Positions 1 through 58,654 of a stretch of 58,654 nucleotides of DNA are shown here, piece by piece; positions within the stretch are counted from its first letter, which is position 1, and each line of letters starts with the position of its first letter. The DNA comes from Pseudomonadota bacterium. GTDB taxonomy: Bacteria; Pseudomonadota; Gammaproteobacteria; Burkholderiales; Burkholderiaceae. The stretch is from positions 1-58,654 of the forward strand of contig JAKORH010000028.1 in assembly GCA_029777935.1 (NCBI GenBank), given 5' to 3'. A program made the position numbers and the translations under genes. The notes under the pieces were generated by a model that saw only the letters and a list, made by a program, of their open reading frames with translations, was not told the DNA's origin and did not search any database.

Positions 1-348
1 CAGATCGTGCTACCAGTCCATCCGCTCGGCGATCGCCTCGATGACCACGTCGCAGCCCTGCAGCAACTCGAGGTGCTCGTCGTAGTTGGCCGCCTCGATG
101 TAGACCGCGTCGTCCTTGTTGCCGAATGGCGCGGGACTCAACTTCTTCAGGTTGTCGATCGCCTTCAGCACGATGCCGTTCTTCGGCCCTTCCGAGGTGG
201 GGGACGGGGCCCCTCCGCCCGCCCCGGCCGGCAGGTCGAACAGCACCACCGGCACCTTGGCGTTCACGCAATGCGCTGCGATCTGCGCCCCCATCACACC
301 GGCGCCGAGCACGGCGACCTTGCGGACGACGAAATTCTTGTTGGTCAT
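1..348 (-). pseudogene. 3-hydroxyacyl-CoA dehydrogenase (FadB-like), 5' part, in-frame stop
   Basis: N-terminal NAD-binding part of a 3-hydroxyacyl-CoA dehydrogenase, the beta-oxidation step that oxidises 3-hydroxyacyl-CoA. The Rossmann motif VLGAGVMGAQIAAH lies at about residues 13-26. The ATG at 348 follows a GGAGAGA ribosome-binding site; a GTG directly upstream at 351 is less likely. After the family motif IAERMDW the frame hits TAG at 12-10, then continues in frame as H-D-L to the window edge. Homologues that I recall read ERMDWKHDLY here, so a lysine codon (AAG) seems to have become TAG. There is also an insertion of about ten residues after DLPA compared with recalled homologues. The gene is the third member of the operon behind TetR and an acyl-CoA dehydrogenase. 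It could be a real nonsense allele or a sequence error; most of the gene lies outside the window. Confidence 0.6.
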
Positions 349-370
349 CACTCTCTCCTGGACTGTCTCT

Positions 371-2182
371 TCAGAACATTTCCGCCGGCAATTCCATCAC
401 GTTCTTCGCGCCGGAGCGTGCCGCACGGATGTGATAGGCGGTCTCGGGCAGCAGGCGCTGGAAGTAGAAGCGCGCCACAGTGAGCTTCGCGGTATAGAAC
501 GGGTCGACCTTGTCGCCGTCCTGCTGCACGCGATCCAGCGCCACGCGCGCCATCCGCGCCCAGAAGTACGCATAGACGAGATGCCCGATCACGCGCAGGT
601 AGCTCACCGCCGCCGCGCCCGCTTCGTCCTGGTTCTGGAACGCCTTCATGCCGAGTTCCATCGTCAGCTTCGTCACCTTGTCGCCGAGGTCCGCCAGCGG
701 CGTGACGAACTCGCTCATCTCGGTCGACGTGCCGTTGGCCTCGATGAAGTCCTGCACCAGCTTGCCGAACTTGCGCAGCTTCGCACCGTTGTCCATCAGC
801 ACCTTGCGGCCGATCAGGTCGAGCGACTGGATGCCGTTGGTGCCCTCGTAGATCATGTTGATGCGCGCGTCGCGCACCAGTTGTTCCATGCCGTTGGCAC
901 GGATGTAGCCGTGGCCACCGAGCACCTGCTGGCACTCGGTCGCGCACTGGTAGCCGTTGTCGGTCATGAACGCCTTCACCACCGGCGTCACCAGCGCCAT
1001 CATGTCGGCGCCGAACTTGCGTTGCTCCTCGTCCGGGTGGTGCAGTTGCTTGTCGGCCTGCAGCGCGACCCAGTAGGCGAACGCGCGGCCGCCTTCGGCG
1101 TACGCGCGCGCGGTCAGCAGCATTCGTCGCACGTCGGCGTGCACGATGATCGGGTCGGCCGGCTTGTCGGGGTTCTTCGCGCCGGTCAGCGAGCGCCCCT
1201 GGATGCGGTCGCGCGCGTACGCGACCGCGTTCTGGTAGGCGGCCTCGGTGATGCCGAGCCCCTGCACGCCGACCGCGAGCCGCGCGCCGTTCATCATCAC
1301 GAACATCGCGTTCAGTCCCTTGTTCGGCTCGCCAACCAGCCAGCCGGTCGCACCGTCTAGGGTGATCTGGCACGTCGCGTTGCCGTGGATGCCCATCTTC
1401 TCTTCGATGCCCCCGCAATGCAGCCGGTTGCGCGCACCGACCTTGGCGTCCGCGCCCTTGCCTTGCGGCACGAACTTCGGCACCACGAACAGCGATATGC
1501 CTTTCGTCCCCGCCGGCGCGTCGGGCAGCCGCGCCAGCACCAGGTGCACGATGTTGTCCGACAGGTCGTGCTCGCCGGCGGAGATGAAGATCTTCTCGCC
1601 GGCGAGCTTGTAGCTGCCGTCGGATTGCGGCTCGGCCTTCGTGCGCAGCATGCCCAGGTCGGTGCCGCAGTGCGGCTCGGTCAGGCACATCGTGCCGGTC
1701 CATTCGCCCGACGCGAGCTTGGGCAGGTAGAGGTCCTTCTGCGCCTTCGAACCGTGCACGAGCAGGCATTCGTATGCGCCGACGGAAAGCCCCGGGTACA
1801 TCGCCCACGCCTGGTTGGTCGAGTACTGCATCTCGTACAGCGCGATCTGCAGCAGGTGCGGCAGCCCCTGCCCGCCGTACTCGGGCTCGGCCGCGAGCCC
1901 CTGCCAGTGCGCGCTGCGGAACGCGTCGTAGGCCGCGCGAAAGCCCTGCGGGGCGCGCACTTCGTGTGTCTGCGGGTCGTAGCTGCAGCCTTCCGCGTCG
2001 CCGGACAGGTTGATCGGCAGCAGCACCTCGGCGCAGAACCTGCCGGCCTCTTCGAGCACCTGGTTGATGATGTCGGCGTCGACCTCGTGGTGACGCGGCA
2101 TTGCCCTGTATTCGTCGACCGCGCCGAGCACTTCATGGATCACGAAACGCTGGTCGCGCGAGGGGGGGGTATAGATGGGCAT
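371..2182 (-). CDS. acyl-CoA dehydrogenase, long FadE-like type with extra C-terminal domain
   Basis: FAD-dependent acyl-CoA dehydrogenase of 603 residues, longer than the usual 380 because it carries a C-terminal extension of the ACDH_C type. It oxidises acyl-CoA to 2-enoyl-CoA in the first step of beta-oxidation. Visible signatures are CLTEPHCGTDLG in the middle domain, GGHGYIRANGMEQ, and IYEGTNGIQSLDLIGRK with the probable catalytic Glu. The ATG at 2182 has an AAGGAG ribosome-binding site. It sits 12 bases downstream of the TetR gene and 22 bases upstream of the hydroxyacyl-CoA dehydrogenase, so the three form one operon. Codons 4-7 contain a run of eight C on the coding strand, a possible slippage site. 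The family is clear; substrate chain length cannot be read from the sequence. Confidence 0.93.
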   Translation of the reverse strand: MPIYTPPSRDQRFVIHEVLGAVDEYRAMPRHHEVDADIINQVLEEAGRFCAEVLLPINLSGDAEGCSYDPQTHEVRAPQGFRAAYDAFRSAHWQGLAAEPEYGGQGLPHLLQIALYEMQYSTNQAWAMYPGLSVGAYECLLVHGSKAQKDLYLPKLASGEWTGTMCLTEPHCGTDLGMLRTKAEPQSDGSYKLAGEKIFISAGEHDLSDNIVHLVLARLPDAPAGTKGISLFVVPKFVPQGKGADAKVGARNRLHCGGIEEKMGIHGNATCQITLDGATGWLVGEPNKGLNAMFVMMNGARLAVGVQGLGITEAAYQNAVAYARDRIQGRSLTGAKNPDKPADPIIVHADVRRMLLTARAYAEGGRAFAYWVALQADKQLHHPDEEQRKFGADMMALVTPVVKAFMTDNGYQCATECQQVLGGHGYIRANGMEQLVRDARINMIYEGTNGIQSLDLIGRKVLMDNGAKLRKFGKLVQDFIEANGTSTEMSEFVTPLADLGDKVTKLTMELGMKAFQNQDEAGAAAVSYLRVIGHLVYAYFWARMARVALDRVQQDGDKVDPFYTAKLTVARFYFQRLLPETAYHIRAARSGAKNVMELPAEMF

Positions 2183-2194
2183 GGCTGCTCCTTG

Positions 2195-2890
2195 CTACGT
2201 GCCGCGGCGGTCGCGGCGGGGGGAAACGGGTTTGACCGCGAGCCGGCGCGCCGGCTGGGCATCGCGCAGCAGTCGCGCCAGCGCGGCCTTTGCGCGCCTG
2301 TCGCTGTCGCCGGCGCGCAGCAGGCGCGCCGACTGGTGAAAGGCGAGCATCACGCCGTAGATCTCGAACGCGAGTTGGCGCGGATCGATGTCGTCGCGCA
2401 GGTCACCGCCTTCCTTCGCGCCTTCGATCGCGCGCACCAGTTCGTCGCGCCAGCCGCCGATGATCGCGACCATCGCGTCGTGCAGCGGCCCCGGGCGGTC
2501 GTCGTATTCGCTCGCGCCGCCGACCATCAGGCAGCCCTGCTCGACCTCGCGCGCCAGCAGCTTCAGCCAGTTGGCCAGCATCGCCTGCAGCCGCGGCAGA
2601 CCGCGCGGCCTGCGCACCGCCGGCCGCAGCACGTCGTCGACGAAGCGCGCCGCGTACTCCTTCAGCACCGCGAGCTGCAGCTCCTCGCGCGCGCCGAAGT
2701 GCGCGAACACGCCGCTCTTGCTCATCTTCATGCGCTCCGCCAGCGCGCCGATCGTCAGCGCTTCCAGCCCGTCGCGGCGCGCGGTCGCCAGCGCCGCCGC
2801 CACGATCGCCGCGCGCGTGACGTCGCCCTTGCGCGCGCGCGTCGTGCGCTCGCCGGGCATCAGGTTCTGCAGGAAGGCGGCGACGGACAT
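2195..2890 (-). CDS. TetR-family transcriptional regulator
   Basis: TetR/AcrR-type repressor of 231 residues. The N-terminal helix-turn-helix is at about residues 25-72 (AAIVAAALATARRDGLEALTIGALAERM, then SKSGVFAHFGAREELQ in sequence). The C-terminal half is the ligand-binding helical domain. It is the first gene of the operon with the acyl-CoA dehydrogenase and hydroxyacyl-CoA dehydrogenase, so it probably represses beta-oxidation genes and itself in response to an acyl-CoA or fatty acid. A long perfect inverted repeat lies 15 bases upstream of its start and is the likely operator. The ligand is inferred from context only. Confidence 0.92.
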   Translation of the reverse strand: MSVAAFLQNLMPGERTTRARKGDVTRAAIVAAALATARRDGLEALTIGALAERMKMSKSGVFAHFGAREELQLAVLKEYAARFVDDVLRPAVRRPRGLPRLQAMLANWLKLLAREVEQGCLMVGGASEYDDRPGPLHDAMVAIIGGWRDELVRAIEGAKEGGDLRDDIDPRQLAFEIYGVMLAFHQSARLLRAGDSDRRAKAALARLLRDAQPARRLAVKPVSPRRDRRGT

Positions 2891-2905
2891 CGGCCGGGTC
2901 GTCTG

Positions 2906-2935
2906 ACGATCGTTCGTGGAATTGCGAACGATCGT
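2906..2935. promoter_or_regulatory. probable TetR operator (11-bp perfect inverted repeat)
   Basis: ACGATCGTTCG (2906-2916) and CGAACGATCGT (2925-2935) are exact reverse complements separated by 8 bases. The site is just upstream of the TetR gene start at 2890, in the only likely promoter region of the operon. This size and position fit autoregulation by a TetR dimer pair; binding is inferred. Confidence 0.65.
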
Positions 2936-3022
2936 ACTATTTCCGGCCAGCGAAGAAACCGCCGCCGAGCGGCAAATTAGAGACGCGAGTCTATTGGTGC
3001 GGTGCGATCAGGTGTGGCGCGA

Positions 3023-3952
3023 TCAGGTGCGCCGCCGCGGCCGCACAGGCTTCTCTTGCGGACGCGCGGCGGCGAAGGTCGCGGCCAGATGATCGACGAA
3101 CAGCCGCACCTTGGCCGACAGGTGCCGGCGGCTGGGATACACCGCCCAGATGTCGAGCTGCGGGCCGCGGAAGCCGGGCAGCACGCGCACGAGGCGGCCG
3201 TCGGCGAGCGCCGGCGCGACCACGTAGTCGGGCTCGAACGCGATGCCGAGTCCGGCGATCGCGGCGCCGATCGCCAGTTCGCCGCTGTTGGCATGCAGCG
3301 GCCCCTGCACCCGCACTTCGTGCCGCGCGCCGTCCGCGCCGATCAGTTGCCACACCCGTGGCGCCGGCGAATATGCGTAGGTGATCGTCGCGTGGCGCGC
3401 CAGATCGGCCGGTGCGCCCGGGGTGCCCTGCGCGGCGATATATGCGCGCGACGCGCACGGCACCAGTTCGGTCGCGCCGAGCTTGCGCGCGACCAGCAGT
3501 TCGGCGCGCACGGCGCCGACGCGCACCGCCAGATCGAATCCCTCTTCGACGAGGTCGACCGTGCGATCGGACACGCTGACGTCGAACGTCACCGCCGGAT
3601 GACGCGCGACGAAGCTCGCGATCGCGGGCGCGAGCGGCGCGGCCGCGAGGTTGTGCGGGCAGGTGAGGCGGATCGTGCCGTGCGCCTGCGCGGCGGCGCG
3701 CGAAGCCAGCGCTTCGGCTTCTTCCAGATCGGCCAGCAACTGCACGCAACGCTCGTAGAACGCCTGTCCGGTCTCCGTCAGCGACAGCTTGCGCGTGGTG
3801 CGGTTCAGCAGCCGCGCATTCAGGTGCGATTCCAGATCGGCGATGAAGCGCGACAGCGACGAGGTCGACATCTCCATGCGTTCGGCCGCGCGCACGAAGC
3901 TGCCGCTCTCGACGACGCGGACGAAGGCCTGCATGGCGCCCAGGCGATCCAT
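3023..3952 (-). CDS. LysR-family transcriptional regulator
   Basis: LysR regulator of about 309 residues. The N-terminal winged helix-turn-helix is at residues 1-60 (MDRLGAMQAFVRVVESGSF onward, with SLSRFIADLE as the recognition region). The effector domain follows. ATG at 3952 is preferred over an in-frame TTG at 3958. It is divergent from doxX, with dyads in the shared intergenic region, so it probably controls the doxX/gst/dioxygenase genes. Such LysR, DoxX, GST and LigB-dioxygenase groupings recur in Burkholderiales. The C-terminus ends in a basic tail (RPRRRT). Confidence 0.92.
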   Translation of the reverse strand: MDRLGAMQAFVRVVESGSFVRAAERMEMSTSSLSRFIADLESHLNARLLNRTTRKLSLTETGQAFYERCVQLLADLEEAEALASRAAAQAHGTIRLTCPHNLAAAPLAPAIASFVARHPAVTFDVSVSDRTVDLVEEGFDLAVRVGAVRAELLVARKLGATELVPCASRAYIAAQGTPGAPADLARHATITYAYSPAPRVWQLIGADGARHEVRVQGPLHANSGELAIGAAIAGLGIAFEPDYVVAPALADGRLVRVLPGFRGPQLDIWAVYPSRRHLSAKVRLFVDHLAATFAAARPQEKPVRPRRRT

Positions 3953-3967
3953 CGCCAAATTATGCCG

Positions 3968-4008
3968 AATATCGGGATAGATATTGCCTAGAAATGATCT
4001 TTATCCCG
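3968..4008. promoter_or_regulatory. divergent LysR binding region
   Basis: The 127-base gap between lysR and doxX contains AATATC-N6-GATATT (3968-3985), a dyad of the T-N11-A type bound by LysR proteins. A second, wider dyad pairs CGGGATA (3973-3979) with TATCCCG (4002-4008). The region is visibly more AT-rich than the genes around it. Assignment to the neighbouring LysR protein is inferred. Confidence 0.5.
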
Positions 4009-4079
4009 GAATGGAAGACAACTAGAGTGCGCGGCAATGGCGCATCGGCGCCGCCACTTACTCGGAAAGGAGATTCGAC

Positions 4080-4523
4080 ATGACGCATACGAGTTCGGCC
4101 GACCCGGCCGCCGCCCTGGGAACCTTCATCCTGCGCATCACGCTGGGCGTGGCGCTGATCGCGCACGCATGGCTGAAGCTCGTAGTCTTCACGCTGCCGG
4201 GCACCGCGCAGTTCTTCGGTTCGCTCGGGCTGCCGCCCTTCCTCGGTTACGTGGTGTTCGCGATGGAACTCGCCGGCGGCGCGCTGCTCGTACTCGGGGT
4301 CGGCAGCCGCTACGTGGCCGCGGCGCTGGTTCCGGTCCTGCTCGGCGCACTGTGGGCGCATGCCGGCAACGGGTGGCTCTTCACCTCGAAAGGTGGCGGC
4401 TGGGAGTATCCGGCGTTCTGGACCGGCGCCCTGATCGCGCAAGCGTTGCTCGGCGACGGCGCGTATGCACTGGGCACGAGGCTCTTTGGCCGCGGCTTCG
4501 CCCCGCGCCTGCAGCGCGCTTGA
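4080..4523 (+). CDS. DoxX family inner-membrane protein
   Basis: Membrane protein of 147 residues with four predicted hydrophobic helices and the DoxX pattern: LRITLGVALIAHAWLK at the start, GSLGLPPFLGYVVFAMEL in the middle and a glycine-rich second half. DoxX proteins are linked to quinone, thiosulfate or redox-stress reactions, but no activity can be assigned here. ATG at 4080 follows GGAGATTCGAC. It is the first gene after the LysR divergent promoter and lies 34 bases before gst. Confidence 0.85.
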   Translation: MTHTSSADPAAALGTFILRITLGVALIAHAWLKLVVFTLPGTAQFFGSLGLPPFLGYVVFAMELAGGALLVLGVGSRYVAAALVPVLLGALWAHAGNGWLFTSKGGGWEYPAFWTGALIAQALLGDGAYALGTRLFGRGFAPRLQRA

Positions 4524-4557
4524 TCGGTAACAGCTCAACTCCATCGGAGGTTCGCAT

Positions 4558-5166
4558 ATGAAACTGTACTTGTCCCCCGGCGCCTGCTCGCTGTCTCCGC
4601 ACATCGTGCTGCGCGAAGCCAACCTGCCGTTCACCCCGGTCAAGATCAACAACAAGACCAAGGAAATCGAAGGCGGAGGCGACTACCGCAAGGTCAATCC
4701 GAAGGGCTACGTGCCGGCGCTGCAACTCGACGACGGCCAGGTGCTGACCGAAGGCCCGGCGATCGTGCAGTACCTCGCCGACAAGGCGCCGGCCAGCAGG
4801 CTTGCGCCCGCCAATGGCACGCTCGAACGCTACCGGCTGCAGGAATGGCTCAACTTCATCACGTCGGAGATCCACAAGCAGTTCTCGCCGCTGTTCGATG
4901 CGACCGCGAACGACGACATCAAGCAGCGCCAACGTGACAAGCTCTCGGGCCGTTTCGACTGGCTGAATGATCAACTGAAGGGCAAGGACTACCTGATGGG
5001 CCAGCAGTTCACGGTCGCCGATGCCTACCTGTTCACGGTGATGAACTGGTGCCAGTGGACCGGCATCGACCTCGCCCGCTGGCCCGTGCTGTCCGACTAC
5101 GTGAAGCGCGTGGCCGCGCGGCCGAAAGTGCAGGAGGCGCTGAAGGCTGAAGGGCTGGCCAAGTAG
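4558..5166 (+). CDS. beta-class glutathione S-transferase
   Basis: GST of 202 residues. The thioredoxin-like N-terminal domain holds the beta-class active-site Cys in SPGACSLSPH (about residue 10), followed by the GSH-binding NPKGYVPALQL and TEGPAIVQYLAD motifs. The all-helical C-terminal domain has VADAYLFTVMNW. It conjugates glutathione to electrophiles or reduces mixed disulfides in the cytoplasm. ATG has a strong CGGAGG site. The neighbours (DoxX and an extradiol dioxygenase-like protein) suggest an aromatic or redox detoxification role. It closely resembles GstA of enterobacteria. Confidence 0.93.
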   Translation: MKLYLSPGACSLSPHIVLREANLPFTPVKINNKTKEIEGGGDYRKVNPKGYVPALQLDDGQVLTEGPAIVQYLADKAPASRLAPANGTLERYRLQEWLNFITSEIHKQFSPLFDATANDDIKQRQRDKLSGRFDWLNDQLKGKDYLMGQQFTVADAYLFTVMNWCQWTGIDLARWPVLSDYVKRVAARPKVQEALKAEGLAK

Positions 5167-5202
5167 CCGGCCATCCCTTCAGCTACGCTGAGGTCAACCG
5201 CT

Positions 5203-5252
5203 CCCTCACCCAACCCTCTCCCTCCGTGAGGGAGAGGGCCGGTCCCTCCGGG
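5203..5252. repeat. CCCTC/GAGGG hairpin repeat, partial copy
   Basis: Hairpin made of CCCTCTCCCTC and GGGAGAGGG around a short loop, preceded by CCCTCACCC, in the gap between gst and the dioxygenase gene. It is a shortened relative of the fuller copies at 49496-49573 and 58491-58569. It may act as a transcript-stabilising or Rho-independent-like structure, but lacks a T run. Confidence 0.65.
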
Positions 5253-5276
5253 ACCGCCGCAACCTGGCTCCGCACA

Positions 5277-6083
5277 ATGACTCCCACCGTCTTCCTGTCC
5301 CACGGCTCGCCGATGCACGCGCTGCATGCCGGGCGCGCCGGCGCGGGGTGGGCACAGCTCGGGAAACGGATCGGCAAGCCGCGCGCGGTGCTGATCGCCT
5401 CGGCCCACTGGGAAAGCGAGTGGCCGATGCTGACCACGAGCGCGCGGCCGGAAACGATCCACGACTTCGGCGGCTTTCCCGATGAGCTGTACCGGCTGCG
5501 CTATCCGGCGCCGGGCGCACCCGCGGTCGCGCAGCGCGCGATCGATCTGCTGAAGGCCGCCGCCATGCCGGCCACCGCCAACGGCTGCCGCGGCCTCGAC
5601 CACGGCGCCTGGGTGCCGTTACGGCACATGTATCCGGACGCCGACGTTCCGGTGACGCAGATTTCACTGCAGACACAGCTGCCGGCCGCGCATGCGCTGC
5701 GGGTCGGGCGCCTGCTCGCACCGCTCGCGCAGGAAGGCGTGCTGGTCATCGGCTCCGGCCACATGACACACAACCTGCGCGAGTGGATCGAGTTCGCGCG
5801 CCGGCACCGTCTGCAGGTGACTGCGGCGCCGGTCGCGCCGTATGTCGAGGAGTTCCGCGCCTGGGTCGACGCCGCGCTGCACGATGACGACGCGGAGCGC
5901 ATCGCGCTCTGGCAGGAGGAAGCTCCGCACGCCGCACGCGCGCATCCGAGCCCCGAGCACTTCCTGCCGCTGCCGTTCGCCTTCGGCGCCGCCGGTCCAC
6001 GGCCCGCGGTCGAGCGCATCGACCTCGGTGTCGACAGCGGCGCGCTGGCGATGGACGCCTGCGTGTTCACGCCGCGCGAGTGA
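5277..6083 (+). CDS. LigB-type extradiol ring-cleavage dioxygenase (YgiD/DODA family)
   Basis: Class III extradiol dioxygenase-like protein of 268 residues. Expected metal-ligand motifs are all visible: SHGSPMHAL at the N-terminus, SAHWES, FGGFP, LDHGAWVPLRHMYP and GSGHMTHNL. E. coli YgiD and plant DODA of this family cleave 4,5-DOPA-like catechols using an active-site metal. ATG at 5277 begins the conserved MTPTVFLSHGSP; an upstream in-frame start would read through the hairpin repeat and is rejected. Its 3' end overlaps the convergent phosphoesterase gene by 17 bases. The natural substrate is unknown. Confidence 0.9.
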   Translation: MTPTVFLSHGSPMHALHAGRAGAGWAQLGKRIGKPRAVLIASAHWESEWPMLTTSARPETIHDFGGFPDELYRLRYPAPGAPAVAQRAIDLLKAAAMPATANGCRGLDHGAWVPLRHMYPDADVPVTQISLQTQLPAAHALRVGRLLAPLAQEGVLVIGSGHMTHNLREWIEFARRHRLQVTAAPVAPYVEEFRAWVDAALHDDDAERIALWQEEAPHAARAHPSPEHFLPLPFAFGAAGPRPAVERIDLGVDSGALAMDACVFTPRE

Positions 6084-6726
6084 CGTCGCGTACCTCGAAC
6101 AGCCGGTCTTCGGCAATCGCGATCACGCGATCGCCGGCCTCGCGCGCGATCGTCTCGCCGCCGGTGAACTCTCCGAACGCGGGCAGGATGCTCAACCCAT
6201 CGCGCAGCCAGAAGCAAGGCAGCCGCACGCTCTGGTCGGCGCGCCCGTGCAGGCGGACGCACGGGTGCAGGTGGCCGGCGACGACGGTCTCGCCCGCGAG
6301 CCGCTGCGGATGATGGCAGTAGGCCAGCCCGTCGCCGCGCCACGGCTCGTTCTCGACGCGGATGCCGAGCGCCGGCGGCGGAGCGCCCGCGCGCCGGTCG
6401 TGATTGCCCTCGACCAGCACGATGTCGAGCGCGGCGTGCGCGCGGCGCCATTCGATCAGCGCTGCGATGGTCGCCGGCGCGTGCGACTCGCGCGCGTGAA
6501 ACAGATCGCCGAGCAGCACGAGCCGGCGCGGCGCGAATTCCGCGATCAGTGCGCCGAGCCGCGCCAGGTTGTCCGCGGTCGTGCCGCGCGGCACCGGCAC
6601 GCCGCGCGCGCGAAAGGCGGCTGCCTTGCCGAAGTGCGCGTCGGCGACGACCAGGCTGCGCGAGGAGTCGCACAACGCGGCGCGCTGCGCCAGCAGCCGC
6701 AGGTGGCCCGCGGTCTGCACGCGCAT
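6067..6726 (-). CDS. pdeM: ligase-associated DNA-damage-response phosphoesterase, PdeM-like
   Basis: Calcineurin-like metallophosphoesterase of 219 residues. Motifs in order are VADAHFGKAAAFRARG (D-x-H), VLLGDLFHA (GD), LVEGNHDRR (GNHD), YCHHP and VAGHLHPCV (GHxH). This matches the PdeM family, usually encoded beside an ATP-dependent DNA ligase and a helicase. Those partners are absent from this window. Its start overlaps the stop of the TraB-like gene (TGATG), so translation is probably coupled. The call to PdeM rather than a generic phosphoesterase rests on the RARGVPVPRGTT segment and the length. Confidence 0.78.
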   Translation of the reverse strand: MRVQTAGHLRLLAQRAALCDSSRSLVVADAHFGKAAAFRARGVPVPRGTTADNLARLGALIAEFAPRRLVLLGDLFHARESHAPATIAALIEWRRAHAALDIVLVEGNHDRRAGAPPPALGIRVENEPWRGDGLAYCHHPQRLAGETVVAGHLHPCVRLHGRADQSVRLPCFWLRDGLSILPAFGEFTGGETIAREAGDRVIAIAEDRLFEVRDVTRAA

Positions 6727-7625
6727 CAGCGCGGCTCGATCGTGTAGCCGCGCTGCTTCAGCAGCTCGAGCAGGCCGTTGCGGCCGAAGTAGTGCAGCGC
6801 GCCGACCGCGACCACGTAGAGCCTGCCGCTGGCTGCATAGCGCTCGATCGCGTCGACCATGCGCGGATGGCGGCCATCGATGATCTTCTCCACCACGAAG
6901 CGCTGCGCCGCGCCGGTCTCACGGTGCATCTTGTCGACCAGCCGCTGCATCTCGGCGCCGTCGCGCTTCTCCCACGCGTTCACGAGCCGCGTGACCTCGT
7001 CGCGATTGGCTCCGTTGTCGATCGCGTCCAGCGCCTCCTTCAGGTAGGCGATCTGCGTGGACTCGGGGCTCGAATCGAACAATCGCAGCTGGTCCTCGAT
7101 GCTCTCGATCTCGACGATCGGCTTGCCGGTGCGGCGCGCGAAGTCGAACAGGAACGCCTCGGTTGCGTAGGCGGAACTCAAGCCGAGCCGTGCGGCCTCG
7201 ATCACGACCAACGTGTTGGCGACCATCCACGGCTTCATGCGCCAGAAGATCTCGGCCGACAGGTCATCGCGCTGCGCGAGCTCCTCCAGGCGCGGCTTCA
7301 GGTCCGGCGCGCGCGCGTCGAGGCCGGGATCGCCGTCGGCGTAATACGCGAGCTTCTGCACGATCGGCGCCACGCGCGCGGCTTCCGAAACGTCGGCCTC
7401 GACCGCGATCGCTTCGGCGCGCTGCAGCTGCGCGAGCGTCCCGGCGTCGGGCGGGTTGAATTCGCGCTTGCCGACATGGATCGTGCCGAGCAGCAGCACG
7501 CGCGCGGCTCCCTTGTGCGCCTCCCACAGGAACCCGCGCCGCGCATCGGCGGCGGCCGGCGTTTGCGCCAACGCGGCCGCCAGCCACAGCGCGGCCAACG
7601 CGCCGGCGAACAGGCGTTTCAGCAT
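6726..7625 (-). CDS. TraB/GumN family protein, exported
   Basis: Protein of 299 residues with a signal peptide (MLKRLFAGALAALWLAAALA) and the TraB/GumN fold. Characteristic motifs are LLLGTIHVGK near the N-terminus, VEADVSE, and VGALHYFGRNGLLELLKQRG at the C-terminus. Family members are putative metal-dependent proteases or chalcone-isomerase-fold proteins with no settled bacterial function. ATG at 7625 gives the signal peptide directly. It lies 20 bases downstream of the Pat-like gene and is coupled to pdeM. Confidence 0.88.
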   Translation of the reverse strand: MLKRLFAGALAALWLAAALAQTPAAADARRGFLWEAHKGAARVLLLGTIHVGKREFNPPDAGTLAQLQRAEAIAVEADVSEAARVAPIVQKLAYYADGDPGLDARAPDLKPRLEELAQRDDLSAEIFWRMKPWMVANTLVVIEAARLGLSSAYATEAFLFDFARRTGKPIVEIESIEDQLRLFDSSPESTQIAYLKEALDAIDNGANRDEVTRLVNAWEKRDGAEMQRLVDKMHRETGAAQRFVVEKIIDGRHPRMVDAIERYAASGRLYVVAVGALHYFGRNGLLELLKQRGYTIEPR

Positions 7626-7645
7626 GCGACCGACTCCATCGGCCG

Positions 7646-10405
7646 TCACGCCGCGCCGGTCAGCGCACGCGCCTCGTCCTTCGACAGCGGCATGCCGGAA
7701 CTTGCCGGCAGGTGCAGCTCCTTGATGAACCGCACCACACCCGCGTCGTCCTCGTCGCGCTCGGCGTGAAAGGTGCGGCCGAGCATCAGTCGCGCCATCT
7801 CCTCGTTTTCCTTCAGCACGTAGCCGATGATCTCGGTCAGGCCGCGCTCGCGCGCGCAGCTTTCGAGCGCGTGCATCAGCGCGTGACCCAGGCCGCGGCC
7901 TTGCCATTCGTCCTCGATCACGACGCCGAATTCGCAGGTCGTGCCGTCCGGATTGCGCGTGTAGCGCGCGATGCCGCGGATTTCCTCCTCCTCGCCGCTG
8001 GAGTCGATCGCGACGAACGCCATCTCGCGGTCGTAATCGATCGTGGTGAAGCGGATCAGCCGCTCGATCGTCAGTTCGCGCAGCGGCGCGTGAAATCGCA
8101 TGTACATCGAGCGCTGCGACAGGCGCGCGATGAAGCGCTTCTCGGCCTGCGCGTCCTCGGGCCGGATCGGCCGCAGCAGCACAGTCTGCCCGGTCTTCAG
8201 GCGCGTGGCGCGCACCAGGTTCTTCGGATACGGATGGATCGCGAGGTGCGAATACGTCGGATCGGGCACCAGCGGCCCGTCGCCGAGCACCACGCGCGCG
8301 TCGAGCGCCACGCAGCCCGCCTCGTCGGCCAGCAGCGGGTTGATGTCGAGTTCCTGCACGCAGGGCAGCTCGCACGCCAGCTCCGAGAGCTTCAGCAGCA
8401 CGTTGACGACCGCGTCGTGATCGACCGCTGGCAGTCCGCGGAAGTCCTGCAGCATCTTCGCCACGCGCGTGCGCGAAATCAGGTCCTCGGCGAGGAAACG
8501 GTTCAGCGGCGGCAGCGCCACCGCCGAGTCGCGGAACACCTCGACCGCGATGCCGCCCATGCCGAACGAGATCACCGGCCCGAACACCGGATCGCGCGCC
8601 AGCCCGACGATCAGTTCCCGCCCGTGCGGCCGCACGATCATCTTCTGCACCATCACGCCGATGAACTCGGCGTTCGGCGCCCGTTCGGCGACCCGCGCGC
8701 GGATCGTCTCGAAGCCGTGCGCGACATCCTCGGGCGACTGCAGCGACAGCAGCACGCCGCCCACTTCGCTCTTGTGCGTGATGCCGGCCGCGAGCACCTT
8801 CAGCGCGACCGGGTAGCCGACCGCCTGCGCGTGCGCCACCGCCTCCTCGGCCGACTTGGCCACCTGCGTGGTCGCGGTGTCGATGCCGAAGGCGGAAATC
8901 AGGTCCTTCGATTCCTTTTCGTTCAGCAGCGCGCGGCCCGACACCAGCGCGCGCTCGACGATGCGGCGCGCGGCATCGACGTTAAGGTGGAACTCGTCGA
9001 CGCGCGACGGCGGCACCTGCAGCCGCAGCTCGCGGTTGCGCACGTACTTCGCCAGATACCCGAAAGATTCCACCCCGCGCTCGGGGCTGATCAGCGCCGG
9101 CATCCCCGCGCCTTCGAAGACCGCGCGGCCCCTGGCAGCGTCCTCGGCGCCCAGCCAGGCGCTGACGACCGGCTTCTCGGAAGCCTGCGCCACCGGCAGC
9201 AGCGCGTTGGCCGTGTCCTCGGCGCGCAGACGGATCGTCGGGCAGAACAGCACCAGCACGCCGTCGTTGTCGGGATCGGCGAGCACGATCTGCAGTGCCT
9301 GCGCGAAGCGCTCCGCGGTCGCGTCGCCGATGATGTCGACCGGATTGCCGCGCGACCACGTCGACGGCAGCAGCTTGTCGAGCGCCTCGATCGTCTGCGG
9401 CGTGAGCCTGGCCAGCGCCACCGCGTTGTCGGCCGCGGCGTCAGCCGCCAGCACGCCCGGACCGCCGCCGTTGGTGACGATCGCAAGGCGATTGCCCGGC
9501 GCCGGCCGCGGCAGGCGGCCCGCTGCCAGCGTCTCCGCCGCTGCGTACATCTGCGTGTAGGCGGTGACCCGGATCGCACCGACGCGGCGCAGCGCCATGT
9601 CGAACACCGCGTCGTCGCCGACCAGTGCGCCGGTATGGCTCATCGCCGCCTTCGAGCCGGTCATGTGACGGCCGACCTTCAGCACGACGACCGGCTTGAT
9701 GCTCGCCGCCGCGCGCACGCTCGACAGGAAAGCGCGCGCATCGTGCACGCCCTCGACGTACAGCACGATGCTCTTGGTGGCCGAGTCGAGCGCGAGGAAA
9801 TCGAGGATCTCGGAGAACTCCACGTCGGAGCCGCCGCCGGTGGATACGACCGACGAGAAGCCGAATCCCGCCGTCCAGGCGTAGTCGAGCAGCGCCGCCA
9901 CCACCGCGCCCGACTGCGACACCAGCGCCACCGACCCCGGCCGCGCCGGGGTGCGGGCGAAGGTCGCGTTCAACCCGATCTCCGGCCGCATCAGGCCCAG
10001 GCAATTCGGGCCGAGCATGCGGATGCCGTGCGCGCGCGCTCGCGCCAGCGCCAGTTCCTGCAGCCGCTTGCCCTCCTCGCCGATTTCGGCGAAGCCGGCC
10101 GACAGCACCAGCACCGCCGGGACGTGGCGCGCGCCTGCGTCGTCGATCAGGTCCGGCACGGTCCGCGCCGGCGTCACGATCACCGCCAGATCGGGCGCTT
10201 CCGGAAGCGCGGCCAGCGACGGATAGCACTTGTGCGGGCCGATCCGGTCGTACTTCGGATTGACCGCGTACACATTGCCCTTGAATTCGCCGCCGACGAT
10301 GTTGTCGAATACGTATTTGCCAAGCGCGTCGTCGCGGCCGGTCGCACCAACCACCGCGATCGAACGCGGTACCAGCGCAGCGCGCAGATAGTGGGAAGTG
10401 AGCAT
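7646..10405 (-). CDS. bifunctional NDP-forming acyl-CoA synthetase / GNAT N-acetyltransferase (Pat-like)
   Basis: Protein of 919 residues in the architecture of Salmonella Pat/PatZ: CoA-binding domain (1-140), succinyl-CoA-ligase-like domain (150-450), ATP-grasp domain (about 480-700) and C-terminal GNAT domain (about 750-900, with RGLGHALMHALESCARERG as the acetyl-CoA loop). Pat enzymes acetylate lysines such as that of acetyl-CoA synthetase. Unlike catalytically dead Pat proteins as I recall them, the phosphohistidine position of true ADP-forming synthetases appears kept (S-H257-T-G-A). The enzyme might therefore still make acyl-CoA. ATG at 10405 was chosen from the conserved MLTSHYLRAALVPRSIAVVG start. 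Confidence 0.9.
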   Translation of the reverse strand: MLTSHYLRAALVPRSIAVVGATGRDDALGKYVFDNIVGGEFKGNVYAVNPKYDRIGPHKCYPSLAALPEAPDLAVIVTPARTVPDLIDDAGARHVPAVLVLSAGFAEIGEEGKRLQELALARARAHGIRMLGPNCLGLMRPEIGLNATFARTPARPGSVALVSQSGAVVAALLDYAWTAGFGFSSVVSTGGGSDVEFSEILDFLALDSATKSIVLYVEGVHDARAFLSSVRAAASIKPVVVLKVGRHMTGSKAAMSHTGALVGDDAVFDMALRRVGAIRVTAYTQMYAAAETLAAGRLPRPAPGNRLAIVTNGGGPGVLAADAAADNAVALARLTPQTIEALDKLLPSTWSRGNPVDIIGDATAERFAQALQIVLADPDNDGVLVLFCPTIRLRAEDTANALLPVAQASEKPVVSAWLGAEDAARGRAVFEGAGMPALISPERGVESFGYLAKYVRNRELRLQVPPSRVDEFHLNVDAARRIVERALVSGRALLNEKESKDLISAFGIDTATTQVAKSAEEAVAHAQAVGYPVALKVLAAGITHKSEVGGVLLSLQSPEDVAHGFETIRARVAERAPNAEFIGVMVQKMIVRPHGRELIVGLARDPVFGPVISFGMGGIAVEVFRDSAVALPPLNRFLAEDLISRTRVAKMLQDFRGLPAVDHDAVVNVLLKLSELACELPCVQELDINPLLADEAGCVALDARVVLGDGPLVPDPTYSHLAIHPYPKNLVRATRLKTGQTVLLRPIRPEDAQAEKRFIARLSQRSMYMRFHAPLRELTIERLIRFTTIDYDREMAFVAIDSSGEEEEIRGIARYTRNPDGTTCEFGVVIEDEWQGRGLGHALMHALESCARERGLTEIIGYVLKENEEMARLMLGRTFHAERDEDDAGVVRFIKELHLPASSGMPLSKDEARALTGAA

Positions 10406-10588
10406 CGGAATGTCGATATTTCGCTCGTTACGACGAACGTTACAGCCGCCATCCGGCCGCGCCAAGCGAAGGTCTAGAGCGACCGCTCCGGATTGACGCT
10501 TATCAATCAGAATACGGTTTGACTGCGTAGCGTCGATGACATACCGATGACCGGTGTCACGCAACCACGCAGGCTTCGCGAGCAGACG

Positions 10589-10981
10589 ATGGAAACGGCG
10601 ATCCCGCGCGAACAACTGGAAGAACTGCGCCAGCAACTGCTGCGCCTGCGCGCCGCCATCACGGCGGAAGTCGACGCGCGCCTGCACGGGCAGGACGAGG
10701 ATCGGCGCGACGAAGCGGCGCTGCCCCAGCGCGCGGCCGAAACCGACGATGACGGCGCGGCCGAAACCGCCCGGCTGGCGGATCTGGCGCACCTGTCGCG
10801 GCATGCGGGGCAACTGGAACAGATCGACGCGGCGCTGGCGCGCATTTCCGACGGCAGCTACGGCATCTGCATCGACTGCGGCGAGGCGATCAGCTTCGGC
10901 CGCCTGCGCGCTTACCCGGCGGCGCTGCGTTGCGCGGCCTGCCAGGAGCGTTTCGAGCGCAGGCCGGGCGTGCGGGTCTGA
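10589..10981 (+). CDS. DksA/TraR-family zinc-finger protein
   Basis: Small protein of 130 residues with a coiled-coil N-terminal part (REQLEELRQQLLRLRAAITAEV) and a C-terminal four-cysteine zinc finger, CIDCGEAI...CAACQ. Such proteins bind the RNA polymerase secondary channel and modulate transcription, as DksA does with ppGpp. The coiled-coil tip has acidic residues (DEDRRDEAALPQRAAETDDD). ATG at 10589 starts at METAIPREQ; a longer in-frame start at 10547 is possible. Divergent from the Pat-like gene across about 180 bases in which I saw no clear operator. Confidence 0.88.
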   Translation: METAIPREQLEELRQQLLRLRAAITAEVDARLHGQDEDRRDEAALPQRAAETDDDGAAETARLADLAHLSRHAGQLEQIDAALARISDGSYGICIDCGEAISFGRLRAYPAALRCAACQERFERRPGVRV

Positions 10982-11018
10982 GCTTCCGCACCGTCGTACC
11001 CGCGGCGACAATCGCGCC

Positions 11019-11951
11019 GTGAATACCGGCGCGATCTACCTGGCGTGCATCCTGATCTGGGGCACGACGTGGTACGGCATCAAGTTCCAGCTCGCCGCGC
11101 TCGCGCCCGAACCCGCGGTCGCGCTGCGCTTCCTGTGCGCAAGCGCGCTGCTGCTGCTGTTCTGTCGCGGACGCGGCATCGGTCTGCGCTACGGCGCGAA
11201 GCTGCACGCGCTGTTCGCGCTGCAGGGCCTGGCGGGATTCTGCGTCAGCTACGTGCTGATCTACTTCGCGGAGCGCTACATCGTGTCGGGGCTGGTCGCC
11301 ATCGGCTACGCGGCCTCGCCGCTCTTCAACATGCTTCTGGCGCGCGCGTGCTTCGGCGCGCCGCTGTCGCGCCGCATCGCCGCCGGCGGCCTGCTCGGGC
11401 TGGCCGGTATCGCGCTGATCTTCGCGCACGAGTTCGCTCGCGTGCGGGTCGACGAGTCGCTCGCGCTCGGTGCCGTGCTGACGCTGGCTGCGGTGCTGCT
11501 GTCGAGCGTGGCCGCGATGGCCGTGACGCGCTATCAGCGCCTCGGCGTTCAGGGCTGGGCGCCGCTGGCGTGGGCCATGGCGTACGGCGGTGCGGGCACC
11601 GGGCTGTTCGCGCTTGCGGCCGGGCGTTCGCTCACGATCGCCTGGAGCTGGCCGTTCGCGGCCTCGTTCGTCTATCTCGTCGTCGGCGGCTCGATCCTCG
11701 CCTTCGGAGCGTTCTACACGCTCGTCTACCGCATCGGCGCGGCGCGCGCCGGTTACGTCGGGGTGATGACGCCGATCGTGGCGCTGATCGTGTCGTCGCT
11801 GTTCGAGGGTTTCACCTGGAGCGCGGCGACGTTGATCGGAATCGCGCTGGCCGCCGCCGGCAATGCGCTGGCACTGCAGCCCCGTGGATTCCGCTTCGCG
11901 ATGGCCCGCACTCGCGCGTTGCAATCGAGCAACGACCGACGTTCGACCTGA
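11019..11951 (+). CDS. EamA/DMT-family transporter
   Basis: Inner-membrane protein of 310 residues with about ten hydrophobic helices in two EamA repeats, the first starting at GAIYLACILIWGTTWYGIKF. This family exports metabolites such as amino acids; the substrate is unknown. GTG at 11019 is used because no ATG lies near the first helix. It follows the DksA-like gene by 37 bases on the same strand. Confidence 0.9.
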   Translation: MNTGAIYLACILIWGTTWYGIKFQLAALAPEPAVALRFLCASALLLLFCRGRGIGLRYGAKLHALFALQGLAGFCVSYVLIYFAERYIVSGLVAIGYAASPLFNMLLARACFGAPLSRRIAAGGLLGLAGIALIFAHEFARVRVDESLALGAVLTLAAVLLSSVAAMAVTRYQRLGVQGWAPLAWAMAYGGAGTGLFALAAGRSLTIAWSWPFAASFVYLVVGGSILAFGAFYTLVYRIGAARAGYVGVMTPIVALIVSSLFEGFTWSAATLIGIALAAAGNALALQPRGFRFAMARTRALQSSNDRRST

Positions 11952-12035
11952 CCTCTGCCGCCAATCCCATCCGCAGCGAGCCCACAGTGCGGATACCGGT
12001 TGGATGGATTTGCCGGCAATGGACATGGAGGTCGT

Positions 12036-12608
12036 ATGAAGAGACTCATCATCGCGTCGCTCCTCGCAGGAGCGGGGGCATTTTCGTCCGTGGCGCTCGC
12101 GCAGGGCTACGTCGGCGTCGGTGTCGGTCAGTCCGACTTCAAGGTCGACTGCGGAGGAACGTCCAATTGCGATACCAAGGACACCGGCGGCAAGGTGTTC
12201 GGCGGCTGGATGTTCACGCCGAACCTCGGTGTCGAAGCGGCGTACTTCGATCTCGGCAAGGCCAAGGCGAGCGGGGCCGGCGACCCCGACCTGGGCAACT
12301 TCAGCATCAGCGGCAAGGCGGATGGCTTCGCGCTGTATGGCATCGCAATGGCGCCGTTCGACAACTTCAACGTGTTCGCCAAGCTGGGCTTCAGTTCGAT
12401 CAGGGCGAAGGTCGACGTGACGTCGTCGCTGCAAGGCTCCGCCAGCAATTCGAACACCAGCACCGAGTTCGCCTGGGGTTTGGGCGCCGGCTACGATTTC
12501 ACGAAGAACATCGGCGCGCGGCTCGAGTTCGAGCGCTTCCGCGCCAAGTTCGTGGACCAGAAGGACAACGTCGACTTCGTCTCTGTCAGCGTGCTGTATC
12601 GCTTCTGA
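12036..12608 (+). CDS. outer-membrane beta-barrel protein (OmpA-like transmembrane fold)
   Basis: Protein of 190 residues. A signal peptide (MKRLIIASLLAGAGAFSSVALA) is followed by alternating polar/hydrophobic strands and a C-terminal aromatic (VSVLYRF), typical of 8-strand outer-membrane barrels. The strands YVGVGVGQSDF, GWMFTPNLGVEAAYFDLG and FAWGLGAGYDFTKNIGARLEFERF match the porin-family/OmpA N-terminal domain. Two cysteines (DCGGTSNCD) sit in the first loop. ATG at 12036 has GGAGGT six bases upstream. Single-gene unit. Confidence 0.88.
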   Translation: MKRLIIASLLAGAGAFSSVALAQGYVGVGVGQSDFKVDCGGTSNCDTKDTGGKVFGGWMFTPNLGVEAAYFDLGKAKASGAGDPDLGNFSISGKADGFALYGIAMAPFDNFNVFAKLGFSSIRAKVDVTSSLQGSASNSNTSTEFAWGLGAGYDFTKNIGARLEFERFRAKFVDQKDNVDFVSVSVLYRF

Positions 12609-12691
12609 CCGAGGCTGCGCCTGACGCAGAAGGCTGCGGCGCATGCGCGTCCGTGGATCTTGCGCGGACGCGCTTCCGTACAATCGATTGC

Positions 12692-13786
12692 ATGAAGGTC
12701 AACGGGGTCGCCTACCGCTCGATCTGGCCGGTCGGGCGCGGAAGCGCGCTGGCGGCGGTCGCGATCGTCGATCAGGCGCGGCTCCCGTTCGAATTCATCA
12801 CCGCCGAACTCACCCGCTGCGACGAGATCGCCGACGCCATCTCGACGATGCGCGTGCGCGGCGCGCCGCTGATCGGAGTCGCCGCTGCCTACGGGATCGC
12901 GCTCGCGATGCAGGCCGATCCGTCCGACGGCGCGCTCGAGGCCGCGTACCGCCGCCTGCTGGCGACGCGACCGACCGCGGTCAACCTGCGGTGGGCGCTG
13001 GACCGCGTGCGCGCGCTGCTCGCGCCCGCATCCGAGATCGACCGCGCGCAACTCGCGTGGCACGAGGCCGACCGCATCGCTGACGAAGACGTCGAGTTGA
13101 ACCGCGCGCTCGGCGCGCATGGCGCGCGCCTGATCGCCGATGTGCACGCGCGCACCCGGCGCACAGTCGAGATCCTGACCCACTGCAATGCCGGCTGGAT
13201 CGCCACGGTCGACTACGGCACCGCGCTTTCCGCGATCTATCAGGCGTTCGACGCCGACGTGCCGGTTCACGTGTGGGTCGACGAGACGCGCCCGCGCAAC
13301 CAGGGCCTGCTGACCGCGTGGGAACTGGCCGCACACGGCGTGCCGCACACGCTGATCGCCGACAACGCCGGCGGGCACCTGATGCAGCGCGGCCGCGTCG
13401 ACCTCGTGCTGGTCGGCGCCGATCGCGTCAGCGCGCGCGGCGACGTGTGCAACAAGATCGGCACCTACCTGAAGGCCGTGGCGGCGCGGGACTGCGGCGT
13501 GCCGTTCTACGCGGCGGTGCCGTCGCCGACGATTGACTGGAAGATCGGCAACGCACTGGAGGAGATTCCGATCGAGGATCGGCCCGGCGCCGAAGTGCGG
13601 CGCGTGCGCGGGCGCGCCGGCACCGGCGCAGCGGAAGTCGAACTGGCCGGCGCCGGGACATCGGTGGCCAATCCGGCCTTCGATGTGACACCGGAGCGGC
13701 TGGTGACCGGCCTCATCACCGAGCGCGGCATCGCGGAACCGGGCCGGTTGGCACAGCTCTTCGCGGCCGCGCAGGCGGCGCGATGA
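12692..13786 (+). CDS. mtnA: S-methyl-5-thioribose-1-phosphate isomerase
   Basis: Isomerase of 364 residues that converts methylthioribose-1-phosphate, or 5-deoxyribose-1-phosphate, to the ribulose form. The family hallmarks are present: MRVRGAPLIGVAAAYG, catalytic Cys165 in ILTHCNAGWIATVDYG, and catalytic Asp244 in VGADRVSARGDV, followed by NKIGTYLKAVAA. The stop overlaps the start of a FucA-like aldolase by 4 bases, which points to the DHAP shunt rather than classical methionine salvage. There is no Shine-Dalgarno. A TACAAT box ends 7 bases before the ATG, so the mRNA could be nearly leaderless. Confidence 0.95.
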   Translation: MKVNGVAYRSIWPVGRGSALAAVAIVDQARLPFEFITAELTRCDEIADAISTMRVRGAPLIGVAAAYGIALAMQADPSDGALEAAYRRLLATRPTAVNLRWALDRVRALLAPASEIDRAQLAWHEADRIADEDVELNRALGAHGARLIADVHARTRRTVEILTHCNAGWIATVDYGTALSAIYQAFDADVPVHVWVDETRPRNQGLLTAWELAAHGVPHTLIADNAGGHLMQRGRVDLVLVGADRVSARGDVCNKIGTYLKAVAARDCGVPFYAAVPSPTIDWKIGNALEEIPIEDRPGAEVRRVRGRAGTGAAEVELAGAGTSVANPAFDVTPERLVTGLITERGIAEPGRLAQLFAAAQAAR

Positions 13787-14448
13787 CCGAGCTGGAAGAC
13801 AGCCGCACGCTGCGCGAGGCGCTGGTTGAGACCGCGTGCGCGATGAACGCGGCGGGCATCAACGTCAACAAGTCGGGCAACGTATCGGTGCGCTGCCGGC
13901 GCGGGCCGGCGCAGGGCTTCCTGATCACGCCGACCGGCATTCCGTACCCGCAGCTCGCGCCGGACGAACTCGTGTTCGTTCGCCTGCAGGACGCACGCCG
14001 CGCCGGCCGGCGCGAACCGAGCAGCGAATGGCGCTTTCACTGCGACATCTATCGCACGCGCGACGAGTTCGGCGCGATCGTGCACACGCATTCGCGCGCC
14101 GCGACCGCGCTGGCGGTGCACGGCCGGGCCATTCCCGCCTTCCACTACATGGTCGCGACCGCCGGCGGCAACGACATCCGCTGCGCGCGTTACGCCACCT
14201 TCGGCACACAGCAGTTGTCGGACAATGCGCTCGCCGCGCTCGCGGACCGCAAGGCGTGCCTGCTCGCGCACCACGGCGTGATCGCCTGCGGCGATTCGCT
14301 GCCGGATGCACTGCGGCTGGCGATCGAGGTCGAGAACCTGGCGCACACCTATCTGCTCGCCAGTGCGCTCGGCGAACCGCCGCGGTTGTCGGACGAGGAG
14401 ATGGCACGCGTCGCGGCGCGCTTCGAGACCTACGGCCAGCCGCGCTGA
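13783..14448 (+). CDS. class II aldolase, fuculose-phosphate-aldolase type (probable 5-deoxyribulose/methylthioribulose-1-P aldolase)
   Basis: Zinc aldolase of 221 residues that aligns by eye with E. coli FucA. All four catalytic positions are kept at a constant offset of nine: Glu82 (SSEWRFH), His101 and His103 (HTHSR) and His164 (LLAHHGVIACG). Other shared stretches are GFLITPTGIPY, IPAFHYMVATAGGN and RYATFGTQQLSD. It is translationally coupled to mtnA. In known DHAP shunts MtnA is followed by such an aldolase (Ald2), yielding dihydroxyacetone phosphate and an aldehyde. MtnB dehydratase belongs to the same superfamily and cannot be fully excluded, but the FucA-specific blocks favour an aldolase. 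The phosphorylase and kinase steps are not in the window. Confidence 0.88.
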   Translation: MTELEDSRTLREALVETACAMNAAGINVNKSGNVSVRCRRGPAQGFLITPTGIPYPQLAPDELVFVRLQDARRAGRREPSSEWRFHCDIYRTRDEFGAIVHTHSRAATALAVHGRAIPAFHYMVATAGGNDIRCARYATFGTQQLSDNALAALADRKACLLAHHGVIACGDSLPDALRLAIEVENLAHTYLLASALGEPPRLSDEEMARVAARFETYGQPR

Positions 14449-14487
14449 AGCAACGCGCGTCGGTACGGCACCGTCAGTCCCGCACCG

Positions 14488-14979
14488 TCAGTACCGCACC
14501 ATCAGCACCAGCGAATCCGAGTAGGCGCCGAGGCGGACCGTGGTCTGGCCGGCAGGAATGCGTCCGAACACCGGCAACTGCAGCTCGGCGCTGCGTCCAG
14601 GCGGCAACGACAGCACGTCGCCGCGACCCGTGGTCGAGTCGGGCCACACGGTCGTGTAGGTGGCGTCCGTGTACAGGTTGTACAGCAGCGGCACGCTCGA
14701 TCCGCCCATCGTCATCCGGCGCTGCGCGACGCTGCCGCTGCCCCCCGCGGAGATCGACACCCGCACCGCGATCTGGTTCGGCGGGTTGTTGCGCGTGTTC
14801 ACGCAGTCGACAACCGCGTTGCCGAGCAGCCGCGCCACCCCGCCCGGCAAGTTCGGCGAATAGTTGCCGAACGCCAGCGTGCTCGGGCTCATCTGCGCCG
14901 AGCAGGTGATGCCCTGCTGCGCGAGCGCGGACGCGCCCGGCAGCAGCAGCGCGAGCGTCAGGGCGAGATGCCGGCGCAT
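14488..14979 (-). CDS. Csu-type pilus subunit, last gene of operon (probable tip), SCPU domain
   Basis: Exported 163-residue spore-coat-U-domain protein. The signal peptide MRRHLALTLALLLPGASALA is followed almost at once by the first Cys (QQGITCSAQMSPSTLAFGNYSP). It therefore lacks the donor-strand extension seen in the other two subunits, as expected for a tip subunit. It ends in VLMVRY. The start overlaps the usher by 22 bases. In Acinetobacter the equivalent CsuE is a two-domain adhesin about twice as long; this one is a single domain. Three imperfect 14-base direct repeats (GCACCGTCAG type) run across its stop codon at 14467-14508. Confidence 0.82.
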   Translation of the reverse strand: MRRHLALTLALLLPGASALAQQGITCSAQMSPSTLAFGNYSPNLPGGVARLLGNAVVDCVNTRNNPPNQIAVRVSISAGGSGSVAQRRMTMGGSSVPLLYNLYTDATYTTVWPDSTTGRGDVLSLPPGRSAELQLPVFGRIPAGQTTVRLGAYSDSLVLMVRY

Positions 14980-17264
14980 GGGTAGGGACCGAGCTGCTGG
15001 TACACGCTGCCGCGCGCGGCGGCGAGCTCGAATTCGATGCTACAGGACTGCCCGTGCAGTTCGACGGTCGCGCGCTTGCGGCCCGGCCGGCCGCTGACGA
15101 AGAACTCGCCGCGCTGCGCCACGCTGGTGGCCTGCGCATCCGGTTCGATCCGCACGCTTGCGCCGGCCGGCACTGGCGCGCCGCCTGCGGCGCGCAGACG
15201 CACGACGGCGGAAGCCACGCGCCTGACATCGGGCTCGACGATCACTCCGCTGCGATAGGGCGCGACCACGATCTGCCGATCCTTGCCGATGCGCGCATCC
15301 ACCGGCAGATCGTCGGCATCGATGCGGATCTCGCTCGGCTGGTACGCATTCAGCCGCGGCAGCATCAGGCGTCCGCGCGCGTCGGTGCGGCCGGCGACCT
15401 GGTTGTTCAGCAGGATCGGCACATTGTCGAAGTCGTCGAGCTGGACCAGCGCGAAGCTGTCGCTGATCGCGCGCGCCGCGAACGGCGTCGAGCCGATCAG
15501 CGCCAGGCTGCCGGTGCCGCCGGCGCGCCACGCGGTTCCGAACTGCGGATCGCGCGTCCATTCGCCGGTCAGCGTGGCCACGCGCGTCTGCACGCTCGCC
15601 GCCGCGTCCAGCCGCCCGCCGCCGCGCTCGTCGCTGGCGCTGAGGCGATAGCCCCAGCCCTCGTCGATCGGCAGCGCCTGCAGCACGCCGACCGTGCGGC
15701 GCGGCTCCGCACCGCCCTCGACGCTCGCATTGGCGCTGGTGCGCGGCCCGAGCGCATAGGTGAGAAAGGCGCCGACGCTCGATGTGGCCCGTCCGCCGAC
15801 GTCCACCCGATTGAAGACGAGGTAGGCCGACCACCCCGAGCCGAGCGCGACGAACGCGGATGCGTTCGCGCTGCGCGTGCGCGTGCCATCGGGGCGGCGC
15901 GAATCGATCAGCAGCGCGCCGACGCTCCAGCGCTCGGTGAGCCGCCGCGACGCATTGAAGGTCACCAGCCGCTGCGGCGTCGGCACGGCGTCGGTGTCGC
16001 CGGCGAAGCGAAATCCGCGCTGCGCCTGTTCCCACCGCAGGCCGATGCCGTTGTCGAGATCCTGGTAACGGTAGCCGAGCGCGCCGAAGGCGCGCGCGCG
16101 ATCGGCCGTATCGATGGCCAGCGCCGCTTCGACTTCGCCCCAGCGACCGCCGACATCGAGCGCCGCGCCGAACACGCGCGCTGCGCTCGACTGCGCCTCG
16201 AAGCGCGCCTCGACCGTCACGTTCGACGTCAGGCCGCGGCGCCAAAGTCCGCTGGCGTAATCGTCGCCGTATTGCGGCTGGCCGCCGACATCGCTCGTGC
16301 GCAGGCGGCCGGCCGCCAGCGCGAATTCCGACAGCCCCGGGCGCAGCAGCCCGCTGGCCGCGTAGAACGACGAGGTGACGACCTGCTCACGGCCGAGCGC
16401 ATCGCGCACCACGATGCGCGCCTCGCCGGCGCCGAGCACGATCGGAACGTTGTTCAGCGTGAACGGGCCCGGCGGCACGTCGGTCGTCGACCGCAACTGG
16501 TTGTCGACGAACACGTCGACCGTCGACGGCACGTTGGCCGCGCCGATGAAGGCGGGCAGCGGCTGCGGCACGAAGCCGGGGCGCAAGTCGAAGTTCGAAC
16601 GCAGCGACACGCCGCCGAAGCGCAGCGCGCGCCCGGTGGCGCCGGGGCGGCTGATCGCGTCGCCCGCTTCGAACGTGACCGCGTTCTGCGGCCAGTCGTG
16701 GCGGAAGGTCGTCTCGACCCGCTCGTAGCTGCGTGGCGCCGCGTCGTCGCGCCACAGGTTGCGCTCGACGAAACGGTGCGTCAGTACGCCGGCGGGGCTG
16801 AACGCGCCGAGTTCGAACGCGCCGTCGAGCGCGCTGCGCCCGCCGGCGCCGGTGGCGAGCAGGTCGTAGTTGAAGAAGCCGCCGTTGGCCGCCGGCGTCA
16901 CCGGATAGACGAGGCCGGCCGCGTCGACGCTGCTCGCCGCGAACGCGCCGGCCGGCGCGCGCAACTCGATCTGCAGCGCGCTGCGGTCGAGCCGCACGAG
17001 TTCGACGCCGAGACGCGCGAGCGCGAAGTAGCGCTGCGACTGGTAAGTCGCATCGGCGCCGGCGGGCACGCGCAGCCGCCATTCGCGCGCGTCCTTCTCG
17101 CCGATCAGCACGCGGCCGTCGGCTTCGAGCAGCAGCAGCGTGCCCTTGTCCTCGCCGTTGAGCTTCGCGTCGACGACCAGCGGCGACTGCGCCAGCGCCG
17201 CGGCCGACGCGAAGAGCAGAAGCAGCAGCAAGCAGACGCGTGCGATCCGCGCCGGCCCGTTCAT
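14958..17264 (-). CDS. csuD: outer-membrane usher of archaic chaperone-usher pilus
   Basis: Usher of 768 residues. It has a signal peptide (LLLLLLFASAAALA), an N-terminal chaperone-binding domain, and a 24-strand barrel containing a plug insertion near PSTVDVFVDNQLRSTTDVPPG and FTLNNVPIVLGAGEARIVV. C-terminal domains end in a Cys-containing segment (GQSCSIEFEL). The pattern LPRLNAYQPSEIRIDADDLP is characteristic of ushers. ATG at 17264 overlaps the chaperone stop (ATGA). It assembles and secretes the SCPU-domain subunits encoded on either side. Confidence 0.93.
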   Translation of the reverse strand: MNGPARIARVCLLLLLLFASAAALAQSPLVVDAKLNGEDKGTLLLLEADGRVLIGEKDAREWRLRVPAGADATYQSQRYFALARLGVELVRLDRSALQIELRAPAGAFAASSVDAAGLVYPVTPAANGGFFNYDLLATGAGGRSALDGAFELGAFSPAGVLTHRFVERNLWRDDAAPRSYERVETTFRHDWPQNAVTFEAGDAISRPGATGRALRFGGVSLRSNFDLRPGFVPQPLPAFIGAANVPSTVDVFVDNQLRSTTDVPPGPFTLNNVPIVLGAGEARIVVRDALGREQVVTSSFYAASGLLRPGLSEFALAAGRLRTSDVGGQPQYGDDYASGLWRRGLTSNVTVEARFEAQSSAARVFGAALDVGGRWGEVEAALAIDTADRARAFGALGYRYQDLDNGIGLRWEQAQRGFRFAGDTDAVPTPQRLVTFNASRRLTERWSVGALLIDSRRPDGTRTRSANASAFVALGSGWSAYLVFNRVDVGGRATSSVGAFLTYALGPRTSANASVEGGAEPRRTVGVLQALPIDEGWGYRLSASDERGGGRLDAAASVQTRVATLTGEWTRDPQFGTAWRAGGTGSLALIGSTPFAARAISDSFALVQLDDFDNVPILLNNQVAGRTDARGRLMLPRLNAYQPSEIRIDADDLPVDARIGKDRQIVVAPYRSGVIVEPDVRRVASAVVRLRAAGGAPVPAGASVRIEPDAQATSVAQRGEFFVSGRPGRKRATVELHGQSCSIEFELAAARGSVYQQLGPYPCAGISP

Positions 17265-17935
17265 TGGGCAGGCCGGACCACCGCTGAAGATTCTTCGGCG
17301 TCGCTCAGCTTCAGCAGCACGCGATCCACCGGCGCGTCGAGCGGCCACGACTTGCGGTCGCCCGCCAGCACGTACACGCCCGCCTTCAGCTCGCGCCCGT
17401 CGGGCGTGCGCAGCGCAGTGATCGACGTGTGCGCCTGGCCGATGTTGTCGACGTCGAGGAAGTAGCGCGCGCCGTCGCGCCGCAGGCTCCACACCAGCTC
17501 GGGCTGCGCGCGCGGCGGCGTCACGAACACCGGCAGGCTGATGCGCAGCACGGTGGCGACGGTGTTCGGCGGCGGGTCGCCGAGCGGAGTTTCCTGCAGG
17601 ATCAACCGGTACGACATCTCGCGCAGCGGATCGGCCGGCGCCTGCATCAGCACGCGCACGATCTGGCGCTGGCCGGGTTCGAGCGTGAAGATCGGCGGCG
17701 TGACGACGAAGTCCTCGGTCGCTTCCAGCTCGTCGTCGCCGCCGGTGTCGGACTTCCAGCGATAGCGCTCTGCCTGCAATTGCGAGCTCGCCAGCCCGGT
17801 GTTGTGCACCTCGATCGAGGCGGCGCGCCGGCCGGCCGTGATGTCGACGCGCACCGGCGTGATCGTGAACGCGCCCGCGTGCGCCAGCGATCCGAACAAG
17901 AGCGCGCTCGCCAGCGCTAGCAGGCGCAACAGCAT
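17261..17935 (-). CDS. csuC: periplasmic pilus chaperone, Csu type
   Basis: PapD-like chaperone of 224 residues. It has a signal peptide ending AHA, and the G1-strand region is preceded by FTITPVRVDITAGRRAASIEV. Signature segments are PPIFTLEPGQRQIVRVL and EMSYRLILQE, the second replacing the RxxRxxF pattern of classical chaperones as in archaic systems. It delivers subunits to the usher by donor-strand complementation. ATG at 17935 sits directly before the signal peptide. Overlaps the usher by 4 bases. Confidence 0.92.
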   Translation of the reverse strand: MLLRLLALASALLFGSLAHAGAFTITPVRVDITAGRRAASIEVHNTGLASSQLQAERYRWKSDTGGDDELEATEDFVVTPPIFTLEPGQRQIVRVLMQAPADPLREMSYRLILQETPLGDPPPNTVATVLRISLPVFVTPPRAQPELVWSLRRDGARYFLDVDNIGQAHTSITALRTPDGRELKAGVYVLAGDRKSWPLDAPVDRVLLKLSDAEESSAVVRPAQ

Positions 17936-18068
17936 CGAAGTCTCAGAAGTCGTGAAGAAATCGTAGCGAGCGCCCCGAGGTTGCGCCGAGGAGCGGACGC
18001 GTACAGAGTCGTACGTTGAGCACCGGAGGCGCAAGATCGGGGCGCGCAGTAGATCTATTCACGGCTTC

Positions 18069-18563
18069 TCAGAAGGTCAGGGTGACCTGAATGGTATCCA
18101 AGTACGCGCCGGCCGGTGCAACCTGGGCTGCCGGCAGCCGCGCGTAGACCGGAATCGACTGCGGCGCGCCGTTGCTGATGCCGATCACCAGCTCGAAGAG
18201 CGAACTGCCGAAGCGCTGCGTGCGGGCCGCGTCGCTGTACAGCTCATAGTTCAGGTACGCGGCCGGCCCGGCGGTCCTGAGCATCCGGCGCTGAGTGCCG
18301 TTGACATTGTTGCCGTTGTTCAGTTGCACGAAGTACAGGTTGTTGCCGGCGCAGGTGACGACGATATTGCCCGCTGCGTCGATCGCCGGCGCCGCCCCCG
18401 TGCCCAGGTACGATCCGAAGGCGATCGGATTCGCAGTGACGCCGCATCCGCTCGTCACCGTGGCCGACACTGCGAACGTCGCCGTCGACTGGACCGCGTG
18501 TGCCGCGGCGCCGACGACGAGCAACGCCAGTGCGACGCCCGTGCGCCACATCGCCTTTGGCAC
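18069..18563 (-). CDS. Csu-type pilus subunit (SCPU domain), minor pilin
   Basis: Exported 164-residue subunit. After the signal peptide comes a donor strand (TATFAVSATVTSG), then the first Cys and a beta-sandwich with ANPIAFGSY, GNIVVTCAGN and AYLNYELYSDAARTQRFG, ending IQVTLTF. The LYSDAART motif is shared by CsuA/B proteins. It lies 133 bases upstream of the chaperone and 51 bases downstream of the major subunit gene, in the same operon. Confidence 0.9.
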   Translation of the reverse strand: MPKAMWRTGVALALLVVGAAAHAVQSTATFAVSATVTSGCGVTANPIAFGSYLGTGAAPAIDAAGNIVVTCAGNNLYFVQLNNGNNVNGTQRRMLRTAGPAAYLNYELYSDAARTQRFGSSLFELVIGISNGAPQSIPVYARLPAAQVAPAGAYLDTIQVTLTF

Positions 18564-18614
18564 GGGCGGATTTGCCGCCCGTGCGTGTATTCAACTGACG
18601 ATTTCAGCCGGCGA

Positions 18615-19067
18615 TCAGTACGTGACCGTCACGGTCACCGTGTCGCTGAACGCACCTTGCGAAGTCGGGGTCTGTCCCGAAGGAATGCGGCCGTACACGT
18701 TGATGTTCTGGTTCGCGCCGCTGCCGGTACCGGCCGCGGCGAATGCGGCCGTGCGAGCCGCGTCCGAATACAGGCTGTAGGTCAGCGAAGCGGCGGCAGG
18801 TCCCGTCATCGTCCGGCCGGTCGCGGTCCCGACGCCCACGGTGTACGGCTGGCCGTTCGCGCAGTTGACCGTAATCGTCGACTGGTTGTCGATGTTGCTC
18901 GCCGAGTTGACCGGATAGGTTCCGAAGGCGAGGTTGCTGGCGGATACCGTGCAGGCGCCGGTCACGTTGGCGGTCACGGTGAACGTCGTCGTCGCCGTCG
19001 CGCCGAAGGCGCTCGAAACCGCGGTCGCCAGTGTCGCCGCCGCGAGAATTCTTCCTAAAGTTTTCAC
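18615..19067 (-). CDS. Csu-type major pilus subunit (SCPU domain), CsuA/B-like
   Basis: Exported 150-residue subunit with signal peptide, donor strand (TATTTFTVTANVTG), conserved first Cys, NLAFGTYPV, TVNCANGQPYTVGVG and SLTYSLYSDAARTAAF, ending VTVTY. The threonine-rich strand matches major subunits of archaic pili. GTG at 19067 was chosen because GGAGGAAG is directly upstream; an earlier in-frame GTG at 19085 would place that Shine-Dalgarno inside the gene. Base composition is a little lower in GC than in neighbours. Confidence 0.9.
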   Translation of the reverse strand: MKTLGRILAAATLATAVSSAFGATATTTFTVTANVTGACTVSASNLAFGTYPVNSASNIDNQSTITVNCANGQPYTVGVGTATGRTMTGPAAASLTYSLYSDAARTAAFAAAGTGSGANQNINVYGRIPSGQTPTSQGAFSDTVTVTVTY

Positions 19068-19173
19068 TTCTTCCTCCGATATCACGTATTGAGCGGAATC
19101 GATCTTGGTTTTGCTGCGGATGCGCTTGCAGTATGCGCAGCGCTACCGCATTGCCGCTACTCGTCCAAAATGC

Positions 19174-19470
19174 CTAGAAACGAATCAGAACGACCGTTGG
19201 CCCGCCGCTGGAGGCGCCATTCGTCGGAACGGCACGCGCATCGTTGCTCGGCGGCGAGCGGATGGCGGCGACAGCGGACGAATGCAGGGCGCGCACCGAC
19301 AGCGGCCGGCAGCCGGGCTGCGCAGCGGGCTGCGATGCATCATCGACCGCGCACTCGGCGAGCACGGTCGCGCTGACGACCAGCGTCGCGGTCGCGCGTC
19401 GGTCGCCGCCGGTAGCGGCGCCACACAACAGCGCCGCACAGCCGACAGCCAGCAAGCGGATCGAGGCCAT
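19174..19470 (-). CDS. 98-residue exported mini-subunit resembling the ends of an SCPU pilin
   Basis: Short exported protein. A signal peptide (SIRLLAVGCAALLCGAATG) is followed by ATATLVVSATVLAECAV, which closely resembles the donor strand plus first Cys of the pilins downstream. It then has a Pro/Ser/Ala-rich stretch with one more Cys and ends TVVLIRF, like the last strand of a pilin. At about 78 mature residues it is too short for the complete Ig-like sandwich. It could be a degenerate pilin or a minor subunit that only donates a strand. It is the first gene of the pilus operon, 107 bases before the major subunit. Confidence 0.6.
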   Translation of the reverse strand: MASIRLLAVGCAALLCGAATGGDRRATATLVVSATVLAECAVDDASQPAAQPGCRPLSVRALHSSAVAAIRSPPSNDARAVPTNGASSGGPTVVLIRF

Positions 19471-19500
19471 CTCTGCCTTTCGGCAGAGCGGCGAATGGCT

Positions 19501-20511
19501 TTAACCCGGATGTTTCGCTGCCCCGTGGCGATACTCGCCTGGGCTCGCCCCCGTCCATTTGCGAAACGCGCGATGAAACGCGCTGTGCTCGGCGAACCCG
19601 AGCGCGTGCGCGACTTCCTCGATGCTCGATTCGGAATTGCAGAGGTAATTGACGGCCAGATCCCGGCGCAGATCATCCTTGATGGCCTGATAGGTAAAGC
19701 CTTCCTGCTCCAGACGCCGCCGCAGGGTGGAAGGGGTGGTGTGCATCGAGGCCGCCAGGACTTCGAAGTCCGGCCATTCGGCAGGCGGCATGCGGCACAG
19801 TCGCCCGCGCACCCTTGCCGTCGGCCCGTTCTGGTTCCGATACTTGACCAGGAAATTGGCCGGCGCTTCGCGGAGAAACTCCAGCGCCGCCTTCCTGTCG
19901 CGAACCAGCGGCAAGGCAAGATGGGAAGCGTCGATGACCAGGCTGCTCGCCCGCTGTTCGAAGCGCACCGATTCACCGAAGATCAGGCGGTATTCCGCGA
20001 CATGGTCGGGCGCGATCTGGCAGAACGAGGCGGCCAGGATCGGCAAGCGACGCCCGACCAGCCAGCAGGCCAGGCCGTGGAGGATCACGAACAAGGTGCC
20101 GTGGGCAAAAAGTCGTGCGGGTCGTGCTCGATCGACGAGGGTCAATACCGCTCGACCGCCGGCGACGTTCAAATTGCCCGACACATCGTCCAGCACCAGC
20201 GAAAAGAAACGCAGCGCCCGCTCGAGCGCGTGGCGAAGGTCTCTGCAATCGAGCACCGCGTGGCAGAGGATGGCGAAGCTTCCGGGGCGCATCGGATGCG
20301 CGTCCATGCCGAAGAACTCGTCACCGAGCTCCGCGGCGAGGACGTGCCACAGAGCCCCGTATTGCTGAGGCGAGACCCGGGCGAGCGGCATCCCGATGAG
20401 GTCCGCAGAGAAGCCGGCGCGAGCCGTCAAGGCCGCCACGTCCAGTCCGCGGCGACGGGCCTCGACCAGGGCCTCGGCGACAAAGCAGATCGAAATCGTG
20501 CCCTTCTTCAT
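19501..20511 (-). CDS. AraC-family transcriptional regulator
   Basis: Regulator of 336 residues with an N-terminal effector domain of the arabinose-binding-domain type found in catabolic regulators and a C-terminal double helix-turn-helix (about 255-336; SSIEEVAHALGFAEHSAFHRAFRKWTG). ATG at 20511 (MKKGTISICFVAEALVEA) was preferred to longer in-frame starts. It is divergent from the acyl-CoA synthetase operon and probably activates it. Its gene end lies 30 bases from the pilus operon start, same strand. Confidence 0.9.
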   Translation of the reverse strand: MKKGTISICFVAEALVEARRRGLDVAALTARAGFSADLIGMPLARVSPQQYGALWHVLAAELGDEFFGMDAHPMRPGSFAILCHAVLDCRDLRHALERALRFFSLVLDDVSGNLNVAGGRAVLTLVDRARPARLFAHGTLFVILHGLACWLVGRRLPILAASFCQIAPDHVAEYRLIFGESVRFEQRASSLVIDASHLALPLVRDRKAALEFLREAPANFLVKYRNQNGPTARVRGRLCRMPPAEWPDFEVLAASMHTTPSTLRRRLEQEGFTYQAIKDDLRRDLAVNYLCNSESSIEEVAHALGFAEHSAFHRAFRKWTGASPGEYRHGAAKHPG

Positions 20512-20649
20512 TCGTCTTGCAGGCGCGCCGCGGGGTGGCAAAAACCGCCACTCATTTTGACCGATCTTGACGTAGGAGCGCGGCCATCGACTACCTAGAC
20601 TCCGCAAAAAAACCGTGAATGCGTAGCCACGATTTCACTGGAGGAGTCC

Positions 20650-22299
20650 ATGCTCGCCACCGCCACCGAACGCGCCGAGTATCAGGATCTTGTCTCGAAC
20701 TTCCGTCTGGAGAACCTGGCCAAAGAGTTTTCCGGCGACTTCGAGCGCGGCATCAACGCCGCGATCGAATGTTGCGACCGCTACGCGCAACCCGGTCGCG
20801 TGGCGCTCAATTGGGAGGCGCAGGACGGACGTAGCGCCACCTACACGTTCGAACAACTGCGCGATCTCTCGTCCCGCTTTGCCAACTTTCTGGTCAGCCA
20901 GGGGATCAAGCCGGGCGATCGTGTCGCGGGTCTGCTGCCGCGCATTCCCGAACTGCTGGTGGTGATTCTCGGCACGTGGCGGGCCGGCGCCGTTTATCAG
21001 CCTCTCTTCACGGCGTTCGGGCCCAAGGCCATCGAGTACCGCGTGGGCTCCAGCGAGGCGAATCTGATCGTCACCGACGCCACCAATCGCCGCAAGCTGG
21101 ATGACGTCAAGAACTGTCCGCCGGTCGTCACGGTCGGCAGCCAGTCCGCAAGCGCCGGCGACTTCGACTTTCAAGGCGAACTCGCCCGCCAGAGCAATGC
21201 CTTCGAACCCGTGCTGCGCACCGGCGACGATCCCTGCATGCTCCTCTTCACCTCCGGGACCACCGGGCTCGCCAAGGGTGTTCCCGTGCCCCACAAGGCG
21301 CTGATGGCGATCCACATGTACATGCGCTATGCGGTCGGTCTGCGCCCCGGCGACAACTTCTGGAATATTGCCGATCCCGGCTGGGCCTATGGACTGTACT
21401 TCGCTGCCATCGGGCCCTTGCTGCTCGGTCAGGCGACGACCTTCTACGACGGTCCCTTCACGGTGGACAGCACCTGCCGTGTGATCGAGAAGTACGGCAT
21501 CGACAATCTGGCGGGCGCGCCGACGGCCTTTCGCCTGCTGATCGGGGCCGGCGCTGAGGCGGCGCAACGCCTGCGCGGCCGGCTGCGCGTCGTCAGCAGC
21601 GCCGGTGAACCGCTCAACCCGGAAGTCATCCGCTGGTTCCGCGGCAACCTGGACTGCCCGATCAACGATCACTACGGGCAGACCGAAATCGGCATGGTCC
21701 TGTGCAACTTCCATGGGCTGACCCACGAGGTACGTCCGGGCAGTGCCGGCCTGCCGGTCCCCGGCTACCGTCTGGTCGTCGTCGACGAGGCCGGCAACGA
21801 GTTGCCTCCCGGCACGCAGGGCACGCTCGCCGTCGATCGCGAGAACTCGCCGCTGCACTATTTCCCCGGCTACTGGCGCCAGGAGACCGCGGCCTTCGTC
21901 GGCAAGTATTACCTCACCGGAGACACGGTGGAAATGGCGCCCGACGGCATCATCGCCTTCGTCGGCCGCGGCGACGACATCATCACTTCGTCCGGCTACC
22001 GCATCGGGCCCTTCGACGTCGAAAGCTGCCTCATCGAACACCCGGCCGTCGCCGAGACCGCCGTGATCGGCAAGCCCGACCCCGAGCGCACCGAGATCGT
22101 CAAGGCTTTCGTGATTCTGCGAGCGGGCCATGAACCCTCCGATGCACTGGCCGAGGAATTGCAACTGATGGTCAAGCGCCGCCTGGCTGCGCACGCCTAC
22201 CCGCGCGAGATTCGTTTCGTGACCGAGTTGCCGAAGACCCCCAGCGGCAAGATCCAGCGCTTTCTTCTGCGGCAGCAGGAAGCGGCCGGCAACAAGTGA
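20650..22299 (+). CDS. acyl-CoA synthetase (AMP-forming), acetyl/medium-chain type
   Basis: ATP-dependent acid:CoA ligase of 549 residues. P-loop motif [20 protein letters not shown] (about 200-219), then [10 protein letters not shown], the hinge [13 protein letters not shown] with [18 protein letters not shown], and the C-terminal catalytic lysine in [10 protein letters not shown]. It activates a carboxylic acid for the two oxidation genes that follow. ATG has GGAGGAG seven bases upstream. The substrate may be a short, branched or aryl acid. The 138-base divergent region with the AraC gene contains a possible TTGACG/TACCTA promoter with a long 19-base spacer. Confidence 0.92.
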
Positions 22300-22312
22300 G
22301 GAGTCCGTCATC

Positions 22313-23080
22313 GTGATGATCCAGAACCACAATTTCCTGGTCACCGGCGGTGCCTCCGGCCTTGGCGCGGCGACGGCCCGCATGCTCGTGGCCGCCGGCG
22401 GCAAAGTCGTCATCGCCGATCTGAACGAGGCATCGGGCAAGGCCCTGGCCGCCGAGTTGGGAGCCAAGGCGCGCTTCGTCGCCACCGACGTGGCCGACGA
22501 GGGCAGCGCCCAGGCCGCCGTCAAGCTGGCTCGCGACACCTTCGGCGCGCTGCATGGCCTCGTCAATTGCGCCGGCATCGCACCGGCGGAAAAGGTGCTC
22601 GGCAAGGAGGGGCCGCATCGCCTTGCGAGCTTCGCCAAAGCCATCCAGGTGAACCTCGCGGGCGCCTTCAACATGCTGCGGCTGGCGGCGCAGGCCATGT
22701 CGGCTAACGAGCCGAACGCGCACGGCGAGCGCGGCGTGATCGTGAATACCGCGTCGGTCGCGGCCTTCGACGGCCAGATCGGCCAGGCCGCCTACAGCGC
22801 CTCGAAGGGCGGCATCGTCGCCATGACCTTGCCGATCGCGCGCGAGCTCAGCCGCTTCGGCATCCGCGTCATGACCATCGCCCCCGGCATCATGGAAACG
22901 CCGATGCTGCTCGGCATGCCGCAGGAGGTGCAGAACTCTCTCGGCCGCATGGTCCCCTTCCCCTCGCGCATGGGCAAGCCCGAGGAATTCGCCGGCCTGG
23001 TTCGCCACATCATCGATAACCCCTACCTCAACGGCGAGGTCATCCGCCTCGACGGCGCCATCCGCATGGGCGCCAAGTGA
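22313..23080 (+). CDS. SDR-family 3-hydroxyacyl-CoA dehydrogenase (HSD10-like)
   Basis: Short-chain dehydrogenase of 255 residues. NAD-binding TGGASGLG, NxAG as NCAGIAP, and catalytic Tyr/Lys in YSASKGG. The segments [11 protein letters not shown] and [18 protein letters not shown] match type-2 3-hydroxyacyl-CoA dehydrogenases, which act on 2-methyl-3-hydroxybutyryl-CoA and similar compounds. GTG at 22313 or ATG at 22316 is the start, behind TGAGGAG. It is 13 bases after the acyl-CoA synthetase. Confidence 0.9.
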
Positions 23081-23087
23081 GGCAGCG

Positions 23088-24224
23088 ATGATCTTCACGC
23101 AAGAGCAGGAGATGATCCGCGACACGCTGCGCCAGTTTGCCGGCGAGCGCCTCGCGCCCTTTGCCGCCGAGTGGGACAAGCAGCACCGCTTCCCGCAGCA
23201 GGCGCTGAAGGAGCTGGGCGAGCTGGGCGTGCTCGGCATGGTGGTGCCCGAGCGCTGGAACGGCGCCGGGCTCGACTACGTTTCGCTGGCGCTCGCGATC
23301 GAGGAGATCGCCGCGGGCGACGGCGCCACCTCCAGCATCGTCAGCGTGCAGAACTCGCTGGCCTGCGGCATCACGATGAATTACGGCAGCGAGGCGCAGA
23401 AGGACAAGTACTTGAAGCGCCTGGCCAGCGGCGAATGGCTCGGGTGCTTCTGCCTCACCGAGCCGCACGTGGGCTCCGACGCCTCGGCCATCCGCACCAC
23501 GGCCACGCGCGACGGCGATGTCTGGGTGCTGAGCGGCGTCAAGCAGTTCATCACCACCGGCAAGAACGCGCAGTTGGCGATCGTCTTCGCCGTCACCGAC
23601 AGGCAGGCCGGCAAGAAGGGCATCTCGGCCTTCCTGGTGCCGACCGACGCGCCGGGCTACGTGGTGGCGCGCATCGAAGACAAGATGGGCCAACACGCCT
23701 CCGACACCGCGCAGATCCTGCTCGAGAACTGCCGCATCCCGGCCGATAATCTGCTGGGCAGGGAAGGCGAGGGCTACAAGATCGCGCTCTCAAACCTCGA
23801 GGCCGGGCGCATCGGCATCGCCGCGCAATCGGTCGGCATGGCCCGCGCCGCGCTCGAAGCGGCGCTGAAGTACGCCCGCGAGCGCGAGGCGTTCGGGGTT
23901 CCCATCGTCGAGCACCAGGCAGTGGCCTTTCGCCTGGCCAACATGGCCACACAGATCGAGGCCGCGCGTCAACTCGTGCTGCATGCCGCCACCTTGAAGG
24001 ACGCCGGCCGGCCGTGCCTGAAGGAGGCGTCGATGGCCAAGCTCTTCGCCTCCGAAATGGCCGAGCGCGTGTGCTCCGACGCCATCCAGATCCACGGCGG
24101 CTACGGCTATGTCAGCGACTTCCCGGTCGAGCGCATCTACCGCGACGTGCGCGTCAGCCAGATCTACGAAGGGGCTTCCGACATCCAGCGCATCGTCATC
24201 GCGCGGGCGCTTGTTGCAAACTAG
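23088..24224 (+). CDS. acyl-CoA dehydrogenase, short/branched-chain type
   Basis: Flavoprotein of 378 residues, the normal length for the family. Motifs are [48 protein letters not shown] and the catalytic Glu in [11 protein letters not shown]. It makes the enoyl-CoA between the CoA ligase and the hydroxyacyl step. Only 7 bases separate it from the SDR gene. No enoyl-CoA hydratase or thiolase is present in this operon. Convergent with hoxW, 12 bases apart. Confidence 0.94.
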
Positions 24225-24236
24225 GCGCTCGATGGT

Positions 24237-24710
24237 TCAGCGCGCGCACGCGTCTGCCAGCCACGCGACGAGCCGCTCGAAGGCGGCGTCGAAGTTGGCT
24301 TGCGCCGCTGCGCTGAGCGGCGCGCCGAGCGCGAATTCGTAGCCGCGGATCGCGAGCACATGCGCACGCGGCGCCGTCGCGCGCAGCTTAGCGAGGCATT
24401 CGAGCACCGCCGCCGGCGACAGCGCGTGACTGCTGATGCTGGCGTCGGCCTTTGCATGCACGGGCGCGAACGTGAACGGCGCAGCGCCCGCCGCGGTCGC
24501 GTCGACGAACACCGCGTCGCGGCGTCCGAGCAGATCCAGCGCGTGCTCGACCTGAAGCTGGAAGTCGGTCAGCACCTCGACCTCGGGCAGTCCGAGCGCC
24601 GCCAGCCGCTGCGCAAGCTGCGGTCCGAGCGCATCGTCGCCGCGGCTCGGATTGCCGACTGCGATCACGAGCAGCGGCTTGACCGCGGCAGGCGCATCGA
24701 GCGTCAGCAT
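24237..24710 (-). CDS. hoxW: hydrogenase maturation protease
   Basis: Endopeptidase of 157 residues in the HybD/HoxW family, which removes the C-terminal extension of the [NiFe] large subunit after nickel insertion. The nickel-sensing positions are visible: AVGNPSRGDDALG (acidic pair at the HybD Glu16 position), VFVDATAAG (Asp62 equivalent) and SSHALSP (His93 equivalent). Its start overlaps the 3' end of hoxH by 7 bases. The symbol is based on position in the hox operon. Confidence 0.88.
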   Translation of the reverse strand: MLTLDAPAAVKPLLVIAVGNPSRGDDALGPQLAQRLAALGLPEVEVLTDFQLQVEHALDLLGRRDAVFVDATAAGAAPFTFAPVHAKADASISSHALSPAAVLECLAKLRATAPRAHVLAIRGYEFALGAPLSAAAQANFDAAFERLVAWLADACAR

Positions 24711-26173
24711 GCCGCGCCTCGGATCAGCCGGTCGACCACGCTGCCATCCGGATCGACCAGTTCCACCGCCAGCGGCATCCTGCCGAGCGCGTGCGTCGCG
24801 CACGACAGGCAGGGGTCGAAGGCGCGGATCGCGACCTCGATGTGGTTCAGCAGCCCCTCGGTCAGCTTGCGACCGTCCAGGTACCGCTTGGCCACCTGCC
24901 GGATCGCCTCGTTCATCGCCTGGTTGTTGTGCGTGGTGGAGACGATCAGGTTGGCGCGTACGACGAGGTCCTCGTCGTTGACGCGATAGTGGTGAATCAG
25001 CGTGCCGCGCGGCGCTTCGATCACGCCGACGCCGCGCTCGGCGCGCTCGCCCTTTGCCATCAGATCGGTGCCGATGAGGTCGTCGTCGTGCAGCAGTTCC
25101 TTGATGCACTCGGCGGCGAACAGCATCTCGATCATGCGCGCCCAGTGGTACGCGAGCGTGGCGTGCACCGGCTGGCTGCCGCCGAAATCGATGAACTCGC
25201 GCCGCGCCACGTCCGCGAACGGCGTGGCCATGTAATCGCAGTTCTGCACCCGCGCCAGCGGGCCGACCTTGTACCAGCCGCGCTCGGGGCCGAGCGCGCG
25301 CAGGTACGGAAACTTCATGTACGACCACGGCCGCGCTTCTTCGGTGATCGCGTCCCAGTAGCGGTGCGTGTCGAAGTGGTCGAACAGGATCGCGCCGTTC
25401 GCGTCGCGTGCGCGCAGCGCGCCGTCGTACAGATCCAGCGAACCATCGGCCGCGACCAGGCTCAGCATGTTCGAGCGGAACGCGCCGAAGCTGTTGTACA
25501 GGCTCGCGTTCGCCAGATGCAGCTTGCGCGCCAGCTCGACCGCGTCGCGCGACCACGCGATCACCTGGTAGATCTCCGCCTGCAGCGCGTCGCGCTCCGC
25601 GATCGTCAACGACTTGTTGACGCCGCCCGGCACGGCTCCCGTGCCGTGGATGCGCTTGCCGGCGGTGACGCGGATCACCTCCTGCCCGAACTTGCGCAAC
25701 AGCACGCCCTTCTTCGCGATGTCCGGGTACGCGGCAGCGACACCGACGATGTTGCGCTTCTCCACTTCCGATTCGAAGCCGAACAGCAGATCCGGCGCCG
25801 ACAGATGGAAGAAGTGCAGCGCGTGCGACTGCAGGATCTGGCCGTAGTGCATCAGCCGGCGGATCTTCTCCGCGGTCGGCGTCAGCTTCGCTCCGACCAC
25901 CGTGTCGAGCGCCTTCGATGCCGCCAGGTGATGGCTGACCGGGCAGATGCCGCACAGCCGCTGCACCATCACCGGCACTTCCCAGTACGGCCGGCCCTGG
26001 ATGAACTTCTCGAAGCCGCGGAACTCGACGATGTGCAGCCGCACCTGGTGCACATGGCCGTCGGCGTCGAGCAGCAGCGTGACCTTGCCGTGTCCTTCGA
26101 CGCGCGACACCGGATCGATCGCGACGCGCCGCAGGTTCTCCGGGTTGGCGGCGGTTTCGAGTTCAAAGGTCAT
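24704..26173 (-). CDS. hoxH: NAD-linked [NiFe] hydrogenase large subunit
   Basis: Catalytic subunit of 489 residues of a group 3d bidirectional hydrogenase. Nickel ligands are Cys74 and Cys77 ([11 protein letters not shown]) and Cys455 and Cys458 (DPCLSCATH). A 28-residue tail follows His461 and should be removed by the downstream protease. The N-terminal [12 protein letters not shown] is the conserved medial-cluster region. It lies after a 26-bp inverted repeat in the 111-base gap behind hoxY. It oxidises H2 or reduces protons in the cytoplasm. Confidence 0.96.
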
Positions 26174-26200
26174 GGGGTGTATCGATCAACGCGAGGTGCG

Positions 26201-26274
26201 CCGTCACCCCGGCGCAGGCCGGGGCCCAAGTTCCACCGCCGCAAATTAGGCCCCGGCCTGCGCCGGGGTGACGG
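26201..26274. repeat. perfect 26-bp inverted repeat between hoxY and hoxH
   Basis: Arms 26201-26226 and 26249-26274 are exact reverse complements around a 22-base loop. Each arm also contains its own small hairpin (CCCCGGC...GCCGGGG). The CCGTCACCCCGGCG motif belongs to a common dispersed proteobacterial repeat type. In the hox mRNA it would form a very stable stem just upstream of the hoxH ribosome-binding region. Confidence 0.9.
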
Positions 26275-26284
26275 CAGCTTCGAC

Positions 26285-26827
26285 TCAGTCATAGCGCAAC
26301 AACGCATGCCCGAGCTGCGGCGTGCGGCCTGACAGCAGGTCGTTGAGGAATTTCCAGATCGCGTCGGCAGACGGCGGGCAACCGGGCAGGAAGTAGTCGA
26401 TCTGCGCCACCTCGTGCAGCGGGTGCACCTTGTCGAGCGGCAGCGGCAGCTCGGGATCGTTCGGGATGCCGCCGCGGGCCAGCCCCGGCTCGGTCACGTA
26501 CACCTCCTGCAGGCACTGGCCGAGGTCGAGGTGGTTGCGCTGCGCCGGCAGTCCGCCGTTGATCGCGCAGGCGCCGATCGCGACCAGGATGCGGCAGTTC
26601 TTCCTGAACTCGCGCAGCACGTGCACGTTTTCCGCGTTGCAGATACCGCCCTCGATGAAGCCGATGTCGCACTTGCCGCAGTGCTTGATGTCGGTCAGCG
26701 GCGAGCGGTCGAATTCGACGCGCTCGATGAGCGCGAACAGCCGCTCGTCGATGTCGAGGAACGACATGTGGCAGCCGAAGCAGCCGGCGAGCGAAGTGGT
26801 GGCGACGCGGAACCTGCGCCCCATCAT
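26285..26827 (-). CDS. hoxY: NAD-linked hydrogenase small subunit
   Basis: Small subunit of 180 residues, without Tat signal and with only the proximal [4Fe-4S] cluster, typical of cytoplasmic group 3d enzymes. Likely ligands are Cys16 and Cys19 (GCFGCHMSF), Cys87 (AIGACAINGGLPAQRN) and Cys150 (LPGCPPSAD). Additional cysteines occur in HCGKCDIGFIEGGICN. ATG at 26827 overlaps the hoxU stop. Confidence 0.95.
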   Translation of the reverse strand: MMGRRFRVATTSLAGCFGCHMSFLDIDERLFALIERVEFDRSPLTDIKHCGKCDIGFIEGGICNAENVHVLREFRKNCRILVAIGACAINGGLPAQRNHLDLGQCLQEVYVTEPGLARGGIPNDPELPLPLDKVHPLHEVAQIDYFLPGCPPSADAIWKFLNDLLSGRTPQLGHALLRYD

Positions 26828-27570
26828 TCGGCCCCGTTCGGTTTGCGGTCGAGCGGCCGCGGCGCATCGGCGAGCGCCTGCGCGCTGATCGGCTGCGCAT
26901 CGAACCTGCGCCGGCCGATCGGCACTGCGAAGCCGATGCGCTTGCGCAGGATGACGCCGACCGGGCAGACGTCGATCGCCTTGTCGGTCACCGCGATGTT
27001 CGTGTCGGCCAGGCGCCCCGACTCGCTGTTGACGATCAGGTGCTTGGTGATGCCGCGCCCCGACAGCGCGAACATGCCCTTGCCGTCGACCTCGCTCGAG
27101 GCGCGCACGCACAGCTCGCACAGGATGCAGCGGTTGAACTCGAGCAGGATGTCGGGGTGCGACGCGTCGACGGGGCGGTCCGGATAGAAGTGGTCGAACT
27201 GCGCGCTCACCATGCCGAGGTCGTAGGCGATCGCCTGCAGCCGGCAGTTGCCGCTCTTCTCGCACGACGGGCAGAAGTGATTGCCTTCGACGAACAGCAT
27301 CTGCACCAGCACGCGCCGCCGCGCGTTGACTTCGTCGGTGTCGCTCTCGACGTGCATGCCTTCCTGCGGCTGCGTGGTGCATGAAGTGATCCAGCGCCCG
27401 TCGGCTTTCACCGTGCACAGCTTGCAGCTTCCGTGCGGCTTGAACTCGGGGTGGTAGCACAGGTGCGGCACGTAGCGGCCCGCCGCGAGCGCGGCCTGCA
27501 CGATCGTCTGCCCCGGCGCGAACGGGACTTCGTCGCTGTCGAGCAGGAAGGTCGCCGCGGCCGTGTTCAT
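26824..27570 (-). CDS. hoxU: hydrogenase diaphorase small subunit (NuoG-like)
   Basis: Iron-sulfur subunit of 248 residues corresponding to the N-terminal part of NuoG. [2Fe-2S] ligands are Cys38, 49, 52 and 64; the His-Cys3 [4Fe-4S] cluster is His98, Cys100, 103 and 109; a further [4Fe-4S] site has Cys148, 151, 154 and 202. It passes electrons from HoxYH to the HoxF flavin. Overlaps hoxF by 4 bases (ATGA) and hoxY by 4 bases. Confidence 0.95.
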   Translation of the reverse strand: MNTAAATFLLDSDEVPFAPGQTIVQAALAAGRYVPHLCYHPEFKPHGSCKLCTVKADGRWITSCTTQPQEGMHVESDTDEVNARRRVLVQMLFVEGNHFCPSCEKSGNCRLQAIAYDLGMVSAQFDHFYPDRPVDASHPDILLEFNRCILCELCVRASSEVDGKGMFALSGRGITKHLIVNSESGRLADTNIAVTDKAIDVCPVGVILRKRIGFAVPIGRRRFDAQPISAQALADAPRPLDRKPNGAE

Positions 27571-29432
27571 TCGAGATCCGTCAGGTGCGCGCCGGCGTCG
27601 TCGCGGCCGGTCATTGCGCGCGCGCGGGCCAGCGCGCCGTCGAGGTCGAACGCCGGCTCGTAATCCATCGACACCAGTCGCTGCTCGTACGCCGGGCGGA
27701 AGCGCTTCAGCGTGTCGAGGATCGGGTTGCACGCCGTGTGGCCCAGACCGCAATGGCTCGCCGCCTGCAGCACCGCGTTCAATTCGCCGATCTGGGCGAG
27801 GTCGCGCGGCGAGCCCTTGCCGGCGGCGAGCTTGTCCATCAGGTCGCGCAGCAGCGAGGTGCCGACGCGGCACGGCGTGCAGAAGCCGCAGCTCTCGTGG
27901 GCGAAGAAGTGCGCGAAGTTGCGCGCCACTTCGAACATGTCGCGCGACTCGTCGAACACCATCATCGCGCCCGCGGTCGGCAGATCCTCGAACGCCAGCC
28001 GGCGGCCGAACTCGCCGGCGTCGATGCAGGTGCCCGACGGGCCGCTGACCTGCACCGCCTGCGTCATCTCTGCGCCGCATTCGTCGAGGACCTGTCGCAC
28101 CGTGACACCGAACGGATACTCGTAGATGCCCGGCCGCGCGCAGTCGCCCGACACCGACAGGATCTTGGTGCCGGTCGAGCGTGGCGTGCCGAAGCGCCTG
28201 TACCAGTCGCCGCCGTTGGCCGCGATCAGCGCCGCCGCGCAGAGGGTCTCGACGTTGTTGACGATCGTCGGGAACTTCAGGAAGCCGCTCGTGACCGGGT
28301 ACGGCGGCCGGTTGCGCGGGATGCCGCGCTTGCCTTCGAGCGATTCGATCAGCGCCGACTCCTCGCCGCACACGTACGCACCCGCGCCGAGGTGAATCTC
28401 GAGGTCGAACTCGAAATCGGGCTTGCCGCAGATGCCGCTGCCCAGCACGCCCTGCGCGCGCCGGCGCGCCAGCACTTCGTTCAACGGCGCCAGCAGATGG
28501 CGGTATTCGCCGCGCAGATAGATGAAACCCCTGGTCGCACCGACCACGTACGCGGCGACCGTCATGCCTTCGATCACGAGATCGGCATGGCGCGCCAGCA
28601 ATACGCGGTCCTTGAACGTGCCGGGCTCGCCCTCGTCGGCGTTGCACACGATGTACCGCTGCGACGCACGCGCGTCGCGGCACGCCTCCCACTTCAATCC
28701 GACCGTGAAGCCGGCGCCGCCGCGGCCGCGCAGCCTGGAGCGCTTGATCTCCTCGAGCGTCTCGACCGGTCCCTGCGCGGACACTTCGAGGCTTTCGCGC
28801 CACGAGCGCTGGCTCAACGCAGCCTCGGGGGCGCGCGCGCCGCGCGCGATCGCCGCGCGGATCGCCTCGCCCGGTGCCAGCGTGCTCGACAGGATCAGGT
28901 CGCGGCGGCGCACGTTGTCCTCGATCGCAAACAGCTCCGCCGGCCAGTCGTCGAGCGGCACCTGCTCGCGGATAAGCTGCGCGATGCGGTCGATGCGCTC
29001 GGTCGTCAGCCGCGCGATCGCACGGCCGTTGACGAGCAGCCCCGGCGCCTGGTCGCCCATGCCGGTGCACGAGGTCGTGTCGACCGACACCAGGTGGTCC
29101 TCCGACACCTTGCCGCGCTCGACCCACAACTGCGTGCACAGCCGCTCGAGCAGCGGCACGCTGCCCGCCATGCGGTCGATGATGTTGTCGGAGAAGCGGA
29201 CGCGGTAGCGCCCCGCCCGCTTCAAGTGCAGGAAGCTGTAGAAGCCGGCCACGCCCTCGACGCGCGCGCGCGGCAACTTCACGCGCTGCGCGATGCGTGT
29301 GATCGCCTCGGGCGGAATCCAGCCTTCCGGTTCCTGCGCCTCGCGCAGGATCTGCACGAGGTTAGTGCGCGCGGCACCGTAGCGATCGACGATCGCATCG
29401 ACACGCTCGAGGGCATTGGAGACTGCGGCCAT
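27567..29432 (-). CDS. hoxF: hydrogenase diaphorase large subunit (NuoE/NuoF fusion)
   Basis: NAD- and FMN-binding subunit of about 621 residues. The N-terminal NuoE-like domain (1-170) retains one Cys (TTSCTGMGDQAP) of the four NuoE ligands, so its [2Fe-2S] cluster is probably missing, as partly in Ralstonia HoxF. The NuoF-like domain has LRGRGGAGFTVGLKW (NAD), ADEGEPGTFKDR (FMN), GAGAYVCGEESALIES and the [4Fe-4S] motif SCGFCTPCRVG with a distal Cys in GHTACNPI. ATG at 29432 is used. First gene of hoxFUYHW, 80 bases downstream of the CsoR-like repressor gene on the same strand. Confidence 0.95.
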   Translation of the reverse strand: MAAVSNALERVDAIVDRYGAARTNLVQILREAQEPEGWIPPEAITRIAQRVKLPRARVEGVAGFYSFLHLKRAGRYRVRFSDNIIDRMAGSVPLLERLCTQLWVERGKVSEDHLVSVDTTSCTGMGDQAPGLLVNGRAIARLTTERIDRIAQLIREQVPLDDWPAELFAIEDNVRRRDLILSSTLAPGEAIRAAIARGARAPEAALSQRSWRESLEVSAQGPVETLEEIKRSRLRGRGGAGFTVGLKWEACRDARASQRYIVCNADEGEPGTFKDRVLLARHADLVIEGMTVAAYVVGATRGFIYLRGEYRHLLAPLNEVLARRRAQGVLGSGICGKPDFEFDLEIHLGAGAYVCGEESALIESLEGKRGIPRNRPPYPVTSGFLKFPTIVNNVETLCAAALIAANGGDWYRRFGTPRSTGTKILSVSGDCARPGIYEYPFGVTVRQVLDECGAEMTQAVQVSGPSGTCIDAGEFGRRLAFEDLPTAGAMMVFDESRDMFEVARNFAHFFAHESCGFCTPCRVGTSLLRDLMDKLAAGKGSPRDLAQIGELNAVLQAASHCGLGHTACNPILDTLKRFRPAYEQRLVSMDYEPAFDLDGALARARAMTGRDDAGAHLTDLE

Positions 29433-29512
29433 GCAGCCCAATACTCGCGCGGCAGCCTTGGTCGCGAATGACCGAGATCAACCAGGCGGCCGCCGCGCGC
29501 CGAGGTGTTGCT

Positions 29513-29791
29513 CTATCCCAGCTTCGCCAGCACGCGCGCCAGCCTTTCGATCCGCGCTTCCTGCTTCTCGCGCTGGTTGGCAGAGAACTGCGGGTGCTTG
29601 ATCGCGCAGGCCATCAGTTCGTAGAACGCGCGGTCGAGCGCCTTGCGCGCGGCGGTGAGCTGCTGCGCGATCTCCTCGCAGTCGGCGTTGTCCTCGACCA
29701 TGCCCTGCACGCCGCGGATCTGGCCTTCGACCCGCTTCAGGCGCAGCACGAGATCGCGGCGCGACTCGTCGGCGTTCTTCAGTTCGGTCAT
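29513..29791 (-). CDS. CsoR/CstR/FrmR-family transcriptional repressor (DUF156)
   Basis: Small all-helical repressor of 92 residues. LVLRLKRVEGQIRGVQGMVE is the DNA-contacting helix of the CsoR family. Cys38 is the conserved first thiol (NADCEEIAQQLTAARKAL). By hand alignment, the copper sensor has His at +25 and Cys at +29, and the persulfide sensor CstR has Cys at +29. Here there is Cys62 at +24 and His66 at +28. The ligand set is thus atypical. The gene closes an operon containing sulfide:quinone oxidoreductase and a DUF2892 protein, so a role in sensing sulfide or persulfide is likely. Two G-tract operators upstream fit this family. Confidence 0.88.
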   Translation of the reverse strand: MTELKNADESRRDLVLRLKRVEGQIRGVQGMVEDNADCEEIAQQLTAARKALDRAFYELMACAIKHPQFSANQREKQEARIERLARVLAKLG

Positions 29792-29798
29792 GGTCGTA

Positions 29799-30020
29799 TC
29801 ACGTGCAGGCGACGCGCGACTCGGGCACGCCCAGCTTCTTCAGCATCCAGCCCAGCGGACATGCATTGGTGAATCCGTACTGGAACAGGTTGAAGCCGAC
29901 GAAGGCGGTGAACGCCAGCCACCATCTGGATACGAAGATCGGGCTGCCTTCGATGCCGAGAGCGAGCGACAGCAGGATGAAGCTGCCGGCGAAGATGCGG
30001 ATCAGTCGTTCGACCGTCAT
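29799..30020 (-). CDS. DUF2892 (YgaP-like) membrane protein
   Basis: Protein of 73 residues with two hydrophobic helices (LIRIFAGSFILLSLALGI and WWLAFTAFVGFNLFQYGF) and the conserved NACPLGWMLKKLG tail. It matches the membrane domain that is often fused to or encoded beside rhodaneses, as in YgaP and Cst systems. Here it stands alone between the RND pump (3 bases) and the repressor (7 bases). No rhodanese domain is encoded in this operon. Confidence 0.88.
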   Translation of the reverse strand: MTVERLIRIFAGSFILLSLALGIEGSPIFVSRWWLAFTAFVGFNLFQYGFTNACPLGWMLKKLGVPESRVACT

Positions 30021-30023
30021 GGG

Positions 30024-33325
<3,302 letters not shown>

Positions 33326-33329
<4 letters not shown>

Positions 33330-34420
33330 CGCGCGGCCAGCAGCGGATTCAGTTGCACTCGCTCGCCGGCTGCCAGCCCCGCCAGCACCTCGAGCGCACC
33401 GCCGTCGACCGGATCGCCGACGCGGACCTGCCGCAGTTGCGGCTTGCCGTCGGCGGCGAGCACGCTGACGAGCGTCAGCTCGCCTCTGCGGATCAGCGCC
33501 TCGGCCGGCATCACGAGCTTCATCGCACTGCCGACCGGCAGCAGGATCTTGGCCGCGGTGCCTGGCACCACGCCGACGGGCAACTGCGCGGGCAGATCGG
33601 CGCGCACCTGCGTGGACAGCAGGCGCGGATCGGCCGCCGGCAGCACCGTGAGCTTGGCGGCGGCGACGGTGTGGCCGAGCGTCGGCAACTGCACGGTCGC
33701 GCGATCGGCGCGCGCCACGCGCGCCATCACGAACTGCGGCACCGCGCCCACCGCGCGCAACGCGGCCGGATCGAACACGTCGAGCATCGGCTTGCCGGGC
33801 GCGGCCAGCTCGCCCAGTTCCATCAACCGGCGCGAAACCACGCCGTCGATCGGCGAGCGCACCTCGGCGAAGCTGCGCGCAGTCAGCGCCTGGCTCGAGC
33901 CGGCGCGCGCCGCCTCGAGCGCCGCTTGCGCGGTCTTCAGATCGGCGTCGGCCTTGTCGAGCGCGGCCTGGCTGACGAAGTTGTTCTTGACCAGGCTCGC
34001 GGTGCGGTCGTAGTTCAGCTTCGCCTGCGCCAGCGCCGCCTCGGCCTGCGCGACGCTGGCGCGCGCGGCGCCGACCTGCGCGTCGGTCTCGCGCGTGTCG
34101 ATGCGCGCCAGCAGTTGGCCGCGCTTGACGCGGTCGCCGGCATCGACGAAGAACTGCGTGACGGTGCCGGCGATCTGCGCCGACACTGTCGCCTGCCGCA
34201 CGGCCTCGATCACTGCGTCGGCGGCATACACGTCGGCGACCGTGCGCAACTGCACCTCGGCAGTGGCTGGCGTCGCAGCGGTGACAGGCGTCGCGGCGGG
34301 GGCCAGCGCGTCGTTCCGCGCCGGCGCGCCCTTGTTCTGCGCATACAGCACGCCGCCCGCCGCGAGTGCGATTGCACCCGCGGCGGCGGCGATCAGGGTC
34401 CTGCGTTGCATGGTGGGCAT
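33326..34420 (-). CDS. RND periplasmic adaptor (membrane-fusion protein)
   Basis: HlyD/AcrA-type adaptor of about 364 residues. An N-terminal membrane anchor (RTLIAAAAGAIALAAGGVL) is followed by lipoyl half-motifs (AQIAGTVTQFFVDAGDRVKRG and RSPIDGVVSRRLMELGE, in order), an alpha-hairpin rich in Ala (about 110-175) and beta-barrel domains. It links the RND pump to an outer-membrane channel encoded elsewhere. ATG at 34420 is used; 34411 is also possible. A CsoR-type operator ends 34 bases upstream. Confidence 0.92.
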
Positions 34421-34453
34421 CCGGCGGGCGAGAGGTTTCTTCGAGGCCGAATG

Positions 34454-34469
34454 ATACCCTGGGGGGTAT
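34454..34469. promoter_or_regulatory. CsoR/CstR-type operator upstream of the RND genes
   Basis: ATACCCTGGGGGGTAT, a 16-base site with ATAC/GTAT ends and a central G/C tract, the hallmark of CsoR-family operators. It lies between the DUF302 gene and the adaptor gene, where an internal promoter would be expected. A similar site is present in front of sqr at 36283-36298. Confidence 0.65.
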
Positions 34470-34534
34470 ACACGAGGCGCGCCGGTGACGCCCTCTGTGA
34501 TGCGCCTCACGTATCGGGCGCCGGCGCGATTCGA

Positions 34535-34933
34535 TTACAGCGCCGCCATCACCCGCTGCAGCCGTGCCTTGACCTCGGCTGCCACCGGCGCGACCTCGGC
34601 GCGGTCGACGAGCTTCAGCACCGCTTCCGGGTCCATGAACTCGACCAGCACCTGACCCTTGTCGTTCTGCCGCACCACCACGTTGCACGGAAGCAGCAGG
34701 CCGATCTGCGGCTCGGCCGTCAGCGCCTGGTGCGCGAACGGCGGATTGCAGGCGCCGAGGATCCGGTACGGCAGCCCGTCGATACCGAGCTTCTTCTTCA
34801 GCGTCGCCTGCACGTCGATCTCGGTCAGGATGCCGAAGCCTTCCTTCGCCAGTTCCTGCGTGACCTTCTGGATCGCCGCGTCGAAGCCAAGCGCGACCGT
34901 CTTGCCGAAGCCGTATTTCACTTGAGTTGCCAT
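34535..34933 (-). CDS. DUF302 family protein
   Basis: Cytoplasmic protein of 132 residues with the DUF302 fold. Typical motifs are LAKEGFGILTEIDVQATLKKK, YRILGACNPPFAHQAL and GLLLPCNVVV, with two cysteines. The family has no defined reaction and often occurs with sulfur oxidation and heavy-metal genes. It starts 3 bases after sqr ends and is separated from the pump genes by 114 bases that carry an operator. Confidence 0.9.
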   Translation of the reverse strand: MATQVKYGFGKTVALGFDAAIQKVTQELAKEGFGILTEIDVQATLKKKLGIDGLPYRILGACNPPFAHQALTAEPQIGLLLPCNVVVRQNDKGQVLVEFMDPEAVLKLVDRAEVAPVAAEVKARLQRVMAAL

Positions 34934-34936
34934 GTC

Positions 34937-36214
34937 CTACACCTTTTCCTTCAGTTTGGTGATGCCGAGCGCACCCATCACGAACTTCTCGTAGTAGGGC
35001 TCCGAAGTGCCCCGCTTGAGTTTCCGGATGAAGTACTTCTCGAACGCGATCTTCGCGAGGTGCACCCACTTGCCCTCGCTGAACCAGTTGACGTTGCGCG
35101 GCGGGATCTGCGGCAGCGCCACGAACGCGATGCCGGTGTCGCCCATGTCGGCCAGGCACACCGCGTTCCACGTCGCCTTGTGCGACGGCTCCTTGCCGTC
35201 CATCTGCTCGCGGATGTTGTGCGCGGCCGCGGTGACCATCGACTCGATCATGAAGCCGGTCTTGGGCGCCCCCGTCGGCACCGGTGTGGCTTCCACCGGC
35301 GGGATCGCCACGGCGACGCCGACGCCGTAGATGTTCTTGTGAGTCGGGTTGCGCTGGTGTTCGTCGATCAGGATGAAGCCGCGCGGATTGGTCAGTCCCT
35401 CGACGCCGAACACCGCATCGACACCCTTGAAGGCCGGCAGCATCATCGAGTAGGCGAACGGCAGCACGTGTTCGCGCTTGACCTTGCCTTCGTCGTCGTG
35501 CTCGGTCACGTACATCTTGCCCGGTTCGACCTTGGTGACCTTGGCGTTGCAGATCCACTTGATGTGCTTTTCGCGCAGCGCGGATTCGAGCATCGACTTC
35601 GAGTCGCCGACGCCGCCCAGCCCCAGGTGGCCGATGTACGGCTCGCTCGTCACGAACGTCATCGGCACCTTGTCGCGGATCTTCCGGCGCCGCAGGTCCG
35701 TTTCCATGATGAACGCGAACTCGTAGGCGGGCCCGAAACACGAGGCGCCCTGCACCGCGCCGACCACGATCGGCCCCGGCGCCTTGACGAATGCGTCCCA
35801 TGCCGAGGCGCCTTTCTCCGCGTGGTCGACCGTGCAGATCGACTGCGTGTGCCCGTTCGGCCCCAGCCCTTCGATCTCGTCGAACGCGAGCTTCGGGCCC
35901 GTTGCGATCACGAGGTAGTCGTACGCGAGGCTCGCGCCGTCGTTCAGTTCGACGCGGTTCTCCTTCGGATGCACGCGCTTGACGCCGCGGCCGTCGTAGG
36001 CGATGTCCTTTTTCGCCAGGTACTGTGCGACCTCGAACTCGATGTCACTGCGCTTGCGCCAGTGCACCGCGACCCATGGATTCGACGGCACGAAGCTGTA
36101 ACGGTCGCCATAGCCGACGACCGTGACGCGATCTTCCGCACGCAGCAGTTCCTTCACTTCGTACGCCATCGGCAGGCCGCCAAGGCCCGCGCCCATTACC
36201 ACCACGTGTGCCAT
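34937..36214 (-). CDS. sqr: sulfide:quinone oxidoreductase
   Basis: Membrane-associated flavoprotein of 425 residues that oxidises sulfide to polysulfide and reduces quinone. The FAD-binding GAGLGGLPMAYEV is at the N-terminus. All three redox cysteines are visible at Cys127 (SICTVDHAEK), Cys159 (QGASCFGPAYEF) and Cys353 (NAVCLADMGDTG), close to positions 128, 160 and 356 of the Acidithiobacillus enzyme. The C-terminal amphipathic segment (KIAFEKYFIRKLKRG) would anchor it. ATG at 36214 follows AGGTGGAG. First gene of the sulfide operon, with an operator-like site 69 bases upstream. Confidence 0.94.
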   Translation of the reverse strand: MAHVVVMGAGLGGLPMAYEVKELLRAEDRVTVVGYGDRYSFVPSNPWVAVHWRKRSDIEFEVAQYLAKKDIAYDGRGVKRVHPKENRVELNDGASLAYDYLVIATGPKLAFDEIEGLGPNGHTQSICTVDHAEKGASAWDAFVKAPGPIVVGAVQGASCFGPAYEFAFIMETDLRRRKIRDKVPMTFVTSEPYIGHLGLGGVGDSKSMLESALREKHIKWICNAKVTKVEPGKMYVTEHDDEGKVKREHVLPFAYSMMLPAFKGVDAVFGVEGLTNPRGFILIDEHQRNPTHKNIYGVGVAVAIPPVEATPVPTGAPKTGFMIESMVTAAAHNIREQMDGKEPSHKATWNAVCLADMGDTGIAFVALPQIPPRNVNWFSEGKWVHLAKIAFEKYFIRKLKRGTSEPYYEKFVMGALGITKLKEKV

Positions 36215-36282
36215 GAATTCTCCACCTGGATTCCGCGGGGCGTGCACCTGCTTCGCACCGCGACCGGATCAAGCTACAGCGG

Positions 36283-36298
36283 ATACGGGGCGGGGTAT
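36283..36298. promoter_or_regulatory. CsoR/CstR-type operator upstream of sqr
   Basis: ATACGGGGCGGGGTAT shares ATAC-N8-GTAT ends, length, orientation and G-rich core with the site at 34454-34469. It sits in the only candidate promoter region of the operon. Binding by the CsoR-like protein encoded at 29513-29791 is inferred. Confidence 0.6.
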
Positions 36299-36311
36299 GT
36301 GACCGGGGTCA

Positions 36312-37844
36312 CTATTCCATCTTCGCGCCCGCGATCGCGGCATCGCGCGGCGACGAATCCTTCGCCAGCCGCGCGAGTTCCCGCGCCGCCGCTCGCAAAC
36401 GCCGCGCTCGCAGCTTCGCCATCGCGGCGCGCTGCCGTCGCGCGGCCCGCGCCGGCAACGTCGCGAGCAGATCGCGCGCGACCGCCAGATCGTTAAGCGC
36501 ACCGAGCGTGTCCTGCAGCGATGCCAAGTGCGCGCCGAGCGCGTCCGCGTACTCGCGCTGCAGCGCGCCGGCCAGCACGTCAATCGCGTACCGCAAACGC
36601 TTGGCGCGCACGCGCACGCGATGCTGGCGCGCCGGCGCGAGCCGCTCGAAACGGTCCGCATCGCGCAGCACGCGCTCGAGCGCCCGACCGATCGCCGGCG
36701 GCGCGAACTCGCGCAGCGCGATCGACGGCGGCGCCGGGGTTTCGGCCCACCGGGAAAGCTGCAGCGCCAGCCGCGCGAAGCGCGCACCCGCGAGCACCGT
36801 ACGCGCCCGCCGCAGCGCCTGCGCGCGGCGGCGCACCGCCGCAGCGCGCAGTTCGTCCGCGTGCCTTTCGGCCGAGTGCATTTCGCGCGGATTCGGCGCG
36901 AGCGCGGGCAGCGTCTGCAGCACGAACACGTCCCAGTCGCGCGCGGCGCCCAGCGCGCGCCCGAGCCAGCGCAGCTCGGCATCGAGCCGCGGCGGAAGGT
37001 CTGCTTCGTCGCGCAACAGCCGGATCGCCGAGCGCATGCGCCGCACCGCGACGCGAGCCTGGTGGATGAATTCCGGATCGTCGCCGCTGGATGTGCGGTG
37101 TGCGCCGTGCGCGTTGGCAAGGAGGATCGCGGTGCCGGTGCCGATGACCGCGCGCAGCGCCTCCGCGGTCGTGCGGCAACTCTTCAACGCGCCCGCGAAC
37201 GCCTTCGCGTTGGCCTTCACCGGCTGCGCTCCGCGCCCCTGCGCCAGCGCCACGCCGCGCGCGGCCTTCGAGTCGGCGTACGGCACCAGCGCCAGCGCCT
37301 TACTCGACCTGCCCGTGCCGACGAGTTCGAGCGCGAGCTGCCACAGCGCGGCCGCGTCGCCCGCCTTCAGCTCGAGTTCGAGTTCGCAAATCGGCGTCGA
37401 GCGTTCGCCGGCGACGATCTCGCCGCGGTCGAGCGCGATCTCGATCGCGCGATCGGCGGTAAACCACAGCGCGCGTTCGAAGCGGGTGCGGACCTGCGGC
37501 GCGATCTCGAGATCCGGCTGCACGCGCAGCAGCGTCGCCAGCGGCGTAGCGGCGAAGCGCGCGACGTCGAGGCGGCCGCCCGGCGCCGGCGTCTCCCATT
37601 CGCCGCGGCGCGCCAGCGCGGTCTGCGCGCCGAGCGTCTTCAGCGTCTGCAGCCAGCGTCGGCCGGCGCGGCGCACGCGCAGCGCGATGCCCTGCGCGGC
37701 GAGCGCGAAGCCCGCGCTGTCGTAGTAGACGGTCTCGAGCCGTTCGATCCGCGGCCGGCCGAAGCGCCGCAGCCGCTGCCGCAATCGCGCCACGTCGGCG
37801 GCGGTAACAGTGAGCTTCAGTTCGGTTTCGCGCGGCGCGTTCAC
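36312..37844 (-). CDS. CYTH and CHAD domain protein (inorganic triphosphatase-like)
   Basis: Protein of 510 residues. The N-terminal CYTH domain (1-200) has the EXEXK-like signature as ETELKLTV and ends in CELELELKAGD. The C-terminal CHAD domain (about 210-505) is helical, rich in Arg and conserved His (FIHQARVAVRRMRSAIRLLRDEAD). CYTH proteins such as E. coli YgiF hydrolyse inorganic triphosphate, and CHAD domains bind polyphosphate. It may act on polyphosphate metabolism. It is upstream of the sqr operon on the same strand, with an operator-containing gap. Confidence 0.92.
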   Translation of the reverse strand: MNAPRETELKLTVTAADVARLRQRLRRFGRPRIERLETVYYDSAGFALAAQGIALRVRRAGRRWLQTLKTLGAQTALARRGEWETPAPGGRLDVARFAATPLATLLRVQPDLEIAPQVRTRFERALWFTADRAIEIALDRGEIVAGERSTPICELELELKAGDAAALWQLALELVGTGRSSKALALVPYADSKAARGVALAQGRGAQPVKANAKAFAGALKSCRTTAEALRAVIGTGTAILLANAHGAHRTSSGDDPEFIHQARVAVRRMRSAIRLLRDEADLPPRLDAELRWLGRALGAARDWDVFVLQTLPALAPNPREMHSAERHADELRAAAVRRRAQALRRARTVLAGARFARLALQLSRWAETPAPPSIALREFAPPAIGRALERVLRDADRFERLAPARQHRVRVRAKRLRYAIDVLAGALQREYADALGAHLASLQDTLGALNDLAVARDLLATLPARAARRQRAAMAKLRARRLRAAARELARLAKDSSPRDAAIAGAKME

Positions 37845-37880
37845 CGCGGCAGTCTAGTGGCGCGATCGGTTCCCGTCCGT

Positions 37881-38294
37881 TCACCGCGACCGCGCCAGCC
37901 GCCAGAACGCCAGCGCCGGCACGACAATCCACTGCGCCAGCGGTGCCAGCCCGGTGCCGAGCCACGGCAGCCGCGGCATCGCGGCGGCGTATTCCCACGC
38001 ACCGCGCACCGAGACGTTCACCCATTCGCTGTAGACGGTGTACATCACGCCGATGGCGACCGTGAGCAGCGACACGCACAGGAAGCGCTGCCGCGGCCAG
38101 CCGTGGCCGCCGGCGAGCATCACCGCCAGCATCAGCGCGCCGCCGCCGATCAGCAGGTCGCCGCCGGTGCAGTGCGCGACCGCGAACGCGATCTCGCGCG
38201 GCGAGCCGCGGTACCAGAGGGTGTATAGCGGCAACTGCGCGAGTTCCCACAGCAGGTTGCCGATCAGCAGCAGCGCCAGATACCGCCGCGCCAT
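37881..38294 (-). CDS. conserved membrane protein of unknown function
   Basis: Small inner-membrane protein of about 137 residues with four hydrophobic helices (LALLLIGNLLWELAQLPLY, LLIGGGALMLAVMLAGG, VSLLTVAIGVMYTVYSEWVN, LAPLAQWIVVPALAFW). I do not recognise the family. The start at 38294 puts the first helix at the N-terminus; a start at 38360 would add an unlikely polar stretch. Same strand and 98 bases downstream of the YceI lipoprotein gene. Confidence 0.72.
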   Translation of the reverse strand: MARRYLALLLIGNLLWELAQLPLYTLWYRGSPREIAFAVAHCTGGDLLIGGGALMLAVMLAGGHGWPRQRFLCVSLLTVAIGVMYTVYSEWVNVSVRGAWEYAAAMPRLPWLGTGLAPLAQWIVVPALAFWRLARSR

Positions 38295-38392
38295 GGGCCA
38301 CGGGCGCACCGGGCCGCCCCAAGCGCGAGTCCCCGAGCGCGCGGCGCGAGGGTGGTCCATTCAGCGCAGGGCGGAGGCGGCGGCCGCGTGCG

Positions 38393-39130
38393 TCATGGCG
38401 AGCGCCGCGCGGCGATGCGCACGCGCACATCGATCGCGTCGCGCACGAGTAGCCCGCCGTTCAGCGCGGAGAACGGCGTGATGCCGAAATCGGACTGCCG
38501 GATCCGGAACGCCGCGATCACGCCGAGCGCGTCGCCGTCGTGGAACACCGCGGCGGGAAAGCGCACGTCGCGCGTGACGCCGCGCAGAGTGACGCGCACA
38601 GTCACGATCGGATTCCACTGCGGGCCGGCGAACTCGATCGCGTCGATGCGAATGATCGGATGCGCGGCGGCGTCGAGCACCGCGGGGCCCAGCATGTTGT
38701 CGCGCGTACCGCTCCTTGCCTGCGGCGACACTTCGGGGGCGAACTCCTCGCCCTCCTCCGCGCGCGCCTGCGGCGGATCGACCGCGAAGGAATCGACGAG
38801 GATCTCGAGGCGAAAGCCGCTCGCCGCATCGCCCGCGGCCGCCAGCAGTTCGCCGCGCACGCGTCCGACGATCACGTGATCGTGGCCGAAACGCGCCAGC
38901 GGCCCGTCGCGGTATACGAGAAGGCGCACCTCGGATGATTGCGGTTCGACCGCGTAGCGCGCAACCGCGGCCGGCAGCGCTGGTGCGGCGACGGGTGCGG
39001 GCAGCACCGCGGTCTGCGCCGCTGTCTGCGCCGCTGTCTGCGCCGCCGGCGGCGGCAGCGTCTGGCAGCCCGACAGCAACAGCGGGAATAAGAACGCGGC
39101 GGCGCGTGTCCTGTCTATCGTAGTCGACAT
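38393..39130 (-). CDS. YceI-like lipoprotein
   Basis: Protein of 245 residues with a lipobox (LLLSGCQ) and an Ala/Pro/Gln linker built from three tandem 12-base units (AAQT repeats, near 39008-39050). A YceI-type lipocalin-like domain follows (RYAVEPQSSEVRLLVYRDGPLARFGHDHVIVGRVRG in sequence). YceI proteins bind polyisoprenoids such as ubiquinone precursors. It is divergent from cytochrome b561 and the second YceI gene, only 21 bases apart, so the three genes probably work together at the periplasmic face. Confidence 0.85.
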   Translation of the reverse strand: MSTTIDRTRAAAFLFPLLLSGCQTLPPPAAQTAAQTAAQTAVLPAPVAAPALPAAVARYAVEPQSSEVRLLVYRDGPLARFGHDHVIVGRVRGELLAAAGDAASGFRLEILVDSFAVDPPQARAEEGEEFAPEVSPQARSGTRDNMLGPAVLDAAAHPIIRIDAIEFAGPQWNPIVTVRVTLRGVTRDVRFPAAVFHDGDALGVIAAFRIRQSDFGITPFSALNGGLLVRDAIDVRVRIAARRSP

Positions 39131-39151
39131 CTCAGCACGGACCACGCTCAC

Positions 39152-39715
39152 GTGTCCCGGTTCCCGAACTCGATCGATGCGTACGGCGCGGTGGCGCAGG
39201 CGCTGCACTGGCTGGTGGCCGTGCTGGTGCTGGCGCAGATTGCGCTTGGCGTGTACGCCGCGCATCTTCCCGTCAGCCTCGCGCGGCTGCAATGGCTGTC
39301 GCGCCACAAGTCGCTCGGATTGGCGATCCTCGTGCTGGTGCTCGCGCGGCTCGCGTGGCGCGCGCGGCAGGCGCCGCCTGTGCTGCCCGCGTGGCTGCCG
39401 CGCTGGGAGCGGCGCGCGGCCCTCGCCGCGCATCGCGCGCTGTACGTGCTGCTGCTGCTGACGCCGCTGGCGGGCTGGCTGTACGCGTCGGCGGCGGGAC
39501 TGTCGGCGAACTGGTTCGGCATGTTCGTGGTGCCGGACCTGATCGACCGCAACCGCGAACTCGCGCCGCTGCTCAGGACAGTACACATTGCTTGTGCCGC
39601 GGCGTTCGCGCTGCTGATCGCGCTGCACGTCGCGGCAGCGCTGCGCCACGCGCTCGTGCTGCGCGACGGCGTGATGCACCGGATGCTGCCGTGGCGGCCG
39701 CAGCGCAGCCGATGA
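39152..39715 (+). CDS. cytochrome b561
   Basis: Four-helix b-type cytochrome of 187 residues. Likely haem-ligand histidines are in VAQALHWLVAVLVL, LSRHKSLGLAIL, AAHRALYVLLLL and ALLIALHVAAALRHAL. It transfers electrons between quinone and a periplasmic acceptor such as superoxide. The start is GTG at 39152, directly before the conserved DAYGAVAQALHW. Its stop overlaps the YceI gene start. The pairing with yceI is common in proteobacteria. Confidence 0.92.
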   Translation: MSRFPNSIDAYGAVAQALHWLVAVLVLAQIALGVYAAHLPVSLARLQWLSRHKSLGLAILVLVLARLAWRARQAPPVLPAWLPRWERRAALAAHRALYVLLLLTPLAGWLYASAAGLSANWFGMFVVPDLIDRNRELAPLLRTVHIACAAAFALLIALHVAAALRHALVLRDGVMHRMLPWRPQRSR

Positions 39716-40263
39716 TGCGCGGCCTGTTCGTGCTCGCGCTCTTGCTCGCATTCGTGCTGCCGGTCGCGGCAGCGGCCGAGTGCTACCGCGTCGATCCCGC
39801 GGCGAGCCGCGTGCGCTTCGAGGCGCAGCAGACCGGCGCGCCGTTTCGCGGCGTGTTCCGCCGTTTCGGGGGCGAGATCTGCGTCGAGCAGGGCAAGGTC
39901 ACGAGCGTCGACGTGTGGCTGGAGCCGGCCTCCGTCGACACGGGCTTGCCGGAAATCGACGCCGCGCTGAAGGACAAGGACTTCTTCGACACCGCGGCGT
40001 ATCCGCGCATCGCGTTCACCGGAGCGGCGAGCGATCCCGCCCCCGGCCGGCAGGTCGCTCGCGGCACGCTGCAGGTCAAGGGCACGCGGCGCACGATCGA
40101 CGTGCCGTTCGCGCTCGATGCGGCGCAAGCGCGGCGCGCGATTACGGGATCATTCACGCTGAACCGCCTCGACTACGGCATCGGCACCGGAGAATGGGCC
40201 GACACGCGCTGGCTGGGTGCGCAGGTGCACGTCGAGTTCAGCGCTTCGCTGGCGCCGCAGTAG
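39712..40263 (+). CDS. YceI family periplasmic protein
   Basis: Protein of 183 residues with a signal peptide (MMRGLFVLALLLAFVLPVAAAA) and the lipocalin-like YceI fold: CYRVDPAASRVRFEAQQTG, FDTAAYPRIAFTG, GTLQVKGTRRTIDVPF and FTLNRLDYGIGTGEWAD. It probably binds an isoprenoid quinone-like ligand. It overlaps cytochrome b561 by 4 bases and is a likely partner. Confidence 0.92.
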   Translation: MMRGLFVLALLLAFVLPVAAAAECYRVDPAASRVRFEAQQTGAPFRGVFRRFGGEICVEQGKVTSVDVWLEPASVDTGLPEIDAALKDKDFFDTAAYPRIAFTGAASDPAPGRQVARGTLQVKGTRRTIDVPFALDAAQARRAITGSFTLNRLDYGIGTGEWADTRWLGAQVHVEFSASLAPQ

Positions 40264-40277
40264 TCACGCCGGCCTGA

Positions 40278-42536
40278 TCACGCCGACCGCAGCCGCAGCG
40301 CATTGCCGACCACGCTGACCGACGAGAAGCTCATCGCTGCTGCGGCGATCAGCGGCGACAGCAGCAGCCCGAAGAACGGATACAGCACGCCCGCCGCGAT
40401 CGGCACGCCGAGCGCGTTGTAGACCAGCGCGAAGCCGAGGTTCTGCTTCATGTTCGACACGGTCGCCTGCGACAGCTCGCGCGCCCGCGCGATGCCGCGC
40501 AGGTCGCCCTTGACCAGCGTGACGTGGCTGGCGGCCATCGCCACGTCCGTACCGGTGCCCATCGCGATGCCGACGTCGGCGGCAGCGAGCGCAGGCGCGT
40601 CGTTGATGCCGTCGCCCGCCATCGCAACGCGCCGGCCGTCGCGCTTGAACTTCGTGACCAGTTCGGCCTTGTCCTGCGGCCGTACTTCGCCGTAGACCTC
40701 GCCGATGCCGAGCTGCGCCGCCACCGCGCGCGCGGTCGCGAGCCCGTCGCCGGTGGCCATCACGACGTGGATGCCCGCGCGCGCGAGCACCCGCAGCGCG
40801 TCGGGCGTCGACTCCTTGATCGGATCGGCCACCGCGATCAACCCCGCGAGCCGGCCGCCAACGACGACGAACACCACGCTCGCCGCCTGCGCGCGCAGCG
40901 CCTCGGCCTGCGGCAAGAGCGGCGTCACGTCGACGCCGAGTTCGCGCATCAGCACCGCGTTGCCGACCGCGACCGCTGCGCCGTCGATGCGCCCGCGCAC
41001 GCCGATGCCGGTCGACGATTCGAAGTCCTGCGCACTGGCAAGCACCAGGCCGCGCCGGCGCGCTTCGGCGACGATCGCCTCGGCCAAAGGATGCTCGGAG
41101 CCCGCGTCGAGGCTGGCGGCCGCGCGCAGCACCTCGTCCTCCTCGAAGCCGGGCGCCGGGATCGCCGACCGGAACGCCGGCTTGCCGACCGTCAGCGTGC
41201 CGGTCTTGTCGACGATCAGCGTGTCGATTCTTCGCAGGTGCTCGATCGCTTCCGCGTCCTTGAACAGCACGCCCGAGGTCGCCGCGCGGCCGGTGGCGAC
41301 CATCACCGACATCGGCGTGGCGAGCCCCAGCGCACACGGGCACGCGATGATCAGCACGGCGATCGCATTGATCGTGCCGTACACCCACGACGGCTCGGGG
41401 CCGAACACGCCCCAGGCGAAGAACGTGGCGAGCGCGATCGCGCCGACCGCGAGCACGAACCAGTACGACACCGCATCGGCCATCCGCTGCAACGGTGCGC
41501 GCGAGCGCTGCGCGGTGGCGACCATCTGCACGATCTGCGACAACACCGTTTCGGCGCCGACCTTCTCGGCGCGCATGATGAGGCTGCCAGTGCCGTTGAT
41601 GGTGGCGCCGATCACGCGCTCGCCAAGCTGCTTTTCGACCGGGATCGGCTCGCCGGTCAGCATCGGCTCGTCGATCGACGAGCGGCCTTCGAGCACCACG
41701 CCGTCGACTGGCACCTTCTCGCCCGGCCGCACGCGCAGCCGGTCGCCGACGTGTACGTGCGCCAGCGGGATGTCCTCCTCGCTGCCGTCGTCGCACAGCC
41801 GGCGCGCGGTCGTCGGCGCCAGCCCCAGCAGCGCCCTGATCGCCGCGCTCGTTGCCGAGCGGGCACGCAGTTCCAGGACCTGACCGAGCAGCGTCAGCGA
41901 AACGATCACCGCCGCCGCCTCGAAGTACACGCCGATGCGGCCGTGTACGGCAAACGAAACCGGAAAGATTTGCGGCGCGATCGTCGCCACCGCGCTGTAC
42001 AGGTACGCGATGCCCACGCCGGTGCCGATCAGCGTCCACATGTTCGGGCTGCGATTCCGGATCGACTGCTGCCAGCGCACGAAGAACGGCCATGCTGCCC
42101 ACCACACCACCGGCGCGGCGAGCACCAGCTCGATCCAGCTCTGCGTGGCCGGTTCGAACCACTGCAGCCGATGGCCGAACATCGCCAGCACGGTGACGAT
42201 CGTGGTCAGCAGCAGCGTCCACCGGAAGCGGCGCGTGAAGTCGACCAGTTCCGGATTCGGCCCTTCCTCGAGCGACGGCAGCTCCGGCTCGAGCGCCATG
42301 CCGCAGATCGGGCAGTTGCCGGGCTGCGGCTGGCGAATCTGCGGATGCATCGGGCACGTGTACATGGTGCCGGGTGCAGCCGGCACGGCCTGTGCAGCGC
42401 CGTCGTCGTGGTGATGCGTAGGATCGCCGTGCAAATGCGCGTGGTGCGAGTGCGCATGCTCATGGCCGTGCGCGCGGCCGGCACGGTCGGCGTGCCGGTC
42501 CCGCTCCAGTTCGGTGCCCTCGGTTCGCTTCAGCAT
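40278..42536 (-). CDS. copA: copper-translocating P1B-type ATPase
   Basis: Cu(I) exporter of 752 residues. The N-terminus is His-rich ([16 protein letters not shown]), followed by a heavy-metal-binding YHS-like domain ([10 protein letters not shown] and [12 protein letters not shown]) in place of the usual CXXC ferredoxin-like domains. Motifs are CPC in [13 protein letters not shown], phosphorylation site [21 protein letters not shown], and the TM7/TM8 signatures YNALGVP and [16 protein letters not shown] typical of P1B-1. ATG at 42536 has AAAGGGAG upstream. Divergent from the MerR gene, with a MerR-type promoter. Confidence 0.95.
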
Positions 42537-42561
42537 CGCGCTCCCTTTCATTGATGTAGGC

Positions 42562-42593
42562 ATCCTAGACTCCGTACCCGAGTACGGAGTCAA
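42562..42593 (-). promoter_or_regulatory. MerR-type promoter of the P-type ATPase gene
   Basis: On the minus strand, -35 TTGACT (42593-42588) and -10 TAGGAT (42567-42562) are separated by 20 bases, the over-long spacer typical of MerR-activated promoters. The dyad ACTCCGTAC-N4-GTACGGAGT (42569-42590) occupies the spacer. This is the classic layout for distortion activation. Confidence 0.85.
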
Positions 42594-42609
42594 GCCCGGG
42601 AATCCCGCG

Positions 42610-43026
42610 ATGAACGAAATGACCATGACCATCGGCGCTCTGGCGGCGGCCGACGACGTCAACGTCGAGACGGTGCGCTATTACCAGCGCCGCGGCCTGC
42701 TGCCGCTGCCCGCCAAGGGCGCGCGCGGCGCAGGCACCGTGCGCCGGTATGGTGCGGCCGACGCTGCGCGGCTCGTCTTCATCCGCCGCGCGCAGCAACT
42801 CGGCTTCGCGCTGGACGAGATCGGCGAACTGCTGCAGCTTCAGGACGGCACCGACCGCCGATCGATCCGCCGCATCGCCTCGCGACGGCTCGCGCAGATC
42901 CGCGGCCGCGTGGACGATCTGCAGCGAATGCAGAAGACGCTCGAGCACCTGATCCACGCGTGCGAGCATTCGGCGCGGCGCCCGACCTGCCCGATCATCG
43001 ATTCGATCGCGACCGGCGTCCGCTAG
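42610..43026 (+). CDS. MerR-family metal-responsive regulator
   Basis: Regulator of 138 residues. The N-terminal winged helix is [25 protein letters not shown], and a coiled-coil dimerisation helix follows. The metal loop has Cys118 and Cys127 ([13 protein letters not shown]) with the 8-residue spacing of MerR (Cys117/Cys126), not the 7 of CueR. The residue at the MerR Cys82 position is not Cys (QDGTDRRS). It probably senses a metal through two thiols, perhaps Cu(I), and activates the ATPase. ATG at 42610 is used. Confidence 0.9.
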
Positions 43027-43087
43027 GTTTCGCGCGCGTCAGGCCGCGAGATCGCGCTTCTTCTGCGTAGCGGGCACCTCTCGCCGG

Positions 43088-43720
43088 TCACCACGCGTGG
43101 CGCTTCAACTGCTCGCGCTGCTGCGGCGTCAGCAGGGCCTCGGCCTTGTCGCGCGCGTCGAGCGTGTTTTCGATCATCTTCAGCCGCAGATCGGACATGT
43201 CCTTGTAGGCCGCGAGGATCGCGGCGCGATCGCGCTTGCCTGCGCTCCACGCATCGCGCAGCCTGGCCATGTCGTCCTGCATCTTGCCCATCACGTCCCA
43301 GTTCTTGCGGCGCAGATCGTCTTCGACCTTGAGCACCTGCTGGCGCTGGCTGTCGGTCAGGTCGAGGCGCGCAATGAGACCGAGACCGGGACCCATCATC
43401 CCCATGCCCATGCCGCCCATCATGGGCATGCCGCCCATCATTCCCGGCCCCATGCCCATTCCGCCGTACCGTCCCATCATTCCCGGATCCATGCCCCACC
43501 CGCCGCGGCCGCCCATTCCCCAGCCCCAGTCGTCGCCATCGCGATGGTGCCAGCCGGGCCCGTTGCCGGGATAACCGGGGCCGTGGCCACCCATCATTCC
43601 CGACCCCATTCCCGGGCCCATCGCCGGCGGCGGCGCCTGCGTCTGCGTCTGCTGCGCGAAGGCTGTTGCGCCGATACCCAATGCGGTCGCTGCGACGATC
43701 GCGGTTCGTTTCCAGTTCAT
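43088..43720 (-). CDS. Spy/CpxP-like periplasmic protein with Met/Gly-rich segment
   Basis: Exported protein of 210 residues. After the signal peptide (AIVAATALGIGATAFA) comes a long Gly/Met/Pro-rich stretch (about residues 30-115) with many MGMGPGMMGGM-type units plus WHHRDGDDWGWG. A helical Spy-like domain follows with LTDSQRQQVLKVEDDLRR and LTPQQREQLKRHAW. Spy proteins are periplasmic chaperones, and the Met-rich part could bind Cu(I). ATG at 43720 has AAGGAGAAG. Located in the copper island, convergent with merR. Confidence 0.88.
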   Translation of the reverse strand: MNWKRTAIVAATALGIGATAFAQQTQTQAPPPAMGPGMGSGMMGGHGPGYPGNGPGWHHRDGDDWGWGMGGRGGWGMDPGMMGRYGGMGMGPGMMGGMPMMGGMGMGMMGPGLGLIARLDLTDSQRQQVLKVEDDLRRKNWDVMGKMQDDMARLRDAWSAGKRDRAAILAAYKDMSDLRLKMIENTLDARDKAEALLTPQQREQLKRHAW

Positions 43721-44057
43721 GTGCTTCTCCTTCGACCGATCGATGCGAGAGCTTTGAACGGCCAATGATGGCCAAGGTTCAACGTTCCTTGTCCCAACTT
43801 CGGGCCGTTTGCGCGGCGTCAACTCCGGGCATCTGCCCGGGTGTCCTGTCCACGAACGACTCGGAACCATCGATCCGCTGGCGCACCTGCGGCCGCGTGG
43901 CGACGCGCGCAGGGTGCGCGTCGGTCACGCCTTCACGGACCGGCCAGGGTCCGCGCCGGTAACCAACTCTCGAACCTGCGGACGCAGCGCCGACGATTTC
44001 GCGGCATCGACTGGGTGCACAAGACTTCAGTACAACGCCGCCGCAGGGAACGCGCAG
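43721..44057. other. 337-base gap before the LanC-like gene
   Basis: Holds the promoter regions of the divergent Spy-like and LanC-like genes. I see no tRNA, clear operator, terminator or small peptide gene with a ribosome-binding site. An open frame runs through it in phase with the LanC-like gene, but its composition does not look like the conserved protein. Confidence 0.4.
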
Positions 44058-45296
44058 ATGCTCTACGACCCCGCCCGTCACGAACCGCTGCGCGCCGACG
44101 CATGGGACGAGTCGCGCGCACGGGACATGATCGCGCGCATCGTGCGCGATGCGGAAGCGAGCTTCTCCGCGCAGTCGCATTGGCCGATCCATCCGAAGGA
44201 TGCCGACGGCGGCGACACCGGGCCACTGTATCCGCTCTACTTCGGCGCCTGCGGCGTCGCGTGGGCGTTGCATTACCTGCAGGCGGTCGGCGCGGCGCGG
44301 CTCGAGCGTTCCCATGCCGATTACGTCGATGCGCTGCTGCCGCTGAATCGGGCCTGGCTGCGTGCGAGCGGAGGCACGGGCGCGAACCTCGCCTCCTATC
44401 TGATGGGCGACACCGGCTTCCTGCTGCTCAGTCACTGGCTGGCCCCGACGGAACAGAAGGCGACCCGACTGGAACAACTGATCGCCGGCAACCTCGGCCA
44501 TCCGACGCGCGAACTGATGTGGGGCGCACCGGGCACGCTGCTCGCGGCTCTCTTCCTGCACGAGCGCACGGGCGAGGCGCGCTGGGCCGAGCTTCATCGC
44601 GCCACCGCGCGCAAGCTGTGGTCGCAACTGCAGTGGTCGCCCGAATATCAGTCTCGTTACTGGACCCAGGACATGTACGGCCGCATCAGCACGTATCTCG
44701 GCGGCGTGCACGGGTTCGTTGCGACCGCCGCTGCGCTGATCCGTGGCCGGCACCTGTTGGCGGAAGAATGGGCTGAATGGGAGCAGTGCATCGCGCAGAC
44801 CATCGAGCGCACCGCGATGCGCGAGGGTCGAGGCGCCAACTGGCCCGCAGTGCTCTACATGCCCGCCAGCCGGGCGCCGATCCTGCTGATGCAGTTCTGC
44901 CACGGCGCACCCGGCTTCGTCGTCTGCCTCGCCGATTTTCCGGGCACCGCACTCGACGAGCTGCTGCTCGCCGCGGGCGAGACGATCTGGGACGCGGGCC
45001 CGCTGGCGAAGGGCTCGAACCTATGCCACGGCACTGGCGGCAACGGTTATGCCTTTCTCGGGCTGTATCGCCGCACGCGCGATCCGCTTTGGCTCGAGCG
45101 GGCGCGCGCGTTCGCGATGCACGCGATGGCGCAGACCGAAGCGGACGCCGCACGCTACGGGCAGATGCGATATTCGCTGTGGACGGGAGATCCGGGGCTG
45201 GCGATATACCTGTGGGACTGCATCGGCGGCGCAGGTGCGTTTCCGACGCTGGACGTGTTCTTCGCGAACGAAGCGAGGCACGGTCCGGTGCGGTGA
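44058..45296 (+). CDS. LanC-like (LanCL) zinc enzyme
   Basis: Protein of 412 residues built from repeated GXXG helical hairpins: LYFGACGVAWAL, LMGDTGFLLL, MWGAPGTLLAALFLHE, YLGGVHGFVATAAAL, FCHGAPGFVVCL, LCHGTGGNGYAFLGLYRRT and TGDPGLAIYLWDC. Zinc ligands Cys281, Cys323 and His324 match LanCL1 (276, 322, 323). LanC enzymes add thiols to dehydro-amino acids; LanCL proteins use glutathione. No LanB/LanM dehydratase, precursor peptide or exporter is visible, so this is an orphan LanCL. ATG at 44058 is the first Met before the conserved fold. It sits between copper-resistance genes. Confidence 0.88.
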   Translation: MLYDPARHEPLRADAWDESRARDMIARIVRDAEASFSAQSHWPIHPKDADGGDTGPLYPLYFGACGVAWALHYLQAVGAARLERSHADYVDALLPLNRAWLRASGGTGANLASYLMGDTGFLLLSHWLAPTEQKATRLEQLIAGNLGHPTRELMWGAPGTLLAALFLHERTGEARWAELHRATARKLWSQLQWSPEYQSRYWTQDMYGRISTYLGGVHGFVATAAALIRGRHLLAEEWAEWEQCIAQTIERTAMREGRGANWPAVLYMPASRAPILLMQFCHGAPGFVVCLADFPGTALDELLLAAGETIWDAGPLAKGSNLCHGTGGNGYAFLGLYRRTRDPLWLERARAFAMHAMAQTEADAARYGQMRYSLWTGDPGLAIYLWDCIGGAGAFPTLDVFFANEARHGPVR

Positions 45297-45344
45297 AGGC
45301 GTCGCCTCCGATCACGCCGCCTGTGCGCGGCAGGACTACCCGGC

Positions 45345-45358
45345 TTGCGCTAGCGCAA
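45345..45358. promoter_or_regulatory. 14-bp palindrome upstream of the small Cys/His protein
   Basis: TTGCGCTAGCGCAA is a perfect palindrome in the 141-base gap before the gene at 45438. A TTGACG box (45394-45399) follows, with GTAACGAGTATCGTAAC as a second imperfect dyad. Together they look like a regulated promoter; the regulator is unknown. Confidence 0.4.
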
Positions 45359-45437
45359 ACGCCCGCGGCGGGCGCACCGCTAACCTGCGCGCGTTGACGG
45401 TGTGTAACGAGTATCGTAACCGCACACCGGAACCCGA

Positions 45438-45815
45438 ATGAAGTTCAGCCGCTCCTTCCGCCTGCGCACGATCCTGGTCGTGCTGTGCGCTCTGCTGCTC
45501 GCGCAATGGTCGCTGGCGGCGCACGCGTGCCCGACGATCTGGTCGGCCGGACACGCGCATGCCGCGGCAGCCGCGGCGAGCCACTGCGATGGCGCCGACG
45601 AAAGCGATGCGCCGTCCACGCTCTGCTACAAGCACTGCGGCGCCGACGAGCAGGCCTCGGGCGCAGCCGCGGTCGCCTTCGCGGCGCCGCCGCCGGCACT
45701 GGTCATCGCACGCGCTGCCGACGCGGTGCGGGTCGAAACGCCCGCGTCGCGCCTCGGGCTGGCGCACGCGACCGCTCCGCCGTTCACGATCCTGTACTGC
45801 GTTTCCCTGACCTGA
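45438..45815 (+). CDS. small exported Cys/His-containing protein of the copper island
   Basis: Protein of 125 residues with an N-terminal hydrophobic signal (ILVVLCALLLAQWSLAAHA). The mature part holds scattered metal-ligand candidates (HACPTIWSAGHAH, SHCDGADESD, LCYKHCGADEQ) and ends in ILYCVSLT. I do not recognise a named family, although similar short proteins often precede copper efflux genes. It starts the run DUF411-cusC-cusB-cusA-cusF and may be a metallochaperone or leader-type regulator. Confidence 0.7.
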   Translation: MKFSRSFRLRTILVVLCALLLAQWSLAAHACPTIWSAGHAHAAAAAASHCDGADESDAPSTLCYKHCGADEQASGAAAVAFAAPPPALVIARAADAVRVETPASRLGLAHATAPPFTILYCVSLT

Positions 45816-45899
45816 CCTCGATCGCCGCGGGCGGCGAGCCCGCGTGACGTCGATCGTTCACAGGTTCGCGACCGCGCCGCGGTCGCACAGGAGAAGCGC

Positions 45900-46367
45900 A
45901 TGACTACCCGTATTTCACGCCGCACGGCGCTGCAGACGCTGGCGCTGCTCACCGCAGCACCCTTGCTCGCCCGGGCCGAGTCCGCGCCAATGGTCGAGGT
46001 CTACAAGAGTTCGACCTGCGGCTGCTGCAAGGACTGGATCCGGCATCTGGAAGCCGACGGCTTCAAGGTGAAAGCCAACGACGTACCCGACACGCGCAAC
46101 TACCGCGCGCGCTTCGGCCTGCCGGACAAGTACGGCTCGTGCCACACCGCGCTGGTGGGCGGCTACGTGGTCGAAGGCCATGTGCCCGCGCGCGAGATCA
46201 GGCGGCTGCTGCGAGAGCGGCCGACGGCACTCGGGCTCGCCGTGCCGGGAATGCCGATCGGCTCGCCTGGCATGGACGGCCCCGATTACAGCGGCCAGAA
46301 GGACAAGTACGACGTGCTGCTGGTCGACAGCCGCGGCGGCGCGCGCGTCTGGGCGAGCTACCGCTGA
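45900..46367 (+). CDS. DUF411 metal-binding protein, Tat-exported
   Basis: Protein of 155 residues. A twin-arginine-like signal (SRRTALQTLALLTAAPLLA) precedes the DUF411 domain with KSSTCGCCKDWIRHLE, KYGSCHTALVGGYVVEGHVPA and the C-terminal GMDGPDYSGQKDKYDVLLV segment. The CGCC motif and the later Cys-His probably bind Cu(I). DUF411 proteins are regularly linked to copper resistance. It is followed by a repeat array and then cusC. Confidence 0.93.
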   Translation: MTTRISRRTALQTLALLTAAPLLARAESAPMVEVYKSSTCGCCKDWIRHLEADGFKVKANDVPDTRNYRARFGLPDKYGSCHTALVGGYVVEGHVPAREIRRLLRERPTALGLAVPGMPIGSPGMDGPDYSGQKDKYDVLLVDSRGGARVWASYR

Positions 46368-46395
46368 AGGTGCGATCGATGGCAAACGCATCGAG

Positions 46396-46565
46396 GTGGG
46401 GTGGCATCGCCGCGAACGCGAGGATCCAGTGCCGCGGAACTGAACCGCAACGCCTCCAGCGCCGGGGTGTCATCCCCGCGAAAGCGGGGATCCAGTGCCC
46501 TCTCAGCAATCCTTCTCTGTACTTCGCCCGGGGTGTCATCCCCGCGAAAGCGGGGATCCAGTGCC
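46396..46565. repeat. three copies of a 38-base GTCATCCCCGCGAAAGCGGG-type repeat, 66-base period
   Basis: Two nearly identical copies (46462-46499 and 46528-46565) contain the hairpin ATCCCCGCGAAAGCGGGGAT followed by CCAGTGCC. A degenerate third copy begins near 46396. The spacing is 66 bases each time, so all copies translate in one frame as GVIPAKAGIQC-type peptides. This is a common dispersed element of beta- and gammaproteobacteria, here between DUF411 and cusC. Confidence 0.9.
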
Positions 46566-46609
46566 TTTCGGCGGAGAGTCGCTGGGTTCCCGCGGGAGCC
46601 TGCCCCCGA

Positions 46610-47926
46610 GTGCTTGAATCGGGGGCGGGAACGACGCCGAGGTCAAGATCGGTCGTACTGAAATCGCGCATCGCACTCTTCGCCGTCACCGCCGCGGTCG
46701 CGTGCAGCGCCGCTTTCGCGCAGGACGCGCCGGCCGACTTGGGCGCCACGCTGCAGGGCCTGCTCGACTACGCGGCCGCGCACCAGCCCGAATTGCGCTC
46801 GATGCGTTATGAGGCCGACGCGGCCGCGCAACGCGTGTTGCCGGCCGGGAGCCTCTCCGATCCGATGCTGACCGTCGAGCTGCGCGACATCGACAACGGC
46901 GGCGCGTCGAGTCCGAACCTGCTGCCTGGCCGCGTCGGCAACACGCGCTACCAGGTGCGGCAGACGTTCCCGTCGTGGGGCAAGCGCGACGCGAAGCGCG
47001 ACGCCGCGCAGGCGCTGGCCGACGAAGCCGCGTATCGCACCGACGCGACCTGGACGGAAATCGCGCTGCGAATCAAGTCGGCCTACGCGCGCTACCAGCA
47101 GACGACCGAGAGCCTGGTCCAGTCGCGCGAGCTGCTCGAGCTGGTCAACCGGCTCGAATCGGTCGCGCAGGTGCGTTACGCGGGCGGGCTGGCCCCGCAA
47201 CAGGATGCGCTGCGCGCGCAGGTCGAGCGCACGTCGATGACGAGCGACATCGCGCTGCTCGAAGCCGACCTCGCCGCCACGCGCGCGCGCATCAACGGCC
47301 TGCTGGCGCGCGCCTCCGATGCGCCGCTCGCGAAACCGCGCGGCGACGCGGCGCTGCCGCCGCTGGCGCGCGTGAATCTCGCGGCGCTGCGCGACCGCGT
47401 GCTGGCGCGCAATCCGCAGTTGAAGGCGGAAGACGCGCGTATCCGCGCCGCCGAGAAGAACAAGGACGCGGTGTTCGCCAACCGCTACCCGGAGTTCACG
47501 TTCGGCATCGCGCCGATCCAGATGCGCAACCGCATCTCCGAATGGGAGCTGATGTTCGAAGTCAACATCCCGCTGCAGCAGTCGAGCCGCCGCGCGGACG
47601 AGCGCGAGGCGCTGTCGATGCTGGGAGCCGCGCAGGCGCGGCGCGAGGCGCAGTTGAACGACCTGCTGGCGCAACTCGGAGAAAGCGTGGCCGGCTTCGA
47701 AGCAGCCCACCGCGTCGAGACGCTGACGCGCACGAGCCTGTTGCCGCAGGCGGAAGTGACGTGGCAGGCCGCGCTCGCCGGCTACGAGACCGGCAAGGTC
47801 GATTTCACCACCGTGCTTGAGGCGCAGCGGCAGATCCGCCAGGCGCGGCTGACATTGATCCGCACGCGCGCCGAGGCACGGATGAGGCAGGCCGAGATCG
47901 AGCGGGTGCTGGGGGAAGAGCTATGA
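46610..47926 (+). CDS. cusC: TolC-family outer-membrane channel of the Cus system
   Basis: Outer-membrane efflux protein of about 438 residues. Two long helical repeats are visible, each with Gln/Glu/Ala-rich coiled segments (ELRSMRYEADAAAQRVL, LVQSRELLELVNRLESV, RVETLTRTSLLPQAEVTW). It forms the channel for CusBA. The start is uncertain: no ATG lies between the repeat array and the signal peptide (RIALFAVTAAVACSAAFA). GTG at 46610 is the nearest normal start; an upstream ATG at 46379 would read through the repeats. The stop overlaps cusB by 4 bases. Confidence 0.82.
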   Translation: MLESGAGTTPRSRSVVLKSRIALFAVTAAVACSAAFAQDAPADLGATLQGLLDYAAAHQPELRSMRYEADAAAQRVLPAGSLSDPMLTVELRDIDNGGASSPNLLPGRVGNTRYQVRQTFPSWGKRDAKRDAAQALADEAAYRTDATWTEIALRIKSAYARYQQTTESLVQSRELLELVNRLESVAQVRYAGGLAPQQDALRAQVERTSMTSDIALLEADLAATRARINGLLARASDAPLAKPRGDAALPPLARVNLAALRDRVLARNPQLKAEDARIRAAEKNKDAVFANRYPEFTFGIAPIQMRNRISEWELMFEVNIPLQQSSRRADEREALSMLGAAQARREAQLNDLLAQLGESVAGFEAAHRVETLTRTSLLPQAEVTWQAALAGYETGKVDFTTVLEAQRQIRQARLTLIRTRAEARMRQAEIERVLGEEL

Positions 47927-49473
47927 GGATTGCGGATTGCGGATTGCGGATTGCGCGGGGACGGGCGACGGGAGTGGCGCTGGCGGTCGTGGTCAGCGCG
48001 GCGGTCGCGGCGGCAGCGGGCTACTGGTTCGGAGCGCGCGGTGCGCATTCGACGGCGACACAGACTGCGGCGGCGCCGGCGGACAAGGGCGGCAGGAAGA
48101 TCCTTTACTACCGCAATCCGATGGGGCTGCCGGACACGTCGCCGACGCCGAAGAAGGACTCGATGGGGATGGACTACATCCCCGTGTACGAGGGCGAGGA
48201 CCAGGACGCCGGCTCGGGAATCAGGATCGGCACGGAGAAAGTGCAGCGGCTCGGCGTGCGCACCGAGAAGGTCGGCAAACGCGCGCTCGACGCGGTGGTG
48301 CGCGCGACCGGGCGGGTGGAGATCGACGAGCGGCGATTGAACACGATCACCGCGAAGTTCGAGGGCTACATCGAGCGGCTGCACGTGAACGCGACCGGGC
48401 AGTTCGTCGCCAGAGGCACCCCGCTCTTCGAGGCATACAGCCCGGAGCTGCTCGCCGCGCAGCGCGAATACGCGGTCGCGGCGCAGGGTCTGGCGCACGT
48501 GAAGGACGCCGACGCGCAGACGCAGGCCGGCATGAAGCGGCTGGCGGATTCGGCGCTGGCGCGGCTACGCAACTGGGACGTGACCGACGAGGACATCGCG
48601 CGCCTGGCCTCCGGCGGCGAGCCGAAACGTGCGCTGACGTTCCGCGCGCCCGCGGGCGGCGTGGTGATCGAGCGCAAGGCCACGCAGGGCATGCGCTTCA
48701 TGCCGGGCGAGATGCTGTACCAGCTCGCCGACCTGTCGAGCGTGTGGGTGATCGCCGACGTGTTCGAGCTGGATCTGGCGCGCGTGCGCGTCGGCCAGCC
48801 GGTGCAGGTGCGCTTCGATGCGTATCCGGGCGAGGCGTTCAAGGGCCGCGTGACCTACGTCTATCCGACGCTGAAAGAGCAGACGCGCACCGCGCAGGTC
48901 CGCATCGAACTTCCCAACCCCGGCGGAAGATTGAAGCCCGCGATGTACGCACAGGTCGAATTGCCGACCGCGGCAGCCGCGGTGCTCGCGGTGCCGAATT
49001 CGGCGGTGATCGACAGCGGGCGCCGCCGCGTGGTGCTGGTCGACCTCGGCAACGGCCGCTTCGAGCCGCGCGAGGTCAAGCTCGGCGCGCGCGGCGACGA
49101 GTACGTCGCGATCCTCGACGGCGTGAAGGAGGGCGAAAGCGTGGTCGTCGCCGCCAACTTCCTGATCGACGCCGAGAGCAACCTGAAAGCCGCGCTCGGC
49201 TCGCTCGGCCCGGTCGGCGCGCCCACACCGGCCGCAGGCAAGGTCGCGCACAGCGCGACCGGAACGCTGATCGACGTCGATGCGGCGAGCGGCGCGCTGC
49301 TGATCGCGCACGAGCCGGTGGCAAGCCTCGGCTGGCCGAAGATGCAGATGGAGTTCATGCCGGCCAACGACGCGATCGCCAAGGCCGTGAAGCCCGGCTC
49401 GCCGATTTCGTTCGAGTTCGTCGAGCGCAAGCCGGGCGAATGGGTGGTGACGAAGATCGAGGTGAGGCGATGA
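47923..49473 (+). CDS. cusB: copper/silver RND adaptor CusB
   Basis: Membrane-fusion protein of 516 residues. After an N-terminal anchor (VALAVVVSAAVAAAAGYWFG) comes a heavy-metal-binding segment (YYRNPMGLPDTSP and KKDSMGMDYIPVYEGE), then lipoyl, hairpin and barrel domains (FRAPAGGVVIERKATQGMRF, LADLSSVWVIADVFE). A C-terminal CusF-like domain (about 435-516) has QMEFMPANDAIAKAVKPG. Codons 2-11 are made of a 4x7-base repeat, so copy-number change would shift the frame. The start ATG overlaps the cusC stop. Confidence 0.92.
   Translation: MRIADCGLRIARGRATGVALAVVVSAAVAAAAGYWFGARGAHSTATQTAAAPADKGGRKILYYRNPMGLPDTSPTPKKDSMGMDYIPVYEGEDQDAGSGIRIGTEKVQRLGVRTEKVGKRALDAVVRATGRVEIDERRLNTITAKFEGYIERLHVNATGQFVARGTPLFEAYSPELLAAQREYAVAAQGLAHVKDADAQTQAGMKRLADSALARLRNWDVTDEDIARLASGGEPKRALTFRAPAGGVVIERKATQGMRFMPGEMLYQLADLSSVWVIADVFELDLARVRVGQPVQVRFDAYPGEAFKGRVTYVYPTLKEQTRTAQVRIELPNPGGRLKPAMYAQVELPTAAAAVLAVPNSAVIDSGRRRVVLVDLGNGRFEPREVKLGARGDEYVAILDGVKEGESVVVAANFLIDAESNLKAALGSLGPVGAPTPAAGKVAHSATGTLIDVDAASGALLIAHEPVASLGWPKMQMEFMPANDAIAKAVKPGSPISFEFVERKPGEWVVTKIEVRR
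47927..47954 (+). repeat. GGATTGC x4 tandem heptamer in the first codons of cusB
   Basis: Four perfect tandem copies of GGATTGC begin 4 bases after the first base of the cusB start codon. Seven is not a multiple of three, so loss or gain of one copy changes the reading frame. Related degenerate heptamers lie in inverse orientation after cusA. Confidence 0.9.
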
Positions 49474-49495
49474 GGACGCGCTGCGCTCGTACTTG

Positions 49496-49573
49496 CCCTC
49501 ACCCCCACCCCTCTCCCGGAGGGAGAGGGGCTTTGCATCCCTCTCCCTCCGGGAGAGGGACCGAGGGTGAGGG
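49496..49573. repeat. 78-base CCCTCACCC/GGGTGAGGG inverted repeat
   Basis: Fills most of the 121-base gap between cusB and cusA. Outer arms CCCTCACCC and GGGTGAGGG enclose two inner CCCTC/GAGGG hairpins. The element is almost the same as the copy at 58491-58569. It probably affects mRNA processing within the cus operon. Confidence 0.9.
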
Positions 49574-49594
49574 CCTGTCCTTGCGGGTCGACTC

Positions 49595-52500
49595 ATGCTT
49601 GAACGCCTGATCGCCTGGTCCGCGCGCAATCCGTTCCTGATCGCGCTCGCCACGCTGGCGGTCGTGTTCGCCGGCGTGATCGCGATCGTGCGCACGCCGC
49701 TCGATGCGCTGCCGGATCTGTCCGACGTGCAGGTGATCGTCTACACCGAATACCCCGGACAGGCGCCGCAGGTGGTCGAGGATCAGGTCACGTATCCGCT
49801 GTCGACCGCCATGCTGTCGGTGCCGAAGTCGAAGGTCGTTCGCGGCTTCTCGTTCTTCGGCGTGTCGTTCGTCTACGTGATCTTCGAGGACGGCACCGAC
49901 ATCTACTGGGCGCGCTCGCGCGTGCTCGAGTACCTGAATTTCGCCGCCTCGCGGCTGCCGCCCGGCGTATCGGCGCAGATCGGGCCGGACGCGACCGGCG
50001 TGGGCTGGGTCTACCAGTACGTGGTGCAGGCGAAGAACCGCACGCTGGCGGAACTGCGCACGCTGCAGGACTGGTACCTGCGCTACCAGCTCACCAAGGC
50101 GCAGGGCGTGGCCGAGGTCGCGTCGGTCGGCGGCTTCGTGCAGCAGTACCAGGTGATCGTCGATCCGGTGAAGCTGCGCGCCTACAACATCCCGCTGATG
50201 GCGGTCGCGCAGGTGATCCGCGACTCGAACCGCGACGTCGGCGGGCGCGTGGTGGAACTGGCCGAAACCGAGTACATGGTGCGCGGCCGCGGCTACCTGC
50301 GCAGCGCGGCCGACATCGAGGCTCTCGTCGTGCGCGCGGACAAGGGCACCGCCGTGCGCGTGCGCGACGTCGCGCGCGTCGAGCTCGGTCCCGACGAGCG
50401 GCGCGGACTGACGGAGTTGAACGGCGAAGGCGAAGTGGTGTCCGGCATCGCGGTGGCGCGCTTCGGCGAGAACGCGCTCTCCGTGATCGACAGCGTCAAG
50501 CAGCGGATCGACGAACTGAAGGCCGGGCTGCCCGGCGGCGTGACGATCCACGCCGTCTACGACCGCTCGGAGCTGATCAAGCGCGCGATCGGCACGCTCA
50601 AATCGACTCTGCTCGAGGAGTCGGTGATCGTGGCGCTGGTGTGCGTGCTGTTCCTGCTGCACGTCAGGAGCGCGCTGGTGGCGATCATCATGCTGCCCGT
50701 CGGCGTGCTGATCGCCTTCATCTGCATGCGGTGGCTCGGCATCAACTCCAACATCATGAGCCTGGGCGGGATCGCGATCGCGATCGGCGCGATGGTCGAT
50801 GCGGCGATCGTGATGATCGAGAACGCGCACAAGCACCTCGAACGGCTGCCGAGCGGCGCCAGTGACCCAAGTGCGCGAACGCTCGCGATCATCGAGGCCG
50901 GCAAGGAAGTCGGGCCGGCGCTGTTCTTCTCGCTCCTGATCATCACCGTGAGCTTCCTGCCGGTGTTCACGCTCGTGGCGCAGGAAGGACGCCTGTTCGC
51001 GCCGCTCGCGTACACCAAGACCTTCGCGATGGCAGGCGCGGCGCTGCTGTCGGTCACGCTGGTGCCGCTGCTGATGATCTGGCTGATCCGCGGCCGCATC
51101 CTGCCCGAGTCGAGGAACCCCGTGAACCGCGTGCTGATCGCGCTGTACCGGCCCGTCATCGCGTGGGTGCTGCGAAACAAGCTGCTGACGATCGCGCTTT
51201 CGCTCGTCGTCGGCGTCGCCTCGATCTGGCCGGCGACGAAGCTCGGCACCGAGTTCATGCCGACGCTGAACGAGGGGACGCTCTTCTACATGCCGACCTC
51301 GCTGCCCGGCATGTCGGTCACGAAGGCCGGCGAACTGGTACAGACGCAGAACAAGATCATCAGGAGCTTTCCGGAGGTCGAATCGGTGATCGGCAAGGCC
51401 GGTCGCGCCGCGACCGCGACCGACCCGGCGCCGCTGGAGATGTTCGAGACAGTGATCAACCTGAAGCCCGAGTCGCAGTGGCGTCCGGGCATGAACATCG
51501 ACAAGCTGATCGCCGAGATGGACCGCGCGCTGCAGTTCCCGGGAGTCGCCAACTCCTGGACGATGCCGATTCGCGCGCGCATCGACATGCTGTCCACCGG
51601 CATCCGCACCCCGATCGGCATCAAGGTGTTCGGCTCGAACCTGGCGGAAATGGAGCGCGTGGCGCGCGAGATCGAGACGGTGGTGCGCAACGTTCCGGGC
51701 ACCACCAGCGCGTACGCGGAGCGGCTGACCGGCGGCTACTACCTCGACGTGGTGCCCGACCGCGCGCAGCTCGCGCGCTATGGCCTTTCGATCGGCGCGC
51801 TGCAGGACGTGGTCGCCACCGCGCTCGGCGGCGAGATGGTCACGACCACCGTCGAGGGGCGCAACCGGTTCGGCGTGATCGTCCGCTATCCGCGCGACGC
51901 GCGCGCCGATCCGCAGCGGATCGAGCGCGAGGTGCTGGTGCCGATCATGAGCGAGTCGGGACAGCCGCCGGCGATGGTCCCGCTCGGGCAGCTCGCGCGC
52001 GTCGAGCTAGTGCAGGGGCCGCCGCAGATCCGCACCGAGAACGCGTTGTTGAGCGCGTACATCTACGTCGACATCCGCGGCCGCGACATCGGCGGGTATG
52101 TACGCGACGCGCAGCAGGCGGTGCGCGAGAACGTCAACCTGCTGCCCGGCATGTACATCACCTGGAGCGGCCAGTTCGAGTATCTCGCGCGCGCGCTCGA
52201 GAAGCTGAAGATCGTCGTGCCGCTGACGATCGGCATCATCTTCGTGCTGCTGTACCTGAACTTCCGCCGCGTCACCGACACGCTGATCGTGATGCTGTCG
52301 GTGCCGTTCGCGCTGATCGGCGGCATCTGGCTGCTGTGGTGGCTCGGCTACAACCTGAGTGTCGCGGTGGCGGTCGGCTTCATCGCGCTGGCGGGCGTGG
52401 CCGCCGAGACCGGCGTGGTGATGCTGATCTACCTCGACAGCGCGTGGCGCGAGATCCGCGAGCAGCGCGAGTACGAGCGCAAGGACGCGACCGTCGCTGA

Positions 52501-52750
52501 CCTGTATGCCGCCGTGATGGAAGGTGCGGTCGAACGCGTGCGGCCGAAGATGATGACGGTGGTCGCAATCATGGGCGGCCTCTTGCCGATCATGTGGTCG
52601 ACCGGCACCGGATCGGAAGTGATGCGCCGGATCGCCGCGCCGATGGTCGGCGGCATGGTGTCGTCGACCGTGCTGACGCTCGCGGTCATCCCCGCGATCT
52701 ATGCGCTCGTTATGCAGTGGAAGCTGAGGACCGTGACGCGTGATTCGTGA
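49595..52750 (+). CDS. cusA: copper/silver RND transporter CusA
   Basis: HME-type RND pump of 1051 residues. TM1 is NPFLIALATLAVVFAGVIAI, and TM4 carries GGIAIAIGAMVDAAIVMIENA, the CusA-type signature with the essential Asp. The periplasmic region includes KLGTEFMPTLNEGTLFYMP and RIDMLSTGIRTPIGIKVFG with Met residues as expected for Cu(I)/Ag(I) relay. The C-terminal half ends in TVLTLAVIPAIYALVM. It exports Cu(I)/Ag(I) with CusB and CusC. The stop lies within a degenerate heptamer tract. Confidence 0.95.
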   Translation: MLERLIAWSARNPFLIALATLAVVFAGVIAIVRTPLDALPDLSDVQVIVYTEYPGQAPQVVEDQVTYPLSTAMLSVPKSKVVRGFSFFGVSFVYVIFEDGTDIYWARSRVLEYLNFAASRLPPGVSAQIGPDATGVGWVYQYVVQAKNRTLAELRTLQDWYLRYQLTKAQGVAEVASVGGFVQQYQVIVDPVKLRAYNIPLMAVAQVIRDSNRDVGGRVVELAETEYMVRGRGYLRSAADIEALVVRADKGTAVRVRDVARVELGPDERRGLTELNGEGEVVSGIAVARFGENALSVIDSVKQRIDELKAGLPGGVTIHAVYDRSELIKRAIGTLKSTLLEESVIVALVCVLFLLHVRSALVAIIMLPVGVLIAFICMRWLGINSNIMSLGGIAIAIGAMVDAAIVMIENAHKHLERLPSGASDPSARTLAIIEAGKEVGPALFFSLLIITVSFLPVFTLVAQEGRLFAPLAYTKTFAMAGAALLSVTLVPLLMIWLIRGRILPESRNPVNRVLIALYRPVIAWVLRNKLLTIALSLVVGVASIWPATKLGTEFMPTLNEGTLFYMPTSLPGMSVTKAGELVQTQNKIIRSFPEVESVIGKAGRAATATDPAPLEMFETVINLKPESQWRPGMNIDKLIAEMDRALQFPGVANSWTMPIRARIDMLSTGIRTPIGIKVFGSNLAEMERVAREIETVVRNVPGTTSAYAERLTGGYYLDVVPDRAQLARYGLSIGALQDVVATALGGEMVTTTVEGRNRFGVIVRYPRDARADPQRIEREVLVPIMSESGQPPAMVPLGQLARVELVQGPPQIRTENALLSAYIYVDIRGRDIGGYVRDAQQAVRENVNLLPGMYITWSGQFEYLARALEKLKIVVPLTIGIIFVLLYLNFRRVTDTLIVMLSVPFALIGGIWLLWWLGYNLSVAVAVGFIALAGVAAETGVVMLIYLDSAWREIREQREYERKDATVADLYAAVMEGAVERVRPKMMTVVAIMGGLLPIMWSTGTGSEVMRRIAAPMVGGMVSSTVLTLAVIPAIYALVMQWKLRTVTRDS

Positions 52751-52799
52751 TCCGTGGTCCGTCGCTTGCACAATCCGCAATCCTCAATCCGAAATCCCA
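52740..52799. repeat. degenerate heptamer tract between cusA and cusF
   Basis: GTGATTC, GTGATCC and GTGGTCC run across the cusA stop. Then AATCCGC, AATCCTC, AATCCGA and AATCCCA units follow at 52772-52799. GCAATCC, the inverse of the cusB heptamer, occurs exactly at 52777-52783. Confidence 0.7.
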
Positions 52800-52813
52800 A
52801 ACGAGAGGCCTCG

Positions 52814-53155
52814 ATGAAAACACTTCACCTCCTTCTTGCCGCCGCGCTCGTTGCGCCGGCAATGCCCGCGCTGGCGCAACACAGCGGTCACGGGACGGCC
52901 ACGACTGCGCCCGCAACCGCGACCAAATCGGCCGAACTGACCGACGGCGAAGTGCGCCGCATCGACAATGCGCGCGGCACGGTGCTGCTCAAGCACGGCG
53001 AGATCAGGAACATCGGCATGGGCGCGATGACGATGAGCTTCAAGTTCAAGGACCCGAAGATGGCCGAGGGTCTGGCGGTCGGAGACAAGGTGAAATTCGC
53101 CGCCGAGCAGAAGGGTGAGGACCTGATCGTCACTTCGATCAAGAAGGTCAACTGA
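52814..53155 (+). CDS. cusF: CusF-type periplasmic copper-binding protein
   Basis: Small exported metallochaperone of 113 residues. The signal peptide ends ALAQ and the OB-fold domain follows. By spacing, E. coli ligands His36, Met47 and Met49 are His61, Met72 and Met74 here (KHGEIRNIGMGAMTMSF). The Trp44 position is Met69. It would pass Cu(I)/Ag(I) to CusB. ATG at 52814 was chosen for the signal peptide. Last gene of the cus operon. Confidence 0.9.
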   Translation: MKTLHLLLAAALVAPAMPALAQHSGHGTATTAPATATKSAELTDGEVRRIDNARGTVLLKHGEIRNIGMGAMTMSFKFKDPKMAEGLAVGDKVKFAAEQKGEDLIVTSIKKVN

Positions 53156-53198
53156 AACGCGCGCAGCGGTACGAGGTCGCGACCAACGGCGGCCGAGC

Positions 53199-53915
53199 CT
53201 ATCTGATCGGCGACGCCTCGGTCTGCAGAGGGGCAATCGACAGCGGCGCACCGGTGTATGGGTTGAAGCGGAAGTTGCCCGGAAAGGTCTCCTTTGTTGC
53301 TGGATCGACCTTTCGCGGCAGCAGACTGGCGAGCGGCGTCCTGTACGTGAACTCGCGGCCATCGACAACGACTGTGAAGGAGCCTTCAGTATCGGCCTCT
53401 GCAATGCGCTTCCCGTCGGCTGATGCGATCGGGAAGAACATGATGTTCATGTTCTCGCCCATGCGTCCCAGCGCATTCGCCAGCGTCGGACGTAACATGG
53501 CAGCCAGGTTCTGAAGGTTTGGATCGAGGGCCGCGGGCTCGAGCGGTGCGTACTCGCGCCCAGACGCGTCGAGAACTCGCGTCGCGCTGCGAATGGAAGT
53601 CTCGGCGCGAAAGATCAAAGCCCCGAGCGGCCCGAAGGTCCCATCGACGACGGCGATCATCAGGGCTGAATTGACGAGCTTGAGGATCTCCTTCGCCTTC
53701 TCGGGCGGGGCGCCGGCGCTCTCCAGCGAGCCGCGCCAGTATTCCGTGGGAATCCACCACGCCATCGTCAGCCGACGGGACTCGGAGTTGATCTGTTGAG
53801 TGTCCCTCAGCAGAGCCATCAGGTCGATGCGCGATTGCGCTTCCGCCATCTCGCAAACGCAAACTGCGAAGACGACCGCCGAAACCGCCCAACCACGCGC
53901 AATCGAGTTCAGCAT
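53199..53915 (-). CDS. exported protein of unknown function
   Basis: Protein of 238 residues with a signal peptide (GWAVSAVVFAVCVCEMAEA). I do not recognise a domain. Visible segments are TMAWWIPTEYWRGSLES, ALMIAVVDGTFGPLGALIFRAE, NIMFFPIASADGKRIAEA and FRFNPYTGAPL. Its base composition looks clearly lower in GC than its neighbours, which may mean transfer. Convergent with cusF and 101 bases from the MFS gene. Confidence 0.82.
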   Translation of the reverse strand: MLNSIARGWAVSAVVFAVCVCEMAEAQSRIDLMALLRDTQQINSESRRLTMAWWIPTEYWRGSLESAGAPPEKAKEILKLVNSALMIAVVDGTFGPLGALIFRAETSIRSATRVLDASGREYAPLEPAALDPNLQNLAAMLRPTLANALGRMGENMNIMFFPIASADGKRIAEADTEGSFTVVVDGREFTYRTPLASLLPRKVDPATKETFPGNFRFNPYTGAPLSIAPLQTEASPIR

Positions 53916-54016
53916 CTGCCGCCTCTGTGGCCGACTCTCGGAAGTAGATCGATGCGACTGAACACCACGTTTGCATTATTGCCCGAGACATCCATCTCGA
54001 TAGCACGTTCGGGCAG

Positions 54017-55210
54017 TCAGTTCGCATCGAAATCCGCGCGGCGGCCGGCGAACAGCCACAGCGCGACGGCAGCGCATACGACGGTCGCCGCGCCGAAGCT
54101 GGCCGCGTAGCTGCCGCTGGCGCGCTGTGCCCAGCCGAACAGCGCGGGGCAAACCACGACGCCGACGAAGGTGAAGAACAGGCAGCCGCCGGTGGCGAGC
54201 CCCGCCTGCCCGGCCGGCGCCACGCGCGCGACCTCCGCCAGGTACACGCCGTTCCAGCCGATCGCGGTGGCGCCGAGCGCGGCCAGCACGACGAGCATCG
54301 CCGCGAACGGCCACGCGGACGTGAAGAGCGCCACCGCTCCGGAGAACGCCGCCATCAACGCGCCCAGCAGCGCCAGCGTCAGGTGCGGCGTGAGCCAGCG
54401 GTCGGCGAGCGCGCCCCACGCGATGCGCGCCGCCACGCCGCACACGCTGGCGGTGGTCAGCGCGAGTCCCGCGGCCACCAGCGACACGCCGAGTTCATCG
54501 GCGAGGTAGGCGACGATGAAGCCGGTGGTGCACATCTGCATGCCGGAATACACGAACGACACCGCCGCCACCGTGCGCAGCCGCGGCGTGGTCGCCACCA
54601 GCCGCAGGCCCGCCAGCAACTGCGCGAACGACACGCGCGCGCGCCGGTCGCGATCGGCATCGAGATCCGAACGCAGCGGCTGTGCGGCGAGCGCCACCGC
54701 CGCGCACAGCGCGGCGACGATCGCAAGCGCCACGCGCCAGCCGAACGCGACCGCGAGCGGCGGCACGATGATCCCTGCGAGCGCCATGCCGGCCGGCACG
54801 CCGGTCTGCTTGATCGAGAGCGTCAGCGCCATGTTGCGCGGCGAGGCCGTGCGCGCCAGCACGTGGCTGGAGGCCGGCGTGATCGGCCCGTAGCCGAGAC
54901 CGAGCAGCACGGCGGCGAGCGCCACCAGCGGCAGCGAAGCCGCGAGCGCCAGCACGAGCGCGACCGCGCACAAAACGAGCCCCCACTGCGACAGCCGGAT
55001 CGCGCCGGCCCGCAGCACCAGCCCGCCGCCGACGAGCGCCGCGACCGAGGCGCCGAGATACAGCGCCGACAGGTAGCTGCCGACCATCGAAGTCGGCACG
55101 GCGAGATCGCGCGCCACGACGGGCGCGATCGAGGGCAGCGCCAGCGCCGCCAGCGCGACCGCGATCTGGATCGCGGTCGTGATCGCGAGCGCGGCGGTCG
55201 CGCGCGTCAT
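54017..55210 (-). CDS. MFS transporter
   Basis: Twelve-helix major facilitator of 397 residues. MFS motif traces are GLVLRAGAIRLSQ between TM2 and TM3 and GPITPASSHVLARTASPRNM. A basic central loop (SDLDADRDRRARVS) links the halves. Substrate unknown; similar to CynX/NimT-like or drug:H+ antiporter families. ATG at 55210 was chosen because longer starts add a charged, non-membrane stretch. Confidence 0.9.
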   Translation of the reverse strand: MTRATAALAITTAIQIAVALAALALPSIAPVVARDLAVPTSMVGSYLSALYLGASVAALVGGGLVLRAGAIRLSQWGLVLCAVALVLALAASLPLVALAAVLLGLGYGPITPASSHVLARTASPRNMALTLSIKQTGVPAGMALAGIIVPPLAVAFGWRVALAIVAALCAAVALAAQPLRSDLDADRDRRARVSFAQLLAGLRLVATTPRLRTVAAVSFVYSGMQMCTTGFIVAYLADELGVSLVAAGLALTTASVCGVAARIAWGALADRWLTPHLTLALLGALMAAFSGAVALFTSAWPFAAMLVVLAALGATAIGWNGVYLAEVARVAPAGQAGLATGGCLFFTFVGVVVCPALFGWAQRASGSYAASFGAATVVCAAVALWLFAGRRADFDAN

Positions 55211-55292
55211 CGCGCTGCTGCCGGCCGCGTGCTCATGCGCATCGTGCCGAAGTGATTCCGTCCCCGCGCCCGGCGGTTTCGTCGCGTATCGC

Positions 55293-55320
55293 TTGCGGGC
55301 GCCATGCAGCGGCGTACATT
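55293..55320 (+). promoter_or_regulatory. candidate sigma-70 promoter of the small lipoprotein
   Basis: TTGCGG and TACATT are separated by 16 bases and lie 43 bases before the lipoprotein ATG at 55363, within a 152-base gap divergent from the MFS gene. Confidence 0.4.
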
Positions 55321-55362
55321 GAGCGGCATCGTGACGATCGCCTTGACCCGCGGGAGGACGCG

Positions 55363-55545
55363 ATGACACGTACGGGACTGCTGGTGGCTTTCGCGCTGCT
55401 CGCCTCTGGTTGCTCGACCCTGCCCATGCCGGCCGCGAACGACGACGTCGACAACGCGCAGGTCTCTGCGGTCGAGCGTGCCGCGCTCCATTCGGGCGTT
55501 TCGGTGTACTGGGTCAACTATCCGCGCCGGAAGACGCAGCAGTAA
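55363..55545 (+). CDS. small lipoprotein of unknown function
   Basis: Precursor of 60 residues with a lipobox (LLASGCSTLP), leaving about 40 mature residues (VERAALHSGVSVYWVNYPRRK). ATG at 55363 follows GGGAGGA at good spacing. Short lipoproteins with this VYWVNYP ending are found in Burkholderiales; function unknown. Confidence 0.78.
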   Translation: MTRTGLLVAFALLASGCSTLPMPAANDDVDNAQVSAVERAALHSGVSVYWVNYPRRKTQQ

Positions 55546-55553
55546 AGCGCGCA

Positions 55554-56084
55554 TCATCCGCCCTCGGCCAGTTGCTTCAGGTTGGCGAGGCCGGCCTCGA
55601 AGTCCTTGCCGACCAGCCGGTCCATGAACAGTCCGAACCAGCGGTTGACCGGGCCGGCGCCCATCTCGCCCTCGTTCGTCCAGCGTACCCGCACGCCGCC
55701 GCCGACCGGCGAGATCGTCAGCGCGCCGGTCGACGTCATGCCGAAATCGGGAAAGGCAAGCCGGTAGCCGATCCGCTCGCCGGGCACCGCCTCGGTGAAT
55801 TCCATCGCGCCGTTGCCCTCGGTTGCGCTTTGCCATGACCAGCGAGCGCCGGCACCGGAGTTCGGGCCGCCGTATTCGATCTTCATCGCCGGGTCGCGGC
55901 GGTTCCAGACTGTCCAGCGCTTCCACTCGGCCGGGGCGGCGAGCAGGGAATAAACGCGGGGCGCCGGGGCGTTGATGTCGACGGAGCGTTCGACGCGGAA
56001 ATGCGATGGCAGGGCGAGACTGACCGCCGCAAGCACCGCGACGACGATGACCAGACCGGCGATGATGCGAACGAGCCATTTCAC
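55554..56084 (-). CDS. SRPBCC-family protein with N-terminal membrane anchor
   Basis: Protein of 176 residues. One helix (IIAGLVIVVAVLAAVSLAL) precedes a START/polyketide-cyclase-like domain with FRVERSVDINAPAPRVYSLL, AEWKRWTVWNRRDPAM, GARWSWQS and VNRWFGLFMDRLVGKDFEAGLANLK. Such domains bind hydrophobic ligands. GTG at 56084 follows GGAGGCGG. Divergent from the next lipoprotein gene. Confidence 0.85.
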   Translation of the reverse strand: MKWLVRIIAGLVIVVAVLAAVSLALPSHFRVERSVDINAPAPRVYSLLAAPAEWKRWTVWNRRDPAMKIEYGGPNSGAGARWSWQSATEGNGAMEFTEAVPGERIGYRLAFPDFGMTSTGALTISPVGGGVRVRWTNEGEMGAGPVNRWFGLFMDRLVGKDFEAGLANLKQLAEGG

Positions 56085-56121
56085 TTCACCGCCTCCGCCC
56101 GTTTGCTGAAGGAGCGACAGT

Positions 56122-56646
56122 ATGCCGATACATCGATTGCACCGCCTGGCGGCCCGCGCGTTGGTGCTGGCCGCACTGCTCGCGCTGGCCGGTTGCGCCA
56201 CGCCCGACAAGGTCGCACCCGGAACGCCGGAAGCCGACGTGATCGCGCGCTTCGGCCGGCCCGCCGAGGTCTATCCGCTGCCGTCGCCGCCGGACGCGAA
56301 GCGACTGGCGTATCCGATCGGGCGCCTGAATCAGGAAACGTGGATGGTCGATGTGGACGCCAAGGGCCGCGTGCTGCGCGTGCAGCAGGTGATCTCGGCG
56401 CGCCACTTCGGCGAGGTGCGCGTCGACAAGGACGACACGACGACGGTCCGGCGCGAGTTCGGCCCGCCGTGGATGACGCGCAGGTACGCGCTGTCCGGGC
56501 TGACGGCATGGATGTACCCGTACCTCGAAGACCACTGGTGGAACTCGGAGATGTCGATCTATTTCGACTCGTCGGGCATCGTCAGGAAACTGGAGTCCGG
56601 TCCCGACCCGCGCTTCGTGGGCGGCGGCGATCGCAGCCCCATGTGA
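56122..56646 (+). CDS. lipoprotein, SmpA/BamE-like fold
   Basis: Protein of 174 residues with a lipobox (LLALAGCATPDK). Next comes a short BamE-like unit (GTPEADVIARFGRPAEVYPL) and a second similar unit (TTTVRREFGPPWMTRRYA). Rich in Trp/Tyr (LTAWMYPYLEDHWWNSEMSIYF). It probably sits in the outer membrane. Role unknown. ATG at 56122 follows GAAGGAG. Confidence 0.85.
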   Translation: MPIHRLHRLAARALVLAALLALAGCATPDKVAPGTPEADVIARFGRPAEVYPLPSPPDAKRLAYPIGRLNQETWMVDVDAKGRVLRVQQVISARHFGEVRVDKDDTTTVRREFGPPWMTRRYALSGLTAWMYPYLEDHWWNSEMSIYFDSSGIVRKLESGPDPRFVGGGDRSPM

Positions 56647-56721
56647 CGCGGGTGATGGCGATTCGTACCGGAAAAATCCCGATGGCCAGCGCGTCGATTC
56701 GCTCGCAACATTTTGTTCGCC

Positions 56722-56955
56722 ATGCGGACGCTGCAGGACCGCCTCGACCAGATCGCGCGCGAGCGAGCGGTGCTCGCGCTGCTGCAGGATCTCGCGGCGC
56801 GCGGGCTGCGCGAGGGCGACCCCGTCCGTCACGTGGACACCGGCGAGGTCGGCCCGTTGAACATCGCGCGCGACGGGGGCGAGCCGCGCACGGTGGTGGT
56901 TCTGCGCTCCGGCGCCAGCGCGGCGTTCGATCGCTGTTGGCGACGTGACGAATAA
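56722..56955 (+). CDS. small conserved protein of unknown function
   Basis: Protein of 77 residues with an N-terminal helix (TLQDRLDQIARERAVLALLQDLAARG) and a small beta-rich C-terminal part (VRHVDTGEVGPLNIARDGG, TVVVLRSGASAAFDRCWRR). ATG at 56722 is preferred to TTG at 56713. No family recognised. A GCGGCC...GGCCGC hairpin follows its stop near 56960. Confidence 0.6.
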   Translation: MRTLQDRLDQIARERAVLALLQDLAARGLREGDPVRHVDTGEVGPLNIARDGGEPRTVVVLRSGASAAFDRCWRRDE

Positions 56956-57009
56956 GCCTTTGCGGCCAGCCGGTTAGGCCGCCCGGCTCATGCAAAGCGC
57001 GAACCATCG

Positions 57010-57023
57010 TGGCAAACTTGCCA
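57010..57023. promoter_or_regulatory. TGGCAA-N2-TTGCCA dyad just before the HNH gene
   Basis: TGGCAA (57010-57015) and TTGCCA (57018-57023) are exact reverse complements and end one base before the ATG at 57025. There is no Shine-Dalgarno there. It could be an operator or a start-site-masking hairpin. Confidence 0.4.
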
Positions 57024-57024
57024 C

Positions 57025-57606
57025 ATGTTCGCCTTGGAGTCCTGGCCTCGAATCCTGATCGTCGACTCCCACGGCCAGCCGGTCCGTTGGGCGGTCCTGG
57101 CGCGCGCAGCGCGCTACCGTGCTGCCGGCAAGGTGATCACCGATCTGGGCGAGAACCTGTTCTCGATGACGGGCGGATTGCAGGAGTCGTCCGGGCAGCG
57201 CTCGGAGTTCGTCACCAGTTCGATCGTGATGATCCGCGGGCGGCACCGCATTCCGCTCGGCTATGCGCACGTCGGACTGACCAAGCACCGCCTGTTCGCA
57301 CGCGATCGCCAGATCTGCGGCTACTGCGGCGGGCAATTTGCCGAGGGCGACCTGACGGTCGAACACATCTTGCCTGTGTCGCGCGGCGGCCAGCACGACT
57401 GGACCAACGTCGTGACCGCCTGCCGCTCGTGCAACACGCGCAAGGGCAACCGCACGCCGGAAGAAGCGCACATGCCGCTGCTGTATGTGCCCTACCGCGT
57501 GTGCCGCAACGAAGGCTTCATCCTCAGCAACCGGCGCATTCTCGCCGACCAGATGGCGTTCCTCCAGGCCACGCTGCCGCGTCATTCCCGCTGGGCCGTC
57601 AACTGA
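57025..57606 (+). CDS. HNH endonuclease
   Basis: Protein of 193 residues. The HNH domain (about residues 88-150) has a zinc-binding CGYCGGQF...CRSCNTRKGN frame and the catalytic HILPVSRGGQHDWTN segment. The N-terminal 85 residues (LIVDSHGQPVRWAVLARAARYRAAGKV) are the conserved partner region of stand-alone HNH proteins in proteobacteria. No toxin, phage or restriction partner is near. Its biological role is unknown. Confidence 0.9.
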   Translation: MFALESWPRILIVDSHGQPVRWAVLARAARYRAAGKVITDLGENLFSMTGGLQESSGQRSEFVTSSIVMIRGRHRIPLGYAHVGLTKHRLFARDRQICGYCGGQFAEGDLTVEHILPVSRGGQHDWTNVVTACRSCNTRKGNRTPEEAHMPLLYVPYRVCRNEGFILSNRRILADQMAFLQATLPRHSRWAVN

Positions 57607-57609
57607 ACC

Positions 57610-58356
57610 TCAGTTTCTGAGCCAGTCGATCAGCGGCGCGGCCGCATGCACCGGCTCGGCGCGCGCGTACTCGTCATGCTTGAACGCGATCTGCACCGCG
57701 ACCGGCTGCAGCACGCAGCGATCGCCGTCCTCTTCCACCGCCCAGCAGGTCGCGCCTGAGACACCGTCGAGCGGCGGCGTATGCACTTCGACGCCGTCGA
57801 TGCGCGCCGCGACGCGGCGATAGGCGAGCCGCAGATCGCCTCCCGCGCCGATCGTCTGGCCGCGCGTGAACAGCACCAGCGGCCGCGCGTACATCACCTG
57901 TGCGTGGCGCCGCATCTGCGCGTACGGATAGCCGGCCACCGCCAGCGTGCGCGCCGAGGTCGGTGCGCGATCGACGCGCAGCGGCGCAACGCGCCAGCGC
58001 GCGAGCAGCGGCGCCGCCGCGCGCGGCGCCAGAGCGATGCACGCCAGATCGCGCGCCGGATGCTCGAGCACGCGCGGCTGCGCGGACCGCAGCCAGAAGA
58101 TCGCCTCGGGCGCGAGCGGCACGCCGAGATCGCCGACTGCCACGCCGTGCTCCAGCGCGTGCTTGCAGGTCAGCAGCAGCAGCAGCCCGTCGATCGCGAA
58201 CAGCGCGGCGGTGGCCAGCGGTTCTGGCCGGCCATCAAGGAGTCGCATCAGCGGCAGCACGCGCCGGGTCAGCGCCTGCGCGATCGCAAAGGCACGCGCA
58301 GGTGCGATGCCGGTGCCCAGATCGAGCGGGACGGTGTCGATCGACTGCCAGACCAT
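57610..58356 (-). CDS. probable trypsin-like (S1-fold) serine protease
   Basis: Protein of 248 residues not obvious by overall similarity. A catalytic triad can be read with chymotrypsin-like spacing: His66 in LLTCKHAL (like TAAH), Asp103 in ARDLACI (like DLAVI) and Ser200 in DGVSGATCW (like GMSGGP). Strands LAVAGYPYAQ and VLQPVAVQIAF fit the C-terminal barrel. No signal peptide is visible. ATG at 58356 is used. The call is my inference from motif spacing. Confidence 0.6.
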   Translation of the reverse strand: MVWQSIDTVPLDLGTGIAPARAFAIAQALTRRVLPLMRLLDGRPEPLATAALFAIDGLLLLLTCKHALEHGVAVGDLGVPLAPEAIFWLRSAQPRVLEHPARDLACIALAPRAAAPLLARWRVAPLRVDRAPTSARTLAVAGYPYAQMRRHAQVMYARPLVLFTRGQTIGAGGDLRLAYRRVAARIDGVEVHTPPLDGVSGATCWAVEEDGDRCVLQPVAVQIAFKHDEYARAEPVHAAAPLIDWLRN

Positions 58357-58490
58357 GATCAAGAGGCTATCGAGATTCCTGTCGGTAGGAAATCATCCCG
58401 TCGACGCGGTGTTGGTCAATCCACTCTTGCCAGCGATCAAGCACCGCGCGCACCCCTCTGCGAGCATCAGCGCGGCGGTCGACGAGATTG

Positions 58491-58569
58491 CCCCTCACCC
58501 CCACCCCTCTCCCGGAGGGAGAGGGGATTGCATCCCTCTCCTCCCGGGAGAGGGACCGAGGGTGAGGGG
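58491..58569. repeat. 79-base CCCCTCACCC/GGTGAGGGG inverted repeat
   Basis: Second full copy of the element at 49496-49573, with the same order of outer arms and two inner CCCTC/GAGGG hairpins and only a few base differences. It occupies the 254-base gap between the protease-like gene and the last gene; I saw nothing else in that gap. Confidence 0.9.
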
Positions 58570-58616
58570 AATCGGTGCCGCATCGACTTCCATCAATCCA
58601 GTTCGGGACCAAGACG

Positions 58617-58654
58617 ATGAAGAACATCGTGATCCTCGGCGCCGGCACCGCCGG
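58617..58654 (+). CDS. FAD/NAD(P)-dependent oxidoreductase, 5' end only
   Basis: The first 12 complete codons read MKNIVILGAGTA, and the next begins a Gly, giving the GXGXXG dinucleotide-binding start found in sulfide:quinone oxidoreductase-like flavoproteins. Cut off by the window edge, so the exact family cannot be given. Confidence 0.6.
   Translation, partial: MKNIVILGAGTA

Follow-up and report, generated by a model that had tools for sequence, protein, structure and literature searches.

Gene content of the locus

The window, by which we mean the whole 58,654-base stretch that was analyzed, contains six minus-strand genes that run from a type I sulfide:quinone oxidoreductase gene (sqr), through genes for a DUF302 protein, an RND adaptor, an RND permease, and a DUF2892 protein, to the gene for a CsoR-like repressor. 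Read off the sequence from sqr to csoR, the intergenic distances are 3 bases, 114 bases, an overlap of 4 bases, 3 bases, and 7 bases. Gene models and sequence agree on the six-gene operon that the initial annotation had described, with its order and spacings unchanged.

The first gene, sqr (positions 34937 to 36214; 425 aa), was identified from its Pyr_redox_2 domain and a structure-database match. Type I enzymes of this kind combine an FAD fold with catalytic cysteines at positions 128, 160, and 356. The closest solved relatives of the protein are sulfide-quinone reductases of the 3sz0/3t31 group (E value of 4.6e-168, aligned over residues 2 to 424), which we take to come from A. ferrooxidans, and its three cysteines (in ICTVDHAE, GASCFGP, and NAVC-ADMGD) align with the sequences of that group, as in a type I enzyme. 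The DUF302 protein (34535 to 34933; 132 aa; PF03625, 97.1 bits) resembles TT1751 (1j3m), a solved "conserved hypothetical protein" (E value of 6.7e-30). The periplasmic adaptor, or membrane fusion protein (33326 to 34420; 364 aa), scores 173.4 bits on TIGR01730, compared with a cutoff of 94.9.

The permease (30024 to 33329; 1,101 aa; ACR_tran, 480 bits) is HAE-like and has a DD pair in LVDDAIVVVEN, presumably the HAE-like motif. Its score on the CusA/CzcA model TIGR00914 is 234.6 bits, far under the cutoff of 701.45, and identification as a CusA/CzcA metal pump is ruled out by this score. The small transmembrane protein that follows (29799 to 30020; 73 aa) is of the DUF2892/YgaP-like type (PF11127, 42.5 bits; cutoff, 25.3). 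A CusBA/CusF-like metal pump is also encoded in the window, at 47923 to 53155, where no ATAC-N8-GTAT site (see below) occurs.

The repressor and its displaced cysteine pair

The repressor (29513 to 29791; 92 aa) belongs to the CsoR/RcnR family, as judged by its profile score (PF02583, 75.1 bits; cutoff, 22.8) and its predicted three-helix fold. With NCBIfam models, every score of the repressor and of the permease was under the cutoff for the name concerned. In the single-chain model (mean pLDDT of 87.6), helices span residues 2 to 33, 38 to 65, and 77 to 89, and the two cysteines, C38 and C62, lie 24 residues apart (a C-X23-C pair) at opposite ends of the second helix. Because both cap one helix in this model, any C38-C62 bridge would have to join two subunits. 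Among 17 relatives, C38 is invariant and C62 is present in all but one, the exception being an incomplete sequence.

The ligands of copper CsoR are Cys36, His61, and Cys65. In the alignment C38 is kept, whereas the His61 and Cys65 positions are occupied by Ala63 and Pro67, so that the protein is not a copper CsoR by its residues. FrmR and RcnR have a histidine, H60, at the position after the C62 column, and here again the residue is Ala63. The cysteines of CstR, C31 and C60, are 29 residues apart, compared with 24 here, and on this spacing we reject the CstR type that the initial annotation had brought into consideration; the linkage to sulfide-oxidation genes that also marks CstR is nevertheless found, both in the window operon and in the loci of its relatives. 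The C62 column is without Cys in the five solved relatives that were aligned and holds E in one C-X28-C protein (L078). A Foldseek search with the repressor model placed CstR structures first by E value, but copper CsoR and FrmR gave TM-scores that were equal or higher, and the fold therefore does not decide the subtype. We found no solved or tested precedent for a C-X23-C pair in the literature and structures searched.

Putative operators before sqr and before the adaptor gene

Two predicted operators of the form ATAC-N8-GTAT occur in the locus. One, ATACGGGGCGGGGTAT, is at 36283 to 36298, 68 bases before the sqr start codon, and the other, ATACCCTGGGGGGTAT, is at 34454 to 34469, inside the 114-base gap, where 33 bases separate it from the adaptor ATG at 34420. 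The two matching sites noted in the initial annotation are thus present, and they are the sole ATAC-N8-GTAT matches in the window (0.04 expected; none of 100 shuffles reached two). The looser pattern TAC-N8-GTA has six matches, including these two, compared with 0.81 expected. The two sites are alike in their ends and spacing but differ in their 8-base centers. A promoter scan of the window gave no sigma-70 match at either site.

A contig search based on the repressor gave 162 relatives, of which the best 80 loci were used. Sites were counted in the 450 bases upstream of the adaptor domain, and five RND loci that had no adaptor in the locus were dropped. Of 45 RND loci linked to the repressor, 38 have ATAC-N8-GTAT upstream of the adaptor (34 of 39 when the 450 bases are complete); the counts are 0 for the 59 RND loci whose fetched stretch contains no repressor and 0 for the 19 paralogues, and the pattern read backwards, as a control, also gave 0. 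The Fisher P value for 34/39 versus 0/58 is 3.5e-21, which is only a guide because the loci are related to one another; the 45 are not independent, as they were drawn from 80 chosen by repressor similarity and are mostly from Rhodoferax. The spacer of 8 is unique, since other spacers from 2 to 16 bases match at most 2 of the 45 upstream regions, and other 4-base arms with a spacer of 8 match at most 6.

These 45 regions hold 39 sites with 37 different sequences, the ends being fixed by the search definition, and it follows that ends and spacing are kept while the center drifts. The conserved part thus consists of the ATAC/GTAT ends and the 8-base spacer, and not of the G/C tract to which the initial annotation had drawn attention. 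Centers such as TAGGTATA, TAGTGGGA, and TCCCTTAA, found among the relatives, rule out the tract as operator defining. In 25 of the 38 loci a second TAC-N8-GTA lies 21 to 23 bases further upstream, at a distance of about two helical turns. In 19 of the 45 loci the site shares bases with a match to a TTG-N3/TATA-type promoter; a match of this kind is found anywhere in the upstream region in 5 of the 59 RND-only loci and in 0 of the 19 paralogue loci. Overlap with a predicted promoter is the position expected for a repressor.

Five complete loci lack the exact site before the adaptor. In three of them (L004, L005, and L006) the site is before csoR instead, and two of these (L005 and L006) have the gene order csoR, then rhodanese, TauE, PDO, DUF2892, adaptor, and RND; L057 and L063, the remaining two, carry versions of the site that differ by one base. 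Across eight genomes, ATACT-N7-GTAT was no commoner than its reversed control (43 strand matches each), and the motif was discarded as a way to trace the regulon across whole genomes. In one genome (G001) it is found at five places, compared with one for the control; three of the four other places were inspected, and none was clearly a promoter. Based on the distribution before adaptor genes (38/45, compared with 0/59 and 0/19), both window sites are very probably operators of the CsoR-family repressor, as had been proposed.

Neighborhoods of the repressor with and without the pump

Adaptor, RND, SQR-family, DUF2892, and csoR genes occur together in 34 of the 80 loci (best 80 of 162). The typical order in Rhodoferax and its kin is adaptor-RND-SQR-DUF2892-csoR, with ATAC-N8-GTAT just before the adaptor. 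If SQR, DUF2892, rhodanese, PDO, and DUF302 are counted as sulfur-type genes, then, among the 63 C-X23-C repressors of the 80 loci, 51 are near both an RND gene and a sulfur-type gene, 8 are near a sulfur-type gene only, and 4 are near neither; the C-X23-C loci without a sulfur gene are L017, L023, L024, and L050. Nine repressors with CstR spacing are found in the same set, five of them near a sulfur-type gene, and nine have neither spacing, one of them near a sulfur-type gene. Seven Collimonas relatives (L007 to L012 and L016) are without C62 and without a sulfur-type gene nearby. This comparison of repressor-linked loci bears out the view in the initial annotation that the regulon is sulfur related.

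L001, whose repressor is 67% identical, is the closest relative within the genome collection; it has a CYTH/CHAD gene (product 51% identical to that of the window), one site, adaptor, RND, DUF2892, and csoR, with no sqr-DUF302 between, whereas in the window the CHAD gene and the adaptor gene are separated by sqr-DUF302, which has a site of its own. A search of the L001 genome, which may be incomplete, returned no type I SQR (best match, 28%). Because L001 has the site, the pump, DUF2892, and the repressor and gave no type I SQR, SQR does not appear to be an obligate partner, and the two arrangements, taken together, point to pump-DUF2892-repressor as the probable core, which SQR either joined or was lost from in L001.

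In a survey of PF02583 proteins that was independent of RND genes, 37 of the 274 genomes of the class yielded a total of 41 matches; 40 of these were retrieved together with their flanks, and residue classes were assigned by alignment. The C-X23-C pair is present in 7 of the 40, and the exact site lies within 9 kb in 6 of these 7 loci versus 3 of the 33 others (Fisher P value of 1.4e-4). In L281 the site precedes the csoR of an SQR-TauE-PDO locus; in L285 it separates an SQR-like gene from PDO-SulP-rhodanese; in L282 it precedes the soxC of a sox cluster ending in soxB-csoR-SulP (SoxC, SoxY, and SoxB score over their cutoffs); in L283 it lies between csoR and cydA; in L284 it precedes csoR; and in L261 a SulP gene adjoining a PDO-like gene has a site at each end. 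Identities were checked for SoxB, SoxC, SoxY, cydA, the SQR-like and PDO-like proteins of L285, and the SulP of L261, and others were assigned by profile or by eye; visual inspection alone gave the names of SoxA, SoxX, and SoxZ of L282, of a HoxU-like frame, and of the ArsR of L323. Five of the seven C-X23-C proteins (cydA counted) have genes for persulfide dioxygenase, an SQR-like protein, Sox proteins, or cytochrome bd beside them, and the fingerprint therefore seems to track sulfur oxidation even where there is no RND gene. At the remaining two C-X23-C loci, L279 and L284, no sulfur gene was seen.

These loci also bear on whether the sites belong to another regulator, with the CsoR-like gene as a passenger. 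Other proteins could recognize sites of this form, and the operator role assigned to the sites here is a prediction from sequence. Nevertheless, the site is absent from the 59 RND loci that have no csoR in the fetched stretch, and it accompanies the C-X23-C csoR to sox, SQR-PDO, and cydA loci that lack the pump. We regard a passenger csoR as extremely improbable.

The survey is equally relevant to a metal-responsive operon, in which the CsoR protein would sense copper or nickel and the RND pump would export the metal. PF02583 does include CsoR, RcnR, and InrS, copper CsoR sites are TACCC...GGGTA-like, and the CusBA/CusF-like metal pump shares the window (47923 to 53155). That pump, however, is without the site, and the permease of the operon scores only 234.6 bits on the CusA/CzcA model (cutoff, 701). 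The CsoR ligands His61 and Cys65 are replaced by Ala63 and Pro67, and the 16 of 40 surveyed proteins that do have the C-H-C set include none with a sulfur gene within 8 kb and only two (L259 and L269) with a site, which lies 4 to 6 kb away. Metal sensing is in our opinion very unlikely, and regulation by a sulfur species is preferred.

A pump lineage paired with DUF2892

The usual assumption for an RND pump is that it exports drugs or metals. Within the class, 59 orthologue loci were fetched of 74 rows above 1,000 bits, and 6 of the 59 have SQR, DUF2892, CsoR, or DUF302 within 6 kb; a broadened DUF2892 model added no class loci (the same 4 of 59). On this count we rejected the idea that the RND orthologue as such is sulfur linked, the link being confined to one clade and two separate cases.

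In a tree of 85 rows, the repressor-linked pumps that were used fall in one clade of 23 rows (SH-aLRT of 97) together with L151, a DUF2892-linked pump found independently of the repressor. When 30 Burkholderiaceae pumps were added (107 rows), all were placed inside the clade, with SH-aLRT support of 86. The window pump falls in this DUF2892-linked clade, with support of only 18 for its place within it; the trees do not include the L001 permease, because the profile had split it in two. The Burkholderiaceae sample consists of the 30 highest-scoring loci among 113 matches, with flanks of at most 1.5 kb (wider flanks were available for 8 of the 113), so that a csoR further off could be missed; ATAC-N8-GTAT was found in 1 of the 30. 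DUF2892 or SQR adjoins 28 of the 31 clade pumps that were not chosen via the repressor, compared with 5 of 58 orthologues outside the clade, in a comparison that mixes flanks of 1.5 kb (Burkholderiaceae) and 6 kb (others). Outside the clade, one group (L155, L160, and L165) has DUF2892 with rhodaneses, SQR, or DUF302, and in two of its loci (L155 and L160) there is also an ArsR protein, for which BigR is the top-scoring equivalog, at a score under the cutoff. The other group (L171 and L172) has the arrangement SQR-adaptor-RND.

Similar gene sets were found on plasmids. Six of 53 pump-bearing records in the plasmid collection were inspected, five of them alphaproteobacterial (42 to 44%) and one from Vibrio (54%). 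DUF2892 is near the pump in five of the six and an ArsR repressor in four, Alloyangia having neither; the DUF2892 model detects five of the seven annotated DUF2892 proteins of these loci, with each of the five pumps that lie near such a gene represented once. The cluster on the Paracoccus denitrificans plasmid encodes an MBL-fold hydrolase, YeeE, a sulfur transferase, and an SQR-like protein. The Methylocella tundrae plasmid has the order adaptor-RND-ArsR-DUF2892-SQR-DUF2892-DUF302, with an SQR 62% and a DUF302 protein 45% identical to those of the window. Judged by these gene neighborhoods, the RND-DUF2892 pair is more widespread than the C-X23-C repressor, and because the module has BigR-like repressors elsewhere, the window operon looks like a CsoR-run version of it. 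The initial annotation had taken the pump to be a built-in part of the regulon; integral it appears to be, but it is not peculiar to CsoR regulons, given its relatives with ArsR/BigR-like repressors. The available text of a 2025 paper (PMC12423496) notes RND pumps near BigR/SqrR/sHdrR-type ArsR repressors and names such pumps, along with sqr, pdo, rhodanese, and TauE genes, as likely targets of these repressors.

A different view of the pump is that it is a broad drug or solvent pump, controlled by a thiol-stress or electrophile sensor (for disulfide, aldehyde, or quinone) that has co-opted sulfur genes. The permease is indeed nearer to multidrug than to metal models, 53 of the 58 outside-clade orthologues have no SQR, DUF2892, CsoR, or DUF302 nearby, and an OsmC-like gene is present in 9 of the 80 repressor loci, as called by a crude gene caller. 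Furthermore, TTHA1953, a CsoR-family protein of Thermus thermophilus, responds in vitro to Cu(II) and H2O2 and not to NaHS, according to the accessible part of PMC10318464. Against this, the recurrent partners are SQR, PDO, rhodanese, TauE, and sox genes, and the same type of pump is found with BigR-like ArsR repressors, whose characterized relatives sense sulfane sulfur, as stated in the part of PMC12423496 that is available. We consider a thiol-stress sensor unlikely.

Proposed regulation and relation to known systems

We conclude that the operon likely forms a regulon that sulfane sulfur induces and that includes the RND pump as an integral component. From the gene content, the sites and their conservation, the cysteine fingerprint, and the recurrent sulfur neighborhoods, we infer a mode of repression, an inducer, an intersubunit bridge, and a cargo. 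The reduced, dithiol repressor would sit on TAC-N8-GTA operators over both promoters and repress sqr-DUF302 as well as adaptor-RND-DUF2892-csoR, thus including its own gene. Oxidation of H2S would yield persulfides and polysulfides that modify C38 and C62, with any bridge formed between subunits, upon which the modified repressor would leave the DNA and the operon would be expressed. SQR would convert sulfide to sulfane sulfur and pass the electrons to quinone, and the adaptor-RND pump, together with DUF2892 and DUF302, would handle the products. What the pump most likely clears from the periplasm or membrane is either a compound loaded with sulfane sulfur or a toxic by-product. The cargo is the weakest point of the explanation: a sulfur compound is argued for because the clade is often tied to DUF2892 and sulfur genes, and the breadth of the pump family calls for caution.

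A bolder proposal, which we hold to be possible but rather doubtful, has two parts. The pump would be a dedicated exporter of sulfane sulfur (polysulfide, a low-molecular-weight persulfide, or the S0 that SQR forms at the membrane), of a kind not described in the literature searched, and the C-X23-C repressors would be a second, proteobacterial means by which the CsoR family senses persulfides, with control also over sox and cytochrome bd genes.

As a regulon, the window operon is well supported by comparative evidence, and it would represent a variant of persulfide-type CsoR regulation. CstR of S. aureus and S. pneumoniae and YrkD of B. licheniformis are PF02583 proteins like the window repressor. 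In the portions of the literature available, proteins of the CstR/YrkD type control sqr-, rhodanese-, PDO-, and TauE-type genes (PMC10318464), YrkD represses an sqr-pdo cluster and loses binding to its sites upon treatment with elemental sulfur, and the CstR bridge is described as formed between subunits (PMC9918477). The window repressor differs from them in having cysteines 24 rather than 29 residues apart, with Pro67 at the position of the second CstR cysteine, and an RND pump in its operon. TTHA1953 also has two cysteines and controls sox genes, and its operators need TAC/GTA inverted repeats without a G/C tract; however, its cysteines (C39 and C68) are 29 residues apart, its motif is TACNNTACNNNNGTANNGTA, to which the TAC-N8-GTA sites of the window do not conform, and no RND gene is among the targets named in the accessible text (PMC10318464). 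The BigR/SqrR/sHdrR-type ArsR systems share the same kind of gene set with the window operon, as far as the available text of PMC12423496 describes them, but their repressor fold is unrelated to that of the CsoR-type protein, which has its own putative operator. Conversely, copper CsoR, the nickel sensors RcnR and InrS, and FrmR have family and fold in common with the window repressor, in which their metal or formaldehyde ligand set is absent. Judged by titles and the opening lines of abstracts, no paper in the literature searched, in which few subscription journals were represented, deals with an operon that combines features such as a CsoR-type repressor, SQR, RND, DUF302, and DUF2892.

The pump lineage paired with DUF2892 occurs in sulfide clusters under two unrelated families of repressor and is a concrete, testable candidate for sulfane-sulfur disposal. 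To our knowledge, how cells dispose of surplus sulfane sulfur is largely an open question, and the cargo of the pump, once identified, would be the interesting discovery. The TAC-N8-GTA form of the predicted operator provides a defined pattern with which targets of C-X23-C repressors can be sought. Finally, C-X23-C CsoR-like proteins carry database names such as metal-sensitive or copper-sensing, and the displaced cysteine pair could serve as a sequence test for the proteins that now bear them.

Genes for CsoR-family repressors with the C-X23-C cysteine pair (cysteines 24 residues apart) also occur in other genomes beside cytochrome bd and sox genes. At L283:9481-11305, such a gene and that for cytochrome bd oxidase subunit I are divergent, with the putative repressor operator, ATAC-N8-GTAT, in between; sulfide is tolerated by bd oxidase. 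At L282:3478-12145, a soxC...soxB cluster ends in a C-X23-C csoR gene, and an exact ATAC-N8-GTAT is placed 5' of soxC. This arrangement parallels the control of sox genes in Thermus by the repressor TTHA1953 (PMC10318464).

In eight Rhodoferax-type loci (L020, L027, L048, L051, L063, L069, L070, and L072), csoR is immediately preceded by an additional SQR-like gene that is only distantly related (22-25% identity). Collimonas relatives of the repressor (L007-L012 and L016) lack the second cysteine, C62, and none of the screened sulfur genes was found near them; their function may have changed.

Within the window, profile models place a CusB-CusA-CusF-like metal efflux system on the plus strand (47923-53155), apart from the sqr operon. 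The CusA/CzcA model scored above its cut-off (1232 bits), the CusB and CusF models scored below theirs, and the system has no ATAC-N8-GTAT site. Immediately 3' of csoR, model matches identify a fused NuoE/NuoF-like gene (27567-29441, minus strand), followed by a reading frame named HoxU-like by eye; together they are possibly a module of either a soluble hydrogenase or a formate dehydrogenase. An inverted repeat with 6-base arms, GTGACCCCGGTCAC (36299-36312), adjoins both operator 1, before sqr, and the CYTH/CHAD gene stop codon.

One further site, ATACTCCCGGCGGTAT (L195:1501), occurs in the genome of Rhodoferax ferrireducens isolate A7, the source of L033, flanked by genes named by eye as moeA-like and as encoding a 400-aa membrane protein.
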